Part shown: positions 1 through 64,000 of the stretch, piece after piece | Numbering within the stretch: the first letter of the stretch is position 1 | How the letters are laid out: the number at the start of each line of letters is the position of its first letter | NCBI RefSeq assembly: GCF_947166265.1 | Contig: NZ_CAMVDO010000006.1 | Coordinates: 1 to 64,000 of the forward strand | DNA length: 64,000 bases | From: an uncultured Fibrobacter sp. | Lineage (GTDB): Bacteria; Fibrobacterota; Fibrobacteria; Fibrobacterales; Fibrobacteraceae | Direction of reading: 5' to 3' | Program-made: the position numbers and the translations under genes | Notes under the pieces: generated by a model | The model's database searches: none | Told to the model about the DNA's origin: nothing | The model's input: only the letters and a program-made list of their open reading frames with translations

Positions 1-119
1 AGCAGGAGCGCGAGAGGAACGACGCCGCGAATGCGGCCCGCGATTCCAAGATGGCGGATTTTTTGCGCTCAATCGGAGTTTCCGAGAAAAACGTAAAAAC
101 GGCCCTTGCAATTAAGTAA
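1..119 (+). CDS. C-terminal end of an unidentified protein (partial)
   Basis: An open frame runs in from the window edge and ends at TAA (117-119). The last residues read DFLRSIGVSEKNVKTALAIK. Charged residues (QERERNDAAN) come before, which suggests a helical tail. A clear intrinsic terminator follows 30 bases later, so this is probably the true 3' end of a gene or operon. There is too little sequence to name a family. Confidence 0.6.
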   Translation, partial: QERERNDAANAARDSKMADFLRSIGVSEKNVKTALAIK

Positions 120-149
120 GCCCTCTGACACTTTCTCAAGAAGTTAAAG

Positions 150-175
150 AACCGGTCCCTAGGGCCGGTTTTTGT
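150..175 (+). terminator. Rho-independent terminator
   Basis: AACCGG (150-155) pairs with CCGGTT (165-170) around a TCCCTAGGG loop and is followed by TTTTTG. It ends the partial gene at the window start. Confidence 0.8.
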
Positions 176-190
176 GTGTACCCCGACTAA

Positions 191-214
191 GGTCCCTGAG
201 CTTGTCGAAGGGCC
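191..214 (+). repeat. Dispersed repeat, GGTCCCTGAGC type (copy 1)
   Basis: These 24 bases, GGTCCCTGAGC followed by TTGTCGAAGGGCC, recur on the other strand at 3211-3234 with one difference (TTGCCG). There they are translated inside a signal peptide. Diverged relatives lie at 17375-17418 and 63418-63509. Confidence 0.8.
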
Positions 215-318
215 GATGTGCTGTTGAAGGGAACATGTCGTTGCTGCGTAGCGAAGCAATCTCTATTGACATAGCCCCTTTCTGGCTTGGATGTTGTTCG
301 CCGTGCAATGTTAGCTCC

Positions 319-391
319 AGAAGATAAGCTCGCATCGCTCACATGGCCTCGGGCTTCGCCCGACGAATGTTCGCTTAACGACTTATCTTCT
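319..391. repeat. Long imperfect hairpin in convergent intergenic region
   Basis: AGAAGATAAG (319-328) is perfectly complementary to CTTATCTTCT (382-391). Inside lie ACAT/ATGT and a tight hairpin TCGGGC-TTC-GCCCGA (349-363). It sits just past the end of the minus-strand FISUMP lipoprotein gene, so it could help terminate or protect that transcript. There is no strong T-tract. The rest of 215-397 holds nothing else I recognise. Confidence 0.5.
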
Positions 392-397
392 TACGCG

Positions 398-3268
398 TCA
401 TTCTTCGTCCTTGATGCAACGAACAGGTTCATAAGAATCCATTCCTATACCACTAATATCAATCATACCCTGATTTATATACCAGTCTACTGCATTCGCG
501 CAATGCACATATCCACTAACACACGCACTCGTAGGATCAACGGCTATATCAGAACTTAAAATACGCGCCTCCTCAAAACCCATATATCCATATGAAGAAT
601 GATAAAAACTTCCTGGTAAAACAGAAAAACCATAATCATCTGTAGCAAATCTCCAACTCTTTATTATTCCTTTAGCCAAAAGAGTCTTGCTGTCATCATT
701 TACATAATTTTTTAAAACAGACCATTCCTCTTGACTCGGCAAGTGCCACCCACTTGGGCATATACCTTTCACCTGTTTGGGCAATCTACACATTTTCAAC
801 AACTCATTATCCTCATAATAGTCAAACTCCTTATAGCCGCAAGTTTCACCTTTTTCCGCCCAATATATAGAATCTATAGCCGCAGACCACATATAATAAC
901 GTCCATATTTTTCGCAGCTATCCAGGTTTGCCATACACCAATTTTTTCCTATCATACTTGGATAAATACTTTCATCAGCAAGGTTCAAATTTTCCGCCAT
1001 CCACGTCTGATCACCTATTTGAACCGTTCGATAGATTCGTCCATCTCGCTCATCTTCTAATTTTCCATATGAAATAGATTCGTTTCCGTAGAATCGTTTC
1101 CATTCTTCACCATAACAGAAATAGACGTAATCAGCATTTATATTTCCATGAACAATTTGACCAAATTCAGAGCATTCCTGTTTATATGTATCATACTGTA
1201 ATGTAGTCGCAATATTCCACTTGCGGGGATTGCAGATATAATACACATCGCCTACTTTACCAACGGAATCTTGTATAGCAGCAACGCATCCGCCTAGCAC
1301 TTCTTCAATATTGTTAGCAGCACGCCATGCAGTCGCATCAAATACATAAATAGTGTTCGTTACTGAGCCCTTCTTTATTTCGCCATCAACGCCATCTTCC
1401 CAATCTTTATTATTCTCATGGTCGTAGGTGTCTTTTTCTAAAGTGGTAGCATTTCGCCAAATCTTCTTATCAGTCTCGTAAATGTAATAGATGTTTTTGT
1501 TTATTTGCCCTGTACGAACTTCACCATTAAATTCTCCGACACCCCAAGTCGCGGTATCCTTTTCTATGTTGGTTGCAGCACGCCAGGTTTGCGATACGCA
1601 CTTGTACCAAACATCATCTTTTCCCTTGCCAACGGTATCCTGCCTTAGCGTGGTGCAGCCCCGCAGTCCGAGCGAACAATCGGTTTTGTTTCCGCTGCGC
1701 CATGTCTTATTTTCATAGACATAACAGTTGGCAGTATTCACAGAGCCGGGCTTGCTGTCGCCGTCCTTTCCTGCCGCCCAGCGGTATGTGTCGTATTCAA
1801 TGGCGGACGCTTCGACCCACTTGCTCGATTTGCATATGTAATAGGTCGAGCCGACCTTGCCTACAGTATCCTGCCGCAAAGCAGTGCAACCACGCAAGCC
1901 AAGTGAACAATCTGTAGATTCTCCACTGCGCCAAACCGAATCTTCGAAAACATAACAATTCGTCTTAACGACATCTCCGTATTTCACGTCGGCATCGTTA
2001 CCAGTTTTCCAACCATAGGTATCTTTTTCTATATCAGCCGCTTTACGCCATTCGCGTTTTTGACAGATATAATAAACGCCTTCTGTTTCCGCAACTTTGC
2101 CAAATCTTTTTTCAACGCAGCCACCTAATGCAGATTCCACATTGCTGGCATGACGCCATCTTTGGACATCGCAATCGTAGGCGTAATCCTTGTTCACGTT
2201 GCCGAAAACAATTTTTCCGTCTTTGTCACATTTCTGCTGATAGGTGTCATATTCCGTATCGTACGCAACGCGCCAAGCACCGCTTTCGCATATAAAGTAG
2301 GTGCTGTAATTTCGACTGAGTGCGTTTTCGTTTTTCTTTACTTCACCTTCGCGTTTTTTGTTGCAGGTGCCGAGACCGTAGTTTTGCCACCAGAAATTAT
2401 CGACGTATTTTTCGAAGGCAGGAACGTCGGCGGAAAGGCCCCAGTTTGTAATTTTTTCACGTATGTAAGACAAACTCTGGCCTAGGCTTTTGGCTGCGGC
2501 CCAGTCGGCGATTTCTGTTGCCGTTTTGGAATCGTCCCATTTTCCGTCTGTTTCCATATCGGCTGCATAGTCGGCGAGGCGTTCGCTGAAGTCCGCCTCG
2601 TTTAAGTCACCCTGCATAAGAACACTTATGGCTAGGAGTGCGGCGGCGCCTTCGTCTTCTCCAAAGATGTTTAAATCTTCAGCGCTTTTGAAATCTCCAT
2701 CTATTCCGAACGACGCTAGCACTTCGCGTTCTGCCTGTTTTTTGGCTACGGAAACCGTCACGGAATCGTCTGCAGCCAAGTACAGCGAACGTTCATATTC
2801 CAGATGCGTGAGCAGGTTCACGTTCACTTCGTCGCGGTTGCTTAAATCGGTAAGCGCATAGAGTGTCACTTGCGATTTAGATTTTTCGCCAGAAACCTCG
2901 TTGCGGTAGAAACCGTTCGCTTTAAGAAGTGCATATTGCGAAGCGAGTTTTGCCACTTTCACCGAGAATTCGCCCATATCGTTCTTGATTTTACCCTCGT
3001 AGCTGTTACCGGTCTGCGCGAGAGTCTCGCCATCAAGTTCCTGTACAGTTACACTGGAACCGTTTACGAACGGGCCTTTCTGCGATACGCCCGAAACGGT
3101 CTTGTCGGAAATTGCGATGACTTCCTGATCTTCAACCGTACCGCCGGCATTCTTGTTGTCGTCTCCGCAGGCGGCAAGGAATAAACTGATTGAGACTGCC
3201 GCTGTTGCAAGGCCCTTCGGCAAGCTCAGGGACCGAGCAACAAGATTGTTTTTGTTGAGAGTTCTCAT
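398..3268 (-). CDS. FISUMP-domain lipoprotein (956 aa)
   Basis: Predicted outer-membrane lipoprotein: the signal peptide ends in the lipobox LAAC about 34 residues in. Residues about 55-300 form a domain shared with the proteins at 17584 and 19786 (QKGPF near its start, VNLLTHLEYER in the middle). Residues about 300-740 hold tandem modules of the form YYIC-x-x-x-x-W-x-x-A followed by EKDTY, with a duplicated CSLGLRGCT segment. The last ~210 residues are a FISUMP domain (TIGR02145) with the signatures TWMAENLNLAD, CPSGWHLPSQEEW and PVRCIKDEE. Its function is unknown; a surface or carbohydrate-related role is inference. The ATG overlaps the stop of the upstream TIGR02147 gene (ATGA), so the two are probably translationally coupled. 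Odd points: residues RSLSLPKGLA of the signal region are encoded by a dispersed repeat (3211-3234), and the FISUMP part is visibly more A+T-rich than the N-terminal half. Confidence 0.9.
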   Translation of the reverse strand: MRTLNKNNLVARSLSLPKGLATAAVSISLFLAACGDDNKNAGGTVEDQEVIAISDKTVSGVSQKGPFVNGSSVTVQELDGETLAQTGNSYEGKIKNDMGEFSVKVAKLASQYALLKANGFYRNEVSGEKSKSQVTLYALTDLSNRDEVNVNLLTHLEYERSLYLAADDSVTVSVAKKQAEREVLASFGIDGDFKSAEDLNIFGEDEGAAALLAISVLMQGDLNEADFSERLADYAADMETDGKWDDSKTATEIADWAAAKSLGQSLSYIREKITNWGLSADVPAFEKYVDNFWWQNYGLGTCNKKREGEVKKNENALSRNYSTYFICESGAWRVAYDTEYDTYQQKCDKDGKIVFGNVNKDYAYDCDVQRWRHASNVESALGGCVEKRFGKVAETEGVYYICQKREWRKAADIEKDTYGWKTGNDADVKYGDVVKTNCYVFEDSVWRSGESTDCSLGLRGCTALRQDTVGKVGSTYYICKSSKWVEASAIEYDTYRWAAGKDGDSKPGSVNTANCYVYENKTWRSGNKTDCSLGLRGCTTLRQDTVGKGKDDVWYKCVSQTWRAATNIEKDTATWGVGEFNGEVRTGQINKNIYYIYETDKKIWRNATTLEKDTYDHENNKDWEDGVDGEIKKGSVTNTIYVFDATAWRAANNIEEVLGGCVAAIQDSVGKVGDVYYICNPRKWNIATTLQYDTYKQECSEFGQIVHGNINADYVYFCYGEEWKRFYGNESISYGKLEDERDGRIYRTVQIGDQTWMAENLNLADESIYPSMIGKNWCMANLDSCEKYGRYYMWSAAIDSIYWAEKGETCGYKEFDYYEDNELLKMCRLPKQVKGICPSGWHLPSQEEWSVLKNYVNDDSKTLLAKGIIKSWRFATDDYGFSVLPGSFYHSSYGYMGFEEARILSSDIAVDPTSACVSGYVHCANAVDWYINQGMIDISGIGMDSYEPVRCIKDEE
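3211..3234 (-). repeat. Dispersed repeat, GGTCCCTGAGC type (copy 2), inside a coding region
   Basis: On the minus strand this is the same 24 bases as 191-214 except for one transition. It lies in frame in the lipoprotein gene and encodes SLSLPKGL between the start codon and the hydrophobic core of the signal peptide. Confidence 0.8.
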
Positions 3269-4239
3269 TTTTTCCTCCGTTTGTTAGAGGGGTTGCTTTC
3301 TTTGTAAACTTTATCTAGAGATCCTTCGACTTCGCCTTTCAGGCTTCGCTCAGGATGACGGGGGGTGTGGGTTCCTTCGCGGAGCTTCACTTGCTCAGGA
3401 TGACAGGTTCTGTGCATTTTTTCGCTTAGGTTCGTTAAAGGGAACAGTTGCATGTTCAGACGGTAAACTTCATCGGTTTGGTCGGTTTCGGAGGCTATTG
3501 CTACGATTCGACGCCGACATTCGGCAAGTTCTGCGACAATGCGGTCGTAGTTTTCATGCGTGATGCCTAACGTAAGTCCTGTGATGTTTCGACCATAGGC
3601 GCTTTCATTCTTTAAGGCGTCTACAGCGAGTTCTGCCATTTGGAGTTGAAGGTCGTGGGCGATGGTGCGACGGATGGAAGACGGACTCATTTTTAGTGAG
3701 CGGTCGATTTGCCTAAAGTTCCCATTTTCGTCTTTTTCGAGATAGCCAGCCTGTTGCAGGAATTCGAGAATGTCGCCTACTTCGCTAGTCGATATGCGGC
3801 GCCGTGTTGCACTTGCGATTTGTCTTGGCGTTGCCTCTGGCATGGCGGGGGCGAGTTCGCGGATGAGCGCGTTTTTCCAGGACCTGAAAAACTCGAATTC
3901 GTCGGCAGCGACACTACGCACTTTATGGATCTTTGCGAGTTCGGTGATGGCTTCAAGTGTCTTTTTCTTGCCTTCGATATTTTTGGCGTTGTCGTATTGA
4001 ACGAGTAACTGGAAATAGGTTGCTTCGAAGCCTGCAAGTCTCATGGCTGCGGCGACCTGTGGTGCCGTGCTTTCGCTCAGGTTCTTTTTGCCTTCACATA
4101 CATATTGCAAAAACACCGGCGACGAAATATTGGCAAGTTTCGCGAATGTAGCCCAAGAAAACCCGACGCGAGCCTTGCGCTCGTCGTAGAAATCTCGGAT
4201 ATATTTCCGATAATCTATGTATTCAATAATCGGTGCCAT
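3265..4239 (-). CDS. TIGR02147 family protein (DUF4423), probable regulator
   Basis: The N-terminus IEYIDYRKYIRDFYDERKA followed by FSWATFAKLANISSPVF matches the family first defined by paralogs in Fibrobacter succinogenes. The first ~70 residues look like a helix-turn-helix segment, and a DUF4423-like region covers about 80-265. I chose the ATG at 4239; an in-frame TTG at 4275 would add 12 residues but has no better ribosome site. The stop overlaps the start of the FISUMP lipoprotein gene by ATGA, so it is probably a regulator or partner of that gene. Odd point: the last ~45 residues (CHPEQVKLREG, RHPERSLKGEVEGS) are the translation of two dispersed repeats at 3315-3405, so the native C-terminus has probably been extended by repeat insertion. 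The regulatory role is inferred from the family. Confidence 0.85.
   Translation of the reverse strand: MAPIIEYIDYRKYIRDFYDERKARVGFSWATFAKLANISSPVFLQYVCEGKKNLSESTAPQVAAAMRLAGFEATYFQLLVQYDNAKNIEGKKKTLEAITELAKIHKVRSVAADEFEFFRSWKNALIRELAPAMPEATPRQIASATRRRISTSEVGDILEFLQQAGYLEKDENGNFRQIDRSLKMSPSSIRRTIAHDLQLQMAELAVDALKNESAYGRNITGLTLGITHENYDRIVAELAECRRRIVAIASETDQTDEVYRLNMQLFPLTNLSEKMHRTCHPEQVKLREGTHTPRHPERSLKGEVEGSLDKVYKESNPSNKRRKK
3315..3405 (-). repeat. Dispersed repeat, TCATCCTGAGC type, two copies inside a coding region
   Basis: Minus-strand CATCCTGAGCGAAGCC...GAAGTCGAAGGATC (3320-3358) and a second shorter copy (3371-3405, CATCCTGAGCAAGTG...) match the intergenic copy at 58575-58612. Both are read in frame as the C-terminal tail of the TIGR02147 protein. 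Confidence 0.75.
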
Positions 4240-4450
4240 CGTATTGAATATAAATCTGAAATCTGAAATTAGCAATAGTTGGAATATGAAAATTACTTAT
4301 TTTTTATTATAAATGTCAAAATTCGCTTAAATTCGCAAATATTTTAGTCTAATTTGGAATATGACAGCCGTTGAAGTTCGCTTCCCGTACCGGTCCTGTT
4401 TTTATCTATAATGGATAAGATTGTTTTTACACGGTTTTTAAACGGTGTTG

Positions 4451-4478
4451 TTGTAATACACAACACATAAACTAAAAT
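4451..4478 (+). promoter_or_regulatory. Possible sigma70-type promoter for the CotH-like gene
   Basis: TTGTAA (4451-4456) is separated by 16 bp from TAAAAT (4473-4478), 55 bp ahead of the start codon in the divergent intergenic region 4276-4533. A small inverted repeat, GTGTTG...CAACAC (about 4445-4466), overlaps it and could be an operator. Pattern match only. Confidence 0.3.
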
Positions 4479-4533
4479 TAACACAAATTTTTACACACAT
4501 GGAATTATTTTTATGATATAAAGTGGAGGATTT

Positions 4534-6306
4534 ATGGGCTATTGGGCTAAAGTCATTTCTGCCACGGCGCTATTGGCGTCTTTTTCGCTTGCGCAGACCT
4601 ACGATCTGCCGATTGTGTTCATTGATACCAAGGGCGAGTGTCTCGACCAGAATGTGACCGAGAAAATCCCTGCCACCATGAAGGTTCTAGATGGTGCCAC
4701 GAACAATGTGGCCGACAGTGCCAAGGGTACCCGCTACGACATCGGCATCAAGGTTCGTGGGCAGTCTTCGGCCAAGTTCCCGAAACCGGGTTACAGCATC
4801 GAAGTCCGCGACGAGAAGGGCGAGGGCATGGACGTAAGCCTGTTCGGCCTCCCTCCAGCTGACGACTGGGTCTTGCACGGCCCGTATGTCGACAAGAGCA
4901 TGATGCGCAACGCCCTTGCCCATTGGCTTTTTAGGCAGGCAGGGCATTACAGCCCCCGCACCAGGCATTTCGACTTGTATATCAACGGCGTGTACCGCGG
5001 CGTCTACGTGCTCATCGAAAAAATCAAGCGCGGCAAGTATCGTGTAAACGTGAGCAAACTCAAGGAAACCGACATCAGTGGCGACGACGTGACTGGCGGC
5101 TACATCTGGGCTTTCGACAAGACGGGCACCAATACCGGTGGCATGGGCATGGAAGATATCAACAAGGAAGGTTTCAGCACGGCTGACGGCCTGAATGTCA
5201 TTATGCACTACCCCAAGAAGGAAAACCTGCAAACTCAGCAGCAGGCCTACCTGAAAAAGTACCTGGAAGATCTCGAAAATCTGTTCAAGAACGGCAGGAA
5301 CGGTAGCGGCTATGAAAATTATGTCGATATGACTTCTGCGCTCGATTACGTGCTGCACGAAGAGGTCACCAACAACTCCGACTCCTACTGGTGCAGTTTC
5401 TTCTTGCACAAGCCCAAGGACAGCAAGGGTGGCAAGGTGACTCTTGGCCCGGCTTGGGACTTTAACCTCGCCATGAGTAACGGTGGCGGCATGGGCTCGA
5501 CATCGACCGACGGCTGGCAAATCGAGAATCCTCAGAAACAGGGCCAAGGTGGAATGATGATGATGGGTGGTGGCCTGAAAGCTCCGAACTGGCTTATCGG
5601 TATGTGGAAAGATAGCCACTACCAGAGCGAACTGAAAAAGCGCTGGGCGGAACTCCGCAGCGGTGTATGGCATACCAAGACGATGGATGCGTACCTGGAT
5701 TCCATGAAGGTCTACATCACCAAGGCGGCTGACCGCAACTTTAAGCGCTGGCCTAACCTGGGGCAGGGTAGTGGTCAGGGGGATCCCGATCCGGAGCCGA
5801 TGAAATACTGCAACAACCAGAACCAGGGTGGCCAAAACCAGAACCCGTGGGGAATGTGGGGTGGCGGCATGGGTGGTGGCATCACCATGGGTGGCAATAA
5901 TGCAAGCACTTGGGACGGCGAATTTGAACACCTTCGCAAGAAGATGAAAGAAAGAATGCAGTGGATGGACCGGCAACTCGGATTTACCGAACCTGCGCAG
6001 CCCATTGTGACTGAGCCCGTGATTCATGATCCGGATTGGCAGATGGATACCGTAACGCAGTCAAATTACAGGAATGTTCAGATGGAAAATCTGAGCAGAC
6101 TTTCTCCGACGAATTACTTTACCGTGAACGGGGAGTATCTTGAAATCCAGACGGACCTGGGTGGAACATTAGCCCTTCTCGACTTGAATGGTTCCGTTCT
6201 GTACAAGACCAGAATCCAGAAGGGTCTCACGAGCATGAAGGTTCCTGCCAAGGCAAAGAACAAGCTCTGGATAGCCACTCTTAATGGCAAGATGATGAGC
6301 CACTAA
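4534..6306 (+). CDS. Secreted CotH-like (CotH kinase family) protein with T9SS-like tail
   Basis: Signal peptide (cleavage near residue 20, SLA-QTYD). The CotH fold spans about 25-420: VRGQSSAKFPKPGYSIEV, DWVLHGPYVDKSMMRNALA, YRGVYVLIEKIKRGKY, and GPAWDFNLAMSN, whose DFN resembles the metal-binding motif of the kinase-like core. CotH proteins are atypical protein kinases known from spore coats; secreted homologues occur in fibre-degrading bacteria. A Gly/Met- and Asn/Gln-rich low-complexity stretch (about 340-360 and 425-470) interrupts the core. The last ~75 residues look like a type IX-secretion sorting domain. GGAGG lies just before ATG. The gene stands alone, divergent from the TIGR02147 gene. 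The substrate is unknown. Confidence 0.85.
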   Translation: MGYWAKVISATALLASFSLAQTYDLPIVFIDTKGECLDQNVTEKIPATMKVLDGATNNVADSAKGTRYDIGIKVRGQSSAKFPKPGYSIEVRDEKGEGMDVSLFGLPPADDWVLHGPYVDKSMMRNALAHWLFRQAGHYSPRTRHFDLYINGVYRGVYVLIEKIKRGKYRVNVSKLKETDISGDDVTGGYIWAFDKTGTNTGGMGMEDINKEGFSTADGLNVIMHYPKKENLQTQQQAYLKKYLEDLENLFKNGRNGSGYENYVDMTSALDYVLHEEVTNNSDSYWCSFFLHKPKDSKGGKVTLGPAWDFNLAMSNGGGMGSTSTDGWQIENPQKQGQGGMMMMGGGLKAPNWLIGMWKDSHYQSELKKRWAELRSGVWHTKTMDAYLDSMKVYITKAADRNFKRWPNLGQGSGQGDPDPEPMKYCNNQNQGGQNQNPWGMWGGGMGGGITMGGNNASTWDGEFEHLRKKMKERMQWMDRQLGFTEPAQPIVTEPVIHDPDWQMDTVTQSNYRNVQMENLSRLSPTNYFTVNGEYLEIQTDLGGTLALLDLNGSVLYKTRIQKGLTSMKVPAKAKNKLWIATLNGKMMSH

Positions 6307-6335
6307 AAATAAATCCTGTAGCGGAAGCTACAGGA
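6307..6335 (-). terminator. Rho-independent terminator (minus strand)
   Basis: TCCTGTAGC (6314-6322) pairs with GCTACAGGA (6327-6335) over a 4-base loop. On the minus strand it is followed by TTTATTTTTA, so it best terminates the minus-strand operon that ends at 6341. It may also serve the CotH-like gene. Confidence 0.75.
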
Positions 6336-6340
6336 AATCT

Positions 6341-6610
6341 TTATAGATAATGCTTGACCTTGTTGATAGGGTCAAGATTTTCTTTTGGAGGCTTCGGTAC
6401 GTAGATTTTCACGGCGTACACGTAGTGCTCCGTTTCGGCAAGGATGTCTCCTTCCTGCATGTCTTCGTTGATTTCGATTTCGAGCTCGACTCCGTCGCGG
6501 GCAATGCGGCGGATGGAGTGTTCCTTAAGTTCGTGGCTTTCGAACAGTACGTCGATGACTTTCTTGTAAGTGCCGTGGTGGGTGGTTCCCAAAATCCTGT
6601 CGCAAATCAT
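6341..6610 (-). CDS. Small UreE-N-like protein (about 89 aa)
   Basis: The protein starts MICDRILGTTHHGTYK and contains IARDGVELEIEINEDMQEGD, which resembles the N-terminal (peptide-binding) domain of the urease accessory protein UreE. The His-rich nickel-binding C-terminal half of UreE is absent. I chose the ATG at 6610 because GGGA lies 8 bases upstream; an in-frame start at 6634 would overlap the preceding gene. It is the last gene of a probable operon with the nucleotidyltransferase-like and TPM genes. No urease structural genes are nearby. The UreE similarity is from motif memory; a general metal- or peptide-binding role is inference. Confidence 0.65.
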   Translation of the reverse strand: MICDRILGTTHHGTYKKVIDVLFESHELKEHSIRRIARDGVELEIEINEDMQEGDILAETEHYVYAVKIYVPKPPKENLDPINKVKHYL

Positions 6611-6623
6611 TGATATTCCCGTG

Positions 6624-7313
6624 TTAAACCGCATCCATGGTGTCCACCTGGTTCACGATGCCGGTGACGGTCGCAATATAGCTATTTATGCTTTCAATGA
6701 ATGCTTTCTCGTTTCGGCTAGAGAGGGGTGCCTTGAGCGCAGGGTAGGCGTTAAAGATTTGCTGGTGGTTTTCGGGGTAGGTCCTGTGAATCAAGTAATA
6801 GACGCCGTACATGATCGGGAGCAGGGTCGCGTTTGCACGGGCGAAAAATCCGAGCGGGTTACGGTCCTGTTGCAGGTAGATGTAGGCTTCGCGGAGGTGT
6901 ATCAGGAGCCCGCGGAGTTCGCGTTCGCATTCCAGGCGCAGGCATTCCACGTTCGGTTCGTAGTTGGGGAGCGGCTTTGCTCCGGCTAAGGCCACGTTCC
7001 TGTTGGCGATGTGCAAAAATTCGAGCGGAAAAACGTCTTCGGAGGTCTGGATTTCCTTGAGCGTAAAGAAGTAGCGGAACTCGATGTTTTCCTTTTTCGC
7101 CTCGCGCAGCAGGTCTTGCAGGGGCTTGATGCTTGCGGTTGAATTGTCTCGCAGGATAAAGCTGATGGTCCAGGGGCTTTCGAGCGCGTTGAACCCCTCG
7201 ACTAGGCAGTCTCCGTGAATAAAGGCCGAAATCAGGTTGTCGCCCAGGGCTTGCTGCAGCATGCCCGGCCAATTGGATCTTTGAAGTTCTACGATGCTCA
7301 GGTTCTTTTTCAT
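6624..7313 (-). CDS. Hypothetical protein, nucleotidyltransferase-like fold
   Basis: About 229 aa starting at MKKNLSIVELQRSNWPGM. The ATG at 7313 has GGTGAGG just upstream, overlapping the stop of the TPM gene 7 bases away. A longer in-frame extension to 7406 would run inside that gene and is unlikely. The segment LISAFIHGDCLVEGFNALESPWTIS is reminiscent of minimal nucleotidyltransferase proteins, but no complete catalytic GS-x10-D-x-D motif is visible. The C-terminal half is helical. It lies between TPM and UreE-N-like genes in one transcription unit. Function unknown. Confidence 0.7.
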   Translation of the reverse strand: MKKNLSIVELQRSNWPGMLQQALGDNLISAFIHGDCLVEGFNALESPWTISFILRDNSTASIKPLQDLLREAKKENIEFRYFFTLKEIQTSEDVFPLEFLHIANRNVALAGAKPLPNYEPNVECLRLECERELRGLLIHLREAYIYLQQDRNPLGFFARANATLLPIMYGVYYLIHRTYPENHQQIFNAYPALKAPLSSRNEKAFIESINSYIATVTGIVNQVDTMDAV

Positions 7314-7320
7314 GATAACC

Positions 7321-8172
7321 TCACCAGGAATTGCGCCGCCCGAAACCGTTACGGCTTTCTCCGCTGAAACTGCTGCCTCCGAAACTTCCACCGAGTCCGC
7401 CGCCAAAGCCTCCTCCGAAACCTCGTGGACTGCTTCCGAATCCGCCGCTGAATCCGGTCTCGGGTTCGTCCTTTTTCTTGTTCTTGATGGCGCCTCCGAA
7501 CAGGAACCAGAGAATTCCGTTTCCGCGCCCGCCGCTGAACTTTGCCATGAGCAGCAGGAAGAAAACGAACAGGATAAAGAGAATCATGAGCGCGGGGACG
7601 CTGTTTTCGTGGAGCTTGTAGGGGGCTTCGTCGATGTCGAGCTTTATTCCTTTCGCCTTTGCGCCCATTTGCGCCAACGCGTACGAAAGGGAGAGGATTC
7701 CTTCGCCGTAGTTGTATTCGCGGAAGGCAGGAAGAAGCGTCTTTTGCTGAACTTTCGCGAGAGTTTTTTCGCTATAGATATTCTCGATGCCGGGGGTCAC
7801 GACAATGTTTTTCCAGCGTTGTTTTTGCGAAACGAAAATCATGATCCCGTCGCCGTTCTTTTTGCCGAGTTCCCATTGGTCGGCGGTATTCTTGGCGTAC
7901 AGGTCTCCCTTTTCGAACAGGTTCACGTGCCCGATGTCGTCCATAAGTACGCAGGTAAGTTCGATACCCGTCTTTTGGAAGAACTCTACTGCAAGATTGT
8001 TGAAAAGGCCTGTCTCGGATGCGTTAAGCAGGTGGTTGTCGTCGTAAATTTGGCTTTCGGCTGGCTTTTGCGGGTATCTTTGGGTATCTGTAGATGTTTC
8101 TGCCGTTACTCCGAGAGTAAGGCTCAGGCATAAAAGTGCAATACGAATGAAAAGTCGCTTGGTAGAAAACAT
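7321..8172 (-). CDS. TPM domain membrane protein (YgcG/Psb32-like)
   Basis: The signal peptide (cleavage near VTA-ETS) is followed by a TPM domain (about 40-170; IYDDNHLLNASETGLFNNLA, NGDGIMIFVSQKQRWKNIV, GIENIYSEKT). One transmembrane helix follows (ALMILFILFVFFLLLMA). The C-terminus is Gly/Phe/Ser-rich (GFGGGFGGGLGGSFGGSSF), as in YgcG-type proteins. TPM domains have been linked to membrane or photosystem protein maintenance; here the role is unknown. It is the first gene of the TPM, nucleotidyltransferase-like and UreE-N-like cluster. Confidence 0.85.
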   Translation of the reverse strand: MFSTKRLFIRIALLCLSLTLGVTAETSTDTQRYPQKPAESQIYDDNHLLNASETGLFNNLAVEFFQKTGIELTCVLMDDIGHVNLFEKGDLYAKNTADQWELGKKNGDGIMIFVSQKQRWKNIVVTPGIENIYSEKTLAKVQQKTLLPAFREYNYGEGILSLSYALAQMGAKAKGIKLDIDEAPYKLHENSVPALMILFILFVFFLLLMAKFSGGRGNGILWFLFGGAIKNKKKDEPETGFSGGFGSSPRGFGGGFGGGLGGSFGGSSFSGESRNGFGRRNSW

Positions 8173-8254
8173 CTACTAGAAAATATAAAGTTTATTTCAA
8201 AAAAGTAGACTATGAAATTTATTTTTCATAGTCTTATCGAATAAACGGCCCGAG

Positions 8255-9481
8255 TTACGGATGGCTTGGGCTCAGTTGCTTTTGCAGGGGGCCAAAATCC
8301 AGTTTGCCGATTGCCTTTACGGTGGCGTCATTGGCGGACTTGCCTGTTTCCCTTGCCGATGCGATAAAGGATATTCCCTTGCCCTTGAGGGCCACATCGA
8401 CGTTGTAGGTGTAGCGGGTCATGTTGTCGCTAATCTTGAGAGCCTTTTCTTCGGTGGAATTCACCTTGAGTTCCAGTTGTGGCGCAGTCGTTTCGTTGTC
8501 GACGTAAATGGATTTCTTGGCGAGTGCCTTTTCGATCGCGTTGCAGAGGGGGGCTGTCTCGTGGCAGAGAATCCGGATGGAGTACCGGGTGTCGCTTACC
8601 TGGTAGGAAAATGCGAGTTTTTGACGAAGTCCTGTCGCTTCAAGCAGTTCGGGGGTGAAATTGGGCTCGACGATGATTTCGTAGGGACCTTTTTCGAAAT
8701 TCACTTTCCTCAGGTTGAATGTGGCGGTACCGTCGGTTTGAGTCCTGCGTTCGAGCAGAACCTGGAATCCCTGCTTGGCGACAAGAGGAAAATTGGAAAC
8801 GGGACCGACATTGTCAAAGACCGTAACATTCCAGGGCGGCATTTCGGATTTGCTTAAGGTGAATGTCTCACTGGGGCCTTCGATTCGAATTTGCGAGAGC
8901 TTTTCCAGGAGCTTTGCTTCGAGTTCTGGAATGTGATGCTTGAGCTGATGCGCTTCGTTGACGGGGTAGACGGAGGCGAGTCTGGAAACCAGTTGTTGGT
9001 ATTCGTCAATCTTGCGGTTCGCGTTCTGGAGCGCGTCGATGCCTTGCGCGTACTGCCTTTCGTCAATGGATTTTGAAAGTTTTGCTTCGAGTTCTGCAAT
9101 TTGTGTGCGTGCCGCACTCATCTGAAACTGAATGTCGGCGGTGAATTCGTCCAGGTCGAGCGTGGCGGTTGCCTTGAAGCCTTTGTCCGTCTTGACGGGG
9201 GTAATGGTGATGCCCTTGATTTTAAGGTTGCTTGTCACCTGGCTTGTCGCATAGAAGTTTTCGGTGAGGTTGGATTTTTTACCCGATGTCGTTTCTTCTT
9301 TTGTGAGCGTTTGAGTCGCGCGGACTTGCGAGGAAATTTGTTTTGCGACACCTGCGATGGCTGTATTGTTCGCATCTTCCTGGGATACGTTAGAAGAGGC
9401 CGTGTAGGTGATGACCTTGCTGGCGAAGGAGGCTCCCGTTGCCAATAGAACAATCCAACATAATTTAAAAACTCGCATCAT
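8255..9481 (-). CDS. Exported hypothetical protein (LPP20-like N-terminal half)
   Basis: Signal peptide (LLATGASFAS). Residues 25-125 (VITYTASSNVSQEDANNTAI, then a beta-rich part) resemble the LPP20/SIMPL-type domain in which a periplasmic protein reads ...A...AI..VA..I. A coiled coil follows (about 130-200; AELEAKLSKSIDERQ), then beta-rich domains. The adjacent gene upstream (9570-10544) is also exported and may belong to the same unit, though 88 bases separate them. Function unknown. Confidence 0.75.
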   Translation of the reverse strand: MMRVFKLCWIVLLATGASFASKVITYTASSNVSQEDANNTAIAGVAKQISSQVRATQTLTKEETTSGKKSNLTENFYATSQVTSNLKIKGITITPVKTDKGFKATATLDLDEFTADIQFQMSAARTQIAELEAKLSKSIDERQYAQGIDALQNANRKIDEYQQLVSRLASVYPVNEAHQLKHHIPELEAKLLEKLSQIRIEGPSETFTLSKSEMPPWNVTVFDNVGPVSNFPLVAKQGFQVLLERRTQTDGTATFNLRKVNFEKGPYEIIVEPNFTPELLEATGLRQKLAFSYQVSDTRYSIRILCHETAPLCNAIEKALAKKSIYVDNETTAPQLELKVNSTEEKALKISDNMTRYTYNVDVALKGKGISFIASARETGKSANDATVKAIGKLDFGPLQKQLSPSHP

Positions 9482-9569
9482 CTTTTTCCTTTAATAGCCA
9501 ATTTTTCCCTGGATTCCCTCCCTCGTTACACTCGGTCGAGGATGGCCTCTCCTAACCACTAACCGCAGC

Positions 9570-10544
9570 CTACTTCACTTCCATCACGATCAGCTTCTTG
9601 GAAATGTTCAGTTTCTTGGTTTCTGCAGTTGACTTGAGGGTTTGGCGAATGGTCCTGTAGACGTCGTTGACATCTTCGAACTTGTCACTGGGGGCGTAGA
9701 CGACCAGGTCGATGGTCTTGGACGTCATGGCGTTAATCTTTACCTTGTTGAACATTCCTTTTAGGCTTTGGGTAATCTGGTCGTGCAGGTCTTCGAGTGC
9801 GGAATCGGAATATTCTCCGGTGATGTTCATGACCACCTTGTACTGGCTTCCGGTCTTGATTTCGTCTTTCCAGTAGTTAAGAATCTGTGCCTCGATTGAT
9901 GGCATCGCCTTCTTGGCCGCATTTTTCAGGTTCGCCTGCTGGTCTAGGTCGGTTGTGCGGCCGTGGCTGTTGATAGAACTGGTCTGGGAACCCAAAAGAC
10001 GTGCCGTCGTCGTTTCGTAGGCGTGGAGGTCTATCGTCACAAAACCCTTGGGATCGATCGCGGTCGAATACTTGATATAGATATCTGCGTTCAGGGCGAG
10101 ACCCGCGAGGTAGGCCAGGTCTTCGTCGTTTCCGGCAATGTCGTTTTGCATTTGGACGATGTTGTCCAGTTCGGCGCTGCCTTCAAGGGATTTTACCTCG
10201 TAGTGATGCTGCGTGAGGTAGTCGTTTAGACCGTCCTGGGCCGCTTTTGCAAAAGGATTGCTCGAGACCTGTTGCAGACTGCCGATACCCTTGCCCTGGG
10301 AGACCGGAATGACCATGATGACCGGTTTCGTGAAATTTTCGGTGGCCTGTTCTGTCTTTCGGCCAGTCTTGTTTTCTGAAAGTGTTTTTGGGGATGAATT
10401 TTTCTTTTTGTCCCAGTTGAGTTCCTCGTACGAGGATTTGGCCCGTTCGCGAGTTTCGCGGGCGGAGTCATTTTTCTTGTTGCCGGACCATGATGCCGTT
10501 GTGGCGACCAAAAGGAGCCCTAAAATAACGTTTATCGTCTTCAT
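9570..10544 (-). CDS. Exported hypothetical protein (possibly DUF6175-like)
   Basis: A signal peptide (LLLVATTASWSG) is followed by a charged linker. The core begins KPVIMVIPVSQGKG and includes LAGLALNADIYIKYSTAI, in the style of DUF6175 proteins of Bacteroidetes that detect or assemble at the envelope. It has no catalytic motifs. The C-terminus is alpha/beta (MFNKVKINAMTSKTIDLVVY). It may be cotranscribed with the exported protein downstream. The family assignment is tentative. Confidence 0.7.
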   Translation of the reverse strand: MKTINVILGLLLVATTASWSGNKKNDSARETRERAKSSYEELNWDKKKNSSPKTLSENKTGRKTEQATENFTKPVIMVIPVSQGKGIGSLQQVSSNPFAKAAQDGLNDYLTQHHYEVKSLEGSAELDNIVQMQNDIAGNDEDLAYLAGLALNADIYIKYSTAIDPKGFVTIDLHAYETTTARLLGSQTSSINSHGRTTDLDQQANLKNAAKKAMPSIEAQILNYWKDEIKTGSQYKVVMNITGEYSDSALEDLHDQITQSLKGMFNKVKINAMTSKTIDLVVYAPSDKFEDVNDVYRTIRQTLKSTAETKKLNISKKLIVMEVK

Positions 10545-10701
10545 ATATGTAAAAAATATGTAAACAGTAGCATAAAGTCAATATGTGGGGTGAAAAAAGA
10601 ACGATTTTATCTTTTTTTTCAAAATAATGTCCTATTCTAAAAAAACTCTATATATTTAGAGTAAAGATTCGGTATCAAATTGCAGAAACGGAAAGGTTCG
10701 T

Positions 10702-11340
10702 ATGAATGAAAAATGGCTTTGGCTCCCGGATTTTGCATCGGATTTGGGACTGTGGGAAGATGATCTGGTCGGCGTTGCCCCCGCTGCAGACCATGTTTTT
10801 GTGCCGTACGAAAAGATGGCGAATTCCCTGGATGATCTTTATGGGTTGGAGGACATGTCGAGTGCGTCAACCGTGGCCGCCTGGGGGCTTGGCGCCTTTG
10901 CCCTGCTGAAAAATGCGGCGCATCGCCCGAAACGGCAACAGTGGGTGTTGCTTTCGCCGTTTGCCGATTTTTGTTCCGAAGATAGCGAGTGGACGACCGA
11001 GAACTTGTCCTTTATTGCGCACCAGACCCTTACGGCGATCGATGCGACCGTCAATGCTTTTTTTGAATTGCTTGAAGACGAACTGGGTGAATGGCAAGAC
11101 GACTGGCTGAAAAAGGCCAAAAGTATGGACCCGGCGTCTTTGCGCCTTGGGCTTGATTACATGGCGAAAAACCGTATCGATTCTCCGGTAAAGACGGACG
11201 GTGACATTCGTGTCCTGTTTGGACGCTTGGACAAGGCGATTTTACCTGCGATGACTTTGGCTTTGAAAGATTTCCTGCCGCAGGCGGAATTCAAGGAACG
11301 TCCCAAGGCCGGGCACTGGCCTCCGATGCTACTCTTTTAG
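10702..11340 (+). CDS. Short alpha/beta-hydrolase-like protein lacking the nucleophile Ser
   Basis: 212 aa with a BioH-like layout: WLWLPDFASDLGLW at the start, the nucleophile-elbow region VAAWGLGAFALL, an LFGRLDKAILP acid segment and AGHWPPMLLF near the end with a candidate catalytic His. In BioH-type esterases the elbow reads G-W-S-x-G; here Ser is replaced by Gly (codon GGG). It is also shorter than the family norm (~255 aa). It may be a non-catalytic relative or use other chemistry. RBS upstream is weak. The next gene, rsmI, starts 25 bases after its stop. Confidence 0.75.
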   Translation: MNEKWLWLPDFASDLGLWEDDLVGVAPAADHVFVPYEKMANSLDDLYGLEDMSSASTVAAWGLGAFALLKNAAHRPKRQQWVLLSPFADFCSEDSEWTTENLSFIAHQTLTAIDATVNAFFELLEDELGEWQDDWLKKAKSMDPASLRLGLDYMAKNRIDSPVKTDGDIRVLFGRLDKAILPAMTLALKDFLPQAEFKERPKAGHWPPMLLF

Positions 11341-11364
11341 GGATTTTTGCTATCTTTCTTCTCG

Positions 11365-12048
11365 ATGCATACACTATATATAGTTGCGACCCCTATCGGG
11401 AACATGGAAGATATCACTTACCGAGCCGTGCGGATTCTGAAGGAAGTTCCGCTGGTGCTTGCCGAAGACACTCGCCATACGCGGGTGCTGTTCGATAATT
11501 TTGGCATTAACACGCCCATGGAGCCTTACCACGATTTTAACAAGGAAAAGGTGACGCCCCGGTACGTGGAATACCTGAAGAACGAAGGGGATATTGCGCT
11601 GGTGAGTGACGCGGGAACGCCCGGTGTTGCAGACCCTGCGTTTAACTTGGTTCGCGAATGTGTGCGAGAAGGAATTGACGTGCGAGCCGTTCCTGGGGCC
11701 TGCGCGATGATTACGGCGCTGGTTTCGAGCGGTATGCCGACGGACCATTTCAGCTTCCAATATTTTTCGCCGAAGAAGAGTGCGCAGCGCATTCACCTCC
11801 TCGAAAAGCTCAAGGACGAGGAGGCTACGCAGATTTTTTACGCGAGTCCGCACAATATCGACAAGTTCGTCGAGGAAATCGGCCAAGTTTTCGGTGAAAT
11901 CAAAATTGCACTGATGCGTGAACTCACCAAGAAGTTCGAGGAACATCTGATCGGGACTCCGAGCGAGGTTACGGCGCATTTCAAGGCGCATCCGCCCAAG
12001 GGTGAATTCGTGCTGATTTTCAACCCCCAGGACAAGAGCGGGCTCTGA
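11365..12048 (+). CDS. rsmI: 16S rRNA (cytidine-1402 2'-O)-methyltransferase RsmI
   Basis: Tetrapyrrole-methylase fold: LYIVATPIGNMEDITYRA at the N-terminus, AEDTRHTRVL, VSDAGTPGVADP (SAM-binding region) and GACAMITALVSSG. It methylates the ribose of C1402 in the decoding centre. I chose the ATG at 11365; an in-frame TTG at 11347 has no ribosome site. The stop overlaps the lnt start by one base (TGATG), so translation is probably coupled. Confidence 0.95.
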   Translation: MHTLYIVATPIGNMEDITYRAVRILKEVPLVLAEDTRHTRVLFDNFGINTPMEPYHDFNKEKVTPRYVEYLKNEGDIALVSDAGTPGVADPAFNLVRECVREGIDVRAVPGACAMITALVSSGMPTDHFSFQYFSPKKSAQRIHLLEKLKDEEATQIFYASPHNIDKFVEEIGQVFGEIKIALMRELTKKFEEHLIGTPSEVTAHFKAHPPKGEFVLIFNPQDKSGL

Positions 12049-14009
12049 TGCTTGAAAGAATGAAGTCGCTGCTGAAAGCGCTCCCGAAAATCTACTGGAT
12101 TTATGTAGCGGTCCTTTTGGTTGCAGAAGTTGTCGTGTTTGCCCTCCGGCCCGATACGCCGGGGCTTTATACGATGCACTTGCAGTGGTTGCCGTTGGCA
12201 CTTGCCTTGCCGTTCCTGATTTTTAGGGGTATCCGTCAGAATTTCAAGCGAATGCTCTATGCATTTGCTCTACTTTCGTTCCTGTTCCTTTCGCTAGATT
12301 ATTGTATAGGTGATTTGGCCGGTGCGGGGCATGCGGGACTTATCCAGGTGGTTTTGGCGTTTTGTCCGATAGGACTTTTCTGGCTGATTCTGTTTGCGAT
12401 TTGGAATTTTTCCCATTTGAGAAATCGCGATTCGCTCGTGGCGCTTTTGCTTTCTTCTTTTGGCTGGGGGCTTTACGCATTTGCGTACCCGCCGATGCCG
12501 CTTGGCCCTGCTGCCCTGCTGTTGCTGGTGCCGTGGTTTATAGTCCTGAACCGTTACACGCGCGGACAGGCGATGTTTGCGACCTTCTGGTCGGGCATGC
12601 TTTACAATGCGGTCAACTACTATTGGATCTATAACGTGATGCACGTGGAAACGGCTCCTTCGGGGTTGATTCTTTTTGGTCTGATTTTGCTGATCGCCTT
12701 CTTTAGCGCCTATAACACCTTGGCGGGCTTTGCCTATACGCTCGCAAATAGTGCTCCGCGAAAGTTCCGCCCCGTTTTCCTGCTGCTTTATCCGGTGTTC
12801 TACGCAGGTCTTGAAATGACGCGTACCTATGGCGACTTTGCATTCCCGTGGAGTCATCTGGGATATGTATTCGGAAACCATCTGGAACTGATCCAGATGC
12901 TTTCGTATATCGGCATTTTCGGCTATACGATTCTGGTGGTGGGCTCGAACCAGGCCGTGGCGCATGTGTTCTGCAGGGCGCAGAGCCTGAAAAAGTCGAT
13001 TCCGGTTTTGGCGCTTCCGGCAGTCATTTTTGTGGTGTTGCTTGTGCAGGGATGTGTCGTTCTTTCAAGGCCCGAAGCAGAGCCTTTCTACGGAACGGAA
13101 CGTGAAGAAAATCCAGATATCGCCCTGGTGCAACCGAGCATTCAGCAGGGCGCCAAGTGGAGCAAGGAACGCTTCGATGCCATCGTGAACAAGACGCTCG
13201 GCATGGTGAATGACAGCGTCAAGGAAGGCGCGGACTTGATTGTCCTGGCCGAGACTGCAGTTCCTGATCATATTCGTCGCCAGCCAAGAGTGATTGACCG
13301 ACTTCATCGGGTGGCGGACCGCCAGAAGGCCCAGATTCTAACAGGGGCACTTGACTACAAGAGGAATCCTCGGGGAAGTGCGCGGCGCTTTGACATCTAC
13401 AATGCCTCGTTCCTCTTTACTCCGGGGGATGATCGTTTCCCGGAACGTTACGTCAAGAAGCACCTGGTGCCGTTCAGCGAAAGAATTCCTTTCGACGAAG
13501 TCTTTCCTATCTTGAATTATGTGGACCTAGGGGAAGGCGACTTTGTGGCGGGGCATGAAACTCCCGTTTATGGGCCGTTCAACTGGACTCCTTACATTTG
13601 CTACGACGCCATTTTCGGTGACTTGGTCCGCGAGGCGATTCGCAGTGGTTCTCGCTTGATGGTAAATATCACGAACGACGGCTGGTTTGGGCGGAGTTCT
13701 GCACCGTATCAGCACTTGAATCTGATCCGCTACCGTGCAGTAGAAAGCGGAATGCCTGTGGCGCGTCTTGCGAATAGCGGTGTTTCGGTGTTTATCGACC
13801 AGTATGGTCACTTTGACGGAAATACTGAAATTTTCACCGACCGCGTTATCCAGAGAAAGGTTCCTCTCCGGACGCGCGATACGGTTTATACGCATATCGG
13901 CGATGCGGTAGAAATGATGCTGCTCGGTTTCGGCGTGCTGTATTTAGTGCTAGTCCTGCTGGTGGCCGGGTTACAGGCGAGAAGGGCGCGTAAGGCAGCC
14001 ATCGCCTGA
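12048..14009 (+). CDS. lnt: Apolipoprotein N-acyltransferase
   Basis: Last enzyme of lipoprotein maturation; it N-acylates the lipid-modified Cys in the inner membrane. Many transmembrane helices fill about 15-340, followed by a nitrilase-like periplasmic domain. The Glu-Lys-Cys triad is visible: LAETAVP (about 402), YVKKHLVPFSER (about 470) and YICYDAIF (about 517). At 653 aa it is longer than the ~510 aa E. coli protein; the extra length is mostly N-terminal membrane segments. Many lipoproteins in this window are its likely substrates. One more helix lies at the C-terminus. Confidence 0.95.
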   Translation: MLERMKSLLKALPKIYWIYVAVLLVAEVVVFALRPDTPGLYTMHLQWLPLALALPFLIFRGIRQNFKRMLYAFALLSFLFLSLDYCIGDLAGAGHAGLIQVVLAFCPIGLFWLILFAIWNFSHLRNRDSLVALLLSSFGWGLYAFAYPPMPLGPAALLLLVPWFIVLNRYTRGQAMFATFWSGMLYNAVNYYWIYNVMHVETAPSGLILFGLILLIAFFSAYNTLAGFAYTLANSAPRKFRPVFLLLYPVFYAGLEMTRTYGDFAFPWSHLGYVFGNHLELIQMLSYIGIFGYTILVVGSNQAVAHVFCRAQSLKKSIPVLALPAVIFVVLLVQGCVVLSRPEAEPFYGTEREENPDIALVQPSIQQGAKWSKERFDAIVNKTLGMVNDSVKEGADLIVLAETAVPDHIRRQPRVIDRLHRVADRQKAQILTGALDYKRNPRGSARRFDIYNASFLFTPGDDRFPERYVKKHLVPFSERIPFDEVFPILNYVDLGEGDFVAGHETPVYGPFNWTPYICYDAIFGDLVREAIRSGSRLMVNITNDGWFGRSSAPYQHLNLIRYRAVESGMPVARLANSGVSVFIDQYGHFDGNTEIFTDRVIQRKVPLRTRDTVYTHIGDAVEMMLLGFGVLYLVLVLLVAGLQARRARKAAIA

Positions 14010-14010
14010 C

Positions 14011-14583
14011 TTAAAAGTCCTGTGCCGCATTGAGGTCGGTGAAGCGTCCAAGTCTGGTTTCGAACTTTAGCCGTTCCAGAAGTTTCCGGTGCATCTCCTG
14101 CGAGGCGTCGTTGACGAGATCTGAACGCATTTTGCCGAACCAGAAGGCTTCGACATGTTCGCTTTCTTCGAATTCTGCCTTGAATGCGAGTGCGCCGTTG
14201 CAAAAAATGCGAACGTCCATGTGATAATTCCACGTCTCGCTGACGGGGAGTGCCGGCCAGAAGGGGATGAATGCTGCTCCGATTCCCCAGCTGCTAGGTT
14301 CAGAATCGGGGGTGACGGTTGCTTCGATTTGCGCAACGCCCCTGCAGCTTGCCATGGGGTAGCTTACGGTGTCGATGACGGCGGTGTAGGCTCTTTGCAG
14401 GTTCCTTTCGAGCGTGACGCTTTCTCCGTTAATCTTTAGCGAAATGGGTTCGAAAAAAGGGACGGTTTTGGGGTATTCCTGCAGGTCGTATCGGGCGAGG
14501 TTGACGGAGCAGCCTGAAAGCATTAGTCCGCCTAGGCAGAAAATTGCCCCGAGGGGCCTGTTTGGGAAAATCCAGCGACGCAT
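14011..14583 (-). CDS. Lipoprotein, unknown function
   Basis: The lipobox LMLSGC lies about 24 residues after the ATG at 14583 (start MRRWIFPNRP). A longer frame to 14640 would put 19 residues before it and is less likely. The mature part has two potential disulfide Cys and motifs FWPALPVSETWNYHMDVRI and EAFWFGKM. It is convergent with lnt (one base between the two stops). Possibly in the LptE-like or GNA1162-like style of small assembly lipoproteins, but I do not recognise the family. Confidence 0.75.
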   Translation of the reverse strand: MRRWIFPNRPLGAIFCLGGLMLSGCSVNLARYDLQEYPKTVPFFEPISLKINGESVTLERNLQRAYTAVIDTVSYPMASCRGVAQIEATVTPDSEPSSWGIGAAFIPFWPALPVSETWNYHMDVRIFCNGALAFKAEFEESEHVEAFWFGKMRSDLVNDASQEMHRKLLERLKFETRLGRFTDLNAAQDF

Positions 14584-14723
14584 CGCCCCAAAAACTAGAA
14601 AAAAGCGTGGAAAATGGTGATTTGGGGGCGTTTGAAACACAAAAATTAAGGCTGAAGAACGTTTTTGAGAACGTGTAATAATGTAAAATATGCGAAAATA
14701 TCAAATATTTATCAATTTTTCTA

Positions 14724-14752
14724 TTGATTTTTGCTTCTTTAGAATATATATT
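14724..14752 (+). promoter_or_regulatory. Sigma70-type promoter for the pectate lyase gene
   Basis: TTGATT (14724-14729), a 17-bp spacer, then TATATT (14747-14752), about 75 bp before the chosen start. Pattern match. Confidence 0.45.
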
Positions 14753-14827
14753 TTGAGAAAAATTTTGAGAACATTTGCGATCCAAGGGGTGGGTTGACGG
14801 ATGTTTTCGAGGAAAAGGGATGGATGT

Positions 14828-17332
14828 ATGAAAATGGTTTCGGAAATGAACTCGAAAAAAGTCTCCAAGGTGGCTCTCGGTGTGGTGCTGCTTGGTTTTG
14901 CCGGGGCTTATGCCCAGGTGACGGTGAATAAGGCCGAAGGCTGGCTGGAATCCGCTTTTGCGGAATGGGCTCCTGTTTCGGGGGCGACTAGCTACAACGT
15001 CTACTGTGACGGCAACAAGATTGACAATCAGCTGATTCGTAGCTACGGCAGCTACATACGTGCCGATGTGCTTGGACTCAAGGGGGGCTCGCATACCTTG
15101 AAGATTGCGCCGGTGGTGAATGGTGCCGAAGGTACAGCCGTGACCAAGTCGGTGACGGTGCTTGCCCACGACCGTAGCGGTTTTGCTTTCAGTAACGGGC
15201 GCGTACCCGGTGCCTACAATGCCGACGGTACGCTCAAGAGCGGGGCCGCGGTGCTCTACATTTCTGAGAACACCAAGAATACGGTGACGATGAACGTGAC
15301 AACAAATGCCAAGGGATCAAAGACGACCTGTGAGGGAATGCAGGGAATCCTGAACTGCTATAAGAAAGGATATGAAACTGTTCCGCTCGATTTACGCCTT
15401 ATCGGTAATGTTACCGATGCGTCCGTTATGGAAGCGGGAGACATGCTGATCGACCTCGGCAGTTCCGAAAAGTCCTACGTGACGGTCGAAGGTGTCGGTA
15501 ACGATGCCGTGGCGAACGGTTGGGGCATCCGTATCAAGAATGCGCAGAATGTGGAAATTCGCAACTTGGGCATTATGAACGTGAATAGCTCCGAAGGCGA
15601 CAATGTTGGACTTCAGCAGAATGACCAGTATATATGGGTGCACAATAACGATTTCTTCTACGGCGATGCGGGAACCGACAAGGACCAGGTGAAGGGTGAC
15701 GGTGCCCTGGACTGCAAAAAGTCCACCTATATCACCTTCAGCTACAACCACTTCTGGGATAACGGCAAGTCGAACCTGCTCGGTCTTTCCGAAGGCACCA
15801 CCGAAGGCTACTATATTACCTATCACCACAACTGGTACGACCATTCCGATAGCCGCCATCCGCGCGTGCGTTACTACAGCGCCCACGTGTACAACAACTA
15901 CTACGACGGTATTTCCAAGTACGGCATTGGTTCGACGCTCGGTTCGTCGGTGTTTGCCGAAGGAAACTATTTCCGCAACTGTAAGTACCCGATGTTGACC
16001 TCGATGCAGGGGAGCGACCTTTATGCCGGTACGACATCCGCCTCTACAGAAAATGCGACTTTCAGCAAGGAAGCGGGTGGTTCGATCAAGGCCTTCAACA
16101 ACTATATGGAAGGTGCGGTGACCTTTATCCCGTATGGCGCAAACAAGTACACCCTGAAGGGGGCTGAAACCTCGGTGGGGTCCATCAATACCAAGACGGA
16201 TTTCGATGCTTACGTGGTAACGAGCCGTTCGGCGCAGATGCCTTCTTCGGTTGCGTCTAAGTCCGGTGCCAATACCTACAACAACTTTGACCTGAACAGC
16301 TCGATTATGTATTCGTATACGGCAGATGAACCGGCCGTGGCGAAGGCGACCGTGATGATTTATGCGGGGCGTGTGCAAGGCGGCGATTTCAAGTGGACCT
16401 TCGACAATTCTGTGGACGATGCTGCGTATGCCGTAAATCAGCCGCTCAAGAATGCTCTTGTGGCGTACAAGGGCTCCGTGCAATCCATCCAGGGGGAAGG
16501 CAACTTGCCGGTGTATGTGCCGACGTCCTCCTCGTCGTCCGGGAAAGTTTCTTCTTCGTCGTCTAAAAACGAAAATGCAAAGTCTAGTTCCAGCTCTGTT
16601 TCGTCCAGTTCCTCTGCGAAGTCTTCAAGTAGCGTAGGCGCAAACGAAGACCCCGTGGAAGATGATGTCTTGACGTTGCCTATCGATAAGGATCTTGTCC
16701 ACAACTTTACCGAAGAGGCGACATCGAGTGATTACTTTGAATTCTTCGGAAACCTCTCGACGGAGAAGGGTTCGGTAGAATATAACGGTGAATCTCTGGC
16801 CCGTTGCCTCAAGATGGAATCGGCAACCTTGATTGAATTTATTTTGTCTAAAAAGGCGACGGTGACACTCGTTTTCAATGCGGATTTTGAAAAGAAAGTG
16901 AAAGTGGATGGTGAAAAGGAAACCGCGAAGGCCGGAATCGTGACGGTTGAACTTGCCGCAGGTACGCACAAGATTACCAAGGGCGATGTTGCGAATCTGT
17001 ACCTGATCGTGGTCGATGTCGATGAATCGTCTGTGGAGTCTAGCGGTTCTCTTGAAACGTCTAGCAGTTCCGAGGCTGGCGAAACGACCGCTTTGGTGCC
17101 GACGTTAAATTACGGTGTTCATCCGATGCGTTACGTCGCTCACGATTCGCATCTGGAAATTTTTGCAGAGAATGTCCGTAGGCTCGATATTGTTAGCGTG
17201 ACGGGGCATGTGTTTATGAACTCTACCGAGGTGAGCTCGAATGTGGACCTGAGAGGTCTTAAGCCGGGTGTATATCTGGTGCGTCTTGTTGCGGGTGAAA
17301 GGACTTATCTGCAAAAAATTGTAAAACGATAA
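14828..17332 (+). CDS. Secreted pectate lyase, PL1 family, with Ser-rich linker and T9SS-like tail
   Basis: Signal peptide (VALGVVLLGFAGAYA-QVTV), an FN3-like domain (about 35-120), then a PL1 right-handed beta-helix: GIRIKNAQNVEIRNLGI, DCKKSTYITFSYNHFWDN, YYITYHHNWYDHSDSRHPR with the His/Arg-rich catalytic region, and HVYNNYYDG. It cleaves polygalacturonate by beta-elimination outside the cell. A long poly-Ser linker (about 570-610) leads to a carbohydrate-binding-like domain, a second Ser-rich patch and a C-terminal sorting domain ending LKPGVYLVRL...LQKIVKR. ATG at 14828 follows AAGGGATGG; upstream in-frame ATG at 14801 is possible. Confidence 0.92.
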   Translation: MKMVSEMNSKKVSKVALGVVLLGFAGAYAQVTVNKAEGWLESAFAEWAPVSGATSYNVYCDGNKIDNQLIRSYGSYIRADVLGLKGGSHTLKIAPVVNGAEGTAVTKSVTVLAHDRSGFAFSNGRVPGAYNADGTLKSGAAVLYISENTKNTVTMNVTTNAKGSKTTCEGMQGILNCYKKGYETVPLDLRLIGNVTDASVMEAGDMLIDLGSSEKSYVTVEGVGNDAVANGWGIRIKNAQNVEIRNLGIMNVNSSEGDNVGLQQNDQYIWVHNNDFFYGDAGTDKDQVKGDGALDCKKSTYITFSYNHFWDNGKSNLLGLSEGTTEGYYITYHHNWYDHSDSRHPRVRYYSAHVYNNYYDGISKYGIGSTLGSSVFAEGNYFRNCKYPMLTSMQGSDLYAGTTSASTENATFSKEAGGSIKAFNNYMEGAVTFIPYGANKYTLKGAETSVGSINTKTDFDAYVVTSRSAQMPSSVASKSGANTYNNFDLNSSIMYSYTADEPAVAKATVMIYAGRVQGGDFKWTFDNSVDDAAYAVNQPLKNALVAYKGSVQSIQGEGNLPVYVPTSSSSSGKVSSSSSKNENAKSSSSSVSSSSSAKSSSSVGANEDPVEDDVLTLPIDKDLVHNFTEEATSSDYFEFFGNLSTEKGSVEYNGESLARCLKMESATLIEFILSKKATVTLVFNADFEKKVKVDGEKETAKAGIVTVELAAGTHKITKGDVANLYLIVVDVDESSVESSGSLETSSSSEAGETTALVPTLNYGVHPMRYVAHDSHLEIFAENVRRLDIVSVTGHVFMNSTEVSSNVDLRGLKPGVYLVRLVAGERTYLQKIVKR

Positions 17333-17371
17333 TGCTGTTCTGAGCGCTTTCGACGAATTCGTTAACCGTGT

Positions 17372-17421
17372 AAGGTCCCTGAGCACGGTTGGTGAGCCTG
17401 CCGAAACGAGTCGAAGGATCT
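17372..17421 (+). repeat. Dispersed repeat, CCCTGAGC...GTCGAAGGATC type
   Basis: GGTCCCTGAGC (17375) and, 25 bases on, CGAGTCGAAGGATCT (17406-17420) are halves of the repeat families at 191, 3211, 3315, 58575 and 63418. It sits between the lyase gene and its terminator. Confidence 0.6.
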
Positions 17422-17490
17422 AAGAGCCGCTTAGTTCTTGTCGCAATTTTCTGAGGTGTTTGGGGTTGCGATAGAACTTTGTGTGGAGTG

Positions 17491-17520
17491 GCTCCCGGAT
17501 GTTTCATCCGGGAGCTTTTC
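17491..17520 (+). terminator. Rho-independent terminator
   Basis: GCTCCCGGATG (17491-17501) and CATCCGGGAGC (17505-17515) form a perfect 11-bp stem with a TTT loop, then TTTTC. It ends the pectate lyase transcript. Confidence 0.9.
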
Positions 17521-17583
17521 ATTATTTTATGTTGAAAATAGATAAAGAAATATGTAAATTACACATAAAAAGATAAGTCTTTT

Positions 17584-19785
17584 ATGCGTCCCTCGTTTTT
17601 TTTCCATAAGTTTGTTGGCTCTTTAGCGTTTTCGGTCGTTCTTCTTTTCATTGCTTGCGGTGAAGAGTCGACTCGAGTTGTTCATGATCCCTTGTCTGTG
17701 GTCGAAACTTTCGCTGAACTCGATTCATGCTCCGATGAAAATACGGGGGACCGCGCTCTTGTAAAAGCGGATTCGACGATTTATGTGTGTGTCGATGCCA
17801 AGTGGGTGGCGACCGTAGAACGTTCCGATGAAGTGGCGATTTCACTTGATACCTTGTCGGGCTATATCCAGAAAGGTCCGTTTCTGAAAGGCTCCACGGT
17901 GTACCTTTACGAACTTTCCGATGGGCAAACGTTAAAGCAGACGAATGGCAACTTTATGAGCGTCATCACGGGAGATGATGGCCGTTACAGGTTTTCTTCG
18001 CGCGACCTCAAGAGCCAATACGCGATGCTTGTCGTAGAAGGAAAATACCGTAATGAAGTGACGGGGGAGCCTACCACCACGCCGATTCAGCTGCAGGCCT
18101 ATACCAATATGCTGATGCGCAAGTCGGCAAATGTGAATCTGCTGACGCATTTGGAAAAGGAACGTGTGTATTACCTGGTGACGCACGAAAAATTGAGCGT
18201 CCGTGGTGCCAAGAAACAAGCCCAGGCCGAAATCCTGAGTCAATTCTATATCGATACGCTCTCCTTTAAGGCGGAATCCGAAGACCTTGATGTGTTTGGT
18301 AAGAACGATGCCGATGCGGCCCTCCTTGCTGTATCCATTCTTTTGCAGGGCGATTCGAACGAAACGGCCCTTTCGGTTCTTTTGACTGAAATCGTGGCGG
18401 ATATGGCCGAGGATGGTGAATGGAACGGAGCTAACGCAAATGCGACCAAGACGCGTATTGCAGATTGGGCTATGGCGGCGGATACTTCCGGTAGGCTTGC
18501 GATATTCCGCAAGAATGTGAAAAGTTGGGGCTTGAGCGATACGGTGCCCGAATTTGAAAAGCATGTGCGTCGCTATTGGACAAAACAGTACGGTTTTGAA
18601 GATTGCGATAAGAAAAGCGAAGGTGAAGTGGTTGCCACGGAGAATGAACTAAGTGATTCTTATGGAACAAAAACCCGCTTTGTCTGCAAGGATGGTGCTT
18701 GGAAAACCGCCTCGGATTTAGAAAAGGATACCTACCAATGGAAGCTGGGCGCAAAGGATGGTGAATCCAGACTAGGGGACGTGACTAGAAGGACCTATTT
18801 CTATGACAAGGAAAAGGAGGCTTGGCATAAGGCGTCCAATGTAGAAATTGCGCTTGGATTCTGTTCTAAAAATATCGAAACGGACAAGTCGAAAAGATAT
18901 GGCAAGGTGGATAGTTCCTGGTATCTTTGCAAAAACCGCGAGTGGAGTGGCGTTGACGAATTTATGCTTGATACGCTTGACGCTAAATGTTCTTCAAAAA
19001 CGTTGGGTAAAAAGATTGACGGTGCTGTTGTTAAGAAAAATCAGTATTACTGTACGGCGAAAGGTTGGGTGAACTTGATGGATTGGAATTGGGATGTTCC
19101 TAAGGAAGCTCGCTTTAATCCTGATATCAAGTATGATTCCATGATAGACCCGCGAGACAATAAGGTCTATAAAATTGTGACGATCGGAACGGGTGAAAAG
19201 GCGCAAACCTGGATGGCTGAAAACTTGAATTATGCCGACAGTGTCGCAACGCCCAGTCTTAAGGGACGTAATTGGTGCTTTGACAATGTAGAGGCGCATT
19301 GTGATGTCGGAGGACGCTTGTACAGTTGGTCTGCTGCGATTGATTCCGTAAGACTTGCTACTGACGAAAATCATCCGATGCGTTGTGGTGAATTGAACGT
19401 TTGTAATCTTTCGGGGCGTGTGCAGGGCATTTGCCCTGAAGGTTGGCATTTGCCTCGTTATGCGGAAGTCGTTGCGATGACGGAGCTTGTTGGCGATGTC
19501 GAGTTGGGTTCTGCTTATATTACGCAGACAGGCTGGAATGGTGGTAAAGGGGGAACAGATATTGTCGGCCTTTCGATGCTGCCCACAGGCTTTTACCATT
19601 CAGCCGGGAAATTTGGCTTGGACGGTGTATTGGCTTCGGTCTGGATGTCTACGGAAGATGACGAAAACGATGCGTTCCTGATATCCATAAGTGCTAACTC
19701 AACAGACGAAGGTGTGTCGTTTGTAAATATGTATTATAGCAAAAGTTGTGGGATGAGTGTTCGCTGCATTCAAGACAGAGATTAA
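17584..19785 (+). CDS. FISUMP-domain lipoprotein (733 aa), tandem copy 1
   Basis: The lipobox LLFIAC sits near residue 25. A short acidic region with YVCVDAKW is followed by the shared domain (about 95-330; GYIQKGPFLKGSTVYLYEL, VNLLTHLEKER, DADAALLAVSILLQGDSNE). Then come repeated W-x-x-A modules (KTRFVCKDGAWKTASDLE) and a C-terminal FISUMP domain (AQTWMAENLNYADSVATP, GICPEGWHLPRYAEV, MSVRCIQDRD). It is probably an envelope protein of unknown function. The next paralog begins directly after its stop, so both are on one transcript. Confidence 0.9.
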   Translation: MRPSFFFHKFVGSLAFSVVLLFIACGEESTRVVHDPLSVVETFAELDSCSDENTGDRALVKADSTIYVCVDAKWVATVERSDEVAISLDTLSGYIQKGPFLKGSTVYLYELSDGQTLKQTNGNFMSVITGDDGRYRFSSRDLKSQYAMLVVEGKYRNEVTGEPTTTPIQLQAYTNMLMRKSANVNLLTHLEKERVYYLVTHEKLSVRGAKKQAQAEILSQFYIDTLSFKAESEDLDVFGKNDADAALLAVSILLQGDSNETALSVLLTEIVADMAEDGEWNGANANATKTRIADWAMAADTSGRLAIFRKNVKSWGLSDTVPEFEKHVRRYWTKQYGFEDCDKKSEGEVVATENELSDSYGTKTRFVCKDGAWKTASDLEKDTYQWKLGAKDGESRLGDVTRRTYFYDKEKEAWHKASNVEIALGFCSKNIETDKSKRYGKVDSSWYLCKNREWSGVDEFMLDTLDAKCSSKTLGKKIDGAVVKKNQYYCTAKGWVNLMDWNWDVPKEARFNPDIKYDSMIDPRDNKVYKIVTIGTGEKAQTWMAENLNYADSVATPSLKGRNWCFDNVEAHCDVGGRLYSWSAAIDSVRLATDENHPMRCGELNVCNLSGRVQGICPEGWHLPRYAEVVAMTELVGDVELGSAYITQTGWNGGKGGTDIVGLSMLPTGFYHSAGKFGLDGVLASVWMSTEDDENDAFLISISANSTDEGVSFVNMYYSKSCGMSVRCIQDRD

Positions 19786-22032
19786 GTGAGAAAGAAAATG
19801 AAAAAGTTTGTACTTCAATGTCTTTTGACTACGGTGTTTTTCTTTGCTGCGTGTAGCGAAGACTCGACTGAGGTTGTCGTAGAAAAAATGAATGTGGTGG
19901 AAAGTGAAACGGATCTTCCTGAGTGCGAAAGCGAAAACGAGGGCGATCAGGCGATGGTAAAGGGCAAATCCTCCATTCTCGTGTGTGTCGATGGCGACTG
20001 GTTCGTGACTGCAGGAGAAAAAACGGAAACGGTGTCCGGAGATAGTGTTGAGGAAGCGGTACAGATTGATTCCTTGGTGGGCTATTCGCAGAAAGGCCCC
20101 TTCCTCAAAGGTTCGATGGTCTATCTTTACGAACTTTCGGATGGACGCACCTTAAAGCAGACGAACGGCAACTTTACAAGCAACATCACAAGCGATGATG
20201 GTCGCTACAAGTTTACGTCGCGAAACCTTGTGAGCCAGTATGCGCTAGTCGTTGTAAACGGCAAGTATCGTAATGAAGTGACTGGAAAACCTACCACGAC
20301 GGCAATTCAGCTGCAGGCGTATACGAATGTGTTGATGCGTCGGTCGGCAAACGTGAATTTGCTTACGCACCTAGAACATAACCGCGTCTATAATCTGGTT
20401 GTGAAAGAAAAGCTGAATATGAGACAGGCAAAGCGACAGGCTCAGGCCGAAATTATGAGCGAATTCTATATCGACACGGCTGGATTCGTGGGCTCTTCCG
20501 AAGACTGGGATGTGTTCGGGAGTACCGATGCTGATGCCGCTCTTCTTGCGATATCGATTCTGTTGCAGGGGGATTCGAACGAAACCGCTCTTTCGGTGCT
20601 GCTTACGGAAATATCGGATGATATCGCGGCAGATGGCTTGTGGAATGCTGCGGTGGCTGATTCTGTAAAGACTCGCATTGCCGACTGGGCCATGGTGGCG
20701 GACAGTGCCGGACGATACGCCAAGTTCCGTAAGAATGTAGAGGGCTGGAAACTAAGCAAGACCGTGCCGGATTTTGAAAAATACATGCGTCATTTCTGGG
20801 CGACGACCTACGGCATTGGTGATTGTACGAAAAAGCGTGAAGGCGAAATTGTCGCTACAGAGAATGAAAATAGTGCCGTCTATGGAACGACAACGCGCTT
20901 TATCTGTAAGAGCGGAGCCTGGAAGGTTGCCGAAGATATTGTGGTGGATACAAGGAGCTGGAAAGACGGCTCCGATGGAAAACTGAAAAAAGGAGATGTT
21001 ACGGATCGATTCTACAAGTTTGACAAAAAACTGGGAAAGTGGCTTTATGCGACTGAAAACGATTCGACGACCGGCTTGAAGGGATGCACCACCAAATTGG
21101 AAGGCTCCATTGGCAGAAGCCCTGAGGATGATCGTTTCTATACTTGTGAAAACCTTGATTGGGTTGAAGTGACTGAGACGATTGCTTATGACACCCTTGG
21201 CTTGGTCTGTTCGAAATCTGTATTGAACACTATTGTTAGCGGTGTTGTCAATGATTTGAACAAGTATTATTGTTCGACTCAGGGTTGGACAAGTTTGATG
21301 GATTGGGATTGGACTGTGCCGAAGGAATTTCGCCTTAATCCAGAAATCAAGTACGGTTCTATGACTGACCCGCGTGACAACAAGGTTTACAAGACAGTTG
21401 TCATTGGAAAGGGCGAAATGGCTCAGACATGGATGGCGGAAAACCTCAATTATGCCGATAGCGTTGCAACGCCTAGCCTTAAAGGACGTAACTGGTGCTA
21501 TGATGACGTTGAGTCGAATTGTGATGTCGGGGGGCGCTTGTATAATTGGGCTGCTGCTATAGACTCTGTAAAGTATGCTACGGACAAAGAAAATCCGATG
21601 ACTTGTGGCTTCGCGGGTTTCTGTGAGTTTTCCGGTGATGTGCAGGGTGTTTGTCCGCCGGGGTGGCACTTGCCTAGTATAGAGGAATTTTACGATTTTA
21701 CGGCCATCATAGATGCCGATTCCTTGGGCAAAGTTCTTAAGGCTCAGTCGGGGTGGGGTTATTTTGAAAATACTGGGAAAATGGAATCGGGTAGTGGTTC
21801 GGATGATGTTGGATTTACGGGGCTTCCTGCTGGAATGAGGCCTTTTACGGGAGATTATGTCTATGGCGGTAGTTTCACTGGTTTTTGGTTGTCTACCAAT
21901 AAAACATCATTGGATGGGTACTTTTTTGGAATGTTTAACGAAGAATCCGGTTTTGAACTCCTAAATTATCTTGAAAAAAACTTTGCGTTGAGTGTCCGTT
22001 GCATTAAGGATAAGGTATCAGATAAGGAATAG
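19786..22032 (+). CDS. FISUMP-domain lipoprotein (748 aa), tandem copy 2
   Basis: Closely similar to the preceding protein through the same domain order: lipobox FFFAAC, GYSQKGPFLKGSMVYLYEL, VNLLTHLEHNR, W-x-x-A modules and a FISUMP domain with the identical segment ADSVATPSLKGRNWC. The GTG at 19786 abuts the previous stop; an ATG four codons in (19798) is an equally good start. The tandem layout points to a gene duplication. The C-terminal ~80 residues have diverged most between the copies. Confidence 0.9.
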   Translation: MRKKMKKFVLQCLLTTVFFFAACSEDSTEVVVEKMNVVESETDLPECESENEGDQAMVKGKSSILVCVDGDWFVTAGEKTETVSGDSVEEAVQIDSLVGYSQKGPFLKGSMVYLYELSDGRTLKQTNGNFTSNITSDDGRYKFTSRNLVSQYALVVVNGKYRNEVTGKPTTTAIQLQAYTNVLMRRSANVNLLTHLEHNRVYNLVVKEKLNMRQAKRQAQAEIMSEFYIDTAGFVGSSEDWDVFGSTDADAALLAISILLQGDSNETALSVLLTEISDDIAADGLWNAAVADSVKTRIADWAMVADSAGRYAKFRKNVEGWKLSKTVPDFEKYMRHFWATTYGIGDCTKKREGEIVATENENSAVYGTTTRFICKSGAWKVAEDIVVDTRSWKDGSDGKLKKGDVTDRFYKFDKKLGKWLYATENDSTTGLKGCTTKLEGSIGRSPEDDRFYTCENLDWVEVTETIAYDTLGLVCSKSVLNTIVSGVVNDLNKYYCSTQGWTSLMDWDWTVPKEFRLNPEIKYGSMTDPRDNKVYKTVVIGKGEMAQTWMAENLNYADSVATPSLKGRNWCYDDVESNCDVGGRLYNWAAAIDSVKYATDKENPMTCGFAGFCEFSGDVQGVCPPGWHLPSIEEFYDFTAIIDADSLGKVLKAQSGWGYFENTGKMESGSGSDDVGFTGLPAGMRPFTGDYVYGGSFTGFWLSTNKTSLDGYFFGMFNEESGFELLNYLEKNFALSVRCIKDKVSDKE

Positions 22033-22072
22033 TCATTTTTGTTGCTATAAAAATTTTTTAGCAATAAACCTG

Positions 22073-22101
22073 TTGCGTTTTTTTTGAATTAGTGCTATAT
22101 T
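22073..22101 (+). promoter_or_regulatory. Sigma70-type promoter of a candidate sRNA
   Basis: TTGCGT (22073-22078), a 17-bp spacer, then TATATT (22096-22101). Transcription would begin near 22108, just before a short structured segment that ends in a terminator. Confidence 0.5.
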
Positions 22102-22107
22102 TGTTGT

Positions 22108-22177
22108 AACAGCGTAGGGACCTCGGGTCGAGCGCTGCGAAAATCCATTGTCACCTCCGGCAGTGGATTTTTCTTTT
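22108..22177 (+). ncRNA. Candidate small RNA with anti-Shine-Dalgarno loop
   Basis: About 70 nt. The first element is CAGCG...CGCTG (22110-22137) enclosing a GACC-TCG-GGTC hairpin. The second is AAAATCCATTG (22140-22150) pairing with CAGTGGATTTT (22161-22171), one G-T wobble, then TTCTTTT: a normal terminator. Its 10-nt loop TCACCTCCGG contains TCACCTCC, the sequence at the 3' end of 16S rRNA, so the loop could bind Shine-Dalgarno sites. No open frame of note lies within. It could instead simply be the terminator of the FISUMP gene. Confidence 0.5.
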
Positions 22178-22200
22178 GGGGCAAGGCTCTTGCCAAACAC

Positions 22201-22290
22201 GACCGCACGAGCTGCAAATAAGTCGGTTCTTCCCGCTGGCTCGTGCTCTCGCCACCACGACTCATTAAGATGAGTCGCTTGTGGCTCACG
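22201..22290 (+). repeat. Covarying two-hairpin repeat, copy A
   Basis: GACCG, then stem 1 GCACGAGC (22205-22212) pairing with GCTCGTGC (22239-22246) over a 26-nt loop. Then TCTCGCCACC, stem 2 CGACTCAT-TAAG-ATGAGTCG (22258-22277) enclosed by GCCAC/GTGGC, and TCACG. Copies B and C keep the unpaired segments but change stem 1 by compensating substitutions. Confidence 0.8.
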
Positions 22291-22294
22291 ATAA

Positions 22295-22385
22295 GACCGG
22301 ACTGGCTAGGCTCTACGAGTTTATTACTCTGGAGCCAGTCCTCTCGCCACCACGACTCATTAAGATGAGTCGCTTGTGGCTCACG
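22295..22385 (+). repeat. Covarying two-hairpin repeat, copy B
   Basis: Same plan: GACCG, stem 1 GACTGGCT (22300-22307) with AGCCAGTC (22333-22340), a 25-nt loop. Bases 22341-22385 are identical to 22246-22290 of copy A (45 nt, period 95). Stem 1 shares little sequence with copy A but pairs perfectly. Confidence 0.8.
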
Positions 22386-22391
22386 GTACTC

Positions 22392-22420
22392 TTGCCAAGA
22401 GGTTTGTATTTTGTTACATT
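22392..22420 (+). promoter_or_regulatory. Possible promoter of the leuA leader
   Basis: TTGCCA (22392-22397), a 17-bp spacer, TACATT (22415-22420). Initiation would fall close to 22427, at or beside the ATG codons of the leader peptide, which has no Shine-Dalgarno upstream. A leaderless start is therefore possible. Pattern match only. Confidence 0.35.
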
Positions 22421-22495
22421 ATGGGCATGATGAAGAAGAATCTACGACTTATTAACCTACTAGGACGTTGCGCTGGAGCGCAAGCCGGTTTTTAA
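22421..22495 (+). CDS. Leucine leader peptide of leuA (24 codons or fewer)
   Basis: ATG at 22421 (or 22427 or 22430) to TAA at 22493-22495. The core reads NLRLINLLGRCAGAQAGF. It has four Leu codons, three of them CTA, a codon that is uncommon in the neighbouring genes, plus Ile. It lies directly before a terminator/antiterminator pair and 165 bases before leuA, which is the layout of ribosome-mediated attenuation by charged tRNA-Leu. Confidence 0.7.
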   Translation: MGMMKKNLRLINLLGRCAGAQAGF

Positions 22496-22591
22496 GCATA
22501 GGTTCAAGACGATTTTAGAGTTTTAACCCAAGGATTTAAACCAACTTAAACCGTTTTGCCCGCTCCAATAAGGACGCGGGCTTTCGTTTTT
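22474..22591 (+). promoter_or_regulatory. Transcription attenuator of leuA
   Basis: Terminator: GCCCGC (22558-22563) with GCGGGC (22576-22581), extended by TCC/GGA, then TTTCGTTTTT. Alternative pairing: TGGAGCG (22474-22480) with CGCTCCA (22561-22567), reinforced by CGGT and TTTAAG (22486-22496) with CTTAAACCG (22545-22553). The alternative removes the 5' arm of the terminator. A ribosome stalled at the Leu codons (22442-22462) would stop short of 22474 and leave the antiterminator free to form. Confidence 0.7.
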
Positions 22592-22660
22592 GAGTCAAAT
22601 TTCTATTTTTTAGACGAAAAATGAGCTTGCCGCCTTGTTGGACTGGCAAGGAGATAAAAG

Positions 22661-24232
22661 ATGAACGAGAATAAGAACACGATTGAAAGACAACCCTTCT
22701 TTTACGACGTCACGCTGCGTGACGGTAACCAGGCTCTTCCGAAGCCCTGGAACAATGCCCAGAAAAAGGACGTGTACCTGCAACTCTTGAAACTCGGCGT
22801 GCAGGGCGCCGAAGTCGGTTTCCCGGCTTCAAGCGAGATGGATTTTGAATCGTGTAAGGAACTTGCCCAGCTGACCGCCAAGATGGCCGAAGAAGGCGAC
22901 GAAGTCGCGAAGCGCATCGTGGTCTCTGGCCTCGCCCGCTGCGTGGAAAGCGATATCCAGCGTTGCTGGGAAGCGGTGCAGTACGCTCCGCATCCGCGTA
23001 TCCATACCTTCCTGGCTACAAGCCCCTTGTCCATGGAACATGTGCTGCACATGACTCCGGAACAGGTGAAGGAAAAGGCCGTTCATTGCGTGAAGTTTGC
23101 GAAGTCGCTCGTGGGTGACAAGGGTGACGTGGAATTCAGCGCCGAACACTTTGGCGACTGCCTCGAAAACATGGATTTTGTGATTGACGTGCTGAAGGCC
23201 GTGGTCGAAGCCGGTGCGACGACGTTGAACCTGCCGAATACGGTGGAACGCTATCGTCCGTTCCTGTACGTGAACCAGGTGAAGCAGGTTTATGAAGCGA
23301 TCCCGAAGAACGTGACCATTTCTGTGCATTGTCATAATGACCTCGGCATGGCGACTGCCGCCACGGTCGAAAGCTTCTTTGTGGGTGCGACCCAGCTGGA
23401 AGTGGCCCTGAACGGCCTTGGCGAACGTTGCGGTAACACGAACTTCTACGAAGTCGCTGTAGGCCTGCACAATTCCGGCGTGAATACGGGCCTGCACATG
23501 GAGCGCATTTACGAAACGGCCATCTTGATTTCCCAGTGGTCCGGCATCAGCATTTACAGCCGCGCACCGCTGATCGGTGCCGAAGCGATTGTGCACCGTA
23601 GCGGCATCCACCAGGATGGCGCCAGCAAGACGAAGGACATGAAGAAGGGCGCCTACCGCCCGATCGACTACTCCATCATCGGTCGTCACCAGAACGATTC
23701 CCTCAGCTTTACAAGCCAGAGTGGCCGTACCGCCGTGTACGAAATCATCACGAAGTTCGGCTACAAGATGTCGCTCGCCGAAGCAGCTGAACTGCAGCCG
23801 ATTCTGAAAGCTTGCAGCGAAAAGGAAGGCGAACTCTCTGCCGAACGCGTGCTGGATGTGTTCCGCGAGCATTTCGTAAATGTGAACGGCCGTCTGGTGT
23901 TCAACAACATCGAGGTCATTCCCGACGAAAACCGCTTTATCTTCCACTTCAAGAAGGATGGCGAAGCCTTGGTGAAGTCCGTGACGGCCGAAGGCCCGAT
24001 CGAGGCTGCCCTCATGCTCATGCGCGAAATCGGCATGCCGGTCGAACTCGTCAAATACCGCCAGCTCGTGGTGCCTGAAAAGGACAAGATGTGGGCGGGC
24101 CGAGGCCTCAGCCGCATCGTGCTGAAGGCGAACGGCGCTGAAGTTGAAGGCCGCGGTGTAAGCAGCGATACGCTCAAGGCGAACATGCGCGCACTCTTCG
24201 GTGGCGTGAACTTGCTGTATAAGAAAGCATAA
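22661..24232 (+). CDS. leuA: 2-isopropylmalate synthase
   Basis: First step of leucine synthesis: acetyl-CoA plus 2-ketoisovalerate. HMGL-like TIM barrel: FYDVTLRDGNQALPKPW (catalytic Arg-Asp), EVGFPASSEMDFE, HCHNDLGMATA (metal-binding His), and NGLGERCGNTNF. The C-terminal LeuA allosteric/dimer domain runs from about 390. A good AAGGAG ribosome site precedes ATG. Regulated, from the sequence upstream, by a Leu-codon attenuator. The enzyme is the slightly shorter class with the LPKPW signature. Homocitrate or citramalate synthases are related alternatives, but the Leu leader supports LeuA. Confidence 0.88.
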   Translation: MNENKNTIERQPFFYDVTLRDGNQALPKPWNNAQKKDVYLQLLKLGVQGAEVGFPASSEMDFESCKELAQLTAKMAEEGDEVAKRIVVSGLARCVESDIQRCWEAVQYAPHPRIHTFLATSPLSMEHVLHMTPEQVKEKAVHCVKFAKSLVGDKGDVEFSAEHFGDCLENMDFVIDVLKAVVEAGATTLNLPNTVERYRPFLYVNQVKQVYEAIPKNVTISVHCHNDLGMATAATVESFFVGATQLEVALNGLGERCGNTNFYEVAVGLHNSGVNTGLHMERIYETAILISQWSGISIYSRAPLIGAEAIVHRSGIHQDGASKTKDMKKGAYRPIDYSIIGRHQNDSLSFTSQSGRTAVYEIITKFGYKMSLAEAAELQPILKACSEKEGELSAERVLDVFREHFVNVNGRLVFNNIEVIPDENRFIFHFKKDGEALVKSVTAEGPIEAALMLMREIGMPVELVKYRQLVVPEKDKMWAGRGLSRIVLKANGAEVEGRGVSSDTLKANMRALFGGVNLLYKKA

Positions 24233-24261
24233 CATATCATTGGGGTAAATAAGGAGGAGAA

Positions 24262-26751
24262 ATGTTTCGACGTTTCGTTGTTGCATCGGTAATGGCTGCT
24301 GTTGTGGCCTTTGCCGCAGATTGGTCAGACTTCGCGGTTGAACCTGATGAGGCTTTCCTAGAGGGAAAGCTTTATTACGAGATTTCTTCGGCGAAAGAAC
24401 TTGCTTGGTTTTCCAAGACGGTTGCTGAGGGTGAAACTCAGGTGAATGCCATCCTGAAGAACGATATTGTTCTCTGGGATTCGGTATCGGGCGATACGAA
24501 CTATTGGACTCCGATCGGTCTTTCGCAAAATCTCGCTTATGAAGGGACTTTCGACGGTAATGGCAAGACGATTATCGGGGCTCGTTCTGAAAATGCTCTC
24601 GAAAAAGTGGATTCCGTGTATAACGGCTTTTTCCGGTTCGTGGGCGCGGGGGCTATTGTCAAGAATTTGACGATTAGGGATTTTGTCATCACGGCAAACC
24701 ACCTTGGCAGCGATACGCTGATGACTTTGGAAAACTTTACCAAGTATACGCCAAAATTCTATTCTATCGTTGGCGGAATTGCAGGGGTGAACTGGGGCGT
24801 TATCGATAGCGTAAACGTAATCGCCTCTGCAGCCTTGGCGAAGGGGAGCACTTCTACGAAGACTTCCATTGAGTCATCAAAGGTCTTGGTGAACGGCTAC
24901 CTGATGTATTACTTTGTTGGCGGTGTTGCCGGCCTGAACTATGGACTGGTGTCGAATGCACGTGTCGATAGCCTCGCCTTGCCGCCGCACGCTTCGAATG
25001 TCGTGATGTACATGGGGGGCGTAGTCGGGGCAAATAAGGCGAATGTTTCCAATTCAATCAACGAATCCGATTTTATAGAAGATGTTCCCTCGATGCTTGG
25101 GGGTATTTGTGGCTTGAACGAAGGCACGCTAGAGTATGTCAAGATGACCGGCGATATGGAAACCTACGACGGAATGGTTGGTGGTATTGTCGCCGATAAC
25201 CGGGGTGCTGTGGCGTGGGCGCAATATACGGGATCCATCGGATATACCTGGGCGGGTCAGGGGGCTTCGCTTGGCGGTATTGCGGCGCTTAACAGTGGTA
25301 CGATTTCCAAGTGCTTTTACGGAATGGAGGACAGTGAGCGAAAGTTAATCCAGACAAACCTTGGCGACAATGGATTTGGTATTTCCCCCGAGGCCTATGC
25401 CGGTGGAATTGTTGCAAGACAGTCGAAAGGGGGATCGATCGATGAATGTGGCGTCAGGGCAACCAGTATTGGTATATCGACAAAATCCGAAAAGTCGGGG
25501 AGTATCTATACGGGTGGCCTAGTCGGCATAGATTCGGGTTATGTCGATAACTCGTTCGTGGCGATCAACTATTTGTCGGGAAAAGGAAACAAGAATCCCC
25601 TCTACAATATTGTTCTCGTCGATGGCACTCATCACTACAACTACTACGATTCCGTTTTGCTCCAGACCGATGTACCGAGGGATACTTCGGGAATCGACAA
25701 GTCCCTGATGAAGTCTCCGAAGTTTACTTGGCTATTGAATACAAAGTTTCGTCAGAAGGGAAATAAAGGCGTTTGGTGCAATGGTGGAGCGTATCCGCTG
25801 CTTGCTGTTGACGGACGGCGTCCTTCGTACAGTGTTGCGCGCTATGTGAACGGGATGCCTTTCGATACGGTCTATACGGACTGCGATGGTCATGCGGTTT
25901 GGGGCGATAGCATTCCAGACCCCTCTAGCGGAAAGGCCCTGAAAAATTGGCAGTTCAAGAACGGCGATAAAATGGTTGATGTGGCGGCCGACAATGTATT
26001 TACGAGGGATACGAGCGTCTATGCGTTGCTTGAAAATATAGAGGGCCTGTTCTTTACCGTGACCTTCAAGGATTACAACGATACGATTTTGCAGGTGTTC
26101 AATGATGTGGGGTACGGAAGGACTCCAGCCTATTCGGGGACGCCTCTGTTCAGGGATTCGGCTGAAACCAAGTATGCCTACAAGTTTATCGGTTGGACTC
26201 CCGAAATTTCGCCGGTCTATGGAAATCAGACCTATAAGGCCGTTTATGATTCGACGGTTCGGTATCGTACGGTATGCTTCAATTTGAATGAATCCTATTT
26301 CAAGTGTACCCAGGCTTATTATGGGCAGGTGGGAGTTGAGTGCCCTGAAAATCCGACTCAGGAATCCGATGAATTATACGATTACACCTTTGAATCGTGG
26401 AGTCTGGATTGCAAAACGCTTGTGGTAAAATCGGATACGTCGGTTTTTGCAAAATACACTGCGCACAGGAAAGGCTCTTCGAGTTCTTCGGAAAACGATG
26501 TGGAGTCGTCTTCGTCAACCGTCGGTATTCGTGTGGTGGCAAATTCGGTGCCTTTGCGTTATTCTGTAACTGCAAATCAGCTTCATTTGGAAGGACTGGA
26601 ACTGAACAAGGCTGTAGCTCTGTTTGATGTCCAGGGGAACCTGGTAAAGCGTGAAGTGGTCTCGACTGAACGGATGTCGATTCCGCTTTCCCGTGGCGGA
26701 ATGTATATTTTACGCTATAACGGAAAGAGTCTAAAAATATTTGTTCCGTAA
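24262..26751 (+). CDS. Secreted GLUG/InlB-type repeat protein with T9SS-like tail
   Basis: Signal peptide (AAVVAFA-ADW). A beta-helix-like region (about 30-520) contains many GLUG-type motifs (GGIAGVNWGVI, GGVAGLNYGLV, GGIAALNSGTI) and one YxISSAKELAWFS...DGNGKTIIG module. Listeria-Bacteroides (Flg_new) repeats follow (about 590-735; YKFIGWTPEISPVYGNQTYKAVY). A short Ser linker leads to a sorting tail (LHLEGLELNKAVALFDVQG ... ILRYNGKSLKIFVP). Probably surface-attached and adhesive; its ligand is unknown. AAGGAGG precedes ATG. It is related to the giant proteins at 45337 and 48370. Confidence 0.85.
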   Translation: MFRRFVVASVMAAVVAFAADWSDFAVEPDEAFLEGKLYYEISSAKELAWFSKTVAEGETQVNAILKNDIVLWDSVSGDTNYWTPIGLSQNLAYEGTFDGNGKTIIGARSENALEKVDSVYNGFFRFVGAGAIVKNLTIRDFVITANHLGSDTLMTLENFTKYTPKFYSIVGGIAGVNWGVIDSVNVIASAALAKGSTSTKTSIESSKVLVNGYLMYYFVGGVAGLNYGLVSNARVDSLALPPHASNVVMYMGGVVGANKANVSNSINESDFIEDVPSMLGGICGLNEGTLEYVKMTGDMETYDGMVGGIVADNRGAVAWAQYTGSIGYTWAGQGASLGGIAALNSGTISKCFYGMEDSERKLIQTNLGDNGFGISPEAYAGGIVARQSKGGSIDECGVRATSIGISTKSEKSGSIYTGGLVGIDSGYVDNSFVAINYLSGKGNKNPLYNIVLVDGTHHYNYYDSVLLQTDVPRDTSGIDKSLMKSPKFTWLLNTKFRQKGNKGVWCNGGAYPLLAVDGRRPSYSVARYVNGMPFDTVYTDCDGHAVWGDSIPDPSSGKALKNWQFKNGDKMVDVAADNVFTRDTSVYALLENIEGLFFTVTFKDYNDTILQVFNDVGYGRTPAYSGTPLFRDSAETKYAYKFIGWTPEISPVYGNQTYKAVYDSTVRYRTVCFNLNESYFKCTQAYYGQVGVECPENPTQESDELYDYTFESWSLDCKTLVVKSDTSVFAKYTAHRKGSSSSSENDVESSSSTVGIRVVANSVPLRYSVTANQLHLEGLELNKAVALFDVQGNLVKREVVSTERMSIPLSRGGMYILRYNGKSLKIFVP

Positions 26752-26778
26752 ACGTGCTTTGAAAAAACGGAGGCTCCT

Positions 26779-27114
26779 ATGCTCGAACAACTGAAACGCC
26801 CTTTCAAGAAACGCTACGACAAGGCCTGCGCTTATGCGGGGCGTTTTGCAGGTCCTGTCAAGGAATCTGCTTGCAAGTTGTTCGCTCTTTTCCCGAAAAT
26901 CGATGCCTTCGCCGGCTCCGAGGATTTGGCCGAAAACTCTGCGGAAGGGGCTACAGCAAAGTCTGGCCTGATTGCCAAACTCAAGGATTTCAAGAACTCG
27001 CTCAAGGGTCTTTCCGACTTGCAGAAACTGATCCTTTTGACGATTGCGGTGGTGCTCCCTGCGGGAATTATTATCGCGGTGGCGCTTGCGGGATTCCTGC
27101 GTAGAAAGAAGTGA
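26779..27114 (+). CDS. Small single-pass membrane protein, unknown
   Basis: 111 aa. A basic N-terminus (LKRPFKKRYDKA) and helical middle lead to one transmembrane helix near the C-terminus (LILLTIAVVLPAGIIIAVALAGF) and a positive tail RRKK. GGAGG lies before ATG. It sits 11 bases ahead of the aminotransferase gene. Codon use is like its neighbours. No family recognised. Confidence 0.7.
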   Translation: MLEQLKRPFKKRYDKACAYAGRFAGPVKESACKLFALFPKIDAFAGSEDLAENSAEGATAKSGLIAKLKDFKNSLKGLSDLQKLILLTIAVVLPAGIIIAVALAGFLRRKK

Positions 27115-27125
27115 TTTTTTAAGCT

Positions 27126-28457
27126 ATGCTTTCTTCGCGACTCCCTAAAGATTTGTCTCCGTCACCGTTCTTTGCCGAACTGGAAAATGCAAAAGCTGAA
27201 GCCCGAAAGGATGCTTTGGCTGGGGAACTCTCGTTTATTGACATGACGGTAAGTTCGCCTGTAAAGGCGGGACTCCCGATAGACCTGGATGCGGCTGTCG
27301 ATGACGGCCGCGGTTCTTTTGGCTGCTGGAATCCGGATGCGGCGGGCTGGAAGTCTGCTCGCGAAGCGGTGGTGGAGTATTACCGTGAACGCGGCGGAAA
27401 CTTTACTGCAGGGCAAATTATTCTGACCGCAAGTACGAGCGAAGCGTATTCTGTTCTGTTCAAGACATTCTGCGATCCGGGAGACGTGATTCTGACGCCA
27501 ATGCCGGGGTATCCGCTCTTGGATACGCTTGCGCAATTGGAGCATTTGGAATGTGCGCCGTATTTTCTGCAACTTAGACGAGAGAACGCTCGCAAGCTTA
27601 CCGATCTTAAAAGGGGCGCTGAGCGACGCTCTGCGCCAGCCGAAGCGAATGCTTTCCGCTTTGTCCTAGATTCCGACAGTCTGTTGGCTGCTCCGGAAAA
27701 AGCGAAAGTCCTGCTGCTGGTCTCGCCACATAATCCGACGGGCCATTGCGTTTCCCGCGAAGAATGGAATTTGGCGGTACGCTTTTGCGAAGAAAACGAC
27801 ATGATTCTCGTGGTCGACGAAGTCTTCGGCGATTACGGCTTTTCGAATAAAGTTTCGCGGACATGGAAGTACGTATTAGACGAGAGAACGCTCGCAGGCT
27901 CGCTACAGACGAGAGGTGAAAGAAATATGTGGGATGCAGGCGGTAACGATTTCGTCAACCTTCCCGAGAATGGTCCCAAGTGCCCGATATTCTGGCTGAA
28001 CGGCCTGAGCAAGGCTGTGGGCTCGCCGCAACTTAAGCTTGGATGGATGGCTTTCTATGCGCCACGCGAAAAATTTGAAGAAATACGTGCTGCACTTGAA
28101 TTCGTGGAAGACGCTTACTTGAGCGTATCCGCTCCGGCGCAGGCTCTCGGTATGTCGCTGTTGCCCAAGGCTTCTGCTTACGAGGCTCAAGTCATGGAAC
28201 GCCTGCTTGCAAATTGGCAGACGCTCCGAGAAGCGTTCCCTTCAAAGTACTGCCCCGAAGTTCTGGGCGGCTGGTACGCGGTGGTACGCCTCGGTGAAGA
28301 TGACGAAGAAATCACGCTTCGCTTGCTCAAGGAAAAACATGTGCTGGTTCAGCCCGGCTTCTTCTTTGATTTTGACGAAGACGGCTGGGTGGTGATTAGC
28401 TTGTTGCAGGAACCTGCGCTATTTAAAGAAGCGGTCCGCCGCATGGCCGACCGCTAA
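27126..28457 (+). CDS. PLP-dependent aminotransferase, class I/II
   Basis: Fold-type I features: STSEAYSVLFKTFCDPGD, SPHNPTGHCVS, VDEVFGDYGF, and the PLP Lys in NGLSKAVGSPQLKLGW. Substrate not predictable from the sequence. Two loops hold unusual inserts: REN..RKLTDLKRGAERRSAP and LDERTLAGSLQTRGER. Both contain the same 21-bp DNA repeat (27574-27594 and 27876-27896), read in different frames, so they look like insertions at the DNA level. The frame is otherwise intact and the key motifs are kept, so the enzyme is probably functional. Confidence 0.88.
   Translation: MLSSRLPKDLSPSPFFAELENAKAEARKDALAGELSFIDMTVSSPVKAGLPIDLDAAVDDGRGSFGCWNPDAAGWKSAREAVVEYYRERGGNFTAGQIILTASTSEAYSVLFKTFCDPGDVILTPMPGYPLLDTLAQLEHLECAPYFLQLRRENARKLTDLKRGAERRSAPAEANAFRFVLDSDSLLAAPEKAKVLLLVSPHNPTGHCVSREEWNLAVRFCEENDMILVVDEVFGDYGFSNKVSRTWKYVLDERTLAGSLQTRGERNMWDAGGNDFVNLPENGPKCPIFWLNGLSKAVGSPQLKLGWMAFYAPREKFEEIRAALEFVEDAYLSVSAPAQALGMSLLPKASAYEAQVMERLLANWQTLREAFPSKYCPEVLGGWYAVVRLGEDDEEITLRLLKEKHVLVQPGFFFDFDEDGWVVISLLQEPALFKEAVRRMADR
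27574..27594 (+). repeat. 21-bp intragenic repeat, copy 1
   Basis: TTAGACGAGAGAACGCTCGC plus A; identical to 27876-27896. Here it lies in the frame that reads RRENAR. Confidence 0.8.
27876..27896 (+). repeat. 21-bp intragenic repeat, copy 2
   Basis: Same 21 bases as 27574-27594 but read as LDERTLA. GACGAGAG occurs again 24 bases further on (27909), so this copy may be longer. Confidence 0.8.
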
Positions 28458-28484
28458 AGTTCGATTTGAATTTTTTAGATATAA

Positions 28485-30530
28485 TTACATCTCAGGCACA
28501 TCAATGTCGTAGCTGGCTTTGTGGCCGGCTTCGTCGACGAGCTTGATGTTGATGCTGCCGCCTGCTTCGGGGATTTTTTCACCTTCGAGAACAATTTCAC
28601 GTGGCTCGGAGTCGTATTCCGCGGCAATCCATTTGTTCCCGACCTTGACCGAGAGTGCGTTTCCGTCGGGAATGCCGTCGTACTTGAATATCAGCGGAAT
28701 TCTCAAGGCGGGCTGACGGATTCCGTTGATAAACATGTCTCCCCAGTAGGGGAATCCGAGGATCGGTGCTTCTTCGTTATTGATGTTTGTAATGTCGCGC
28801 AGTTCGTTCGTCGTGGCGCAACGGTTCTTGCCCTTGGTCTGTTTGCTAAAGATAAACCAGTTGCGGCTAGTTTCGCCAAGCCAGTAAAGCGGATAGTTGT
28901 TTTCGCTGTTTTCGATACAGACGGTCCAATCCTTTAGCTGCATTCCCTTGGGGTGGAATTCGAAGTAGTCGAGGCTGTCGGTACGTGTACGGGTGACGGC
29001 TAGAATCTTTTTCGTCGTGTCGCGTCCGGTAGGAATGCCCGTGATTTTCTGCGTGATGCCGACGTTACCTATTTTGGTGGTCCAGTTCACGCTTCTTTGG
29101 TACTGGTTAAATGCGTAAATCGAGATGGTTTCATCGACAGCCTTGCCATCGCCTGTGGAGCCCGCGTCTGCAGTATAGCGGATGCTTGTCATTTCAGGGT
29201 AGATTTCAAGGATGCGCCCAAGGGTAATCGGTCTTGGCTTGAAGGATTTGCACATATCTTCTTCGATAACCTTGTCGCCAGTCATTGCCGTAAATTTCAT
29301 TCCGTTCTTGCAACGGAACAGGTCAAGCATCGGACGGCTGAGGAAAGTGAATAGGGGAGACGTCTGTACCTTGGTAAGGGTAATGCTTTGGTCACTCTTG
29401 CAACGGGCGTGGAACGTGAATTTCTTGCTCGTGACATTTCCGTTGAAGTCTTCCACTTCGAGGGTGTAGGTGGAAAGCGGAGCGAGTTTTGCGTTTATCA
29501 CGTGCCAGTCGCCTGCGGTGTCCGCTTCTTCGGCCCACAGCAGCTGGTCGCGAATCTGTGCCATCTTGCTATATCGCAGCGTGTCGAGCCATTCGTCGAA
29601 AATCTTTTCGTCGTAGCGCCATACGGTAATGCGGCGTACCGACATCGGATTTTCCTTGGGCTCGCGGCTGTAGTCTGCAACCTTGATAGCCATGTTCAGG
29701 TTGAATTCGTTTTTTACCGGAGTTTCGACGCAACCCTTGTCGATTGCTTCGGGACTTGTAATGGCGAGGTGGTTGCCCTGCCAGACGGCGGCGCCGAAAA
29801 TCTGCGGAGCCATCGTATCGGCGATGACAACTCCTGCGAGTACGGGGTTGATGACTCGGTCGTTGTCGAGGCGAACTTCCAGGTGAAGGTGTGGGTTGCC
29901 GATACCGGTGCTCCCTGCAAAGGTAAGTGTGTCGCCTTTCTTGTAGCTTGTTCCCGGCTTGATGATGACGTCGTTTTTCTTGCTCGCGTATTGCTTCTTG
30001 CTGATCAGGTCGTCCAGTTTTCCGAAACTGCTCTGGTGTGCAAAAGCCCATGTCTTGCCACTCTTGCCCTTAAAGAGCATGAGCTTTCCGTAGAAGAACG
30101 GCGATACCCGAAGTTCTACGACCTTGCCGTCTTCGGGGGCGTAAATCGGCCATCCTTCTTCCATTTGGGTAGAATAGTCGAAACCGGCGTGGTAGCGGGT
30201 GCCACGGTTTTCTCCGAAACTGGAGGTCAGGTAAGCGTCGCGCTCGAACGGACGGTAGGTCGGGGCGTCCGGCTTAAGGACGGTCTTCTGTTCCATGCCG
30301 TCGGCGTTGTCTATTCCGGCCTCGCTACCCTGTGTAGCGGCCCCGTAATTGGTGGTAGAAACCTTTTCGCCAGACTTTGCCTTGATGCAGTCTTCGTAGG
30401 CGAAGGCGTCCATCGTTTCTTCGTTGCATTCCTCCGCGTAGGCGGGGAACATTAGGGCAAGGCATCCGGCGATGCCAAGGATTGTTTTTTTATGTGTAAG
30501 TTTGGTGAATTTATTCCAAATTGTCATCAT
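28485..30530 (-). CDS. Exported M23 family metallopeptidase
   Basis: Signal peptide (CLALMFPAYA-EEC). The LytM/M23 domain lies at about 95-235: RYHAGFDYSTQ (His and Asp zinc ligands, about 110) and GNPHLHLEVRLD (about 212; HxH ligand). This is followed by about 450 residues of beta-rich sequence, possibly Ig-like, ending in a strand-rich tail (GGSINIKLVDEAGHKASYDI). It probably cuts or binds peptidoglycan. It is convergent with the aminotransferase gene and 55 bases from the SPFH gene. Confidence 0.88.
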   Translation of the reverse strand: MMTIWNKFTKLTHKKTILGIAGCLALMFPAYAEECNEETMDAFAYEDCIKAKSGEKVSTTNYGAATQGSEAGIDNADGMEQKTVLKPDAPTYRPFERDAYLTSSFGENRGTRYHAGFDYSTQMEEGWPIYAPEDGKVVELRVSPFFYGKLMLFKGKSGKTWAFAHQSSFGKLDDLISKKQYASKKNDVIIKPGTSYKKGDTLTFAGSTGIGNPHLHLEVRLDNDRVINPVLAGVVIADTMAPQIFGAAVWQGNHLAITSPEAIDKGCVETPVKNEFNLNMAIKVADYSREPKENPMSVRRITVWRYDEKIFDEWLDTLRYSKMAQIRDQLLWAEEADTAGDWHVINAKLAPLSTYTLEVEDFNGNVTSKKFTFHARCKSDQSITLTKVQTSPLFTFLSRPMLDLFRCKNGMKFTAMTGDKVIEEDMCKSFKPRPITLGRILEIYPEMTSIRYTADAGSTGDGKAVDETISIYAFNQYQRSVNWTTKIGNVGITQKITGIPTGRDTTKKILAVTRTRTDSLDYFEFHPKGMQLKDWTVCIENSENNYPLYWLGETSRNWFIFSKQTKGKNRCATTNELRDITNINNEEAPILGFPYWGDMFINGIRQPALRIPLIFKYDGIPDGNALSVKVGNKWIAAEYDSEPREIVLEGEKIPEAGGSINIKLVDEAGHKASYDIDVPEM

Positions 30531-30585
30531 GAAATAAAAAATACAAAAATGTTACAAGTTTGTCTGCGATTCTTCGGGAACAGGC

Positions 30586-31356
30586 CTATTGCATGTTGAA
30601 CATGGGAATAATTTTGTCGTTTCCGTTGACCTGCGGGAGTTTTCCGTCCCATTTTTCAATCCACTTGAGCATCAGGTATTCCTTGCCGTTCTGTTTCTTA
30701 AGGGCCTCCATTTGGAGGGCTATGACGGCAGAGTCGGCTTTAGCCTTTGCAACACGCTGTTCGTTCTGGTAGTCCATCTTGATCTTAATGTTCTTTTCTT
30801 TCAGGGCTTCCTGCTCCTGGACCTGTTTCGCTTCGATAGCTTCGTTAAAGGCTCGGCTGAACTGGAATTCCGTGATGGTAAATCCGTCGATGATAATGTG
30901 GGCGTTTGCCGAGTCGAGTTTCGACTTGAGCGCCGATTCCATGCGACTGCGGATTTCTTCGCGTTTCTGGAGCATTTCTTCGGGGACGTACTGCGGAGTG
31001 ATTCCGGTAATCGTTTCCTTGATCTTGGGCTGGAGTACCGTCGAAACGTAGTGGGTCCCGTATTTTGAATAAATTCGGCCCACATTTTCCGGATCCACGT
31101 GGTAGTTCACGTTTGTGCCGACGTAAACCGTCTGCAGGTCCTTCGAGCCGGATTCGATCTTGACGGTTTCGAGTTGCGTGCATACGGGGATGCGGATGAC
31201 TTCCTTGGTGATAATGTTGTAGAAGTTTAGACCGGGCTCAAAGGTCTCGTTATATTTTCCGAACTGGAGAACGACGCCGCGTTCAGTTTCGTCGATCTGG
31301 GCGCATCCAAAGAGGGTGAATGCTGCTGTGATGGCAATAAGTAGAGATTTTTTCAT
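30586..31356 (-). CDS. SPFH/prohibitin-family lipoprotein
   Basis: ATG at 31356 with GGAAG upstream; an earlier in-frame start at 31425 would run into the tRNA terminator. The signal peptide ends in the lipobox TLFGC. The SPFH/Band 7 domain (about 20-190) includes GVVLQFGKYNETFEPGLNF and VYVGTNVNYHVDPEN, then IIIDGFTITEFQFSRAFNEAIEAKQVQEQEALK, a prohibitin-type coiled coil. A lipid-anchored SPFH protein is uncommon; most use an N-terminal helix. Membrane scaffold role is inference. Confidence 0.85.
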   Translation of the reverse strand: MKKSLLIAITAAFTLFGCAQIDETERGVVLQFGKYNETFEPGLNFYNIITKEVIRIPVCTQLETVKIESGSKDLQTVYVGTNVNYHVDPENVGRIYSKYGTHYVSTVLQPKIKETITGITPQYVPEEMLQKREEIRSRMESALKSKLDSANAHIIIDGFTITEFQFSRAFNEAIEAKQVQEQEALKEKNIKIKMDYQNEQRVAKAKADSAVIALQMEALKKQNGKEYLMLKWIEKWDGKLPQVNGNDKIIPMFNMQ

Positions 31357-31427
31357 GGAGTGCTTCCTTTTTTGTTTCGTATGAAATTTACCTATTTGGT
31401 GTGTGGGACATAAGGTGAAATGCAAAA

Positions 31428-31463
31428 AAAGAGCCGTTTGCTTATTGCAAACGGCTCTTTTTC
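31428..31463 (-). terminator. Rho-independent terminator (minus strand) of the tRNA gene
   Basis: GAGCCGTTTGC (31431-31441) pairs with GCAAACGGCTC (31447-31457), loop TTATT. The minus strand then reads TTTTTTTGC. The plus side is also T-rich, so it may act both ways. Confidence 0.85.
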
Positions 31464-31465
31464 AG

Positions 31466-31538
31466 TGGAGCTAAGGAGAGTCGAACTCCTGACCTCCTGC
31501 ATGCCATGCAGGCGCTCTACCAACTGAGCTATAACCCC
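31466..31538 (-). tRNA. tRNA-Ala (anticodon GGC)
   Basis: The minus strand reads GGGGTTATAGCTCAGTTGGT at the 5' end. The anticodon arm is CCTGC-ATGGCAT-GCAGG (anticodon GGC), the T-arm loop is GTTCGACTC and the acceptor 3' strand is TAGCTCC with discriminator A. The cloverleaf is complete; CCA is not encoded. A terminator follows immediately. Confidence 0.97.
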
Positions 31539-31633
31539 GAAAGGACACGCCAAATATAGAAGAAATATTTTTGCTTGTCAAGGGGGAAGGATGAAAAAAA
31601 ATGAAATTTTTTTTTGAGTTCTACGATTCCATT

Positions 31634-31656
31634 AAAAAAGCCCGCTTGGGGCGGGC
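31634..31656 (-). terminator. Rho-independent terminator (minus strand)
   Basis: GCCCGC (31640-31645) pairs with GCGGGC (31651-31656). The minus strand continues TTTTTT. It ends the cyclophilin gene. Confidence 0.85.
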
Positions 31657-31685
31657 AAATTTCAAGAGACAAGTGTCTTATGCTG

Positions 31686-32231
31686 TTATGCTTTTTCGAT
31701 CGTCACGGATTCGATGATCACGTCTTCGAACGGTGCGTCGCGGCGGTCGGTCTTGACTCCTGCAATTTCGTCGAGGACTTCGAAACCTTCATAGAGCTGG
31801 CCGAATACGGAGTAGCCGTCGGCGGGGCCGGGGCCAACCTGGTCGTGATCCAAGAAATGCACGTTGTCGCCGTGAACAATGAAGAACTGGCTACCGATGG
31901 AGTTCGGCATGGCAGTCTTTGCCCAGCTCAGAGCGCCACGCATGTGGGTGAGACGCGGGTCGTACTTGTCGCCAATCGTGGTGCCGGGGCCCTTGGCGGA
32001 GTGTCCGCCGGTACCGTTGCGGTTCGTGAAGTCGCCACCCTGGATCATGAAATCCTTGATAATGCGATGGAACGGGGCTCCGTCATACTTGCCCTGCTTG
32101 GCGAGTTCAATAAAGTTCGTGGCACATTCGCCGACGAGTTCTTCAAAAAGGCGCAACTTCATGGTGCCGTGGTTGGTCTTCATGATGGCGATGGTTTCGC
32201 CTGCTTCCGGTTTACCCAGCTGATTGAACAT
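31686..32231 (-). CDS. Peptidyl-prolyl cis-trans isomerase, cyclophilin type
   Basis: Catalyses proline isomerisation. Core motifs: NFIELAKQGKYDGAPFHRII, FMIQGGDFTNRNGTGGHS, and SQFFIVHGDNVHFLDHDQ. I chose the ATG at 32231 with GGAG upstream; a longer frame to 32306 has no ribosome site. No signal peptide, so cytoplasmic. Divergent from pyrR. Confidence 0.93.
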   Translation of the reverse strand: MFNQLGKPEAGETIAIMKTNHGTMKLRLFEELVGECATNFIELAKQGKYDGAPFHRIIKDFMIQGGDFTNRNGTGGHSAKGPGTTIGDKYDPRLTHMRGALSWAKTAMPNSIGSQFFIVHGDNVHFLDHDQVGPGPADGYSVFGQLYEGFEVLDEIAGVKTDRRDAPFEDVIIESVTIEKA

Positions 32232-32474
32232 AGAATCTCCTATAGGTGTGAGGAATGAGCTCGCTACGCTTTGAGCTGCGAGTTTGAAAGGAATAGTCTC
32301 TAGCAAAAAGCGTAATATGTTGTTTTCCTTATATATATAAAAAATAGGGGTGTTTTACAACTTTTCCAAAAAAAAAGTCAAGAAAAAAACTAATTTCTAG
32401 CAGAAAAACTCAAAACGAACGGCGCGAGTGACCTCGAACCTCAGAGGGCGCTTTGCGACCGACCTGATACCTAT

Positions 32475-33035
32475 ATGAAAGACAACTGCAAAAAGATCAG
32501 AGAATTGCTGTCTGCGCAGGCGATGGAATTCGCCCTCGACGAAATGGCGGCAAAGCTTGCCAAGATGCATCCGACTGCCGACGACATGGTGGTGCTCGGC
32601 ATGGCAAGCCGCGGAATCCCTCTCGCGAAAAAGCTTTGCGAGCGCTTAAGCCAAAAGTTTAACAAGACTGTCCCGATGGGGAGCCTCGATGCGACCTTCT
32701 ACCGCGACGATTTCCACTATCGCACCCACATGGGTTCCAGTGAAATGCGCATTACCGAAATGCCAGCCTCTGTAGAAGGCAAGACGGTGATTCTCGTGGA
32801 CGACGTGCTTTATACGGGCCGCTCGGTGCGTGCCGCCATGCAGGCGATCCTCGACCTCGGACGTCCCTCTGCCATCCGCCTTTGTGTGCTGGTGGACCGT
32901 GGACATCGCGAACTCCCGATTGCCCCCGATTGCGTGGGACTTACGGTTGAAACCGCACAGGATCAGGAAGTCCGTGTACAGATCGAACCGATCGACAAAG
33001 AAAATTCCGTTTACCTTGTAGAAGTGGAGGCTTAA
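32475..33035 (+). CDS. pyrR: Bifunctional pyr operon regulator / uracil phosphoribosyltransferase
   Basis: Phosphoribosyltransferase fold: VVLGMASRGIPLAKKL, LDATFYRDDF, and the PRPP loop VILVDDVLYTGRSVRAAM. PyrR binds pyr mRNA leaders with UMP and also makes UMP from uracil. It leads the pyrB-pyrX operon. The 168-bp upstream region has AACCTCAGAGGGC near 32438, loosely like the PyrR-binding loop, but no clear terminator. Confidence 0.92.
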   Translation: MKDNCKKIRELLSAQAMEFALDEMAAKLAKMHPTADDMVVLGMASRGIPLAKKLCERLSQKFNKTVPMGSLDATFYRDDFHYRTHMGSSEMRITEMPASVEGKTVILVDDVLYTGRSVRAAMQAILDLGRPSAIRLCVLVDRGHRELPIAPDCVGLTVETAQDQEVRVQIEPIDKENSVYLVEVEA

Positions 33036-33036
33036 G

Positions 33037-33975
33037 TTGAGCGCGCTTCAGATTAAACACTTGTTTGGACTCCAGGGCGTGTCCAAGCAGGATATCCGTA
33101 CTATCCTCGATAACGCCAAGCAGTTCCGTGAAATTTTGGAACGTCCCATCAAGAAGGTTCCGTCGCTTCGCGGCCTTACGGTGGTGAACCTTTTCTTCGA
33201 GAACAGCACCCGTACGCGTACGAGCTTCGAACTCGCCGAAAAGCGACTCTCTGCCGACACGGTGAACTTCACGAGTTCCAATTCCAGCGTCAAGAAGGGC
33301 GAAACCCTCGTCGATACGCTCCGGAACATCGAGTCTATGAAAATCGATATCGTGGTTGTCCGCCATAAGGGGACGGGTGTCCCGAAGTTCCTTGCCGAAC
33401 ACAGCAACGCGATTATCGTGAACGCGGGCGACGGTGCGCATGAGCACCCCACGCAGGCGCTCCTCGACATGCTCACGATTGAAGAAAAGCTCGGAACGCT
33501 CGAAGGCAAGAACGTCACGATCATTGGCGATATCCGCCACAGCCGCGTGGCTCGCAGTAACCTCTGGGGCATGTCCACGATGGGCGCCCATGTGACACTC
33601 TGCGGACCTAGCACCCTGGTGCCGCGCAACACCGACCTCATGAACCACGTGACGTGGGAACCGGATGTGAAAAAGGCTGTCGCAAATGCCGACGCCATCA
33701 TCGCGCTCCGCTTGCAGAAAGAACGCATGGACGACGCGCTTCTCCCGAGCATGCGTGAATACCGCAACACGTTCGGCATCACGGAAGAACTCTTGGAATG
33801 CGCCAAGGACAAGGTCATCATTATGCATCCGGGGCCGATCAACCGCGGCGTGGAACTCGATTCCGACATCGCCGATGGCGAACACTCTGTAATTCTTGAT
33901 CAGGTGACCAACGGCGTTGCAGTCCGTATGGCCGTTCTCTTCCTTTTGGCTGGAGGCCGCAATGAAAACTCGTAA
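33037..33975 (+). CDS. pyrB: Aspartate carbamoyltransferase catalytic subunit
   Basis: Carbamoyl-phosphate loop FENSTRTRTSFELAEKRL, then SVKKGETLVDTLRNIE, DGAHEHPTQALLD and HPGPINRGVELDSD. Starts at TTG (33037) because GGAGG lies seven bases upstream, right at the pyrR stop. It forms carbamoyl-aspartate in pyrimidine synthesis. The stop overlaps pyrX by 14 bases. Confidence 0.95.
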   Translation: MSALQIKHLFGLQGVSKQDIRTILDNAKQFREILERPIKKVPSLRGLTVVNLFFENSTRTRTSFELAEKRLSADTVNFTSSNSSVKKGETLVDTLRNIESMKIDIVVVRHKGTGVPKFLAEHSNAIIVNAGDGAHEHPTQALLDMLTIEEKLGTLEGKNVTIIGDIRHSRVARSNLWGMSTMGAHVTLCGPSTLVPRNTDLMNHVTWEPDVKKAVANADAIIALRLQKERMDDALLPSMREYRNTFGITEELLECAKDKVIIMHPGPINRGVELDSDIADGEHSVILDQVTNGVAVRMAVLFLLAGGRNENS

Positions 33976-35242
33976 GCCTAGTTATGAACATTTTGCAAAT
34001 GTTGTCTTGAAAAATGCGAAGTTCTGGAACGGCAAGTCCTTTGAACTGCGAGATGAAGTCCGCCTGACGGGTTCCACAAGCAACGAAGACACTCTTGAAT
34101 ATGACTGCAATGGTGCGCTTGTAATGCCTGCGCTCTTTGCTCTTGGCGTTGATTTTATGGAACCGCTACGCGACGATGTCTATACCTATGTCGACGGTGT
34201 AGATGCGATGCGTAGAGGTGGCTTTTATGGAGCTCTCTACGAAAGTGCAGCGAACCCGATTGACGATGTCGATAAGTTGACCGCAGCAGATAATCGTAGA
34301 CCCTGCGATTTAAATGAGGGTCATGGAGGGTCTCTTTATAACATCCGCTTCCTCGGCGCCTACAGCAAGGGCTTTGGTACAGACAGCCTTGCCGAGATGA
34401 TGGAACTTGCTCCGGGAGTTGCTGGTTTTGGTGATGGAAATGCCGCCATTCCTCATTCCCGTTTCCTGCGCCTTGCCATGGAATACGGCAAGATGACGGA
34501 CAAGCGCTTCTTCTTCCAGCCGATGGACAAGACGCTTCGCCACAGCGGATGCGTTCACGAAGGCGCCTATTCCGACATGCTTGGCATGAAGGGCATCCCT
34601 CGCATCGCCGAGACGATTGCGGCATACACGGTGCTCGAAACGGCTCGCTTCTTGCAGGTGCCGGTCCACTTCAAGCAGGTGACTTGCGGCGAAACTCTGG
34701 ACTTGATTCGTAACGCCCGCAAGCAGGGAATGGATGTGACCTGCGATGTCGGTCTTTACCATTTGCTACTCGACGATTCCTGCCTTGAATCGCTCGACTC
34801 TGCTTACCATATCTTGCCGCCGATTCGCTCCGCTGCAGACCGCGAGGCGTTGTGGAAGGGAATTGAAGACGGTACGGTGAACGCCATCAGCATGAACCAT
34901 ACGCCGGTGCTCCGTCAGGATAAGGTGGTGAACTTCGAAGATTCCGTACCGGGTGCACTCTCTCTTGAAATTGCGCTGCCAGCCATCTGGCAGAAGCTGA
35001 GCGAACGCGTGGGCGATGCTCGTGCTATCGAACTTCTCTCGACGGCTCCTGCTCGTTTGGCGAACGCGGTCCGTGGCGAAAACCATGCCGCCGCTGTGGT
35101 CGTGCTTGCTGCAGATAAACCGCACGTGGTCGTCGAAAGCGACTTCGCGGGCCATGTCTGCAATTCTCCGTTCCTTGGCAAGGAACTCCCGTCATCGATT
35201 CTTGCAACCTACATCAACGGAGTCTGGACAGAGCTGTCCTAA
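33962..35242 (+). CDS. pyrX: Dihydroorotase-like protein without metal ligands (PyrX type)
   Basis: Dihydroorotase fold along its whole length (SDMLGMKGIPRIAETIAAYTVL, NPP-like ILPPIRSAADREALWKG, GALSLEIALP), but the metal-binding sites are lost. The HxH site after the first beta strand reads GVD (VMPALFALGVDFMEP). The HxED region reads QPMD, the next His site HFKQVTC, and the final DHAPH site NHTPV. In Pseudomonas-type enzymes an inactive dihydroorotase-like subunit is needed to hold aspartate carbamoyltransferase together, and here the gene overlaps pyrB. An active dihydroorotase is expected elsewhere. ATG at 33962 has GGAGG upstream. Confidence 0.85.
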   Translation: MKTRKPSYEHFANVVLKNAKFWNGKSFELRDEVRLTGSTSNEDTLEYDCNGALVMPALFALGVDFMEPLRDDVYTYVDGVDAMRRGGFYGALYESAANPIDDVDKLTAADNRRPCDLNEGHGGSLYNIRFLGAYSKGFGTDSLAEMMELAPGVAGFGDGNAAIPHSRFLRLAMEYGKMTDKRFFFQPMDKTLRHSGCVHEGAYSDMLGMKGIPRIAETIAAYTVLETARFLQVPVHFKQVTCGETLDLIRNARKQGMDVTCDVGLYHLLLDDSCLESLDSAYHILPPIRSAADREALWKGIEDGTVNAISMNHTPVLRQDKVVNFEDSVPGALSLEIALPAIWQKLSERVGDARAIELLSTAPARLANAVRGENHAAAVVVLAADKPHVVVESDFAGHVCNSPFLGKELPSSILATYINGVWTELS

Positions 35243-35273
35243 CCACTGTCTACTTTCTACTGTCTACCAAATA

Positions 35274-36290
35274 ATGATTAATCCGCTGCACATTATCTGG
35301 ATTGCGTTTATCGTCTGCATGTGTCTCGCGCTGCTGGTGCTGATTGAAATACGTCGCATCGAGTACCGTCGCGAGAACGAAGAAATGTTTGGCACCAAGG
35401 CGTTTGACGATAAGGTGGCTGCGGTTGGTTTTACGGACAAAGAAAAACGGACTCTGGATAAGATTATTCGTGCGTCCTCATTTGAAAACAAGGATGCGAT
35501 CCTGAATTCGTCGGGCTTGTTTGAACAGGCCGTGGCGGCGTTCTATGATTTCCGCAAGGGAGTTTTTTCCGTGCGCGATGAAACTCTGGAAGCCGTCGCC
35601 CGCCTTCGTAACAAGCTGGACTTTACAGCCTCGAACCCGCTGTCCGAGGTCTTCTCGACGCGCCAGTTCAATGAGGGCGACCGCATCGACATCATTCTCG
35701 AAAACGGAACGGTCGTAAAACGCTCCGAAATCGTTCGCCGCAACGAAAAGGAATGGGCAATTTCCTACGACGGTAACGACGGGAGCCTCGCTGCGTTTGC
35801 AAACCGCGAAATTACGGTACGCTGGACCCGTCCAGACGATGCTATCTATTCTACCAATCTGGTCGTGCGCTATGTGGAACCCGGTATCCTGGTGTTGCCG
35901 CATTCGTCTTTACTTGACAAGCGTCAGTTGCGTCGCTGGGTTCGTGAACAGGTGGCGTTTCCTGTAACGGCCATCTTTGATGACGGTTCTACCACTGGCG
36001 GTATGCTTTTGGATTTGTCTGCAGGCGGTATTATGATCGGATTCCCTCGGGAATGTTACCCGGGGCAGCATCTGCGCATCCAGTTTGAACTCCCCAGTTT
36101 TGGCGAAGAAAACGTCGAAATCGAGATTTTGCGTAATCTGGGGCACAAAAATAAGGACTATCCGAACTACTTCTGCCTCACGGCATCGTTCCACGGAGCC
36201 TTCGGTTGGACCCAGGAAAGGGTGCTGCAGTATCTATTTGAGGCGAATAAGGCAAAAAAACAGGCCCAAAAAAGGGTAAAAGAGGCCTAA
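35274..36290 (+). CDS. Membrane-anchored PilZ domain protein
   Basis: One N-terminal transmembrane helix (PLHIIWIAFIVCMCLALLVLIEI), a helical region, a beta-barrel-like middle domain and a C-terminal PilZ domain (about 215-330) with RRWVREQVAF and the DLSAGG (D/N-x-S-x-x-G) signature for cyclic-di-GMP binding. This layout resembles YcgR/FlgZ-type proteins. It lies ahead of the pil operon, so it may tune pilus-type functions. ATG at 35274 is preceded by the spacer TACTTTCTACTGTCTACC. Confidence 0.85.
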   Translation: MINPLHIIWIAFIVCMCLALLVLIEIRRIEYRRENEEMFGTKAFDDKVAAVGFTDKEKRTLDKIIRASSFENKDAILNSSGLFEQAVAAFYDFRKGVFSVRDETLEAVARLRNKLDFTASNPLSEVFSTRQFNEGDRIDIILENGTVVKRSEIVRRNEKEWAISYDGNDGSLAAFANREITVRWTRPDDAIYSTNLVVRYVEPGILVLPHSSLLDKRQLRRWVREQVAFPVTAIFDDGSTTGGMLLDLSAGGIMIGFPRECYPGQHLRIQFELPSFGEENVEIEILRNLGHKNKDYPNYFCLTASFHGAFGWTQERVLQYLFEANKAKKQAQKRVKEA

Positions 36291-36326
36291 CTTCTTCATT
36301 TTCAACGACTTAGATGAAAATTTCGC

Positions 36327-36355
36327 TTGACATTCGGCTTTTATAAAGGTAGAAT
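36327..36355 (+). promoter_or_regulatory. Sigma70 promoter of the pilMNOPQ operon
   Basis: TTGACA (36327-36332), a 17-bp spacer, TAGAAT (36350-36355), 34 bp before the pilM start codon. The -35 box is consensus. Confidence 0.75.
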
Positions 36356-36388
36356 TAGTAAGGTATTGTTTTACAATCGGAGTTAACT

Positions 36389-37534
36389 TTGGCTTTAGGA
36401 TTGATTTCTAAAATCCGTGGAATGCGCGAAACCGTAGGCATTGATGTTGGTCATTTCAGCATCAAGTATGTCAAGGTGCTGCATGGCGCAACCGGAAATA
36501 AGATTGTAGTAGATGCAGATCTAGAGCGTGTCCCCGATGGAGCTATAGTCAACGGCGAAATTCAAGTTCGCGAAGGCGATGCCCCCACCGACGACAAGGG
36601 CCAGCGTGAAAAGGATGGCGCTGAACTGCTTTCGGATGCGCTGAACAAGCTCTTGATACGTCACCCGATTGACGATTCCTGCGACGTAGTGGCTTCCGTG
36701 AACTGCGGCGCCGGTGCCGGTGGTGTTCTGGTCGATAAGATTGCGGTGAAGGTTCCTAAGAATGGCAATGAGGCGGCTATTATTCTTCAGACTGCCCAAT
36801 CCCGTCCGCCCTTCGATGACCAGGACAACGTTCTGGACTATGAAGTGTCCTCCCGCGAAAATGACGAACTCAAGGTGAATGTGGTGGCAGCCAAGAGCGC
36901 CCTGCTTGATTCCTGGGCACAATTCTTTAGTCGTCGCGGGGTCAAACTGGCAGCGCTGGATGTCGATATTTTTGGCTTGCTGAACGCATACGTCGCAACG
37001 GTCGAAGATAGTGAGAAAGACGCGACGGTCGCAGTCTTCAACATTGGCGAAAAGAAAATGAGTGTCGCCTTTGTCCAGGACGGAACCTTCCATTCGATGC
37101 GTGCCATGGCCGGCGGTTCTTTGGATATGGTGATTAGCAAGACCTGCATGAACCTGGGCATTGACTCTGATAAGTGTCATGAAATTTTGAGCAACGGCGA
37201 TCTGTCGGTGGTGGATGGATTTTCGGAAGCCGAAGTCGAGGCCGCGCTTAGACTGGCATACGAGGACCTGATGGCGCAGATCGATATCGGTATCCGTTAT
37301 TTCTCTTCGTCCGAAGATTCCAAGCCGTTGAATAAGATCTTGCTTGGTGGTGGTGGTGCCGCTGCCCCGGGACTGAAGGAATTTATTGCCGAACGTTCCG
37401 GTTACGAAACCGACACCATTAACCCGTTTAGGCTGGTTCCCTGTGACTCCAAGGTGTTTGGTGAAAGTGGAATCTCTGTGGCGTTGTCAAACATCTATGC
37501 TCCCGCACTGGGTCTCGCAATGAGGAAGTTCTAA
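36389..37534 (+). CDS. pilM: Type IV pilus assembly ATPase-fold protein PilM
   Basis: Actin-like fold: VGIDVGHFSIKYVKVL (phosphate-1), NIGEKKMSVAFV (phosphate-2) and ILLGGGGAAAPGLKEFI (adenosine motif). Cytoplasmic partner of PilN. TTG at 36389 is chosen because CGGAG lies upstream. The stop overlaps the pilN start. Confidence 0.9.
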   Translation: MALGLISKIRGMRETVGIDVGHFSIKYVKVLHGATGNKIVVDADLERVPDGAIVNGEIQVREGDAPTDDKGQREKDGAELLSDALNKLLIRHPIDDSCDVVASVNCGAGAGGVLVDKIAVKVPKNGNEAAIILQTAQSRPPFDDQDNVLDYEVSSRENDELKVNVVAAKSALLDSWAQFFSRRGVKLAALDVDIFGLLNAYVATVEDSEKDATVAVFNIGEKKMSVAFVQDGTFHSMRAMAGGSLDMVISKTCMNLGIDSDKCHEILSNGDLSVVDGFSEAEVEAALRLAYEDLMAQIDIGIRYFSSSEDSKPLNKILLGGGGAAAPGLKEFIAERSGYETDTINPFRLVPCDSKVFGESGISVALSNIYAPALGLAMRKF

Positions 37535-38157
37535 TGGCGTCTAAGAAAAAAGAACCTGTTAAAAACTCCTTGGCGATATCCATTAACCTGCTTCCGCCGG
37601 AGTACCGTAGAAAGCAGAAGGATTTCACCTGGGTTACAGACCGTCGCATCATTTGGCCTACAGTGGCGCTTATTGTCGCTATTGTTGCGGTCGCTATGTT
37701 GCAGACCTACACGAGTGAAATCATTGCTGATTTGGGAAATGAACTTTCCCGAGTGCAGGAAGAGGTGGACCGTGAACGTCCGCTTCTGGGTAAGATTAGC
37801 GACCTGGAACAGAAACAGGCGGTCATCAATACCAAGATTAATGCTCTTAAGTCCATCCAGACAAGTAAGAAACGCTGGGTTATTTTGTTCGAAAATATAT
37901 CCTCGGTGCTTCCTCCCAACATGTGGTTGCAAAGCGTAAACCAGTTGGGCGAATACGATCTGGAAATGAGGGGCGTTACCTTTGACTTCTCGGAAGTTGC
38001 AGAATACATGGTCAAACTCGAAAAGCAGGTGAGTGTTGAAAATGTATCTCTGGTCACGATAGCCACCACGAAGGTGGACGGCGAAGAAGCCTATAATTTC
38101 ACCATCAAGGTGGTCTTGAAACAGGACCTTGACCTTGGGGAGGGTGATCATGGGTAA
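37534..38157 (+). CDS. pilN: Type IV pilus assembly protein PilN
   Basis: The N-terminal motif SINLLPPEYR is the PilM-binding peptide; then a transmembrane helix (PTVALIVAIVAVAMLQTY), a coiled coil and a ferredoxin-like periplasmic domain. Second gene of the operon; it overlaps pilO by 8 bases. Confidence 0.92.
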   Translation: MASKKKEPVKNSLAISINLLPPEYRRKQKDFTWVTDRRIIWPTVALIVAIVAVAMLQTYTSEIIADLGNELSRVQEEVDRERPLLGKISDLEQKQAVINTKINALKSIQTSKKRWVILFENISSVLPPNMWLQSVNQLGEYDLEMRGVTFDFSEVAEYMVKLEKQVSVENVSLVTIATTKVDGEEAYNFTIKVVLKQDLDLGEGDHG

Positions 38158-38749
38158 GATAGACCTTAAAGACAAAAGAAACGTATACGCTATTGTCATA
38201 AGCCTCCTGATTATGGCGGCTGCGCATTTGGTGTACAATTACATTTGGGACCCGTTTGTTTTTCAGCGTGAAGCCTTGGAAAGGGATCTCCATTCGGCTC
38301 AGGCGGAACTCGACAAGATTAATGCGAAAAAGCATCGCGTAGCCGAACTCGAAATGCAATTGGTGCAGGCTGAAAAGGATTTCGAAAAGCTGAAGGAAAT
38401 GTTCCCCGAAGAAGAAAAGGTTCCGCTTCGTTTGCAGGACCTCTATTCCGTGCTTCGTAGCTCGGGCGTTCAAATTCAGAAGTTCAATCCCGAAGGACAG
38501 GCAGAAAAGGAACATTACAAGGAAAACCGTTATTCCATTGCGGTTAATTCCGGTTACCACATGCTTGGCTACCTGTTTGCCGAAATCGCGAACTTCAATT
38601 ATCCGACCTCCATATCGAACCTGAGGCTTAGCCGTTATTCGGGCATCGCTGCTGAAATCCAGAAGGCGGAAACCCATGGCTGGACCCCGATTACGATGTC
38701 GGTGACTTTCAACTTGACCACTTATACATCCAAGAAGGTGGGCAAATGA
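38150..38749 (+). CDS. pilO: Type IV pilus assembly protein PilO
   Basis: One transmembrane helix (VYAIVISLLIMAAAHLVYNYI), a coiled coil (about 45-90) and a PilO domain (VPLRLQDLYSVLRSSGVQIQ, NFNYPTSISNLRLS). ATG at 38150 has GGGGAGG upstream. Confidence 0.92.
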   Translation: MGKIDLKDKRNVYAIVISLLIMAAAHLVYNYIWDPFVFQREALERDLHSAQAELDKINAKKHRVAELEMQLVQAEKDFEKLKEMFPEEEKVPLRLQDLYSVLRSSGVQIQKFNPEGQAEKEHYKENRYSIAVNSGYHMLGYLFAEIANFNYPTSISNLRLSRYSGIAAEIQKAETHGWTPITMSVTFNLTTYTSKKVGK

Positions 38750-40851
38750 TGAAATGTAAGTTCCTCTTTTTGATGATGTCTTTGGCTGCTGTATCCTTTG
38801 CGGCCCAAATTAAGGATGTTCGCCTGGCTTGCGATGCGAAGGGATGCCAATCGGTATTCGTCTTTGCTTCAGAAAAGAACCTGCCGACATTCTTCCAAAA
38901 GTACGATGCTGCTTCCGGAAAGTTGACCATTGGTTTCTCCGATACGCAATTTGCTCTTGGTGAGGGCGAATTTGCTGTCGATCTGGAGTCCAAGTTTGTC
39001 AAGTCCATCCGCGTGTTCAAGGACGCCTACAAGGGAACTCCGTTCCTGAAATTCGAAATGGCGGTGGGAGCCTCTATCACGACGGACAAGAATGAAATTG
39101 CCTTGGACAAGTCCAACTTCTTGATCAAGTACAAGAACAAGGGTGGCAAGTCCTGGACGCTTTCCAAGTTGTTTGCCGATCGCAAGAAGGCTGCCGAAAA
39201 GCAGGCCGAACTTGACAAGAAAGCGGCAGAAAAGGCTGCTCTCGAAGAAAAGAAACGCCTAGCCGAAGAGAAAAAGGCCGCCGAAAAGAAGGCTCTTGAA
39301 GAAAAGAAAGCGGCAGAAAAGGCCGCTCTCGAAGAAAAGAAACGCCTAGCCGAAGAGAAAAAGGCCGCCGAAAAGAAGGCTCTCGAAGAAAAGAAAGCGG
39401 CCGAAAAGGCCGCTGCCGAAGAAAAGAAACGCCTGGCCGAAGAGAAAAAGGCAGCCGAAAAGAAAGCCCTTGAGGAAAAGAAGGCTGCCGCCAAGGCCGC
39501 TGCCGAAGAAAAGAAGCGCTTAGCTGAAGAGAAAAAGGCCGCAGAAAAGGCTGCTCTCGAAGAAAAGAAACGTTTGGCCGAAGAGAAAAAAGCGGCTGAA
39601 AAGCGTGCTCTTGAAGAAAAGAAGGCGGCTGAAAAAGCGGCTCTTGAAGAAAAGAAGCGCTTAGCCGAAGAAAAGAAGGCTGCAGAAAAGGCTGCCCGCG
39701 AACAGGAAAAGCTGTTGGCGGAACAGCAAAAGCAGCTGGACAAGGCCATTAACGAAGGTGGCAAGATTTCGGCGCTTCTCCCGAATCTGAACGAAATGAC
39801 CGTTCTTATCGGTTCCGGTATGGAACAGTTCCGCCTGGTAGCCGATAGCCCGATCGAAATTCAGAATGTGTCTGGCCCGGATAAGAATTCGACCATCACG
39901 GTGGGCCTTGCCGGTCCGCAGAAGTCTCCGGTCTTTAGGATTGGGGCGGGTACCTTGGTGAAGTCTGTTACCTGGGGTGCAAATGGCCTCAAGATTCAGC
40001 TGAAGAATACGGTGAAGCCCGTGATGCTGGTGCAGGACGGTGTGCTTGTCTTGCAGGTTGCCGAAAATTCCGTCAACAAGGATGGCTTTATTTTCTGGTC
40101 TGCAAGGCCGAACGGTATCTTTATCCGTGACTGGATGAGAGCAGTCGAAGAAAAGCCCGACTTTGATGTATTCGTGAAAAAGCTGGACAAGGATAGCAAG
40201 AAAATTATCTCGGGTTCGCAGACGTTCCATCTGCGTCCTGTCATTCGCGAACTGATTGTGGTTGCCGATGAAATCGAATTCTATGCGGCTCCGAATGAAA
40301 ATTCCCAGGTATTGCAGCGCCTTGTGTTTGGCGAACGTCTTGTGAGCCTTGATCTTACGGGGCTTTATCGCAAGGTGCAGTTCGGTAACCGTGTGGGTTA
40401 CGTGAACCGTCGTTCCGTAAGTTTCTTCGATGAACTTTCTTCTGTGCAGGCCGAACGCCTGAAGCAGATTGACCAGGAACGCGGAACGGATCTCACTCCG
40501 AGTGCAGCTCCGGTTGGAAGCCAGCTTGAAGGTCTTTATGAAGACCGCGTGACTTACAGTTCCTTTGGCCGTCGCGATCCGTTCGTAGACATTAAGGGAC
40601 TTGTCGAAGAAGGTATCAACATCGATCAGGTGGAACTGGTCGGTATCATTTGGGAATCCGACATCCCGATGGCCATTCTGGTCGAATCCAAGAATCCTGC
40701 CATTTCCTACACGCTTAAGGAAGGTGACAAGATTCTTAACGGCAAAGTTCTTAAAATTACTCAAACTGACGTCCTCTTCCTGATCCAGGAATTCGGGGTG
40801 AGCCGTCGCTACTCCATGAGTCTTCCCGATAAATTTGGGGGTACAAAGTGA
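38746..40851 (+). CDS. pilP: Fused PilP-type protein with AMIN-like, KEA coiled-coil and SH3 domains
   Basis: At 701 aa this is about four times a normal PilP (about 170 aa). Signal peptide (LAAVSFAA). An AMIN-like beta domain (about 20-145) precedes a Lys/Glu/Ala-rich coiled coil (about 148-335) built from six repeats of KKRLAEEKKAAEK. A second beta domain (about 345-440) and an SH3-like domain (about 500-560; IEFYAAPNENSQVLQRLVF) follow. The C-terminal ~100 residues are PilP: SSFGRRDPFVDIKG and VELVGIIWESDIPMAILV. It occupies the PilP position between PilO and the secretin. It overlaps pilQ (GTGA). Confidence 0.88.
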   Translation: MMKCKFLFLMMSLAAVSFAAQIKDVRLACDAKGCQSVFVFASEKNLPTFFQKYDAASGKLTIGFSDTQFALGEGEFAVDLESKFVKSIRVFKDAYKGTPFLKFEMAVGASITTDKNEIALDKSNFLIKYKNKGGKSWTLSKLFADRKKAAEKQAELDKKAAEKAALEEKKRLAEEKKAAEKKALEEKKAAEKAALEEKKRLAEEKKAAEKKALEEKKAAEKAAAEEKKRLAEEKKAAEKKALEEKKAAAKAAAEEKKRLAEEKKAAEKAALEEKKRLAEEKKAAEKRALEEKKAAEKAALEEKKRLAEEKKAAEKAAREQEKLLAEQQKQLDKAINEGGKISALLPNLNEMTVLIGSGMEQFRLVADSPIEIQNVSGPDKNSTITVGLAGPQKSPVFRIGAGTLVKSVTWGANGLKIQLKNTVKPVMLVQDGVLVLQVAENSVNKDGFIFWSARPNGIFIRDWMRAVEEKPDFDVFVKKLDKDSKKIISGSQTFHLRPVIRELIVVADEIEFYAAPNENSQVLQRLVFGERLVSLDLTGLYRKVQFGNRVGYVNRRSVSFFDELSSVQAERLKQIDQERGTDLTPSAAPVGSQLEGLYEDRVTYSSFGRRDPFVDIKGLVEEGINIDQVELVGIIWESDIPMAILVESKNPAISYTLKEGDKILNGKVLKITQTDVLFLIQEFGVSRRYSMSLPDKFGGTK

Positions 40852-42335
40852 AAACTATGACAAAAATACTGACTGTTCTCCTTCTGGCGATTGGCCTTGC
40901 CACCGCCGCCCCTGCCGAAGGTTCGGTGAAGGGCCCCAATACGAAACTGTATGACTTCAGTTTCGTCGATATGAATTTCGAGGCTGTGTTCAACTCGGTG
41001 TCCAAGGTGGCGCAAGTCGACATTATTCTTGCTCCCGAAGTCAAGGGAAAGACGAGCCTGAATATCACGAAGAAAACGTGGCAAGAAGCCCTGGATATCG
41101 TTTGCAGTATGAACGATTTGACCTGGGTGGTCGAAGACAAGTACATCTTGATCCAGAGGACCAGTACCTATCAGGCCAAGCAGAAGAAGATTGCCGATGA
41201 GGAAGCCCAGGCCGAACAGAATGCGCCCCTTGTGCGTAAGAACTTCCAGGTTCACCATGCGAAGGCCGAGGAACTCGTGAAGGTTCTCGAAAGCATGAAG
41301 TCTAACCGCGGTCGTATTACTACGGTCGAACGTACCAACTCGATTATTGTTTACGATACCGATGGAAAAATCGAGCAGATGGAAAAGGCTTTGAACGAAC
41401 TGGACGTCGAAACCTTGCAGATTATGATTACCGCAAAGCTTGTCGTTGTGAACAGCGACAAGTCCCGTGCCCTCGGTGTGGACTGGACCGCTGCCATGGG
41501 TCGCGGAGGCAACCTGACTCCGGGACAGACGACTGTTCCTACGGGTTCTTCTTATGGTGCTACCCGTACATCGGCTGTTATTCAGTCGGTTCCGGGAGCT
41601 GCATCGATGGATGGAAATACCGTTATTACGGCAAGCCTTCTGGACAACAACCTCCAGATCGCTATTGCTAACATTATGGGTGATGCTTCTACCGAAGTGC
41701 TTGCGTCTCCGCAGGTTTCCACGCTTGACAATACCGAAGCCCAGGTGTTCATGGGTGACAAGGTGTCTATCCGCGTGATTGACGATAACGGCGAATCTTC
41801 GACGCAGCTTGTTGAAACGGGTATCAAGCTTACGGTGACTCCGCACGTGTCGGGCGACAACCGCATCTTGCTCGATCTGTATCCTCAGAACAACTCCTAT
41901 AGCTACGATGACCACGGCCAGATTATTATCAGTACCCAGGAAGCCAAGACCAAGGTCGTTGTGGCTGACGGTGAAACGGTCGTGATTGGTGGCCTTACCC
42001 GTAACGAAAATACCGAAAGTGAAACGGGTGTTCCGTTCCTCAAGGATATTCCGCTCTTGGGTAATCTGTTTAAGTACACCCGTAAGCAGGTGGGCAAGCG
42101 TGACCTGATTATCTTCGTGACACCGCGTATTATCCGCAACTATGTGGGTGACGTTGAGCTTTCTGAACCGTCGCTTGCTCCGAATGCGAAGGATGCTGAA
42201 CCGCCTGCAACGGGTAAGTTGCCCTCTTCGAAGGCTCCGGAAGCAGAGGAAAAGCCTGCTGCAGAAGCACCGGCTGAAAGCCAGGGCGCTCCGGCAGCTC
42301 CGGCACCCGCTGAAGAAGTGGAAGACTGGAACTAG
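40848..42335 (+). CDS. pilQ: Type IV pilus secretin PilQ
   Basis: Signal peptide; an N0/STN domain (YDFSFVDMNFEAVFNSVSKV), an N1 domain, and the secretin domain (about 190-430) ending LIIFVTPRIIRN, with VADGETVVIGGLTR. The C-terminus is Pro/Ala/Glu-rich (about 440-495), probably disordered. GTG at 40848 overlaps the previous stop and follows GGGGG; ATG at 40857 is an alternative. Outer-membrane pore of a type IV pilus system. Confidence 0.93.
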   Translation: MKTMTKILTVLLLAIGLATAAPAEGSVKGPNTKLYDFSFVDMNFEAVFNSVSKVAQVDIILAPEVKGKTSLNITKKTWQEALDIVCSMNDLTWVVEDKYILIQRTSTYQAKQKKIADEEAQAEQNAPLVRKNFQVHHAKAEELVKVLESMKSNRGRITTVERTNSIIVYDTDGKIEQMEKALNELDVETLQIMITAKLVVVNSDKSRALGVDWTAAMGRGGNLTPGQTTVPTGSSYGATRTSAVIQSVPGAASMDGNTVITASLLDNNLQIAIANIMGDASTEVLASPQVSTLDNTEAQVFMGDKVSIRVIDDNGESSTQLVETGIKLTVTPHVSGDNRILLDLYPQNNSYSYDDHGQIIISTQEAKTKVVVADGETVVIGGLTRNENTESETGVPFLKDIPLLGNLFKYTRKQVGKRDLIIFVTPRIIRNYVGDVELSEPSLAPNAKDAEPPATGKLPSSKAPEAEEKPAAEAPAESQGAPAAPAPAEEVEDWN

Positions 42336-42360
42336 TTTAAATCCTACTTAAAAAGAAATT

Positions 42361-42393
42361 TCCCCGAAGCGATAAATGCTTCGGGGATTTTTT
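42361..42393 (+). terminator. Rho-independent terminator
   Basis: TCCCCGAAGC (42361-42370) pairs with GCTTCGGGGA (42378-42387), then TTTTTT. It ends the pil operon. Confidence 0.93.
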
Positions 42394-42420
42394 ATAGAAC
42401 AAAAAAATAAGAATGAAAAA

Positions 42421-43392
42421 TTATCTCACGACGAGTGCTGCGAGGGCGAGTTCTTGGCTGGTAACGGTCCAGCTGCTGCTCTTGAATTCGTAGTTGAGGT
42501 CGGCAAGGCGACGAATGACGCGGCAGAGGAGCGGCTTTCCCCAGCGACGGCAACACTCGGCGGCGTTGCCTTGCTTGCAGAACATGAAGTAGTTCTTTCC
42601 AAGCGTCTGGGCTGCATCTTCGGGGCTCATCTTTTTTGCGGTGAGCGACATGAAGTTGAGAAGGTCTACGGCGTGGCTGTAAAGGGCGTTTACGATTCGA
42701 ATGGCGTCATTGTCCTTGTTGCCGTAAAGGATTTCGTGTAGCTTGCGCGTGTAACCTACGGCATCGCGCATGCCGAAGAAATTCAGGATCTCGTAAGGGG
42801 GGATTTCTCGACGGGGAGTAATCATGGTCCTTACAAGGTCGTAAGTGATCTTGGCGCAGTCGGGTTCGAAAATGAGAGCCTTTTCGATTTCTTCGCAGAC
42901 AAGCTTGGTGTTGGTGCCGAGTGCGTCGGCAAGGTACTGGCTTGCGGCGGGTTCGATCGGTTTTCCGAAGTGTGCAGGAACGTTGGACGCAATCCATTCC
43001 TGCATCTTGTACTGCTTGGGTTCTTCGTACTTTTCGATTTTTGCGACTTTCTGTAAAATCTTGTAGAGTTCCGAATTGGCGCGCAGTTCGTCAAAGTCGA
43101 GCAGGAGCTTGCAGTCGGGGGCATCTTTTAGCCAGCGGGCAAGAGCCTTGGTTTCGTCTGCTTTCATGGCGTCCGCATTGCGGACGACCACCGCCTGATC
43201 TGGAGCGAACATCGAAACCGCCCCGCAGCTTTCCATAATGAGACCCGCTACCGATGGAATATTGGTGTCCGTAGCGTACACGACCTGCTTGGAAAGCGGG
43301 TCGTCCTTACGTTCTCCGAGGGATTCTGTCAAGAATTTCTCGACTTGCTTGTCCTTGGAGAACTGGTCTTTGCCGATCAGGGCGATAATCAT
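42421..43392 (-). CDS. holA: DNA polymerase III delta subunit
   Basis: Clamp-loader subunit: the N-terminus MIIALIGKDQFSKDKQVEKF, domain I motifs FAPDQAVVVRNADAM and ADALGTNTKLVCEEIEKALI (the classical LG.NL..L..EIEKL region) and a collar domain. Length (323 aa) fits. It starts 3 bases after the greA stop, so the two are one unit. Confidence 0.88.
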   Translation of the reverse strand: MIIALIGKDQFSKDKQVEKFLTESLGERKDDPLSKQVVYATDTNIPSVAGLIMESCGAVSMFAPDQAVVVRNADAMKADETKALARWLKDAPDCKLLLDFDELRANSELYKILQKVAKIEKYEEPKQYKMQEWIASNVPAHFGKPIEPAASQYLADALGTNTKLVCEEIEKALIFEPDCAKITYDLVRTMITPRREIPPYEILNFFGMRDAVGYTRKLHEILYGNKDNDAIRIVNALYSHAVDLLNFMSLTAKKMSPEDAAQTLGKNYFMFCKQGNAAECCRRWGKPLLCRVIRRLADLNYEFKSSSWTVTSQELALAALVVR

Positions 43393-43395
43393 AGA

Positions 43396-43860
43396 TTACT
43401 TGAAGTCAATGATTTCGAAGCGGTTCTTTCCCTTTGGGGTCACGACTTCGACGATATCGCCCTTCTTTTTTCCCATGAAGGCGGAACCCATGGGGCTCTT
43501 GAAACTGATTTTGCCGTTCATCGGGTCGACGCCTTCGGGGCTCACTAGCTGATAGACCACTTCCTTCTTGGTCGCAAGGTTTTTAGCGGTGACGGTGGCG
43601 CCAAAGCGGACTGTGTCGGAGTTCGCGTCAAATTCTACGATAATTGCATTGGAAATCTGGTCTTCCAGCTTGGGAATTTCCAGGTCAATGTGAGCCAGCA
43701 TTTCCTTGGCGGCATGGTATTCGGCGTTTTCGCTCAGGTCGCCTTGCTTGCGGGCTTCTTCCATTTCATCGACAACGCGGGGGCGTTCAATCTTTTTGAG
43801 GAAGGTGTAACGTTCAACCAGCTTGTCGTAAGTTTCTTTAGTACAGGGTGTTTTAGCCAT
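43396..43860 (-). CDS. greA: Transcription elongation factor GreA
   Basis: N-terminal coiled coil with the acidic tip EARKQGDLSENAEYHAAKE, and a C-terminal FKBP-like domain (SPMGSAFMGKKKGDIVEV). It rescues backtracked RNA polymerase. First of the greA-holA pair. Confidence 0.96.
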   Translation of the reverse strand: MAKTPCTKETYDKLVERYTFLKKIERPRVVDEMEEARKQGDLSENAEYHAAKEMLAHIDLEIPKLEDQISNAIIVEFDANSDTVRFGATVTAKNLATKKEVVYQLVSPEGVDPMNGKISFKSPMGSAFMGKKKGDIVEVVTPKGKNRFEIIDFK

Positions 43861-43902
43861 GACCTTAAATTAGAATTTTTTTGCGGGGTAGAAGGGGGTG
43901 GG

Positions 43903-43931
43903 GTTCAACATAGTCGCTTTTTTGCTATAAT
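43903..43931 (+). promoter_or_regulatory. Promoter of argJ
   Basis: TATAAT (43926-43931) with GTTCAA (43903-43908) 17 bp upstream; the -10 is consensus, the -35 weak. It lies 30 bp before the argJ start, which has AGGAG. Confidence 0.55.
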
Positions 43932-43960
43932 TTAAGGTGTAGAAAACAATAGGAGATTCT

Positions 43961-45178
43961 ATGTACACAGTATTGGAAAAAGGCGGCGTTTGCTCCCCCA
44001 AGGGGTTCACCGCGTCTGGAATTTGCGCTGGTATCAAGGCTAGCGGTAATGCCGATATGGCGCTTTTGAAGAGTGAAAAGGCTGCTCGCTGCTTTGCCGT
44101 GTTTACAACGAACAAGGTGAAGGCCGCTCCGGTACTTTACGACAAAGCCGCTCTTGAACATGCGCACTTTGCCTCTGCCGTGGTGGTGAATAGCGGTAAC
44201 GCTAACGCCTGTACCGGTGAACAGGGACTTCGCGATGCAGAACGTATGGCTACCCTTACGGAAGAAGCCCTGAAGCTGACTCCGAAGAGCGTTCTCGTTT
44301 GCAGCACAGGTGTGATTGGTCACCTGATGCCGATGGATAAGATTGAGGCGGGCATTCCGAAGCTCGTGGAAAAGCTCCATGCTGACGCTTCTGAAGAATT
44401 TGGCCGCGCCATTCTGACGACAGACCTTGCGCTCAAGAGCCATGCCGTCGAAATCCAGACCGAAAAGGGTGTGGTGACGATCGGTGGCGCCTGCAAGGGT
44501 TCGGGCATGATTCACCCGAATATGGCGACGATGCTTGCCTTTATTACGACAGACCTCGCTCTCCCGATTGATTTCTTTGCCGAATTCCGCGCCGACATCG
44601 CTGATTCGTTCAATGCGATTACGGTCGACGGCGATACGAGCACCAACGACACTTGCATCTTGCTTGCTAACGGCATGAGCGGCCTCAAGTACGAAGACTT
44701 GACCCTTACGGAACAGGGTGAATTCCGCGCCGCACTGATGCTTGTGATGAAGGAACTCGCAAAGGATATCGTGCGTGACGGTGAAGGTGCAACCAAGCTC
44801 ATTGAACTTTGCATCGAAAAGGCCGAAAGCCACGAAGAAGCTTTGCGTATGGCCCGTTTCATTGGTACGTCTAACCTTGCCAAGTGCGCCATGTTCGGCG
44901 AAGATCCGAACTGGGGCCGTATTCTGAGCAGTGCAGGTAGCAGTGGCTGCAACATGATTGCCGAACAGACGGATCTTTTCTTTGGCGATGTGCAGGTGCT
45001 TTCTAATGGACGTCCGGTGCAACTGGATGACGAACAGATGAAGGCTCTGCGTGCGGTGGTTCGTCAGCGTGAATACAAAGTAACGCTGGTGCTGAACATC
45101 GGACACGCTAGCGCAAGTGCATTTACCTGCGACTTGAGCTACGATTACGTGAAAATTAACGCTGAGTACACGACTTAA
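43961..45178 (+). CDS. argJ: Bifunctional ornithine acetyltransferase / N-acetylglutamate synthase
   Basis: ArgJ recycles acetyl groups in arginine synthesis. Key segments: VVVNSGNANACTGEQG, GVIGHLMPMDKI, GGACKGSGMIHPNMATMLAF with the self-cleavage site before the Thr of NMAT, VDGDTSTNDT, and GEDPNWGRILSSAG. AGGAG precedes ATG. Its own terminator lies after a copy of the covarying repeat. Confidence 0.96.
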   Translation: MYTVLEKGGVCSPKGFTASGICAGIKASGNADMALLKSEKAARCFAVFTTNKVKAAPVLYDKAALEHAHFASAVVVNSGNANACTGEQGLRDAERMATLTEEALKLTPKSVLVCSTGVIGHLMPMDKIEAGIPKLVEKLHADASEEFGRAILTTDLALKSHAVEIQTEKGVVTIGGACKGSGMIHPNMATMLAFITTDLALPIDFFAEFRADIADSFNAITVDGDTSTNDTCILLANGMSGLKYEDLTLTEQGEFRAALMLVMKELAKDIVRDGEGATKLIELCIEKAESHEEALRMARFIGTSNLAKCAMFGEDPNWGRILSSAGSSGCNMIAEQTDLFFGDVQVLSNGRPVQLDDEQMKALRAVVRQREYKVTLVLNIGHASASAFTCDLSYDYVKINAEYTT

Positions 45179-45181
45179 TAA

Positions 45182-45276
45182 GACCGAGCTGGCTAAATTC
45201 ACCAGAATCCTTACTCTGGAGCCAGCTCTCTCGCCACCGCCCCAGCTTAACGCCTGGGGCTTTGTGGCTCACGATT
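45182..45276 (+). repeat. Covarying two-hairpin repeat, copy C
   Basis: GACCG, stem 1 GAGCTGGCT (45186-45194) with AGCCAGCTC (45220-45228), 25-nt loop ending TTACTCTGG as in copy B. Then TCTCGCCACC, stem 2 GCCCCAG...CTGGGGC (45239-45260) within GCCAC/GTGGC, then TCACGAT. Stem 2 differs at nearly every position from copies A and B yet still pairs. Confidence 0.8.
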
Positions 45277-45300
45277 AAGACCGCTCGCTCAGCAAATAAG
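45277..45300 (+). repeat. Truncated fourth copy of the covarying repeat (D)
   Basis: AAGACCGCTCGCTCAGCAAATAAG resembles the start of copy A (GACCGCACGAGCTGCAAATAAG) but breaks off at the terminator. Confidence 0.55.
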
Positions 45301-45303
45301 TTG

Positions 45304-45335
45304 AAAAAATCCAGACTTGTGAGTCTGGATTTTTT
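45304..45335. terminator. Bidirectional Rho-independent terminator
   Basis: AAAAAATCCAGACT (45304-45317) pairs with AGTCTGGATTTTTT (45322-45335), loop TGTG. It serves argJ (+) and the giant surface protein (-). Confidence 0.92.
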
Positions 45336-45336
45336 C

Positions 45337-48300
45337 TTATTTCACGTTCACTTGTCGTGTCTTGTTCCCGATTCGGAGAATGTAGTTTCCAGAATGGGGA
45401 ATGTTTAGTTCAAAGTTTGAAGCAGAAACGTTTCCCTGATGGAGAACACCTCCCTGCATATCGAACAGCGTGTATCTTTGCCCGAGGGCAGCCTTGTTGA
45501 TTTGAATATTCTTGCCTAAAGTCTGAATGCTGAATGGCGAATCGCTTGTAAATGCAACAGGCTTGATTGCTGTTGTGTACGAGTCGGGGGCTACGTCGAT
45601 GCTTCCGCTAAAGTCCGGGAACGCTCTGTCGCTAGCCTGTCCCCAGATGGAGGCGTCCGTGTTTTCGGATTTGTAGTTGTGCAATAGTGTAGCGACGGTT
45701 CCATCCTTAAATTTATTGATGGAATAGCTCTTTACGCCTTCGGAATATTTGTTGTTCGTTGCAGGAATTTCGCCAAGCGTAAAAACATGGCTCATTTGCA
45801 GTTCATGCTTTTCGATGATTTCTCCGAAAATACCGCAGGACTGATTATTAAAATCGCACTTTTGGAATGCGGGTGAATTAAGGTCGCCTGCGTGGTAGCT
45901 GTTGGTGACTCTGTAATGCCCTGTTCCCTTAAAGTCGTGAATGGAGGTCGTACCAACGAATGCCCCTATAGTGGCATCGTGATATTTGGCCGTAACAGAT
46001 CCGATGTGATAGCTGTTGATGATGTTGATGGTCTCGTAAGCGACCCCGACAAGTCCTCCAGCGATACGCTCTGTTGCATCAAGAGTTCCTTCAAAAGAAC
46101 AGTTGGTCATGGTTGTGCGAATCGCTCTGCCTGCAATGCCACCAATGGCTTCTTTTCCTCGAAAATAGGAATCGTTAATTCTTAAGTTACTTAGGGTGAT
46201 TAGGGTGTCATCGAAGGGGGGATCTAATTGAGTGAAAAATCCCACATCAAATGCGTTTTCGATGTTAAAGTAGAGACCGCTTATGGTATGCCCATTGCCA
46301 TTGAACGACTTTAAATGTCTTGGGCTGATGGGGGCCCATTCTGCAAATCCGTCTTTTAGGGAATCATTTAAGGTGCCATCTTTTTTTAGGACGTTCTTGT
46401 TGACGACGATATCTTCGGTAAGTTCGACACAAGCATCGCTTTCTATTTTAGAGCCGAAGTTGTAAGAGGCGAACCCGTACAATTCCTCGACATTGGAAAT
46501 TTGATAGCAGCCGTCCTTGATAGAAGGGTCCTTTAACTCAATCCATTTTGCATAAAGCGAAATGTCCTTTTCCGAAACGACACTTGCCTGCATGTCGCCG
46601 CTAAATTGCTGGTTTTTGTACCAGCCCGCAAAAACATAGCCTTCACGGGTGGGGCGGCTTAGCTTGCGCCTAATTCCTTTGCCTGCTGAAATTTTTTCTG
46701 TTTTTCCTTCGTATTCAACAAGGGTGACAGAAATGGCCGGGACAAATTTGGCGTAAAGGGTGACATCATTGGTTTCTGTGGAATCAATTTCTGTGAGGGG
46801 TGTCCCTTTGAAATTACTTGATTTGTACCATCCTGCAAAATAGTAGCCGTCTTGCTTGACTTCATCAGCGGAGGGGAGTAGTTGCTTGTAGCCTAGAATG
46901 TGCCTTGACGGATAATGTTTGGCGTTCGGGTCGGTATCATAGGTGTGTAAGGTGAGCTTGGAATAAGGGACGTTTGCCTTGTTGATGATGCCACTAAAAC
47001 TAGGATAAGTTTCCCCTTTTTGCACATCCTGTCCCCAGACGGTTCCGCATACGCCGTAGGTGCAGTTTTGCTGAAGAAGGTTGGCTACGGTTCCGTCTTC
47101 AAATTTTTCTAAAGGGAATACGGTGAGTCCGGTGTATACCATGTCCATGTCGGGACCGTCATAAAGAAGATAGCTGTTGATAACTTCCAATTTTGCATTG
47201 GTGCGTGCGTCGAGGTGAGGCTTTGTAAGCCCAAGATCGTCATCTCCAAAGAATTCGATAAAGGGTGTTGTTGTATAGCTGTTGATAATGGTCCCTGTTT
47301 GCAAAATGGCGCCTATGAAGGCGACGTGGTATGACGCTTTTTGTTTAGCGGTGCAATAGACGTTGGCAATGGTGAGTGAAGTTGCAACATCTCCGATCCC
47401 GTATGCATAGTTGTCGGCTGTGATTTCGCCTTCTACATACGTGTTGCTAATCGTTGCATGATGGACGTCAAGCAGAGAGACGATTCCATTTGCCATGTAT
47501 TCTTCTGCAATGACTTTCCCTTTGAAGTGGCAGTTGTTCATTGTGAAGTCATTTTGGGCGCTATGATAAATGTCGATTAGTCCTGTTGCCGTGAGGTCTG
47601 TTGCGATAACGGTTCCTTCAAAAAAGCTGTTTTCTATAGTAAGCGGATTGCCGTATGCATATACAACTAATCCTGCTGCTGAATAGTAGCCTTTGAAGTA
47701 GGAGTCTTTAATGCCTAAATTGCGGATGGATAATGGTGTCGAACCCTGACTATTTCCCATTTTTAGGATAAAGGCAGATGAACCTTCGTCTGCATCGGTG
47801 TCTTCATAAAGTCCGCTGATGGTGTGACCGTTCCCGTCAAAGGAACCTGTAAAGTGATTCTTTTCCCCGATGGGCGTCCATGTTCTGAAGGTTCCCTTGT
47901 TCAGGTTTCCGTTGCGGTCAAGAACATTCTCGTTGACAACGATGTCGGCGGTGAGTTTGCCGTTGAAGGATGCGTTATCAGGAAAATTTTTGGAGGGCAA
48001 ATTAACTCCTGCTGCAAAACGGTACAGTTCGTCCGCATTGCTGATGAGGCACCATCCTTCGCTATCTTTGGACAATGTCATTGCCCAAAAATCTTGTACG
48101 CCCTCTACCGTGTCTGATGCGGTTAATTGAGGCGCTCCTGCAAAGTCTTCGGTGGTGTACCAGCCCATAAAACAATAGCTGTTGTCGTTGAATTCCAGCT
48201 TTGCCAGTGGTTCCCCTGGTAGAATCGTTTCTTCAATGGTGGTGCCGTTGGGGTAGTGTAATGTGTAGTGCACCTCGGTAGAGCTGGTCTTTGCTGAGGT

Positions 48301-48351
48301 GAGTGAAATGCCTGCAAATAAAGTTGCAAAAAGTACGGTGAATTTTGTCAT
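45337..48351 (-). CDS. Giant secreted GLUG/InlB-repeat protein (1004 aa)
   Basis: Signal peptide (TLFAGISLTSA). It contains two copies of a large module: CYQIS-type start with ELYGFA, DIVVNKNVL, WTPI, and DGNGHTISGLY, followed by beta-helix turns. Each is preceded by Flg_new/InlB repeats (FAGWYKSSNFKGTPLTEI, FAGWYKNQQFSGDM). The sorting tail YTLFDMQGGVLHQGN...GNYILRIGN follows at the C-terminus. Its two modules correspond in order to modules 2 and 3 of its upstream neighbour, so it looks like a partial duplicate. It is 18 bases from that gene and probably cotranscribed. Surface adhesion is the likely role. Confidence 0.85.
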   Translation of the reverse strand: MTKFTVLFATLFAGISLTSAKTSSTEVHYTLHYPNGTTIEETILPGEPLAKLEFNDNSYCFMGWYTTEDFAGAPQLTASDTVEGVQDFWAMTLSKDSEGWCLISNADELYRFAAGVNLPSKNFPDNASFNGKLTADIVVNENVLDRNGNLNKGTFRTWTPIGEKNHFTGSFDGNGHTISGLYEDTDADEGSSAFILKMGNSQGSTPLSIRNLGIKDSYFKGYYSAAGLVVYAYGNPLTIENSFFEGTVIATDLTATGLIDIYHSAQNDFTMNNCHFKGKVIAEEYMANGIVSLLDVHHATISNTYVEGEITADNYAYGIGDVATSLTIANVYCTAKQKASYHVAFIGAILQTGTIINSYTTTPFIEFFGDDDLGLTKPHLDARTNAKLEVINSYLLYDGPDMDMVYTGLTVFPLEKFEDGTVANLLQQNCTYGVCGTVWGQDVQKGETYPSFSGIINKANVPYSKLTLHTYDTDPNAKHYPSRHILGYKQLLPSADEVKQDGYYFAGWYKSSNFKGTPLTEIDSTETNDVTLYAKFVPAISVTLVEYEGKTEKISAGKGIRRKLSRPTREGYVFAGWYKNQQFSGDMQASVVSEKDISLYAKWIELKDPSIKDGCYQISNVEELYGFASYNFGSKIESDACVELTEDIVVNKNVLKKDGTLNDSLKDGFAEWAPISPRHLKSFNGNGHTISGLYFNIENAFDVGFFTQLDPPFDDTLITLSNLRINDSYFRGKEAIGGIAGRAIRTTMTNCSFEGTLDATERIAGGLVGVAYETINIINSYHIGSVTAKYHDATIGAFVGTTSIHDFKGTGHYRVTNSYHAGDLNSPAFQKCDFNNQSCGIFGEIIEKHELQMSHVFTLGEIPATNNKYSEGVKSYSINKFKDGTVATLLHNYKSENTDASIWGQASDRAFPDFSGSIDVAPDSYTTAIKPVAFTSDSPFSIQTLGKNIQINKAALGQRYTLFDMQGGVLHQGNVSASNFELNIPHSGNYILRIGNKTRQVNVK

Positions 48352-48369
48352 GTTGCGAAAACCTTGTTT

Positions 48370-51300
48370 TTAATGAACCTTGATCATTTGAAAATCATGC
48401 CCGATGCGGACAATGTAGCTGCCGGGCTTGGGCGTGTTTAAAGTGAAGTTGCGATTTTGCACGATTCCCTGCATGATAACGCGCCCTTGCACATCGAGGA
48501 GTGCAAATTTCTGACCGGCTGCTGCCCCCGTAATCAGGACTTTCCTGTCTAGGCTCCGTGCAGAAAAATGCTGGACATCTGCGGTGAATGTGTAGAAGTT
48601 CTTCAATACAGTTGTATGTTCGGGAATGGAATCTTCTGGATATAGCCTGAATTTTTTAGAATCGAAGGCTTTGGCGTCAATCAAGCTGCATTCGAACCTT
48701 GATTTTTCAAGGCAGTAGGTATTGGATACAGAAATTGTTTCTTCTGTTTCGTAGGAGCTGAAGAGCGCATCTCCGCCTTTGACAAGCTTGACCAGGCTGA
48801 AGGAACTGTCGATGACAACCCGACCGTAGTTGTGTCCGACAAAACCGCCAAAAGCATAAAGTGTAGAACTGTTGTAAGATCGCGATATTTTAAGGTTTCC
48901 GTTCTTGCCTACAATGCTGACAAAGCCTGCGACCTCGCCGAGGTTAAGCCCGTAGGTCTGAAAATAGGAGTCCGATACGCCTAGGTGGTAGATGGTCACT
49001 GGTTTTTGGGATGTCCCGCCATTGACGTAGCCAAATAGGCCGACATTTCTCGCTTCCAGAGAGGGCAATAGCATTTTATAGAGTCCGCTGATGGTGTGCC
49101 CGTTGCCGTAGAATTGTCCGTTGAAGGGTGCGAGTGTGTCGCCAATGGGAACCCAGTCCGTAAAGCCGTACATTAGGGGACGCTGGAAATTTCCGTTGGA
49201 GTCGAGAACATTGTAGTTGAGCGCAATGTCTTGTTGGAGTTCTCCGCAGGCATTGGCTTTGCCTTGCTTGACAATGTCTGCGAATCCATAAAGTTCCCCG
49301 ATGTCGTATATCTGGTAGCAGTCTCCCACCAGCTTAGGAGCCCTGATTTTAACCCATTTGCCATAAAGGGTCGTGTCTGTCGTAAGTTCGATTTCGATGA
49401 GTGAGCTGCCTTTAAATTCGTCGTTATTGAACCAGCCCGAGAATACGTAGCCGTCGCGTGCCATGCTTTGTGCGCTTGGCGGTGCATATTTCGCCCCCTT
49501 CACGAACTTGGTCGGGTAGGTGGTGGTGTCGCCCTTGAACGTATGCAGGGTGACGTTCACAAAGCTTGTCTTTGAGCCTTGGATGCTTCCGCTAAGGACA
49601 GGGTGCTTTTGCGCTGCCGAGATGTCTTGCCCCCAGACAGAACCGTCAACTCCGTTTTCGTTGTAGTTGTGCAAGACTTTGGCGACTGTGCCGTTGGCAA
49701 ATTTTTCGATGGGGTATATCGTGGTCCCGTGATAGAAAAGGTTTTCTATAGTGGGGATGGTGTCGCTTGTAAAGACGTTGCTTGTGAAAATATTTTTGCT
49801 TGGATTTCTGAAATTGATGATGTCGTTACCGATAATTCCACAAAAGCCCCGTTGGGTGTCGCATTTCTGGTCGTTGTAAAGCAGGTCGCCTATGTGGTAC
49901 GAGTTGATGATGTTGCAGGTCCCGGTGTCGTTATAGTTGCTGCTTGTTGCAATGCCGAGGAGTGCGCCTATAATCGAGCTAGGATTCTCTGAAATGATGG
50001 GACCGACATGGTAGCTGTTGACGATATTGATGGTGTCGTAGGCGATGCCGACAAGTCCGCCTAAATCGTATCTTGCGACGAGTACGCCTTCGAAGAAGCT
50101 GTTTTCAATTTTAACGTTTTTGTAGACGCTTCCCGCAAGTCCGCCTACGTTTTCCCTTGCGCGGAAATAAGAATCCTTGATGCCAACGTTGCGTATATAG
50201 CTTGAGTCTGAGTTGTTTTCAAATATTCCGAAAAATCCTGCATGATGAACGTTATCGACATCATAGTAGAGCCCGCTGATGGTGTGGCCGTTACCGTTGA
50301 ACAGTCTGTGTCGTGTTGTAATAGGAGTCCATTCTGCAAAGCCGTCTTTTAGTTTTTCGTTTAGGGTCCCATCCGCATTGAGGACATTCTTGTTTACCAC
50401 GATGTCGTTGGTCAGTTCAGAACATACTTTTTTCTGGTCGATATATTCCAGACCGTACAGTTCTTCGACTGTAGAAACTTGATAGCAGCCGTTCTCGATG
50501 GGCGGTGTCTTTTTCTGGAACCATTTGGCGTAAAAGGTGGTGTCTTTGTTTGAGGTGACACTCATTAGCATTGAAGAATTGTAATTCTTGTCGCTGTACC
50601 AGCCGGCAAAAATGTAGTCGCTACGGAAGGGGACGGGGAACTTTCGTTCGAGTCCCTTTCCTGCTGGAATTTTGCTTATCTTGCCGTCGTACTCGACTAG
50701 CGTAATGGTAATCTCGGGAATAAACTTTGCATAAAGTTCTACATTCTTGGTTTCGGTGGAATCAATTTCATGGACTGGATTTCCTTTGAAATCGCTTGAC
50801 TTGTACCAGCCGGCAAAGTAGTAGTTGTCACGCTTGACCAGGTCTGCGGTAGGAAGCGCAAGCCTATGCCCTTTAACAAATTTTGTGGGGTACTTTTGTG
50901 CGTTGGGGTCATCGGAGTAGGTGTGTAACGTAAGCTTTAGGTATGGCACCTTCGTTGTGCTAAAAACCGGGGTGAAATGGGGTAGCGTTTCTCCATTTTG
51001 TACGTCTTGCCCCCAGATGTTTCCGCAAACGTTGTCGGTACAGTATTCGCGCAAGAGGGCTGCGACTGTGCCGTCTTCGAATTTTTCCTTTGGGTATGCG
51101 ACAAGCCCCGGATACACTTCGCCAGTATCCGTTTCTTTGTCGATTAGGATATAGCTGTTGATAATTTTCAGCTTTCCCGCGGGGGACTTGACTAGGTTGA
51201 TTTTTTCCTTGGAATAGGAGTTGCCCGAGTTAAAATGGGGGTTGATTGCATAGCTATTGACGATTGTGCCTTTAGTAGGGATATAATTGATTAGTGATGC

Positions 51301-53124
51301 GCTATTCTTGCCGGTCGCGGCTGCTGTAAAGTAACAGTTGCTCATGGTGACGTTATCGATGCTTCCAATGAGCCCTTCCACTATGGCGTCGTTAACCGTG
51401 GCTTCAGCGTATGAATTTTGAACAAAATTCTGTTGGGATTGAATGGATTTGATCAATCCTGTGGCTCTTTCCGCTTCAATTTTTCCTTTAAAATGACTGT
51501 TTTTTATGGTAGCATCGCCTTCTAAGTTGTATACATTTCCCATAAGACCGGATGCGTAGGTTGTGCCAATGAGCGTCCCTTCGAAGAAACAGTTTTCCAA
51601 AGTGAAATTTTTGGAAAAGAATACATCGACAAATCCTGTAACCATATCTGACTTGAAATAGGAATCGACGATGCCTAGATTGCGAATAGAGCCGTTTGTG
51701 AGAGACTGCGGCGTGTTCATTCTTTCTATAAAGTTCGCATAATAGGTGCATGTGTCAGAGTAAAGTCCGCTGATGGTGTGTCCATCGCCATCGATAGAAC
51801 CATAGAAGAGTTTACGACTGTTTTTTCCGATGGAAACCCATTGCCGGAATTCGCCTTTGTTCGGGTTGCCGTCTTTGTCGAGGACGTTCTTGTTGACGAT
51901 GATGTCGGCGGTGAGCTTGCTGTTAAAGATGGTGTCGTTTCCGAGAATGTATTTGGTTGGGGTGTTTACGCCTTGGGCAAAGTGGTAAAGGTCATCGGCG
52001 CTACTAATAAGGCACCAGCCCTCTTTGTCTTTAGGTAGTCCCATTGCCCAGAATTCCTGGGTGCCGTAGGAATACTTGGGAATCACTGTTTCAGGACTTC
52101 CGCTAAAGTCCGGGGACTTGTACCATCCCATAAAGCAAAAATTGTTGTCGTTGATGGAATCTAGCTTAATCAAGTCGCTGACAACACGGTAATAGCTTGT
52201 TTGTGTTGTACCATCGGGCATGTGGTAGATGAAGGGCGAGTATGTTAACTTCTCTTTTCTGGAATAAAATTTAGGATGGTCTACACCTTTTTCTTGTGTC
52301 CAATAGGTTGGATAATCTGATCTTGGATCGTCCGCTCTATTTAACTTTACGGCAACAGTACCGTCTTGAAACTGTTTTGACTCGTATGTAGATATCCCGT
52401 TGACGTTGTCTCCGCCCACCATGGCATAATCACTAAGGGCGTAGCAATTTGTGAAATGAAGGTCGTTTTCAACGCTTATTCCGGCATTCCTGGAATCGCC
52501 TTTTCCGATAAAAGAACTGGCGCTACTTCCGGATACTGTAACGGTATTGTATGCTTCGCTAATTCTAGCCTTTCCGTTGATTGTCCCGGCAAATCCTCCG
52601 ACAACACTACCGTCGTATCCCTTGATTGTGCCTGTAGCATAGATATCGTCAAAGTAAACTTTATTGTTTGAATTGATGATTCCGACAAAAGCGCCGATTG
52701 AACCCGATCCTTCGAAGTGGACGTCTTCGAGCCCCAGATTATAGACATAGGTTAATGCGGTGGAATCTTCTGTGACGTATCCCAGAAATCCCATGGCCTC
52801 ACTTTGGAAATTTTTGCTGTACAACCCGCGAATGGTGTTGTGCTCTCCCTGAAAAGATCCTTTAAACGGATTTTCTTTTGTCCCGATAGGAGTCCATTCT
52901 GCATAATCGGAGTCTATGGAATCCGCATTGACAACAACATCGTTTATTAGAATGCCACATGCATTTGTTTCGCCCTTGTTCACGATTTCGGCGAAACCAT
53001 AAAGTTCTTCTGCAGTGGTAATTCTATAGCAGTCACCAGCCAAATTGGGTGCTTGAGGAACAATGGTCCTTGCGAAAGGAACTCCAGCCAACAAAAAGGC
53101 AGTGCATACAGCAAGCTTTTTCAT
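48370..53124 (-). CDS. Giant secreted GLUG/InlB-repeat protein (1584 aa)
   Basis: Signal peptide (AFLLAGVPFA). Four modules (about 30-290, 370-720, 860-1190 and 1260-1500) each begin CYxI or CLIS...ELYGFA and include NGHTISGLY or, in the first, HNTIRGLYS. They are separated by Flg_new/InlB-type repeats (YFAGWYKSSDFKGNPVHEI, YVFSGWFNNDEFKGSSLIEI). The T9SS-like tail (KFALLDVQGRVIMQGIV...GSYIVRIGH) is at the C-terminus. Probably a surface-attached, elongated beta protein. No catalytic motif seen. First gene of the pair with the 1004-aa protein. Confidence 0.85.
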   Translation of the reverse strand: MKKLAVCTAFLLAGVPFARTIVPQAPNLAGDCYRITTAEELYGFAEIVNKGETNACGILINDVVVNADSIDSDYAEWTPIGTKENPFKGSFQGEHNTIRGLYSKNFQSEAMGFLGYVTEDSTALTYVYNLGLEDVHFEGSGSIGAFVGIINSNNKVYFDDIYATGTIKGYDGSVVGGFAGTINGKARISEAYNTVTVSGSSASSFIGKGDSRNAGISVENDLHFTNCYALSDYAMVGGDNVNGISTYESKQFQDGTVAVKLNRADDPRSDYPTYWTQEKGVDHPKFYSRKEKLTYSPFIYHMPDGTTQTSYYRVVSDLIKLDSINDNNFCFMGWYKSPDFSGSPETVIPKYSYGTQEFWAMGLPKDKEGWCLISSADDLYHFAQGVNTPTKYILGNDTIFNSKLTADIIVNKNVLDKDGNPNKGEFRQWVSIGKNSRKLFYGSIDGDGHTISGLYSDTCTYYANFIERMNTPQSLTNGSIRNLGIVDSYFKSDMVTGFVDVFFSKNFTLENCFFEGTLIGTTYASGLMGNVYNLEGDATIKNSHFKGKIEAERATGLIKSIQSQQNFVQNSYAEATVNDAIVEGLIGSIDNVTMSNCYFTAAATGKNSASLINYIPTKGTIVNSYAINPHFNSGNSYSKEKINLVKSPAGKLKIINSYILIDKETDTGEVYPGLVAYPKEKFEDGTVAALLREYCTDNVCGNIWGQDVQNGETLPHFTPVFSTTKVPYLKLTLHTYSDDPNAQKYPTKFVKGHRLALPTADLVKRDNYYFAGWYKSSDFKGNPVHEIDSTETKNVELYAKFIPEITITLVEYDGKISKIPAGKGLERKFPVPFRSDYIFAGWYSDKNYNSSMLMSVTSNKDTTFYAKWFQKKTPPIENGCYQVSTVEELYGLEYIDQKKVCSELTNDIVVNKNVLNADGTLNEKLKDGFAEWTPITTRHRLFNGNGHTISGLYYDVDNVHHAGFFGIFENNSDSSYIRNVGIKDSYFRARENVGGLAGSVYKNVKIENSFFEGVLVARYDLGGLVGIAYDTINIVNSYHVGPIISENPSSIIGALLGIATSSNYNDTGTCNIINSYHIGDLLYNDQKCDTQRGFCGIIGNDIINFRNPSKNIFTSNVFTSDTIPTIENLFYHGTTIYPIEKFANGTVAKVLHNYNENGVDGSVWGQDISAAQKHPVLSGSIQGSKTSFVNVTLHTFKGDTTTYPTKFVKGAKYAPPSAQSMARDGYVFSGWFNNDEFKGSSLIEIELTTDTTLYGKWVKIRAPKLVGDCYQIYDIGELYGFADIVKQGKANACGELQQDIALNYNVLDSNGNFQRPLMYGFTDWVPIGDTLAPFNGQFYGNGHTISGLYKMLLPSLEARNVGLFGYVNGGTSQKPVTIYHLGVSDSYFQTYGLNLGEVAGFVSIVGKNGNLKISRSYNSSTLYAFGGFVGHNYGRVVIDSSFSLVKLVKGGDALFSSYETEETISVSNTYCLEKSRFECSLIDAKAFDSKKFRLYPEDSIPEHTTVLKNFYTFTADVQHFSARSLDRKVLITGAAAGQKFALLDVQGRVIMQGIVQNRNFTLNTPKPGSYIVRIGHDFQMIKVH

Positions 53125-53145
53125 ACATTCTCCTAATCCTAACTT

Positions 53146-53175
53146 TACAACAAAGGAGAGTCCGAAGACTCTCCT
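53146..53175 (-). terminator. Rho-independent terminator with TTCG loop (minus strand)
   Basis: AGGAGAGTC (53154-53162) pairs with GACTCTCCT (53167-53175); on the minus strand the loop is TTCG and TTTGTTG follows. It ends the FISUMP-MORN gene. Confidence 0.8.
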
Positions 53176-53202
53176 CTAATAATAGCAATTTTAGATAAAG
53201 TT

Positions 53203-54141
53203 TTAGTCTTTCAGGCAACGTAAACTGGCGCCGTATTCGGGGTTGAACTTTTCGAACTTGGCGACATCTTTGTCATGATAGAATACAAGTACTTCACCTT
53301 CGGCGGTCCAGAAGTAGGCTTTCTGGCCGGCGCCTTCGAGCTTGCGTTCCTTGAGGGGGACGTCGCTTTTCGCAAAGTGTCCGCCACCAGCCTTGGCTCC
53401 AAATCCGAGTTCATCCTTGCCGTTGCCGTAATTGTTGGTACCCTTGATGGGGTCCCAGCCGTAGCCCGCCTTAAGCACGATACCCACGGGCTTGCTAGTG
53501 CCCGCATAAGTCAGCAAGACGTCCCATTCGTCCTTCGTGGGCATGTGGAATCCGTCGAGGCATGCCTTCTTTGCGTTTTCAAAGTTGTAAAGGCGTCCCC
53601 AGTGGTTGCACTGGGCGCACAGCGAACCCGATGCGGTTGCGTAGTTCATGTTTTCGGCGGTCCAGAGCTGCGTACCGATGCGAATCCATTCGTAGGAGTA
53701 ACCGTCGCGAGGATCTTTATAGGAACCACTTGTGGCCGGTTCTCCGTTTTCGTCGAAGTATTCCCCAAAAGAAATTTGCTTATTTTGTTTGTAGTCCGCC
53801 TTGGAAGCTAGCTTGCCGTTTTTATGGTAGCGGATGACCATCCCTTCGATATAGCCGTCGGAGTAGTCGTATTCGGCTTCGAGGGTGCCGTCCTCGTAGT
53901 ATTCCTTGACAACGCCTTCGCGGCGGTCGTTCACATAGTTTGCCTCGCGCTTGATGTTGCCGTTTTCGTAGAATTCCTTTTCGGGACCTTGCTTTTTGTC
54001 TTTGACGTAGGTGGACTGGATTCGAATCTTGCCGCTTGGGTATTCTTCGGTACGAACGTCTTCGCATGCACTAAAGAAAAGTGCTGCTGCAAGACTCCCT
54101 GCGATAATTGCTGGATGCATAATGCTGTTTAGTTTGTTCAT
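53203..54141 (-). CDS. MORN_2-repeat and FISUMP-domain lipoprotein
   Basis: Lipobox ALFFSAC. Four MORN_2-type repeats (about 30-130; YPSGKIRIQSTYVKDKKQG, FYENGNIKREANYV, YYEDGTLEAEYDY, YHKNGKLASKADY) of the kind in YwqK-type proteins. A FISUMP domain then runs from about 145 (WIRIGTQLWTAENMNYATAS, GFHMPTKDEWDVLL, ASLRCLKD). GAGG precedes ATG. It follows the GH8 gene by 28 bases, so an envelope function tied to oligosaccharide use is possible but unproven. Confidence 0.85.
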   Translation of the reverse strand: MNKLNSIMHPAIIAGSLAAALFFSACEDVRTEEYPSGKIRIQSTYVKDKKQGPEKEFYENGNIKREANYVNDRREGVVKEYYEDGTLEAEYDYSDGYIEGMVIRYHKNGKLASKADYKQNKQISFGEYFDENGEPATSGSYKDPRDGYSYEWIRIGTQLWTAENMNYATASGSLCAQCNHWGRLYNFENAKKACLDGFHMPTKDEWDVLLTYAGTSKPVGIVLKAGYGWDPIKGTNNYGNGKDELGFGAKAGGGHFAKSDVPLKERKLEGAGQKAYFWTAEGEVLVFYHDKDVAKFEKFNPEYGASLRCLKD

Positions 54142-54169
54142 CTTCTATTCCTCTTCATTTTTCATTTCT

Positions 54170-55282
54170 CTAAAACCGAATCTTTCCGGCGGTAGCCAAG
54201 AGCCCAATCAGGTAGAGCATTCCGTCGTAGTAACGCCAGAATCGGTACGGAACGGAAAGGGCGGCAAGGTCCTTGACGAATGGCTTAATCAGCGGATCGC
54301 CTTCGGGGAGAACCTGCGTTGCCGCAGCGTTCATGGCGATGACGCCAGGGGTTGCGTTTCGACCGGGGCGCGGGAAGTTTCCTCCGTCAATCGCGTAATC
54401 CGCGAGGTAGGGGCGACGGCTTTCAAAGAAGAATAGCAATCGTTCGCAGATGTTCTTTTCGCATTCGTGTCCGCGGAAAAGGGCGTAGTCGAGACTCAGG
54501 TTCATGGCAACGCGCCACGCATCGCCGCTGAAACAGTCGCTTTCGGGGTACCATGGGGTCGCTCTCGGTGTGCCGTCGTATTCAGAGTATTCGCTACAGA
54601 GCCCTGTTACCGGGTGGGCCGCTTTCTGGATGTACTCGAGGCTGTTGTTGGCGATGGTGTTCCAGGTGTCGTCTCCGGTAGCTTGTGCAAAGGCGCGATA
54701 GAAGGCAATAGTGTTGTAGCTAGGGTCGGTGAAGTCGTTTCCTAAAACAGGAGAGAACTTGACGAGGTTTCTTTCAGGGTCGATAATGGGGCCGACGATT
54801 CCGTTGTTCGGTTTATGACGTAGCCAGTTGATCAGCCCGATGGCTTCGTCCTTGAGGTCAGGACGGTTGAATTTCTTTGCCGCAATCAGGAGAGCCATGG
54901 CGAAGTATTCTTCTCCGTCGGGGGCGGCACCCGGGTCCATCTTGCTGAAATCGGTTGTGGAAACTTGCCAGGCGAAGTATCCCACGTGCGGACCGTCATC
55001 GTTTCTAAGGTAGCGTTTTGAGAAATTCCACAACTTGTCGAACTGACGTTCGTGACCGGTGAGGGCGGTGATGTACATCCCGTAGCTCATGCCTTCGGAG
55101 CGGATGTCGTCATGACCGATGTCGATGATGTAGCTCATATCGTCGGAGGCGTCGAAACAGACGCGTTCATCGATAGGATCACCTTCAAAAAGCTTGCTGT
55201 ATGCATTCTGGATAAGTTGGTTCGCAAAGTTGGGACCATAGCCTGCTTCAACGAACATGTCGCGCGGTGTAGATATTTCCAT
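54170..55282 (-). CDS. Glycoside hydrolase family 8, probable reducing-end exo-oligoxylanase (Rex)
   Basis: Rex-type GH8: DDIRSEGMSYGMY (acid Glu about 63), FAWQVSTTDFSKMDPGAAPDGEEYFAMALL and a C-terminal FWRYYDGMLYLIGLL. 370 aa matches cytoplasmic Rex enzymes, which release xylose from the reducing end of xylo-oligosaccharides. No signal peptide, so it acts inside the cell on imported oligosaccharides. First gene of the pair with the FISUMP-MORN lipoprotein. Confidence 0.9.
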   Translation of the reverse strand: MEISTPRDMFVEAGYGPNFANQLIQNAYSKLFEGDPIDERVCFDASDDMSYIIDIGHDDIRSEGMSYGMYITALTGHERQFDKLWNFSKRYLRNDDGPHVGYFAWQVSTTDFSKMDPGAAPDGEEYFAMALLIAAKKFNRPDLKDEAIGLINWLRHKPNNGIVGPIIDPERNLVKFSPVLGNDFTDPSYNTIAFYRAFAQATGDDTWNTIANNSLEYIQKAAHPVTGLCSEYSEYDGTPRATPWYPESDCFSGDAWRVAMNLSLDYALFRGHECEKNICERLLFFFESRRPYLADYAIDGGNFPRPGRNATPGVIAMNAAATQVLPEGDPLIKPFVKDLAALSVPYRFWRYYDGMLYLIGLLATAGKIRF

Positions 55283-55374
55283 TGTTTCCCTTTTATTTAT
55301 CCCAATACAACCCTTTTTAAAATAAATAATTTGTATCTTGAAGAATGTATAAATTGAAATACAAAGAGGTTTTT

Positions 55375-56241
55375 ATGTCTGATATGTTAATTCTAGGATA
55401 CGGACCGGCGGGAATTTCGGCTGCATTGTACGGTTTACGTGCAGGACTCGACGTGCAACTGGTGGGCAAAGACGGTGGGGCGCTTGCGAAGGCTCACCTG
55501 ATTCAGAACTATTATGGACTTGAAAAGCCCCTGACTGGTGAAGAACTTTTGAAAGTCGGCAAGAAACAGGCCTTGGAACTTGGGGCAAAGATTGTCGATG
55601 ATGAAGTGACCGACCTGATGTTTGATGGTCAGGGCTTTGTGGCGAAGGGTCTCGCGGGAGAATACAGCGGAAAGGTTTGCGTTATGGCTACGGGCTCGGC
55701 CCGAAACAAGCATCCTATTGCGGGAATGGTTGAACTTGAGGGCCATGGCGTGAGCTACTGCGCCGTATGCGACGCTTTCTTCTACCGCAAGAAAAACGTG
55801 GCGGTTCTCGGCAGCGGCGAATACGCTCTACACGAAGCCCAGGAACTTTTGCAGGTGGTCGAAAGCGTGACACTTTTGACGAATGGCGCTGAAACGACTG
55901 CTGCTTTCCCTGAAAATGTGCGCATCGAAAAACGCCGGTTGCAGTCGCTGGTGGGCGAGGGGCTCTTCAAGGGTGTGCATTATGAAGATGGCTCCGAAGA
56001 AAATTTTGATGGACTTTTCGTTGCGCTAGGAAGTGCTTCTGCCACGGACTTGGCGAAAAAGGCGGGCGCGGGTTTCGACGCAGGAACGCTCGTACTCGAT
56101 AAAGATTTCCAGACGACGCTTCCTGGGTTGTTTGCCGCTGGCGACTGCACCGGAGGGACTCTCCAGGTTGCCGTAGCCGTGGGCGAAGGTGCCAAGGCGG
56201 GGCTTGCCGCGATTAAGTACCTGAGGGAAAAGAGAGGCTAG
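55375..56241 (+). CDS. Thioredoxin-reductase-like flavoprotein lacking the NADPH HRRxxxR motif
   Basis: FAD-binding LGYGPAGISAALYG at the N-terminus, the redox-active CAVC (SYCAVCDAFFYRKK, about 132-135) and FAAGDCTGG near the C-terminus. The second dinucleotide site is VAVLGSGEYALHEA, and where E. coli TrxR has HRRDxFR this protein has LLTNGAETT. That loss is seen in TrxR relatives that use ferredoxin or other donors. AAAGAGG precedes ATG at 55375. The radical SAM gene starts on the next base after its stop. Confidence 0.87.
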   Translation: MSDMLILGYGPAGISAALYGLRAGLDVQLVGKDGGALAKAHLIQNYYGLEKPLTGEELLKVGKKQALELGAKIVDDEVTDLMFDGQGFVAKGLAGEYSGKVCVMATGSARNKHPIAGMVELEGHGVSYCAVCDAFFYRKKNVAVLGSGEYALHEAQELLQVVESVTLLTNGAETTAAFPENVRIEKRRLQSLVGEGLFKGVHYEDGSEENFDGLFVALGSASATDLAKKAGAGFDAGTLVLDKDFQTTLPGLFAAGDCTGGTLQVAVAVGEGAKAGLAAIKYLREKRG

Positions 56242-57111
56242 GTGCGCCGTCTCACGCTTCTCACGAATCCGGACATGTGCAACATGCATTGTCCGTTATG
56301 TTTCTTGAATCAGCGAAAAAAGACGGTGCGTTATGGCGAAATGCCTATCGAAGTGGCTAAGGCTGCAGTTGAAAGGTATGCCTCGGAAAGGGATGCTCTA
56401 GGCAGGCGAATCCTTAGAGAGGTGATTCCTTCGACGATGGGTGAGCCGTTACTTTATTCAAATTTTGAAGAACTGTTGCTTTTTTTTGAAACACAGAAAA
56501 TCAAGTTGAATCTGACGACGAACGGTTCTTTTCCGGGTAAATGGAGCCTTGGATCCGGTATGGAAAAGCTTCTGGCTGCATGCTCCGACATCAAGGTGAG
56601 TACGCTCCCTTACGAAATGGGCGGAATTCGTGAATCGCAGTGGCGTGAAAATGTAAAGCGGCTTATGGATTGCCGTAAACGGATGGAAATGGACCGAAAG
56701 GAGCCTCTCGCGACGGTTTCTTTGCAGGTGACCTTGCATGGCGAAAACGTTGGCGAATGTGCTTCTGCGACTGAATTTGTTCAGGGAATGTTGCGATTTG
56801 CCGAAAAGGTGGGGGTTCAGCGTATCAAGTGGAATCCTGTGGTGCTTTTGGAAGGGGCCTCGCGTGAAATTCGTGAACGGTATGGTGTTGAGGAATCGGT
56901 ACTGGAAATGCTTCGGGATGAGCTGCGCAAGGGAAAACTTCGCTTTACGAAGGTGAAATCCGAAGGAAGTTTGTTCTTTAAAAAAGATACTGCACTTTGC
57001 CCTGTTGGGGGCAAGTGTGATTCCTGCCCTTTTGCAGACGAGGTGTGGGTGTGGCCCGATGGTCATGAAGACCATTGCCCTAATCCCGAACGCCGGTTTG
57101 GAAACGGATGA
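56242..57111 (+). CDS. Radical SAM protein of unknown function
   Basis: The N-terminal CNMHCPLCF is the Cx3Cx2C cluster. Then MGEPLLYSNFEELLLFFET and NLTTNGSFPGKWS are typical of the barrel. A C-terminal Cys set (CPVGGKCDSCPF ... DHCPNP) may bind a second iron-sulfur cluster. GTG at 56242 follows AGAGAGGCTAG. It directly follows the TrxR-like gene, which might supply electrons. Substrate unknown. Confidence 0.85.
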   Translation: MRRLTLLTNPDMCNMHCPLCFLNQRKKTVRYGEMPIEVAKAAVERYASERDALGRRILREVIPSTMGEPLLYSNFEELLLFFETQKIKLNLTTNGSFPGKWSLGSGMEKLLAACSDIKVSTLPYEMGGIRESQWRENVKRLMDCRKRMEMDRKEPLATVSLQVTLHGENVGECASATEFVQGMLRFAEKVGVQRIKWNPVVLLEGASREIRERYGVEESVLEMLRDELRKGKLRFTKVKSEGSLFFKKDTALCPVGGKCDSCPFADEVWVWPDGHEDHCPNPERRFGNG

Positions 57112-57135
57112 ATGATTAAAAACTAAATTTGGGTT

Positions 57136-57747
57136 ATGATTCGCTTAATCACCTGTATTGTTGGTTTGTTTATGATATGCGGCTCTGCGTTTGCTGCGCC
57201 AAAGTCAAAAAAGAAAAACGAGTTTAAGGATCCTCGCGACAAACAGAAATACCGTACTGTGGACGTGGCTGGCCTGGAATGGTTTGCCGACAATTTGAAC
57301 TACAAAATGGACGGTAGTTTTTGCTATAGGGATGATGACGACCAATGTATGGTTTACGGCCGTCTCTACCATTGGAATGCGGCGAAAACGGCTTGCCCTA
57401 CAGGTTTTCACTTACCGACTCATGAGGATTACGAAAGTCTCTGGACTGCAGCCGGAGCTGACTTTAATGCAGGGTATTTGTTAAAGGCGGATTATGGCTG
57501 GTCGGGTGAGACGAATGGAAATGACACTCTCAAGTTTTCTGCAATGTCGGCAGGGAATCGCTTTGATGACGAGACTTATGGCAATATGGAAAAGTTCGCC
57601 TTTTTCTGGAGCAGTGACGATTCGTCGGAGGGCGTTCCTTCTGGTTCTGCGCGAGTATGGTATTTGACTAGCAAATCGATGGCTTTCGGCTATATGTCGA
57701 AACCGAAAAACTTTGGATTCTCGGTGCGCTGCGTACGAAAAAAATAA
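57136..57747 (+). CDS. Small secreted FISUMP-domain protein
   Basis: Signal peptide (LFMICGSAFAAP), then a single FISUMP domain: DPRDKQKYRTVDVAGLEWFA, CPTGFHLPTHEDYESLW and FSVRCVRKK. No lipobox; probably periplasmic or secreted. Minimal form of the domain compared with the big lipoproteins. Function unknown. Confidence 0.85.
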   Translation: MIRLITCIVGLFMICGSAFAAPKSKKKNEFKDPRDKQKYRTVDVAGLEWFADNLNYKMDGSFCYRDDDDQCMVYGRLYHWNAAKTACPTGFHLPTHEDYESLWTAAGADFNAGYLLKADYGWSGETNGNDTLKFSAMSAGNRFDDETYGNMEKFAFFWSSDDSSEGVPSGSARVWYLTSKSMAFGYMSKPKNFGFSVRCVRKK

Positions 57748-57840
57748 TAAAGGGCTCGCTGTGTTGCCTGCGATGTGATGAAAATCTCAGTGTGATTTTT
57801 ATCTCTTTAAATTTAGTAGGGTATTTCTAAATTTGTGGGC

Positions 57841-57957
57841 ATGAAGCAGAAACACACGATTGTCAGGGAAAAAAGGGAGCTATATTTCTTTGATTTTATG
57901 GTTCGGTATCTGTTGGCATTTTCCGCAGTTCTCCTGACCTTGCTGAAACTTTTCTAA
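57841..57957 (+). CDS. Candidate small membrane protein (38 aa)
   Basis: ATG at 57841 to TAA at 57955-57957, 22 bases before purN. A charged N-terminus (MKQKHTIVREKREL) precedes a hydrophobic C-terminal segment (VRYLLAFSAVLLTLLKLF). Weak ribosome site only. Could be chance. Confidence 0.35.
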   Translation: MKQKHTIVREKRELYFFDFMVRYLLAFSAVLLTLLKLF

Positions 57958-57979
57958 TTATTTTTCTATCTTTAGCGCC

Positions 57980-58567
57980 ATGTTTAAAATTGGCGTGATG
58001 GCTTCCGGTGGCGGGAGCAACTTTAAGGCGATTATTGACCGCATTGGCGAGGGCGATCTCGAAGCTCAATGCAAGTTCCTGATTACCAATAACGGTGGTT
58101 GCGGGGCTGTTTCCCACGCAGAATCTTACGGGATTCCCGTATATCACATTTCGGGAAAGACCCATCCCGATACGGCTGCTTACGAAGCGGCCCTTTTGGA
58201 AGTTTTTGACCGCTACGATATTGACTTGCTGATTTTGGCTGGATACATGAAGGCCTTGCCGGTAAGTATCATCAAACGCCTTCCTGACCGCATTCTGAAC
58301 ATTCATCCGTCGCTTTTGCCCAAGTACGGTGGCAAGGGCTTTTTCGGAATTCACGTGCACGAGGCGGTGATTGCCGCGCACGATACGGAATCGGGCCCGA
58401 CGGTGCATCTGGTGAGTGAAGAAATCGACCAGGGCAGGATACTTGCGCAGACGAAGGTCCCCGTACTTGAAGGTGATACTCCTGAAGTTCTTGCGGCTCG
58501 CGTGTTGGTGCAGGAACATGCTCTCTATTGGAAGACTATCCGCGACTATGCAAAGAGTATTCTCTAA
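57980..58567 (+). CDS. purN: Phosphoribosylglycinamide formyltransferase
   Basis: Third step of purine synthesis. IGVMASGGGSNFKAII, NIHPSLLPKYGGKGFFGIHV (catalytic Asn/His) and HDTESGPTVHLVSEEIDQG (catalytic Asp). Full length (195 aa). A dispersed repeat lies directly after the stop. Confidence 0.96.
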   Translation: MFKIGVMASGGGSNFKAIIDRIGEGDLEAQCKFLITNNGGCGAVSHAESYGIPVYHISGKTHPDTAAYEAALLEVFDRYDIDLLILAGYMKALPVSIIKRLPDRILNIHPSLLPKYGGKGFFGIHVHEAVIAAHDTESGPTVHLVSEEIDQGRILAQTKVPVLEGDTPEVLAARVLVQEHALYWKTIRDYAKSIL

Positions 58568-58574
58568 AGAGCTT

Positions 58575-58612
58575 GTCATCCTGAGCGAAGCGTAGCGAAG
58601 TCGAAGGATCTA
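58575..58612 (+). repeat. Dispersed repeat, TCATCCTGAGC type, intergenic copy
   Basis: TCATCCTGAGCGAAGCGTAG then CGAAGTCGAAGGATCTAG. The most complete copy in the window. It lies in the 57-bp gap between purN and rnhB. Confidence 0.85.
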
Positions 58613-58624
58613 GGGCGTTAGATT

Positions 58625-59359
58625 ATGAAGCATAAATTGCCGGCATTTCTGGAAGGAATTGAATCCCCTGTCGATGGCGAAGTTGCCATGCGCAAGTTCG
58701 CCGCGCAAGCGGGGGAAAATGCTGTTGTGGTCGGTATCGACGAGGTCGGTCGCGGCCCCTTGGCGGGGCCGGTGGTTGCATGCGCTGCCGTTCTCAAGGC
58801 TCCCGACGCACTCCTGACGCTGAACGATTCCAAGAAACTCACGCGCGTAAAGCGCGAAGCCATGTACCAGGACGTGCAGGATGCTTGTGCCTGTTTTGCC
58901 GTGGCGAGTGCCTCGGTCGAAGAAATCGACCGCATGAACATTCTGGAAGCGGATTTTTTAGCGATGCGCCGCGCCTTGCAGGCTCTCGGCATGCCCGGCT
59001 TGCATGAATCCGCCCCTGAAATTCCCATTTTCAAAAAAGGGAGTTTCGACAAAACGGTGCGAGTTCTGATCGCAGTCGATGGGAACCTTAAGATTCACGG
59101 GATTCCCGAAGAAATGCAGATTCCCGTAGTCAAAGGGGATGGTCGCATCGCTAGCATCTCGGCGGCCTCAATTTTGGCGAAGGTTTTCCGTGACCGCTAT
59201 ATGGATGACCTCGAAAAGAAATTCCCCGGCTACGGTTTTGACAAGCACGCCGGTTACGGCACCAAGGCGCATCTGGAGGCTATTCGCCGCCAGGGCATGA
59301 CTCCGGAACACCGCAAGAGTTTCCATCCCAAGAGTTTACAGACTGAACTTGACCTTTAA
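58625..59359 (+). CDS. rnhB: Ribonuclease HII
   Basis: Removes RNA from RNA-DNA hybrids. GIDEVGRGPLAGPVVACAAV (Asp-Glu metal ligands), LNDSKKLTRVKRE and VVKGDGRIASISAASILAKV. It has an N-terminal extension of about 35 residues and an insert near 130-145. Start ATG weakly supported; an alternative start is unlikely to change the core. Confidence 0.95.
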   Translation: MKHKLPAFLEGIESPVDGEVAMRKFAAQAGENAVVVGIDEVGRGPLAGPVVACAAVLKAPDALLTLNDSKKLTRVKREAMYQDVQDACACFAVASASVEEIDRMNILEADFLAMRRALQALGMPGLHESAPEIPIFKKGSFDKTVRVLIAVDGNLKIHGIPEEMQIPVVKGDGRIASISAASILAKVFRDRYMDDLEKKFPGYGFDKHAGYGTKAHLEAIRRQGMTPEHRKSFHPKSLQTELDL

Positions 59360-59510
59360 ATGGGACGTTGCGGGTGCTTTGTAAATATTAATATATCGTC
59401 TTACGAATATATTACATTATTTCTTTCGTCAAACATCTTTCATCTTTCGTGATTTTCTATATTGTTGCCGAACAATAAGTTACGCTTTTTCCTGCTAATG
59501 GGAGGTGATT

Positions 59511-60203
59511 TTGAACAATTCGGTTCCTTTACTCCAGATGCTTACGCAGTCCGATATCACGACGCTTGTGATTTTGGGTATCCTTGCGGTGATGTCGCTC
59601 GGTTCCTGGGGAATCATCATTGTCAAGTATATCGTGAATACGAAAAACCAACGCGCGAATGTTGTCTTTTTCCGCAAGTTCGTGGATGTGCGCCAGTTCG
59701 TGGAACTGCAGGGGCTTTGCGAAACCGCCGATGACAGTGCTCTCAAGAGCCTTACGGCGGAAGTGCTCAAGGAGGCTTCCAAGTTCAGTAACTTCGTGAG
59801 CTACGACTCCATTCAGCACCGTGCATCGCTTCTGGAAGATACCATACAGCGCTCGATCGAAGGGCTTCGCCTCACCGAAGACCGCTACCTCGGTTTCTTG
59901 GCCACTTGTTCGAACCTTTCCCCGTTCTTTGGACTTCTGGGTACGGTGTGGGGCATTATGGTTGCCTTCTTCCAAATCGGTCAGCACGGTTCGGCGGACC
60001 TTACCGTGGTCGCTCCGGGTATTGCCATGGCCTTGATTACAACGGTTGCTGGCCTCGTGGTCGCTATCCCCGCCTCTGCCGGCTATAACTACTTTACCGC
60101 TCGCAACGGACAGAACGAAATTTCGTACTTCAACTTCGGCTCCCAGGTGCTCAGTCTCTTTAAGCGCGGTGACTTGCTCGCCCTCGAAGAAGTGGCTGGC
60201 TAG
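59511..60203 (+). CDS. tolQ: TolQ/ExbB-type proton channel protein
   Basis: Three transmembrane helices (TLVILGILAVMSLGSWGIII; LGFLATCSNLSPFFGLLGTVWGIMVAF; IAMALITTVAGLVVAIPASAGY). I chose TTG at 59511 because the earlier in-frame GTG at 59505 lies inside the GGGAGGTG ribosome site. With TolR it forms the motor of the Tol-Pal system. First gene of the tol cluster. Confidence 0.92.
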   Translation: MNNSVPLLQMLTQSDITTLVILGILAVMSLGSWGIIIVKYIVNTKNQRANVVFFRKFVDVRQFVELQGLCETADDSALKSLTAEVLKEASKFSNFVSYDSIQHRASLLEDTIQRSIEGLRLTEDRYLGFLATCSNLSPFFGLLGTVWGIMVAFFQIGQHGSADLTVVAPGIAMALITTVAGLVVAIPASAGYNYFTARNGQNEISYFNFGSQVLSLFKRGDLLALEEVAG

Positions 60204-60211
60204 GAGGCATA

Positions 60212-60622
60212 GTGAAGCGCAGTCGCGGAAAAGAACTTAAGCAGGAGATGAACCTCACGAACATGATCGACATCGTGTTCGCGATTCTGATTGTGTTCAT
60301 CATTTCTGCGCCTCTCATGAGTCAGGGCGTCAAGGTGGACTTGCCCAAGGCGGAAGCCCCGACCATGGAGCAGGAAAAACTTTTGAAGGTTTCCATCACG
60401 AAAAACGAGGAACTCTATATCGCCGATATGATGGTCGATTTCGGGAGCTTCAACAACGTGTTCAAGTCGCTCTGGAATGGCGAGATGGCGGTTGTCATCA
60501 ATGCTGACGAGTCGGTGAACTACGGTCTTGTGATGAAAGTGGTGACCCAGGTACAGAAACTCGGTGTCACAAAGCTCGGATTCCTGACGATGAATCCCAA
60601 GGAAAAGCCGGGACGGGACTAG
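60212..60622 (+). CDS. tolR: TolR/ExbD-type protein
   Basis: One helix (MIDIVFAILIVFIISAPL) holding the essential Asp, then a periplasmic domain (VNYGLVMKVVTQVQKLG). GTG at 60212 follows TAGGAGG. Works with the preceding channel protein. Confidence 0.92.
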   Translation: MKRSRGKELKQEMNLTNMIDIVFAILIVFIISAPLMSQGVKVDLPKAEAPTMEQEKLLKVSITKNEELYIADMMVDFGSFNNVFKSLWNGEMAVVINADESVNYGLVMKVVTQVQKLGVTKLGFLTMNPKEKPGRD

Positions 60623-61378
60623 GTGAGCGCAGATAGAAACATCCAGTATTTTTCGTCCAGTGGCGACGGAATGATGGTGAAGATCATCGTTTGTGCGGTG
60701 GTCTTTCACTTGCTGATTGCGGGAATCTGTATCGCGTTTCATTTTGTGAATTTCAAGCACGAGCCGGAACCGATTCCCGTATTCGAAATGGTTCAGGTGA
60801 ATCAGGTGATGCCGCGCCCGCAACCGCCCAAGCCGAAGCCGGTAGAACCAAAACCGGAACCCAAGCCGCAGGAACCTAAACCCAAGCCTGAACCAAAGCC
60901 CAAGGTTGACAAGCAACTGCCGCCCGAACCGAAGGTCGAGGAAAAACCGCCAGAACCTGATCCGGAGCCTGTAGAAGAGCCCCAGCCGGAACCAGAACCG
61001 GAGCCGGAACCGGTCGATGATTTTGCGGTCGATGATTTGGACTTGCCAACGGCTGTCGAGGCCCCGAGCTTGAATCCGGTGGGATCTGTGGATATGGATC
61101 CTCTGATGCAAGTTTATCTGGAACGATTGAAACAAATTATCATGAGCAATTTCAACCCGCCTTCAAACTTGAACGTGCGTCGTGACGTGAAGACAACTGT
61201 CCAGTTTACGGTGGACCGTTTTGGCGGTATTACGGCGATTACCCTGAAACGCAGTTCTGGCAACAAGACTTGGGACCATTTGTCGGTGCGTGCCGTGCAG
61301 ATATCGAAGGTGCCGGAACTTCCTCCGAACTTTAGAGCCCCTTCGCTCGTACTACACTTTAATTTTACACCAAATTAA
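60623..61378 (+). CDS. TonB-type energy transducer in the TolA position
   Basis: An N-terminal helix (IIVCAVVFHLLIAGICIAF), a long Pro/Glu/Lys-rich spacer (about 50-135) and a TonB-type C-terminal domain (VDRFGGITAITLKRSSG). In a tol operon this is the place of TolA, which often has a long helical domain, but the spacer here is the Pro-rich TonB kind. GTG start at the tolR stop. Confidence 0.88.
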   Translation: MSADRNIQYFSSSGDGMMVKIIVCAVVFHLLIAGICIAFHFVNFKHEPEPIPVFEMVQVNQVMPRPQPPKPKPVEPKPEPKPQEPKPKPEPKPKVDKQLPPEPKVEEKPPEPDPEPVEEPQPEPEPEPEPVDDFAVDDLDLPTAVEAPSLNPVGSVDMDPLMQVYLERLKQIIMSNFNPPSNLNVRRDVKTTVQFTVDRFGGITAITLKRSSGNKTWDHLSVRAVQISKVPELPPNFRAPSLVLHFNFTPN

Positions 61379-61462
61379 CGAAAACGGGTGGGCTTGAACA
61401 AAGGAATATTGTATTATTGAAGAAAAGAGTGTCGTTGCGCAACGCGCAAGACTGGTATTACG

Positions 61463-62788
61463 ATGATTTTTTTGAAGAACAAAATGAACTTGATGAACTC
61501 TTTTTTGCGCATGACGGCGGTCGCTTTTGCCGTAGCCCTGTTGCCTGTGGCATCACATGCAACCATCGATACGATTGCAGTGGATGTCGGTATTTCGGTG
61601 TTCAAGACGATGCCCATAGGCGTTGTCCCTTTCGCGGAACCTCAAAAGTCTATCGACTGGATCGAAGAAAAACCGCACCAGATCGTGACTCGCGACGCGA
61701 ACCTTTCGGGCCGATTCGAGGTGATTGCCTCGGATAAATTTAACCTGCCCCTATTTAGCAAGGCGCATGCCAAGCATTATGTGACTGGCAAGGTGACGCC
61801 CGAAGGTGGAAAACTCAGGGTGGAATGCTACCTGTACGTGGCTCAAACCAAGGACCTGCTTTTGGGTGAAACGTATGTAGTTGACCAGAAAGATCTGCGC
61901 CGGGCTATGCATCAGTTCTTCGACCAGGTGATTTACCGCCTGTGGGGGGAACGCGGTGTTGCCTCGACCAAGCTTGCATACGTATCCAAAATCGACGGAA
62001 TCAAGCAGGTGGTGGTGGCTGACTACGACGGTTTCCATCGCAGCCAGATTACGCGCGATACGACAATCAGCATGATGCCCGTGTGGATGAAGGACAACGC
62101 TGGGCTCTACTATGTGAATTTCAAGACGCATCGTCCGAAACTCTATTCCAAGATGTTCGGCGGAACCGAAAAGTCGGTGTTCCCGCAACTGGACCAGACT
62201 TACAGCCCGGCGGTGAATCCGAAGACGGGAGAACTCCTTTTCTCGAGTACGGTAGATGGCAAGACGGATCTTTATATCGGAAATCCGGCGACGGGCAAGG
62301 CGAAAAAGTTCGCCTACCTCAAGTCGAACCAGACGAGCCCCGCGTGGAGCCCGTATGCTTCCGAAGTGATGTTTACCAGTGACCGTGGCGGTGGACCGCA
62401 GATTTTCGTGATGGGCAAGGATGGTTCTGATTTGCGTCGCGTGACCTTTATGGGCCGCTACAATGAACGTGCCGCCTGGTCGCCCGAAGGCGACCGCATC
62501 GCCTATACCTCGATGGATAACGGCCACATGAACATTTATACCTGCGCACTCGATGGCTCCGACATTGTACAGCTGACGAACAACGCGGGCAACAATGAAC
62601 ATCCTACCTGGTCGCCCGACGGCAAGCTGATTGCCTTTGCAAGTAACCGCAGCGGCTCGTACCAGATTTACATTATGAGAAAGGACGGATCGAACGTAAC
62701 GCGAATTACCAATTCCGGTGAGAATACTTCGCCGACGTGGTCTTTTTTCTACGATGATTTTAAACAACAAAAAAAGGAAGGTAAATAA
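61463..62788 (+). CDS. tolB: TolB translocation protein
   Basis: Signal peptide (VAFAVALLPVASHA), an N-terminal domain and C-terminal PD40 beta-propeller repeats (TSPAWSPYASEVMFTSDRG; AAWSPEGDRIAYTSMDNGH; HPTWSPDGKLIAFASNRSG). Start ambiguous among ATG 61463, 61484 and 61493; the signal peptide begins near the last. The stop overlaps pal. Confidence 0.92.
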   Translation: MIFLKNKMNLMNSFLRMTAVAFAVALLPVASHATIDTIAVDVGISVFKTMPIGVVPFAEPQKSIDWIEEKPHQIVTRDANLSGRFEVIASDKFNLPLFSKAHAKHYVTGKVTPEGGKLRVECYLYVAQTKDLLLGETYVVDQKDLRRAMHQFFDQVIYRLWGERGVASTKLAYVSKIDGIKQVVVADYDGFHRSQITRDTTISMMPVWMKDNAGLYYVNFKTHRPKLYSKMFGGTEKSVFPQLDQTYSPAVNPKTGELLFSSTVDGKTDLYIGNPATGKAKKFAYLKSNQTSPAWSPYASEVMFTSDRGGGPQIFVMGKDGSDLRRVTFMGRYNERAAWSPEGDRIAYTSMDNGHMNIYTCALDGSDIVQLTNNAGNNEHPTWSPDGKLIAFASNRSGSYQIYIMRKDGSNVTRITNSGENTSPTWSFFYDDFKQQKKEGK

Positions 62789-63381
62789 TGAAACACCTCG
62801 TTAAACTCGCCATGGTAGCCTCTGCGGCAGCGCTTTGTCTTGTCGCCTGCGCAAAGAAGGAACCGCCTAAGACGGAACCTGAAGCAGAACCCGCTCCGGC
62901 TGCAGTGGAACCTGCCCCGGCTGCTGCTCCGAATGCTGATTCTTTGGCTGCAGAACAGGCTCGCCTCGAAGCGGAACGCCTTGCTGCAGAACGTGCTCGT
63001 CTTGAAGCAGAACGTGCCCGCCTCGAAGCTCTTATCAACCAGATCATGAGCGAAGATGTGTACTTTGACTTTGACCGCTCCGAACTCACCGAAAAGGCCA
63101 AGGAACTGTTGGCTCAGGTGGGCGAACTCCTGATCAAGGAAGAACGCTTTACGATTACCATCGAAGGTCACACGGATGCCCGCGGTACCGAAGATTACAA
63201 CTTCACTCTCGGTGCAAAGCGTGCCATGAAGGTGAAGGAATTCCTCGCCGCTTACGGTATCGACAGCAAGCGCATGGAATCGGTGAGCTACGGTAAGGAA
63301 GCTCCGAAGGTCGAAGGTTCTAACGAAGAAGCTTACTCCCAGAACCGTCGCGCCAACTTCCGCGTGAACATCAAGGAATAA
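62788..63381 (+). CDS. pal: Peptidoglycan-associated lipoprotein Pal
   Basis: The lipobox LCLVAC is followed by an Ala/Pro/Glu-rich stretch, a short Arg/Glu/Ala coiled coil (EAERLAAERARLEAERARL), and an OmpA-C domain with VYFDFDRSEL, EGHTDARGTEDYN and NRRANFRV that binds peptidoglycan. AAGGAAGG precedes ATG. Outer-membrane end of the Tol-Pal system. Confidence 0.95.
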   Translation: MKHLVKLAMVASAAALCLVACAKKEPPKTEPEAEPAPAAVEPAPAAAPNADSLAAEQARLEAERLAAERARLEAERARLEALINQIMSEDVYFDFDRSELTEKAKELLAQVGELLIKEERFTITIEGHTDARGTEDYNFTLGAKRAMKVKEFLAAYGIDSKRMESVSYGKEAPKVEGSNEEAYSQNRRANFRVNIKE

Positions 63382-63410
63382 TTCAGAATTCAGAATTCGG
63401 AATTCGGAAA
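63382..63410 (+). repeat. Period-7 tandem repeat
   Basis: CAGAATT, CAGAATT, CGGAATT and CGGAAAA in tandem. A simple-sequence tract directly after pal. Confidence 0.6.
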
Positions 63411-63417
63411 AAATTGT

Positions 63418-63509
63418 GTCATCCTGAGCGTGGTTCGACAAGCTCTGCAACCTTATAAAGGTACCTGAGCAAGCGAAGCGCGTCGAAGGGTGGAGTCGAA
63501 GGATCTCTT
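63418..63509 (+). repeat. Composite dispersed repeat between pal and cpoB
   Basis: TCATCCTGAGCGTGG, then CGACAAGCTC, GTACCTGAGCAAGCG and GTCGAAGGATCTC are pieces of the families seen at 191, 3315, 17372 and 58575, apparently nested or rearranged. Confidence 0.65.
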
Positions 63510-63526
63510 AGCTCTACCAACTAATT

Positions 63527-64000
63527 ATGAATATGAAACGAATTCTTTTAATAGCGGGTTTGGCTTCGTTCGCCCTTACAGGCTGTAGCCAGATGACGGT
63601 GCTACGTACCCAGGAAATGAAGGCTGTCGGGGCGGAAGTCCAGACGAGCTTGGATTCTGCGGTGCAGAGCTTGTCTGCGCAGAACGATTCGCTGCGTGCC
63701 GAACTTGATTCGACCAAGGCGATGCTCGATGCAGCCTCGCTTGCACAGAAACGTATGCAGGCCGAAATCACGATGCTTTCGCGTCGCGTGTCCGATGAAT
63801 CCGAACGTAATGATTCCAGGCAGGAAGAAATCATCTACCGCTTGGATATGCTTCTCGGCAAGTCCGACAAGATCTTGGCGAAGAAGGTCGTTGTAAGCGG
63901 AGCTCCTGCTCCTGTTTCGATGGATAGCCTGGAGCGCGAGGCGGAAAAGCTCGTGGAAGCCGAGGCTATGTTCAACACGGCCCGTTCGGATTACCACCGC
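63527..64000 (+). CDS. cpoB: CpoB/YbgF-like lipoprotein (partial, runs off window)
   Basis: Lipobox FALTGC, then a long coiled coil (about 25-110) and ALA-rich start of a likely TPR region (EKLVEAEAMFNTARSDYHR). Position after pal fits the tol-pal accessory protein. No stop before the window end. ATG at 63533 is an alternative start. Confidence 0.8.
   Translation, partial: MNMKRILLIAGLASFALTGCSQMTVLRTQEMKAVGAEVQTSLDSAVQSLSAQNDSLRAELDSTKAMLDAASLAQKRMQAEITMLSRRVSDESERNDSRQEEIIYRLDMLLGKSDKILAKKVVVSGAPAPVSMDSLEREAEKLVEAEAMFNTARSDYHR

Follow-up and report, generated by a model that had tools for sequence, protein, structure and literature searches.

What is the two-hairpin repeat that occurs at two places in a 64,000-nt stretch of DNA from an uncultured Fibrobacter sp. 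(the whole of which we call the window): a structured RNA, a folded single strand of DNA, or a mobile element? All three natures were proposed in an initial annotation of the window, which counted three full copies and one partial copy; each of its segments is found at the position it gave, as two tandem units, a third unit and a 5′ fragment of a further one (Table 1). A covariance model (R1), built from 26 copies (alignment A1), scores the three units at 86, 84 and 77 bits, respectively, and finds no further match in the window at E ≤ 10. A 51-nt direct repeat (overall identity 96%) spans hairpin 2 of units 1 and 2, and this hairpin is identical in the two units, whereas hairpin 1 of unit 2 is of a different class from that of unit 1. 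The stop codon of argJ (ORF 43961–45178) lies 3 nt before unit 3.

Table 1. Units of the repeat and features beside them in the window
Feature	Position	Strand	Details
Direct repeat, left copy	22187–22196	+	CTCTTGCCAA, 10 nt, flanks two-unit array
Unit 1	22201–22289	+	GACC 22201–22204; TCTC 22247–22250; hairpin 2 22251–22285; TCAC 22286–22289
Unit 1, stem-1 arms	22205–22212 / 22239–22246	+	GCACGAGC/GCTCGTGC
Unit 2	22295–22384	+	Stem-1 arms 22299–22306 / 22334–22341, GGACTGGC/GCCAGTCC; hairpin 2 22346–22380
Direct repeat, right copy	22389–22398	+	CTCTTGCCAA, 10 nt, flanks two-unit array
Unit 3	45182–45272	+	TCTC 45229–45232; hairpin 2 45233–45268, GCCCCAG core; TCAC 45269–45272
Unit 3, stem-1 arms	45186–45193 / 45221–45228	+	GAGCTGGC/GCCAGCTC
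5′ fragment of further unit	45279–45301	+	GACCGCTCGCTCAGCAAATAAGT; GACC, stem-1 5′ arm, start of loop 1

On the gene strand, a unit of around 90 nt reads GACC–hairpin 1–TCTC–hairpin 2–TCAC (on the other strand, GTGA–hairpin 2–GAGA–hairpin 1–GGTC), with an AT-rich hexamer ahead and two purines behind. Hairpin 1 consists of an 8-bp base and a segment mostly of 25–29 nt that often holds another small hairpin; hairpin 2, which always follows it, has an outer stem, a small internal loop and an inner stem. A short form of around 65 nt is missing most of the hairpin-1 tip. At three loci (L026, L161 and L168), a third hairpin (CCACCTAAAGGTGG...) lies as an insertion precisely at the TCTC linker that joins the other two. 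GACC, CTCTCG and CTCAC are invariant in alignment A1. The annotation had also placed GACCG and two longer segments, TCTCGCCACC and GTGGCTCACG, in fixed positions, which is true of the window; across the family, the two longer segments are not fixed, and we rejected them as a conserved linear motif because CCAC/GTGG pairs as a stem whose letters vary (CAAC/GTTG, CCAA/TTGG, CCTC/GAGG, CGAC/GTCG and others). Among 137 units there are 25 kinds of the GCCAC/GTGGC stem, 84 of the hairpin-2 core and 63 of stem 1. Loop 1, given as 25 or 26 nt in all copies, ranges from 2 to 42 nt in an anchored parse, mostly 25–29 nt.

The stems change and their pairing is preserved, as the annotation held: in the 26 copies, 90.4% of stem cells are complementary, compared with 68.8% when partners are shuffled and 31–45% when the arms are slid, and the covariation score is 0.49 against 0.12 with shuffled partners and at most 0.09 when slid. 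Structure and covariation are real; the loops, which had been called conserved, are not conserved. Folding as DNA yields z-scores between −4.6 and −6.1 for both strands.

The covariance-model search of Fibrobacter genomes that the annotation suggested shows that the repeat recurs: 40 of 41 genomes carry it, with 2–87 copies each (E ≤ 1e-4), in a copy set enriched for units near the first model and, apart from the window's own genome, in draft assemblies. The window's genome itself has 56 matches at E ≤ 1, 54 of them with E < 0.01. In a class-wide draw, matches occur in 34 of 35 genomes of the genus and in few copies in 4 of 4 genomes of a sister genus (g10); the 22 genomes drawn from elsewhere in the class, in other genera or families, have none. 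The pattern of the repeat is also present in contigs named as Fibrobacter. Occurrence outside the Fibrobacteraceae was rejected, the few pattern matches there fitting the covariance model poorly (E of around 0.001–0.009) or not at all, and a search of viral contigs with one common version of the repeat gave no matches, so that viral carriage is not supported. The pairing and covariation controls, together with the distribution across the class, reject a chance origin. Rfam covariance models find one tRNA in the window and weak chance matches at the array, which also disposes of a hammerhead or other small ribozyme, and no description of a Fibrobacter repeat of this kind turned up in the open-licence literature, in agreement with the annotation, to which no similarity was known.

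Where do the copies lie with respect to genes? Among 125 copies that stand first in their array, 95 have an upstream gene within 300 nt on the same strand and 17 have one on the opposite strand. Over half of the same-strand copies (56 of 95) begin between −2 and +6 nt relative to the stop codon; a further 18 overlap the coding frame more deeply, with the stop codon mostly around 16 nt inside the unit. The genes were called with a simple codon-usage model that had been trained on the window, so that single calls can be wrong. The unit often sits between the stop codon and a terminator-like hairpin. In fusA, rubrerythrin and argJ, the C terminus is the same in orthologues with and without a unit. 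Clean comparisons show the unit occupying the last codons and supplying the protein end: ...RAKLGA* becomes ...RAKLTA* (L140 and L443), ...LKKLAKA* becomes ...LKKAARV* (L354 and L435), ...DKR* is retained through AGG-TGA (L373), and a lysine-rich protein terminates within the unit (L368). Supply of the stop codon or C terminus by the unit accounts for harmless siting at stop codons, but only partly for the scarcity of units further 3′. At L418 (G005:C2:660517–661646), as at L368, the gene for a lysine-rich protein has the 5′ arm of hairpin 1 within its coding sequence and the unit encodes the C terminus; at L418, the unit and the gene end are tandemly repeated with a period of around 111 nt.

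A structured RNA in the 3′ UTR, serving as an mRNA stabiliser, a processing site or a regulator of termination, and with its pairing selected on the gene strand, would fit this orientation (95:17) and siting, the frequent position ahead of a terminator-like hairpin, and the strong covariation. If the stems acted as RNA read from the gene strand, they should tolerate G·U and not A·C, and the expected excess of G·U over A·C is not found. At the compared stem positions of 195 distinct units, collected by linker anchors, there are 2,938 Watson–Crick pairs, 8 G·T (of around 2,960) and 15 A·C, in copies detected with a filter that counts Watson–Crick pairs only and so treats G·T and A·C equally. Terminator-like hairpins from the same loci show the opposite (G·T 188 and A·C 137 of 5,185); they served as the control in place of tRNA stems, which were dropped because their parse was unreliable and distinct tRNAs were few in these loci. 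With G·T nearly absent and not above A·C, the stems do not look like those of a sense RNA under selection.

A second feature of the stems may point to the other strand. At positions 3–4, the arms of stem 1 either are complementary or have exactly TC opposite TC, the latter in 118 of 195 units (61%); other states are few. In sense RNA, this conserved bubble would be a weak UC/UC; on the opposite strand, it is a tandem G·A/A·G mismatch. There, a pyrimidine precedes and a purine follows in both arms (Py-GA-Pu) in 116 of 118 bubble copies compared with 25 of 64 paired copies, a count that is not independent evidence, since common descent may have given the bubble copies their context. Tandem sheared G·A pairs are stable in DNA in just such a Py-GA-Pu context. 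Given also that the loops are not conserved, that relatives differ by swaps of whole hairpins, that Rfam has no match and that pseudogenes hold antisense copies, we regard a 3′-UTR RNA as unlikely. Of the natures first proposed, DNA or a mobile element fits better than RNA, on the near-zero G·T, the insertions in decayed genes and the replacement of hairpins.

How, then, did the covariation arise? Covariation is commonly taken as evidence of a functional RNA, and the annotation treated it as the usual sign of a selected structure. Here it does not carry over directly to RNA, because much of it accompanies replacement of a whole hairpin or tip and stem changes by descent are one-sided (L046/L357, L358/L398 and L366/L389). 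Upstream flanks served to match 43 orthologous pairs from five genomes. Both hairpins are identical in 8 of these pairs and both differ in 8, in flanks that are up to 97–98% identical; hairpin 1 differs beside the same or a similar hairpin 2 in 10, and in 3 it is hairpin 2 that differs and hairpin 1 that is similar. The best case is that of L336, L346 and L416, which probably descend from one unit, given their common and unusual AACC start: the copies in G045 and G010 have a common hairpin 2 and different hairpin-1 tips, and those in G045 and G005 have a common hairpin-1 class and different hairpins 2. The tandem units of the window likewise combine a common hairpin 2 with different hairpins 1. 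Two-sided stem differences outnumber one-sided ones by 91 to 40 among units with near-identical loops, and by 104 to 26 where identical hairpin-2 cores stand on different outer stems. Exchange of hairpins or tips as wholes, in addition to a constraint that maintains pairing, is the simplest account of these patterns. Double changes inside one loop class could nonetheless be compensatory mutations under selection.

Arms might also be made complementary by palindrome correction, that is, by template switching in replication, with the shape itself unselected. Mismatched intermediates other than the bubble are indeed almost absent, and two-sided changes do occur among near-identical units, as such correction would give. 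The TC/TC bubble, however, should have been erased, and the one-sided changes by descent stand uncorrected; we consider this origin very unlikely.

Insertions and arrays support mobility. The genome of the window has one acyl-CoA dehydrogenase gene interrupted by three antisense units of the short form; other species carry intact orthologues of this gene. A further unit lies within a decayed second copy of frdB, at a distance of 2.5 kb from the intact one. Both hosts are pseudogenes, since the frdB copy is a truncated duplicate, excision of the units leaves the frame broken and the orthologues are intact; introns or translational bypass elements, suggested by hosts that at first looked otherwise intact, were rejected. 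On the gene strand, GCCAAGG is the sequence of all three empty target sites in the acyl-CoA dehydrogenase gene (L067 1500–2110, G000:C21); that of the insertion site in frdB is GGCAAGG. A pyruvate-ferredoxin oxidoreductase-like pseudogene fragment (L081 1–400, G000:C59) holds one short-form unit and one degenerate unit.

Compared with empty orthologues, four in-gene sites have lost 4–6 nt and gained 7–9 nt of new 5′ flank together with the unit, whereas occupied sites elsewhere show near-duplications. Flanks share a string of 7 or more in 7 of 110 copies, against around 2 of 110 in controls. The 10-nt direct repeat around the array of the window is a possible target duplication; despite it, a fixed target-site duplication is not supported genome-wide. 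At the orthologous site of a related genome (L190), a single unit stands between the same flanks as the two-unit array. Tandem copies are separated by spacers of 4–6 nt. In 37 of 145 copies, the first 12 nt of the copy are found again no more than 16 nt downstream, against none of 724 control comparisons; half of these recurrences are a 5′ fragment only, and upstream 3′ fragments are rare.

Copies in pseudogenes, as well as copy numbers that run from 0 to 87 among genomes of the genus, argue against inverted repeats that bind a protein, such as the gyrase or nucleoid-protein sites proposed for BIMEs, and that are spread by selection and not by mobility. Such sites would suit palindromes at the 3′ ends of the housekeeping genes fusA, argJ and a phosphotransacetylase-like gene, and the turnover of units at the same gene. 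As the letters of the dyad are not conserved, sequence-specific recognition of a duplex is itself unlikely, and we hold this explanation to be highly improbable.

Among known systems, REPs and BIMEs, and the REPtrons formed with TnpA-REP (RAYT), are the first to compare. REPs lie less than 20 bp from the 3′ ends of ORFs and can supply the stop codon (PMC3733652), and E. coli TnpA-REP acts on one single strand and requires a tetranucleotide and a bulge in the stem (PMC8266576). The Fibrobacter repeat resembles them in being a short interspersed palindrome, mostly at ORF 3′ ends and with possible supply of the stop, and in its unpaired tetranucleotide at the hairpin foot, stem bulge and tandem arrays (PMC3733652, PMC8266576). 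Unlike a REP, its unit comprises two unlike hairpins in fixed direct order, its stems vary freely, far more than in published REP families, and single hairpins are replaced; in place of the GTAG/CGTC tag of the REP superfamilies, its linkers are GTGA, GAGA and GGTC. Nor does it follow a Y1 transposase (PF01797), which is present in 12 of 41 genomes without relation to copy number and absent from the copy-rich G041, G045 and G048. Of 18 Y1 loci, 17 are free of units; at the remaining one, in G009, a unit lies around 250 nt from the Y1 gene. Gene distribution and linkage thus do not support Y1/RAYT as the mobiliser. A true REP/BIME nature, or derivation from IS200/IS605, with loss of the HUH (Y1) transposase from most strains, agrees with the hairpin features, the 3′-end siting, the supply of stops and the G009 locus, and yet is quite unlikely given the missing tag, the Y1 distribution and the variable stems.

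MITEs and palindromic elements derived from IS200/IS605 are non-autonomous, multi-copy, of around 90 bp and structured at both ends, as is the Fibrobacter repeat. The annotation's suggestion of a REPIN or MITE type nevertheless needs correction: a REPIN is an inverted pair of REPs, whereas this unit has two different hairpins in the same order, and unlike those of a MITE, its ends (GACC/TCAC) are not inverted repeats, no fixed target duplication accompanies them, the junctions vary and no parent IS was found. Integron attC sites are also folded single strands with degenerate stems just past a stop codon, recognised by shape as the repeat is proposed to be; alignment A1 lacks the conserved attC core boxes, and the units are scattered and not in cassette arrays. 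In form, the nearest analogues are mitochondrial hairpin repeats, the double-hairpin elements (DHEs) and repetitive hairpin elements (RHEs) of fungi and sponges, which are mobile, hairpin-forming and intergenic without a known enzyme. In sponge RHEs the stems are conserved and the loops variable (PMC2800124), whereas in the bacterial repeat the stems vary and the linkers stay. Its behaviour is closest to that of a REP-type element, and we do not file it as a member.

On balance, we favour, at somewhat better than even confidence, a short, non-autonomous, interspersed DNA element of Fibrobacter that is REP/BIME-like, is read as a folded single strand and has exchangeable hairpins. A putative enzyme would recognise one folded strand, probably that bearing the G·A/A·G mismatch, through its shape and linkers, which would leave the stem letters free. 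Units and single hairpins may be copied from site to site; such copying would bring both arms together and so give covariation without wobble intermediates. The siting at stop codons would follow from a stop that is supplied by the junction or by the first codons of the unit and that leaves the protein end little changed. Against this REP-like reading, the mobilising enzyme was not found and junctions are inconsistent between sites; the sense orientation and stop-codon siting also fit a function in the mRNA. A bolder proposal, that dedicated machinery outside the known Y1/HUH family reads hairpins of folded single-stranded DNA by shape (the tandem G·A bubble and linkers) and swaps hairpins or tips between sites, giving perfect covariation without compensatory point mutation, is tentative and rather unlikely to hold as stated.

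Strong covariation that comes with a DNA signature, in the near absence of G·T and of any excess of it over A·C, and largely with hairpin replacement implies that RNA-motif discovery pipelines need a test of wobble asymmetry. The mobiliser of the REP-like element, if found, may define a shape-reading system of DNA exchange in fibre-degrading gut bacteria. The units are also natural 3′-end marks on housekeeping genes that can be used for tests of effects on expression.

Two neighbouring features were seen along the way. Just past the stop codon at L300, L302 and L303 lies another family of hairpin repeats, for example GAGGCGAGCGTCGC...hairpin...ATGACCGAGCCGACGAGTC, of which a strict pattern gives two matches, both in L302. 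In the window, a leucine-rich short ORF at 22421–22495 (MGMMKKNLRLINLLGRCAGAQAGF*), followed by a terminator-like sequence, lies upstream of a 2-isopropylmalate synthase-like ORF at 22661 and is probably a leucine attenuator leader peptide.
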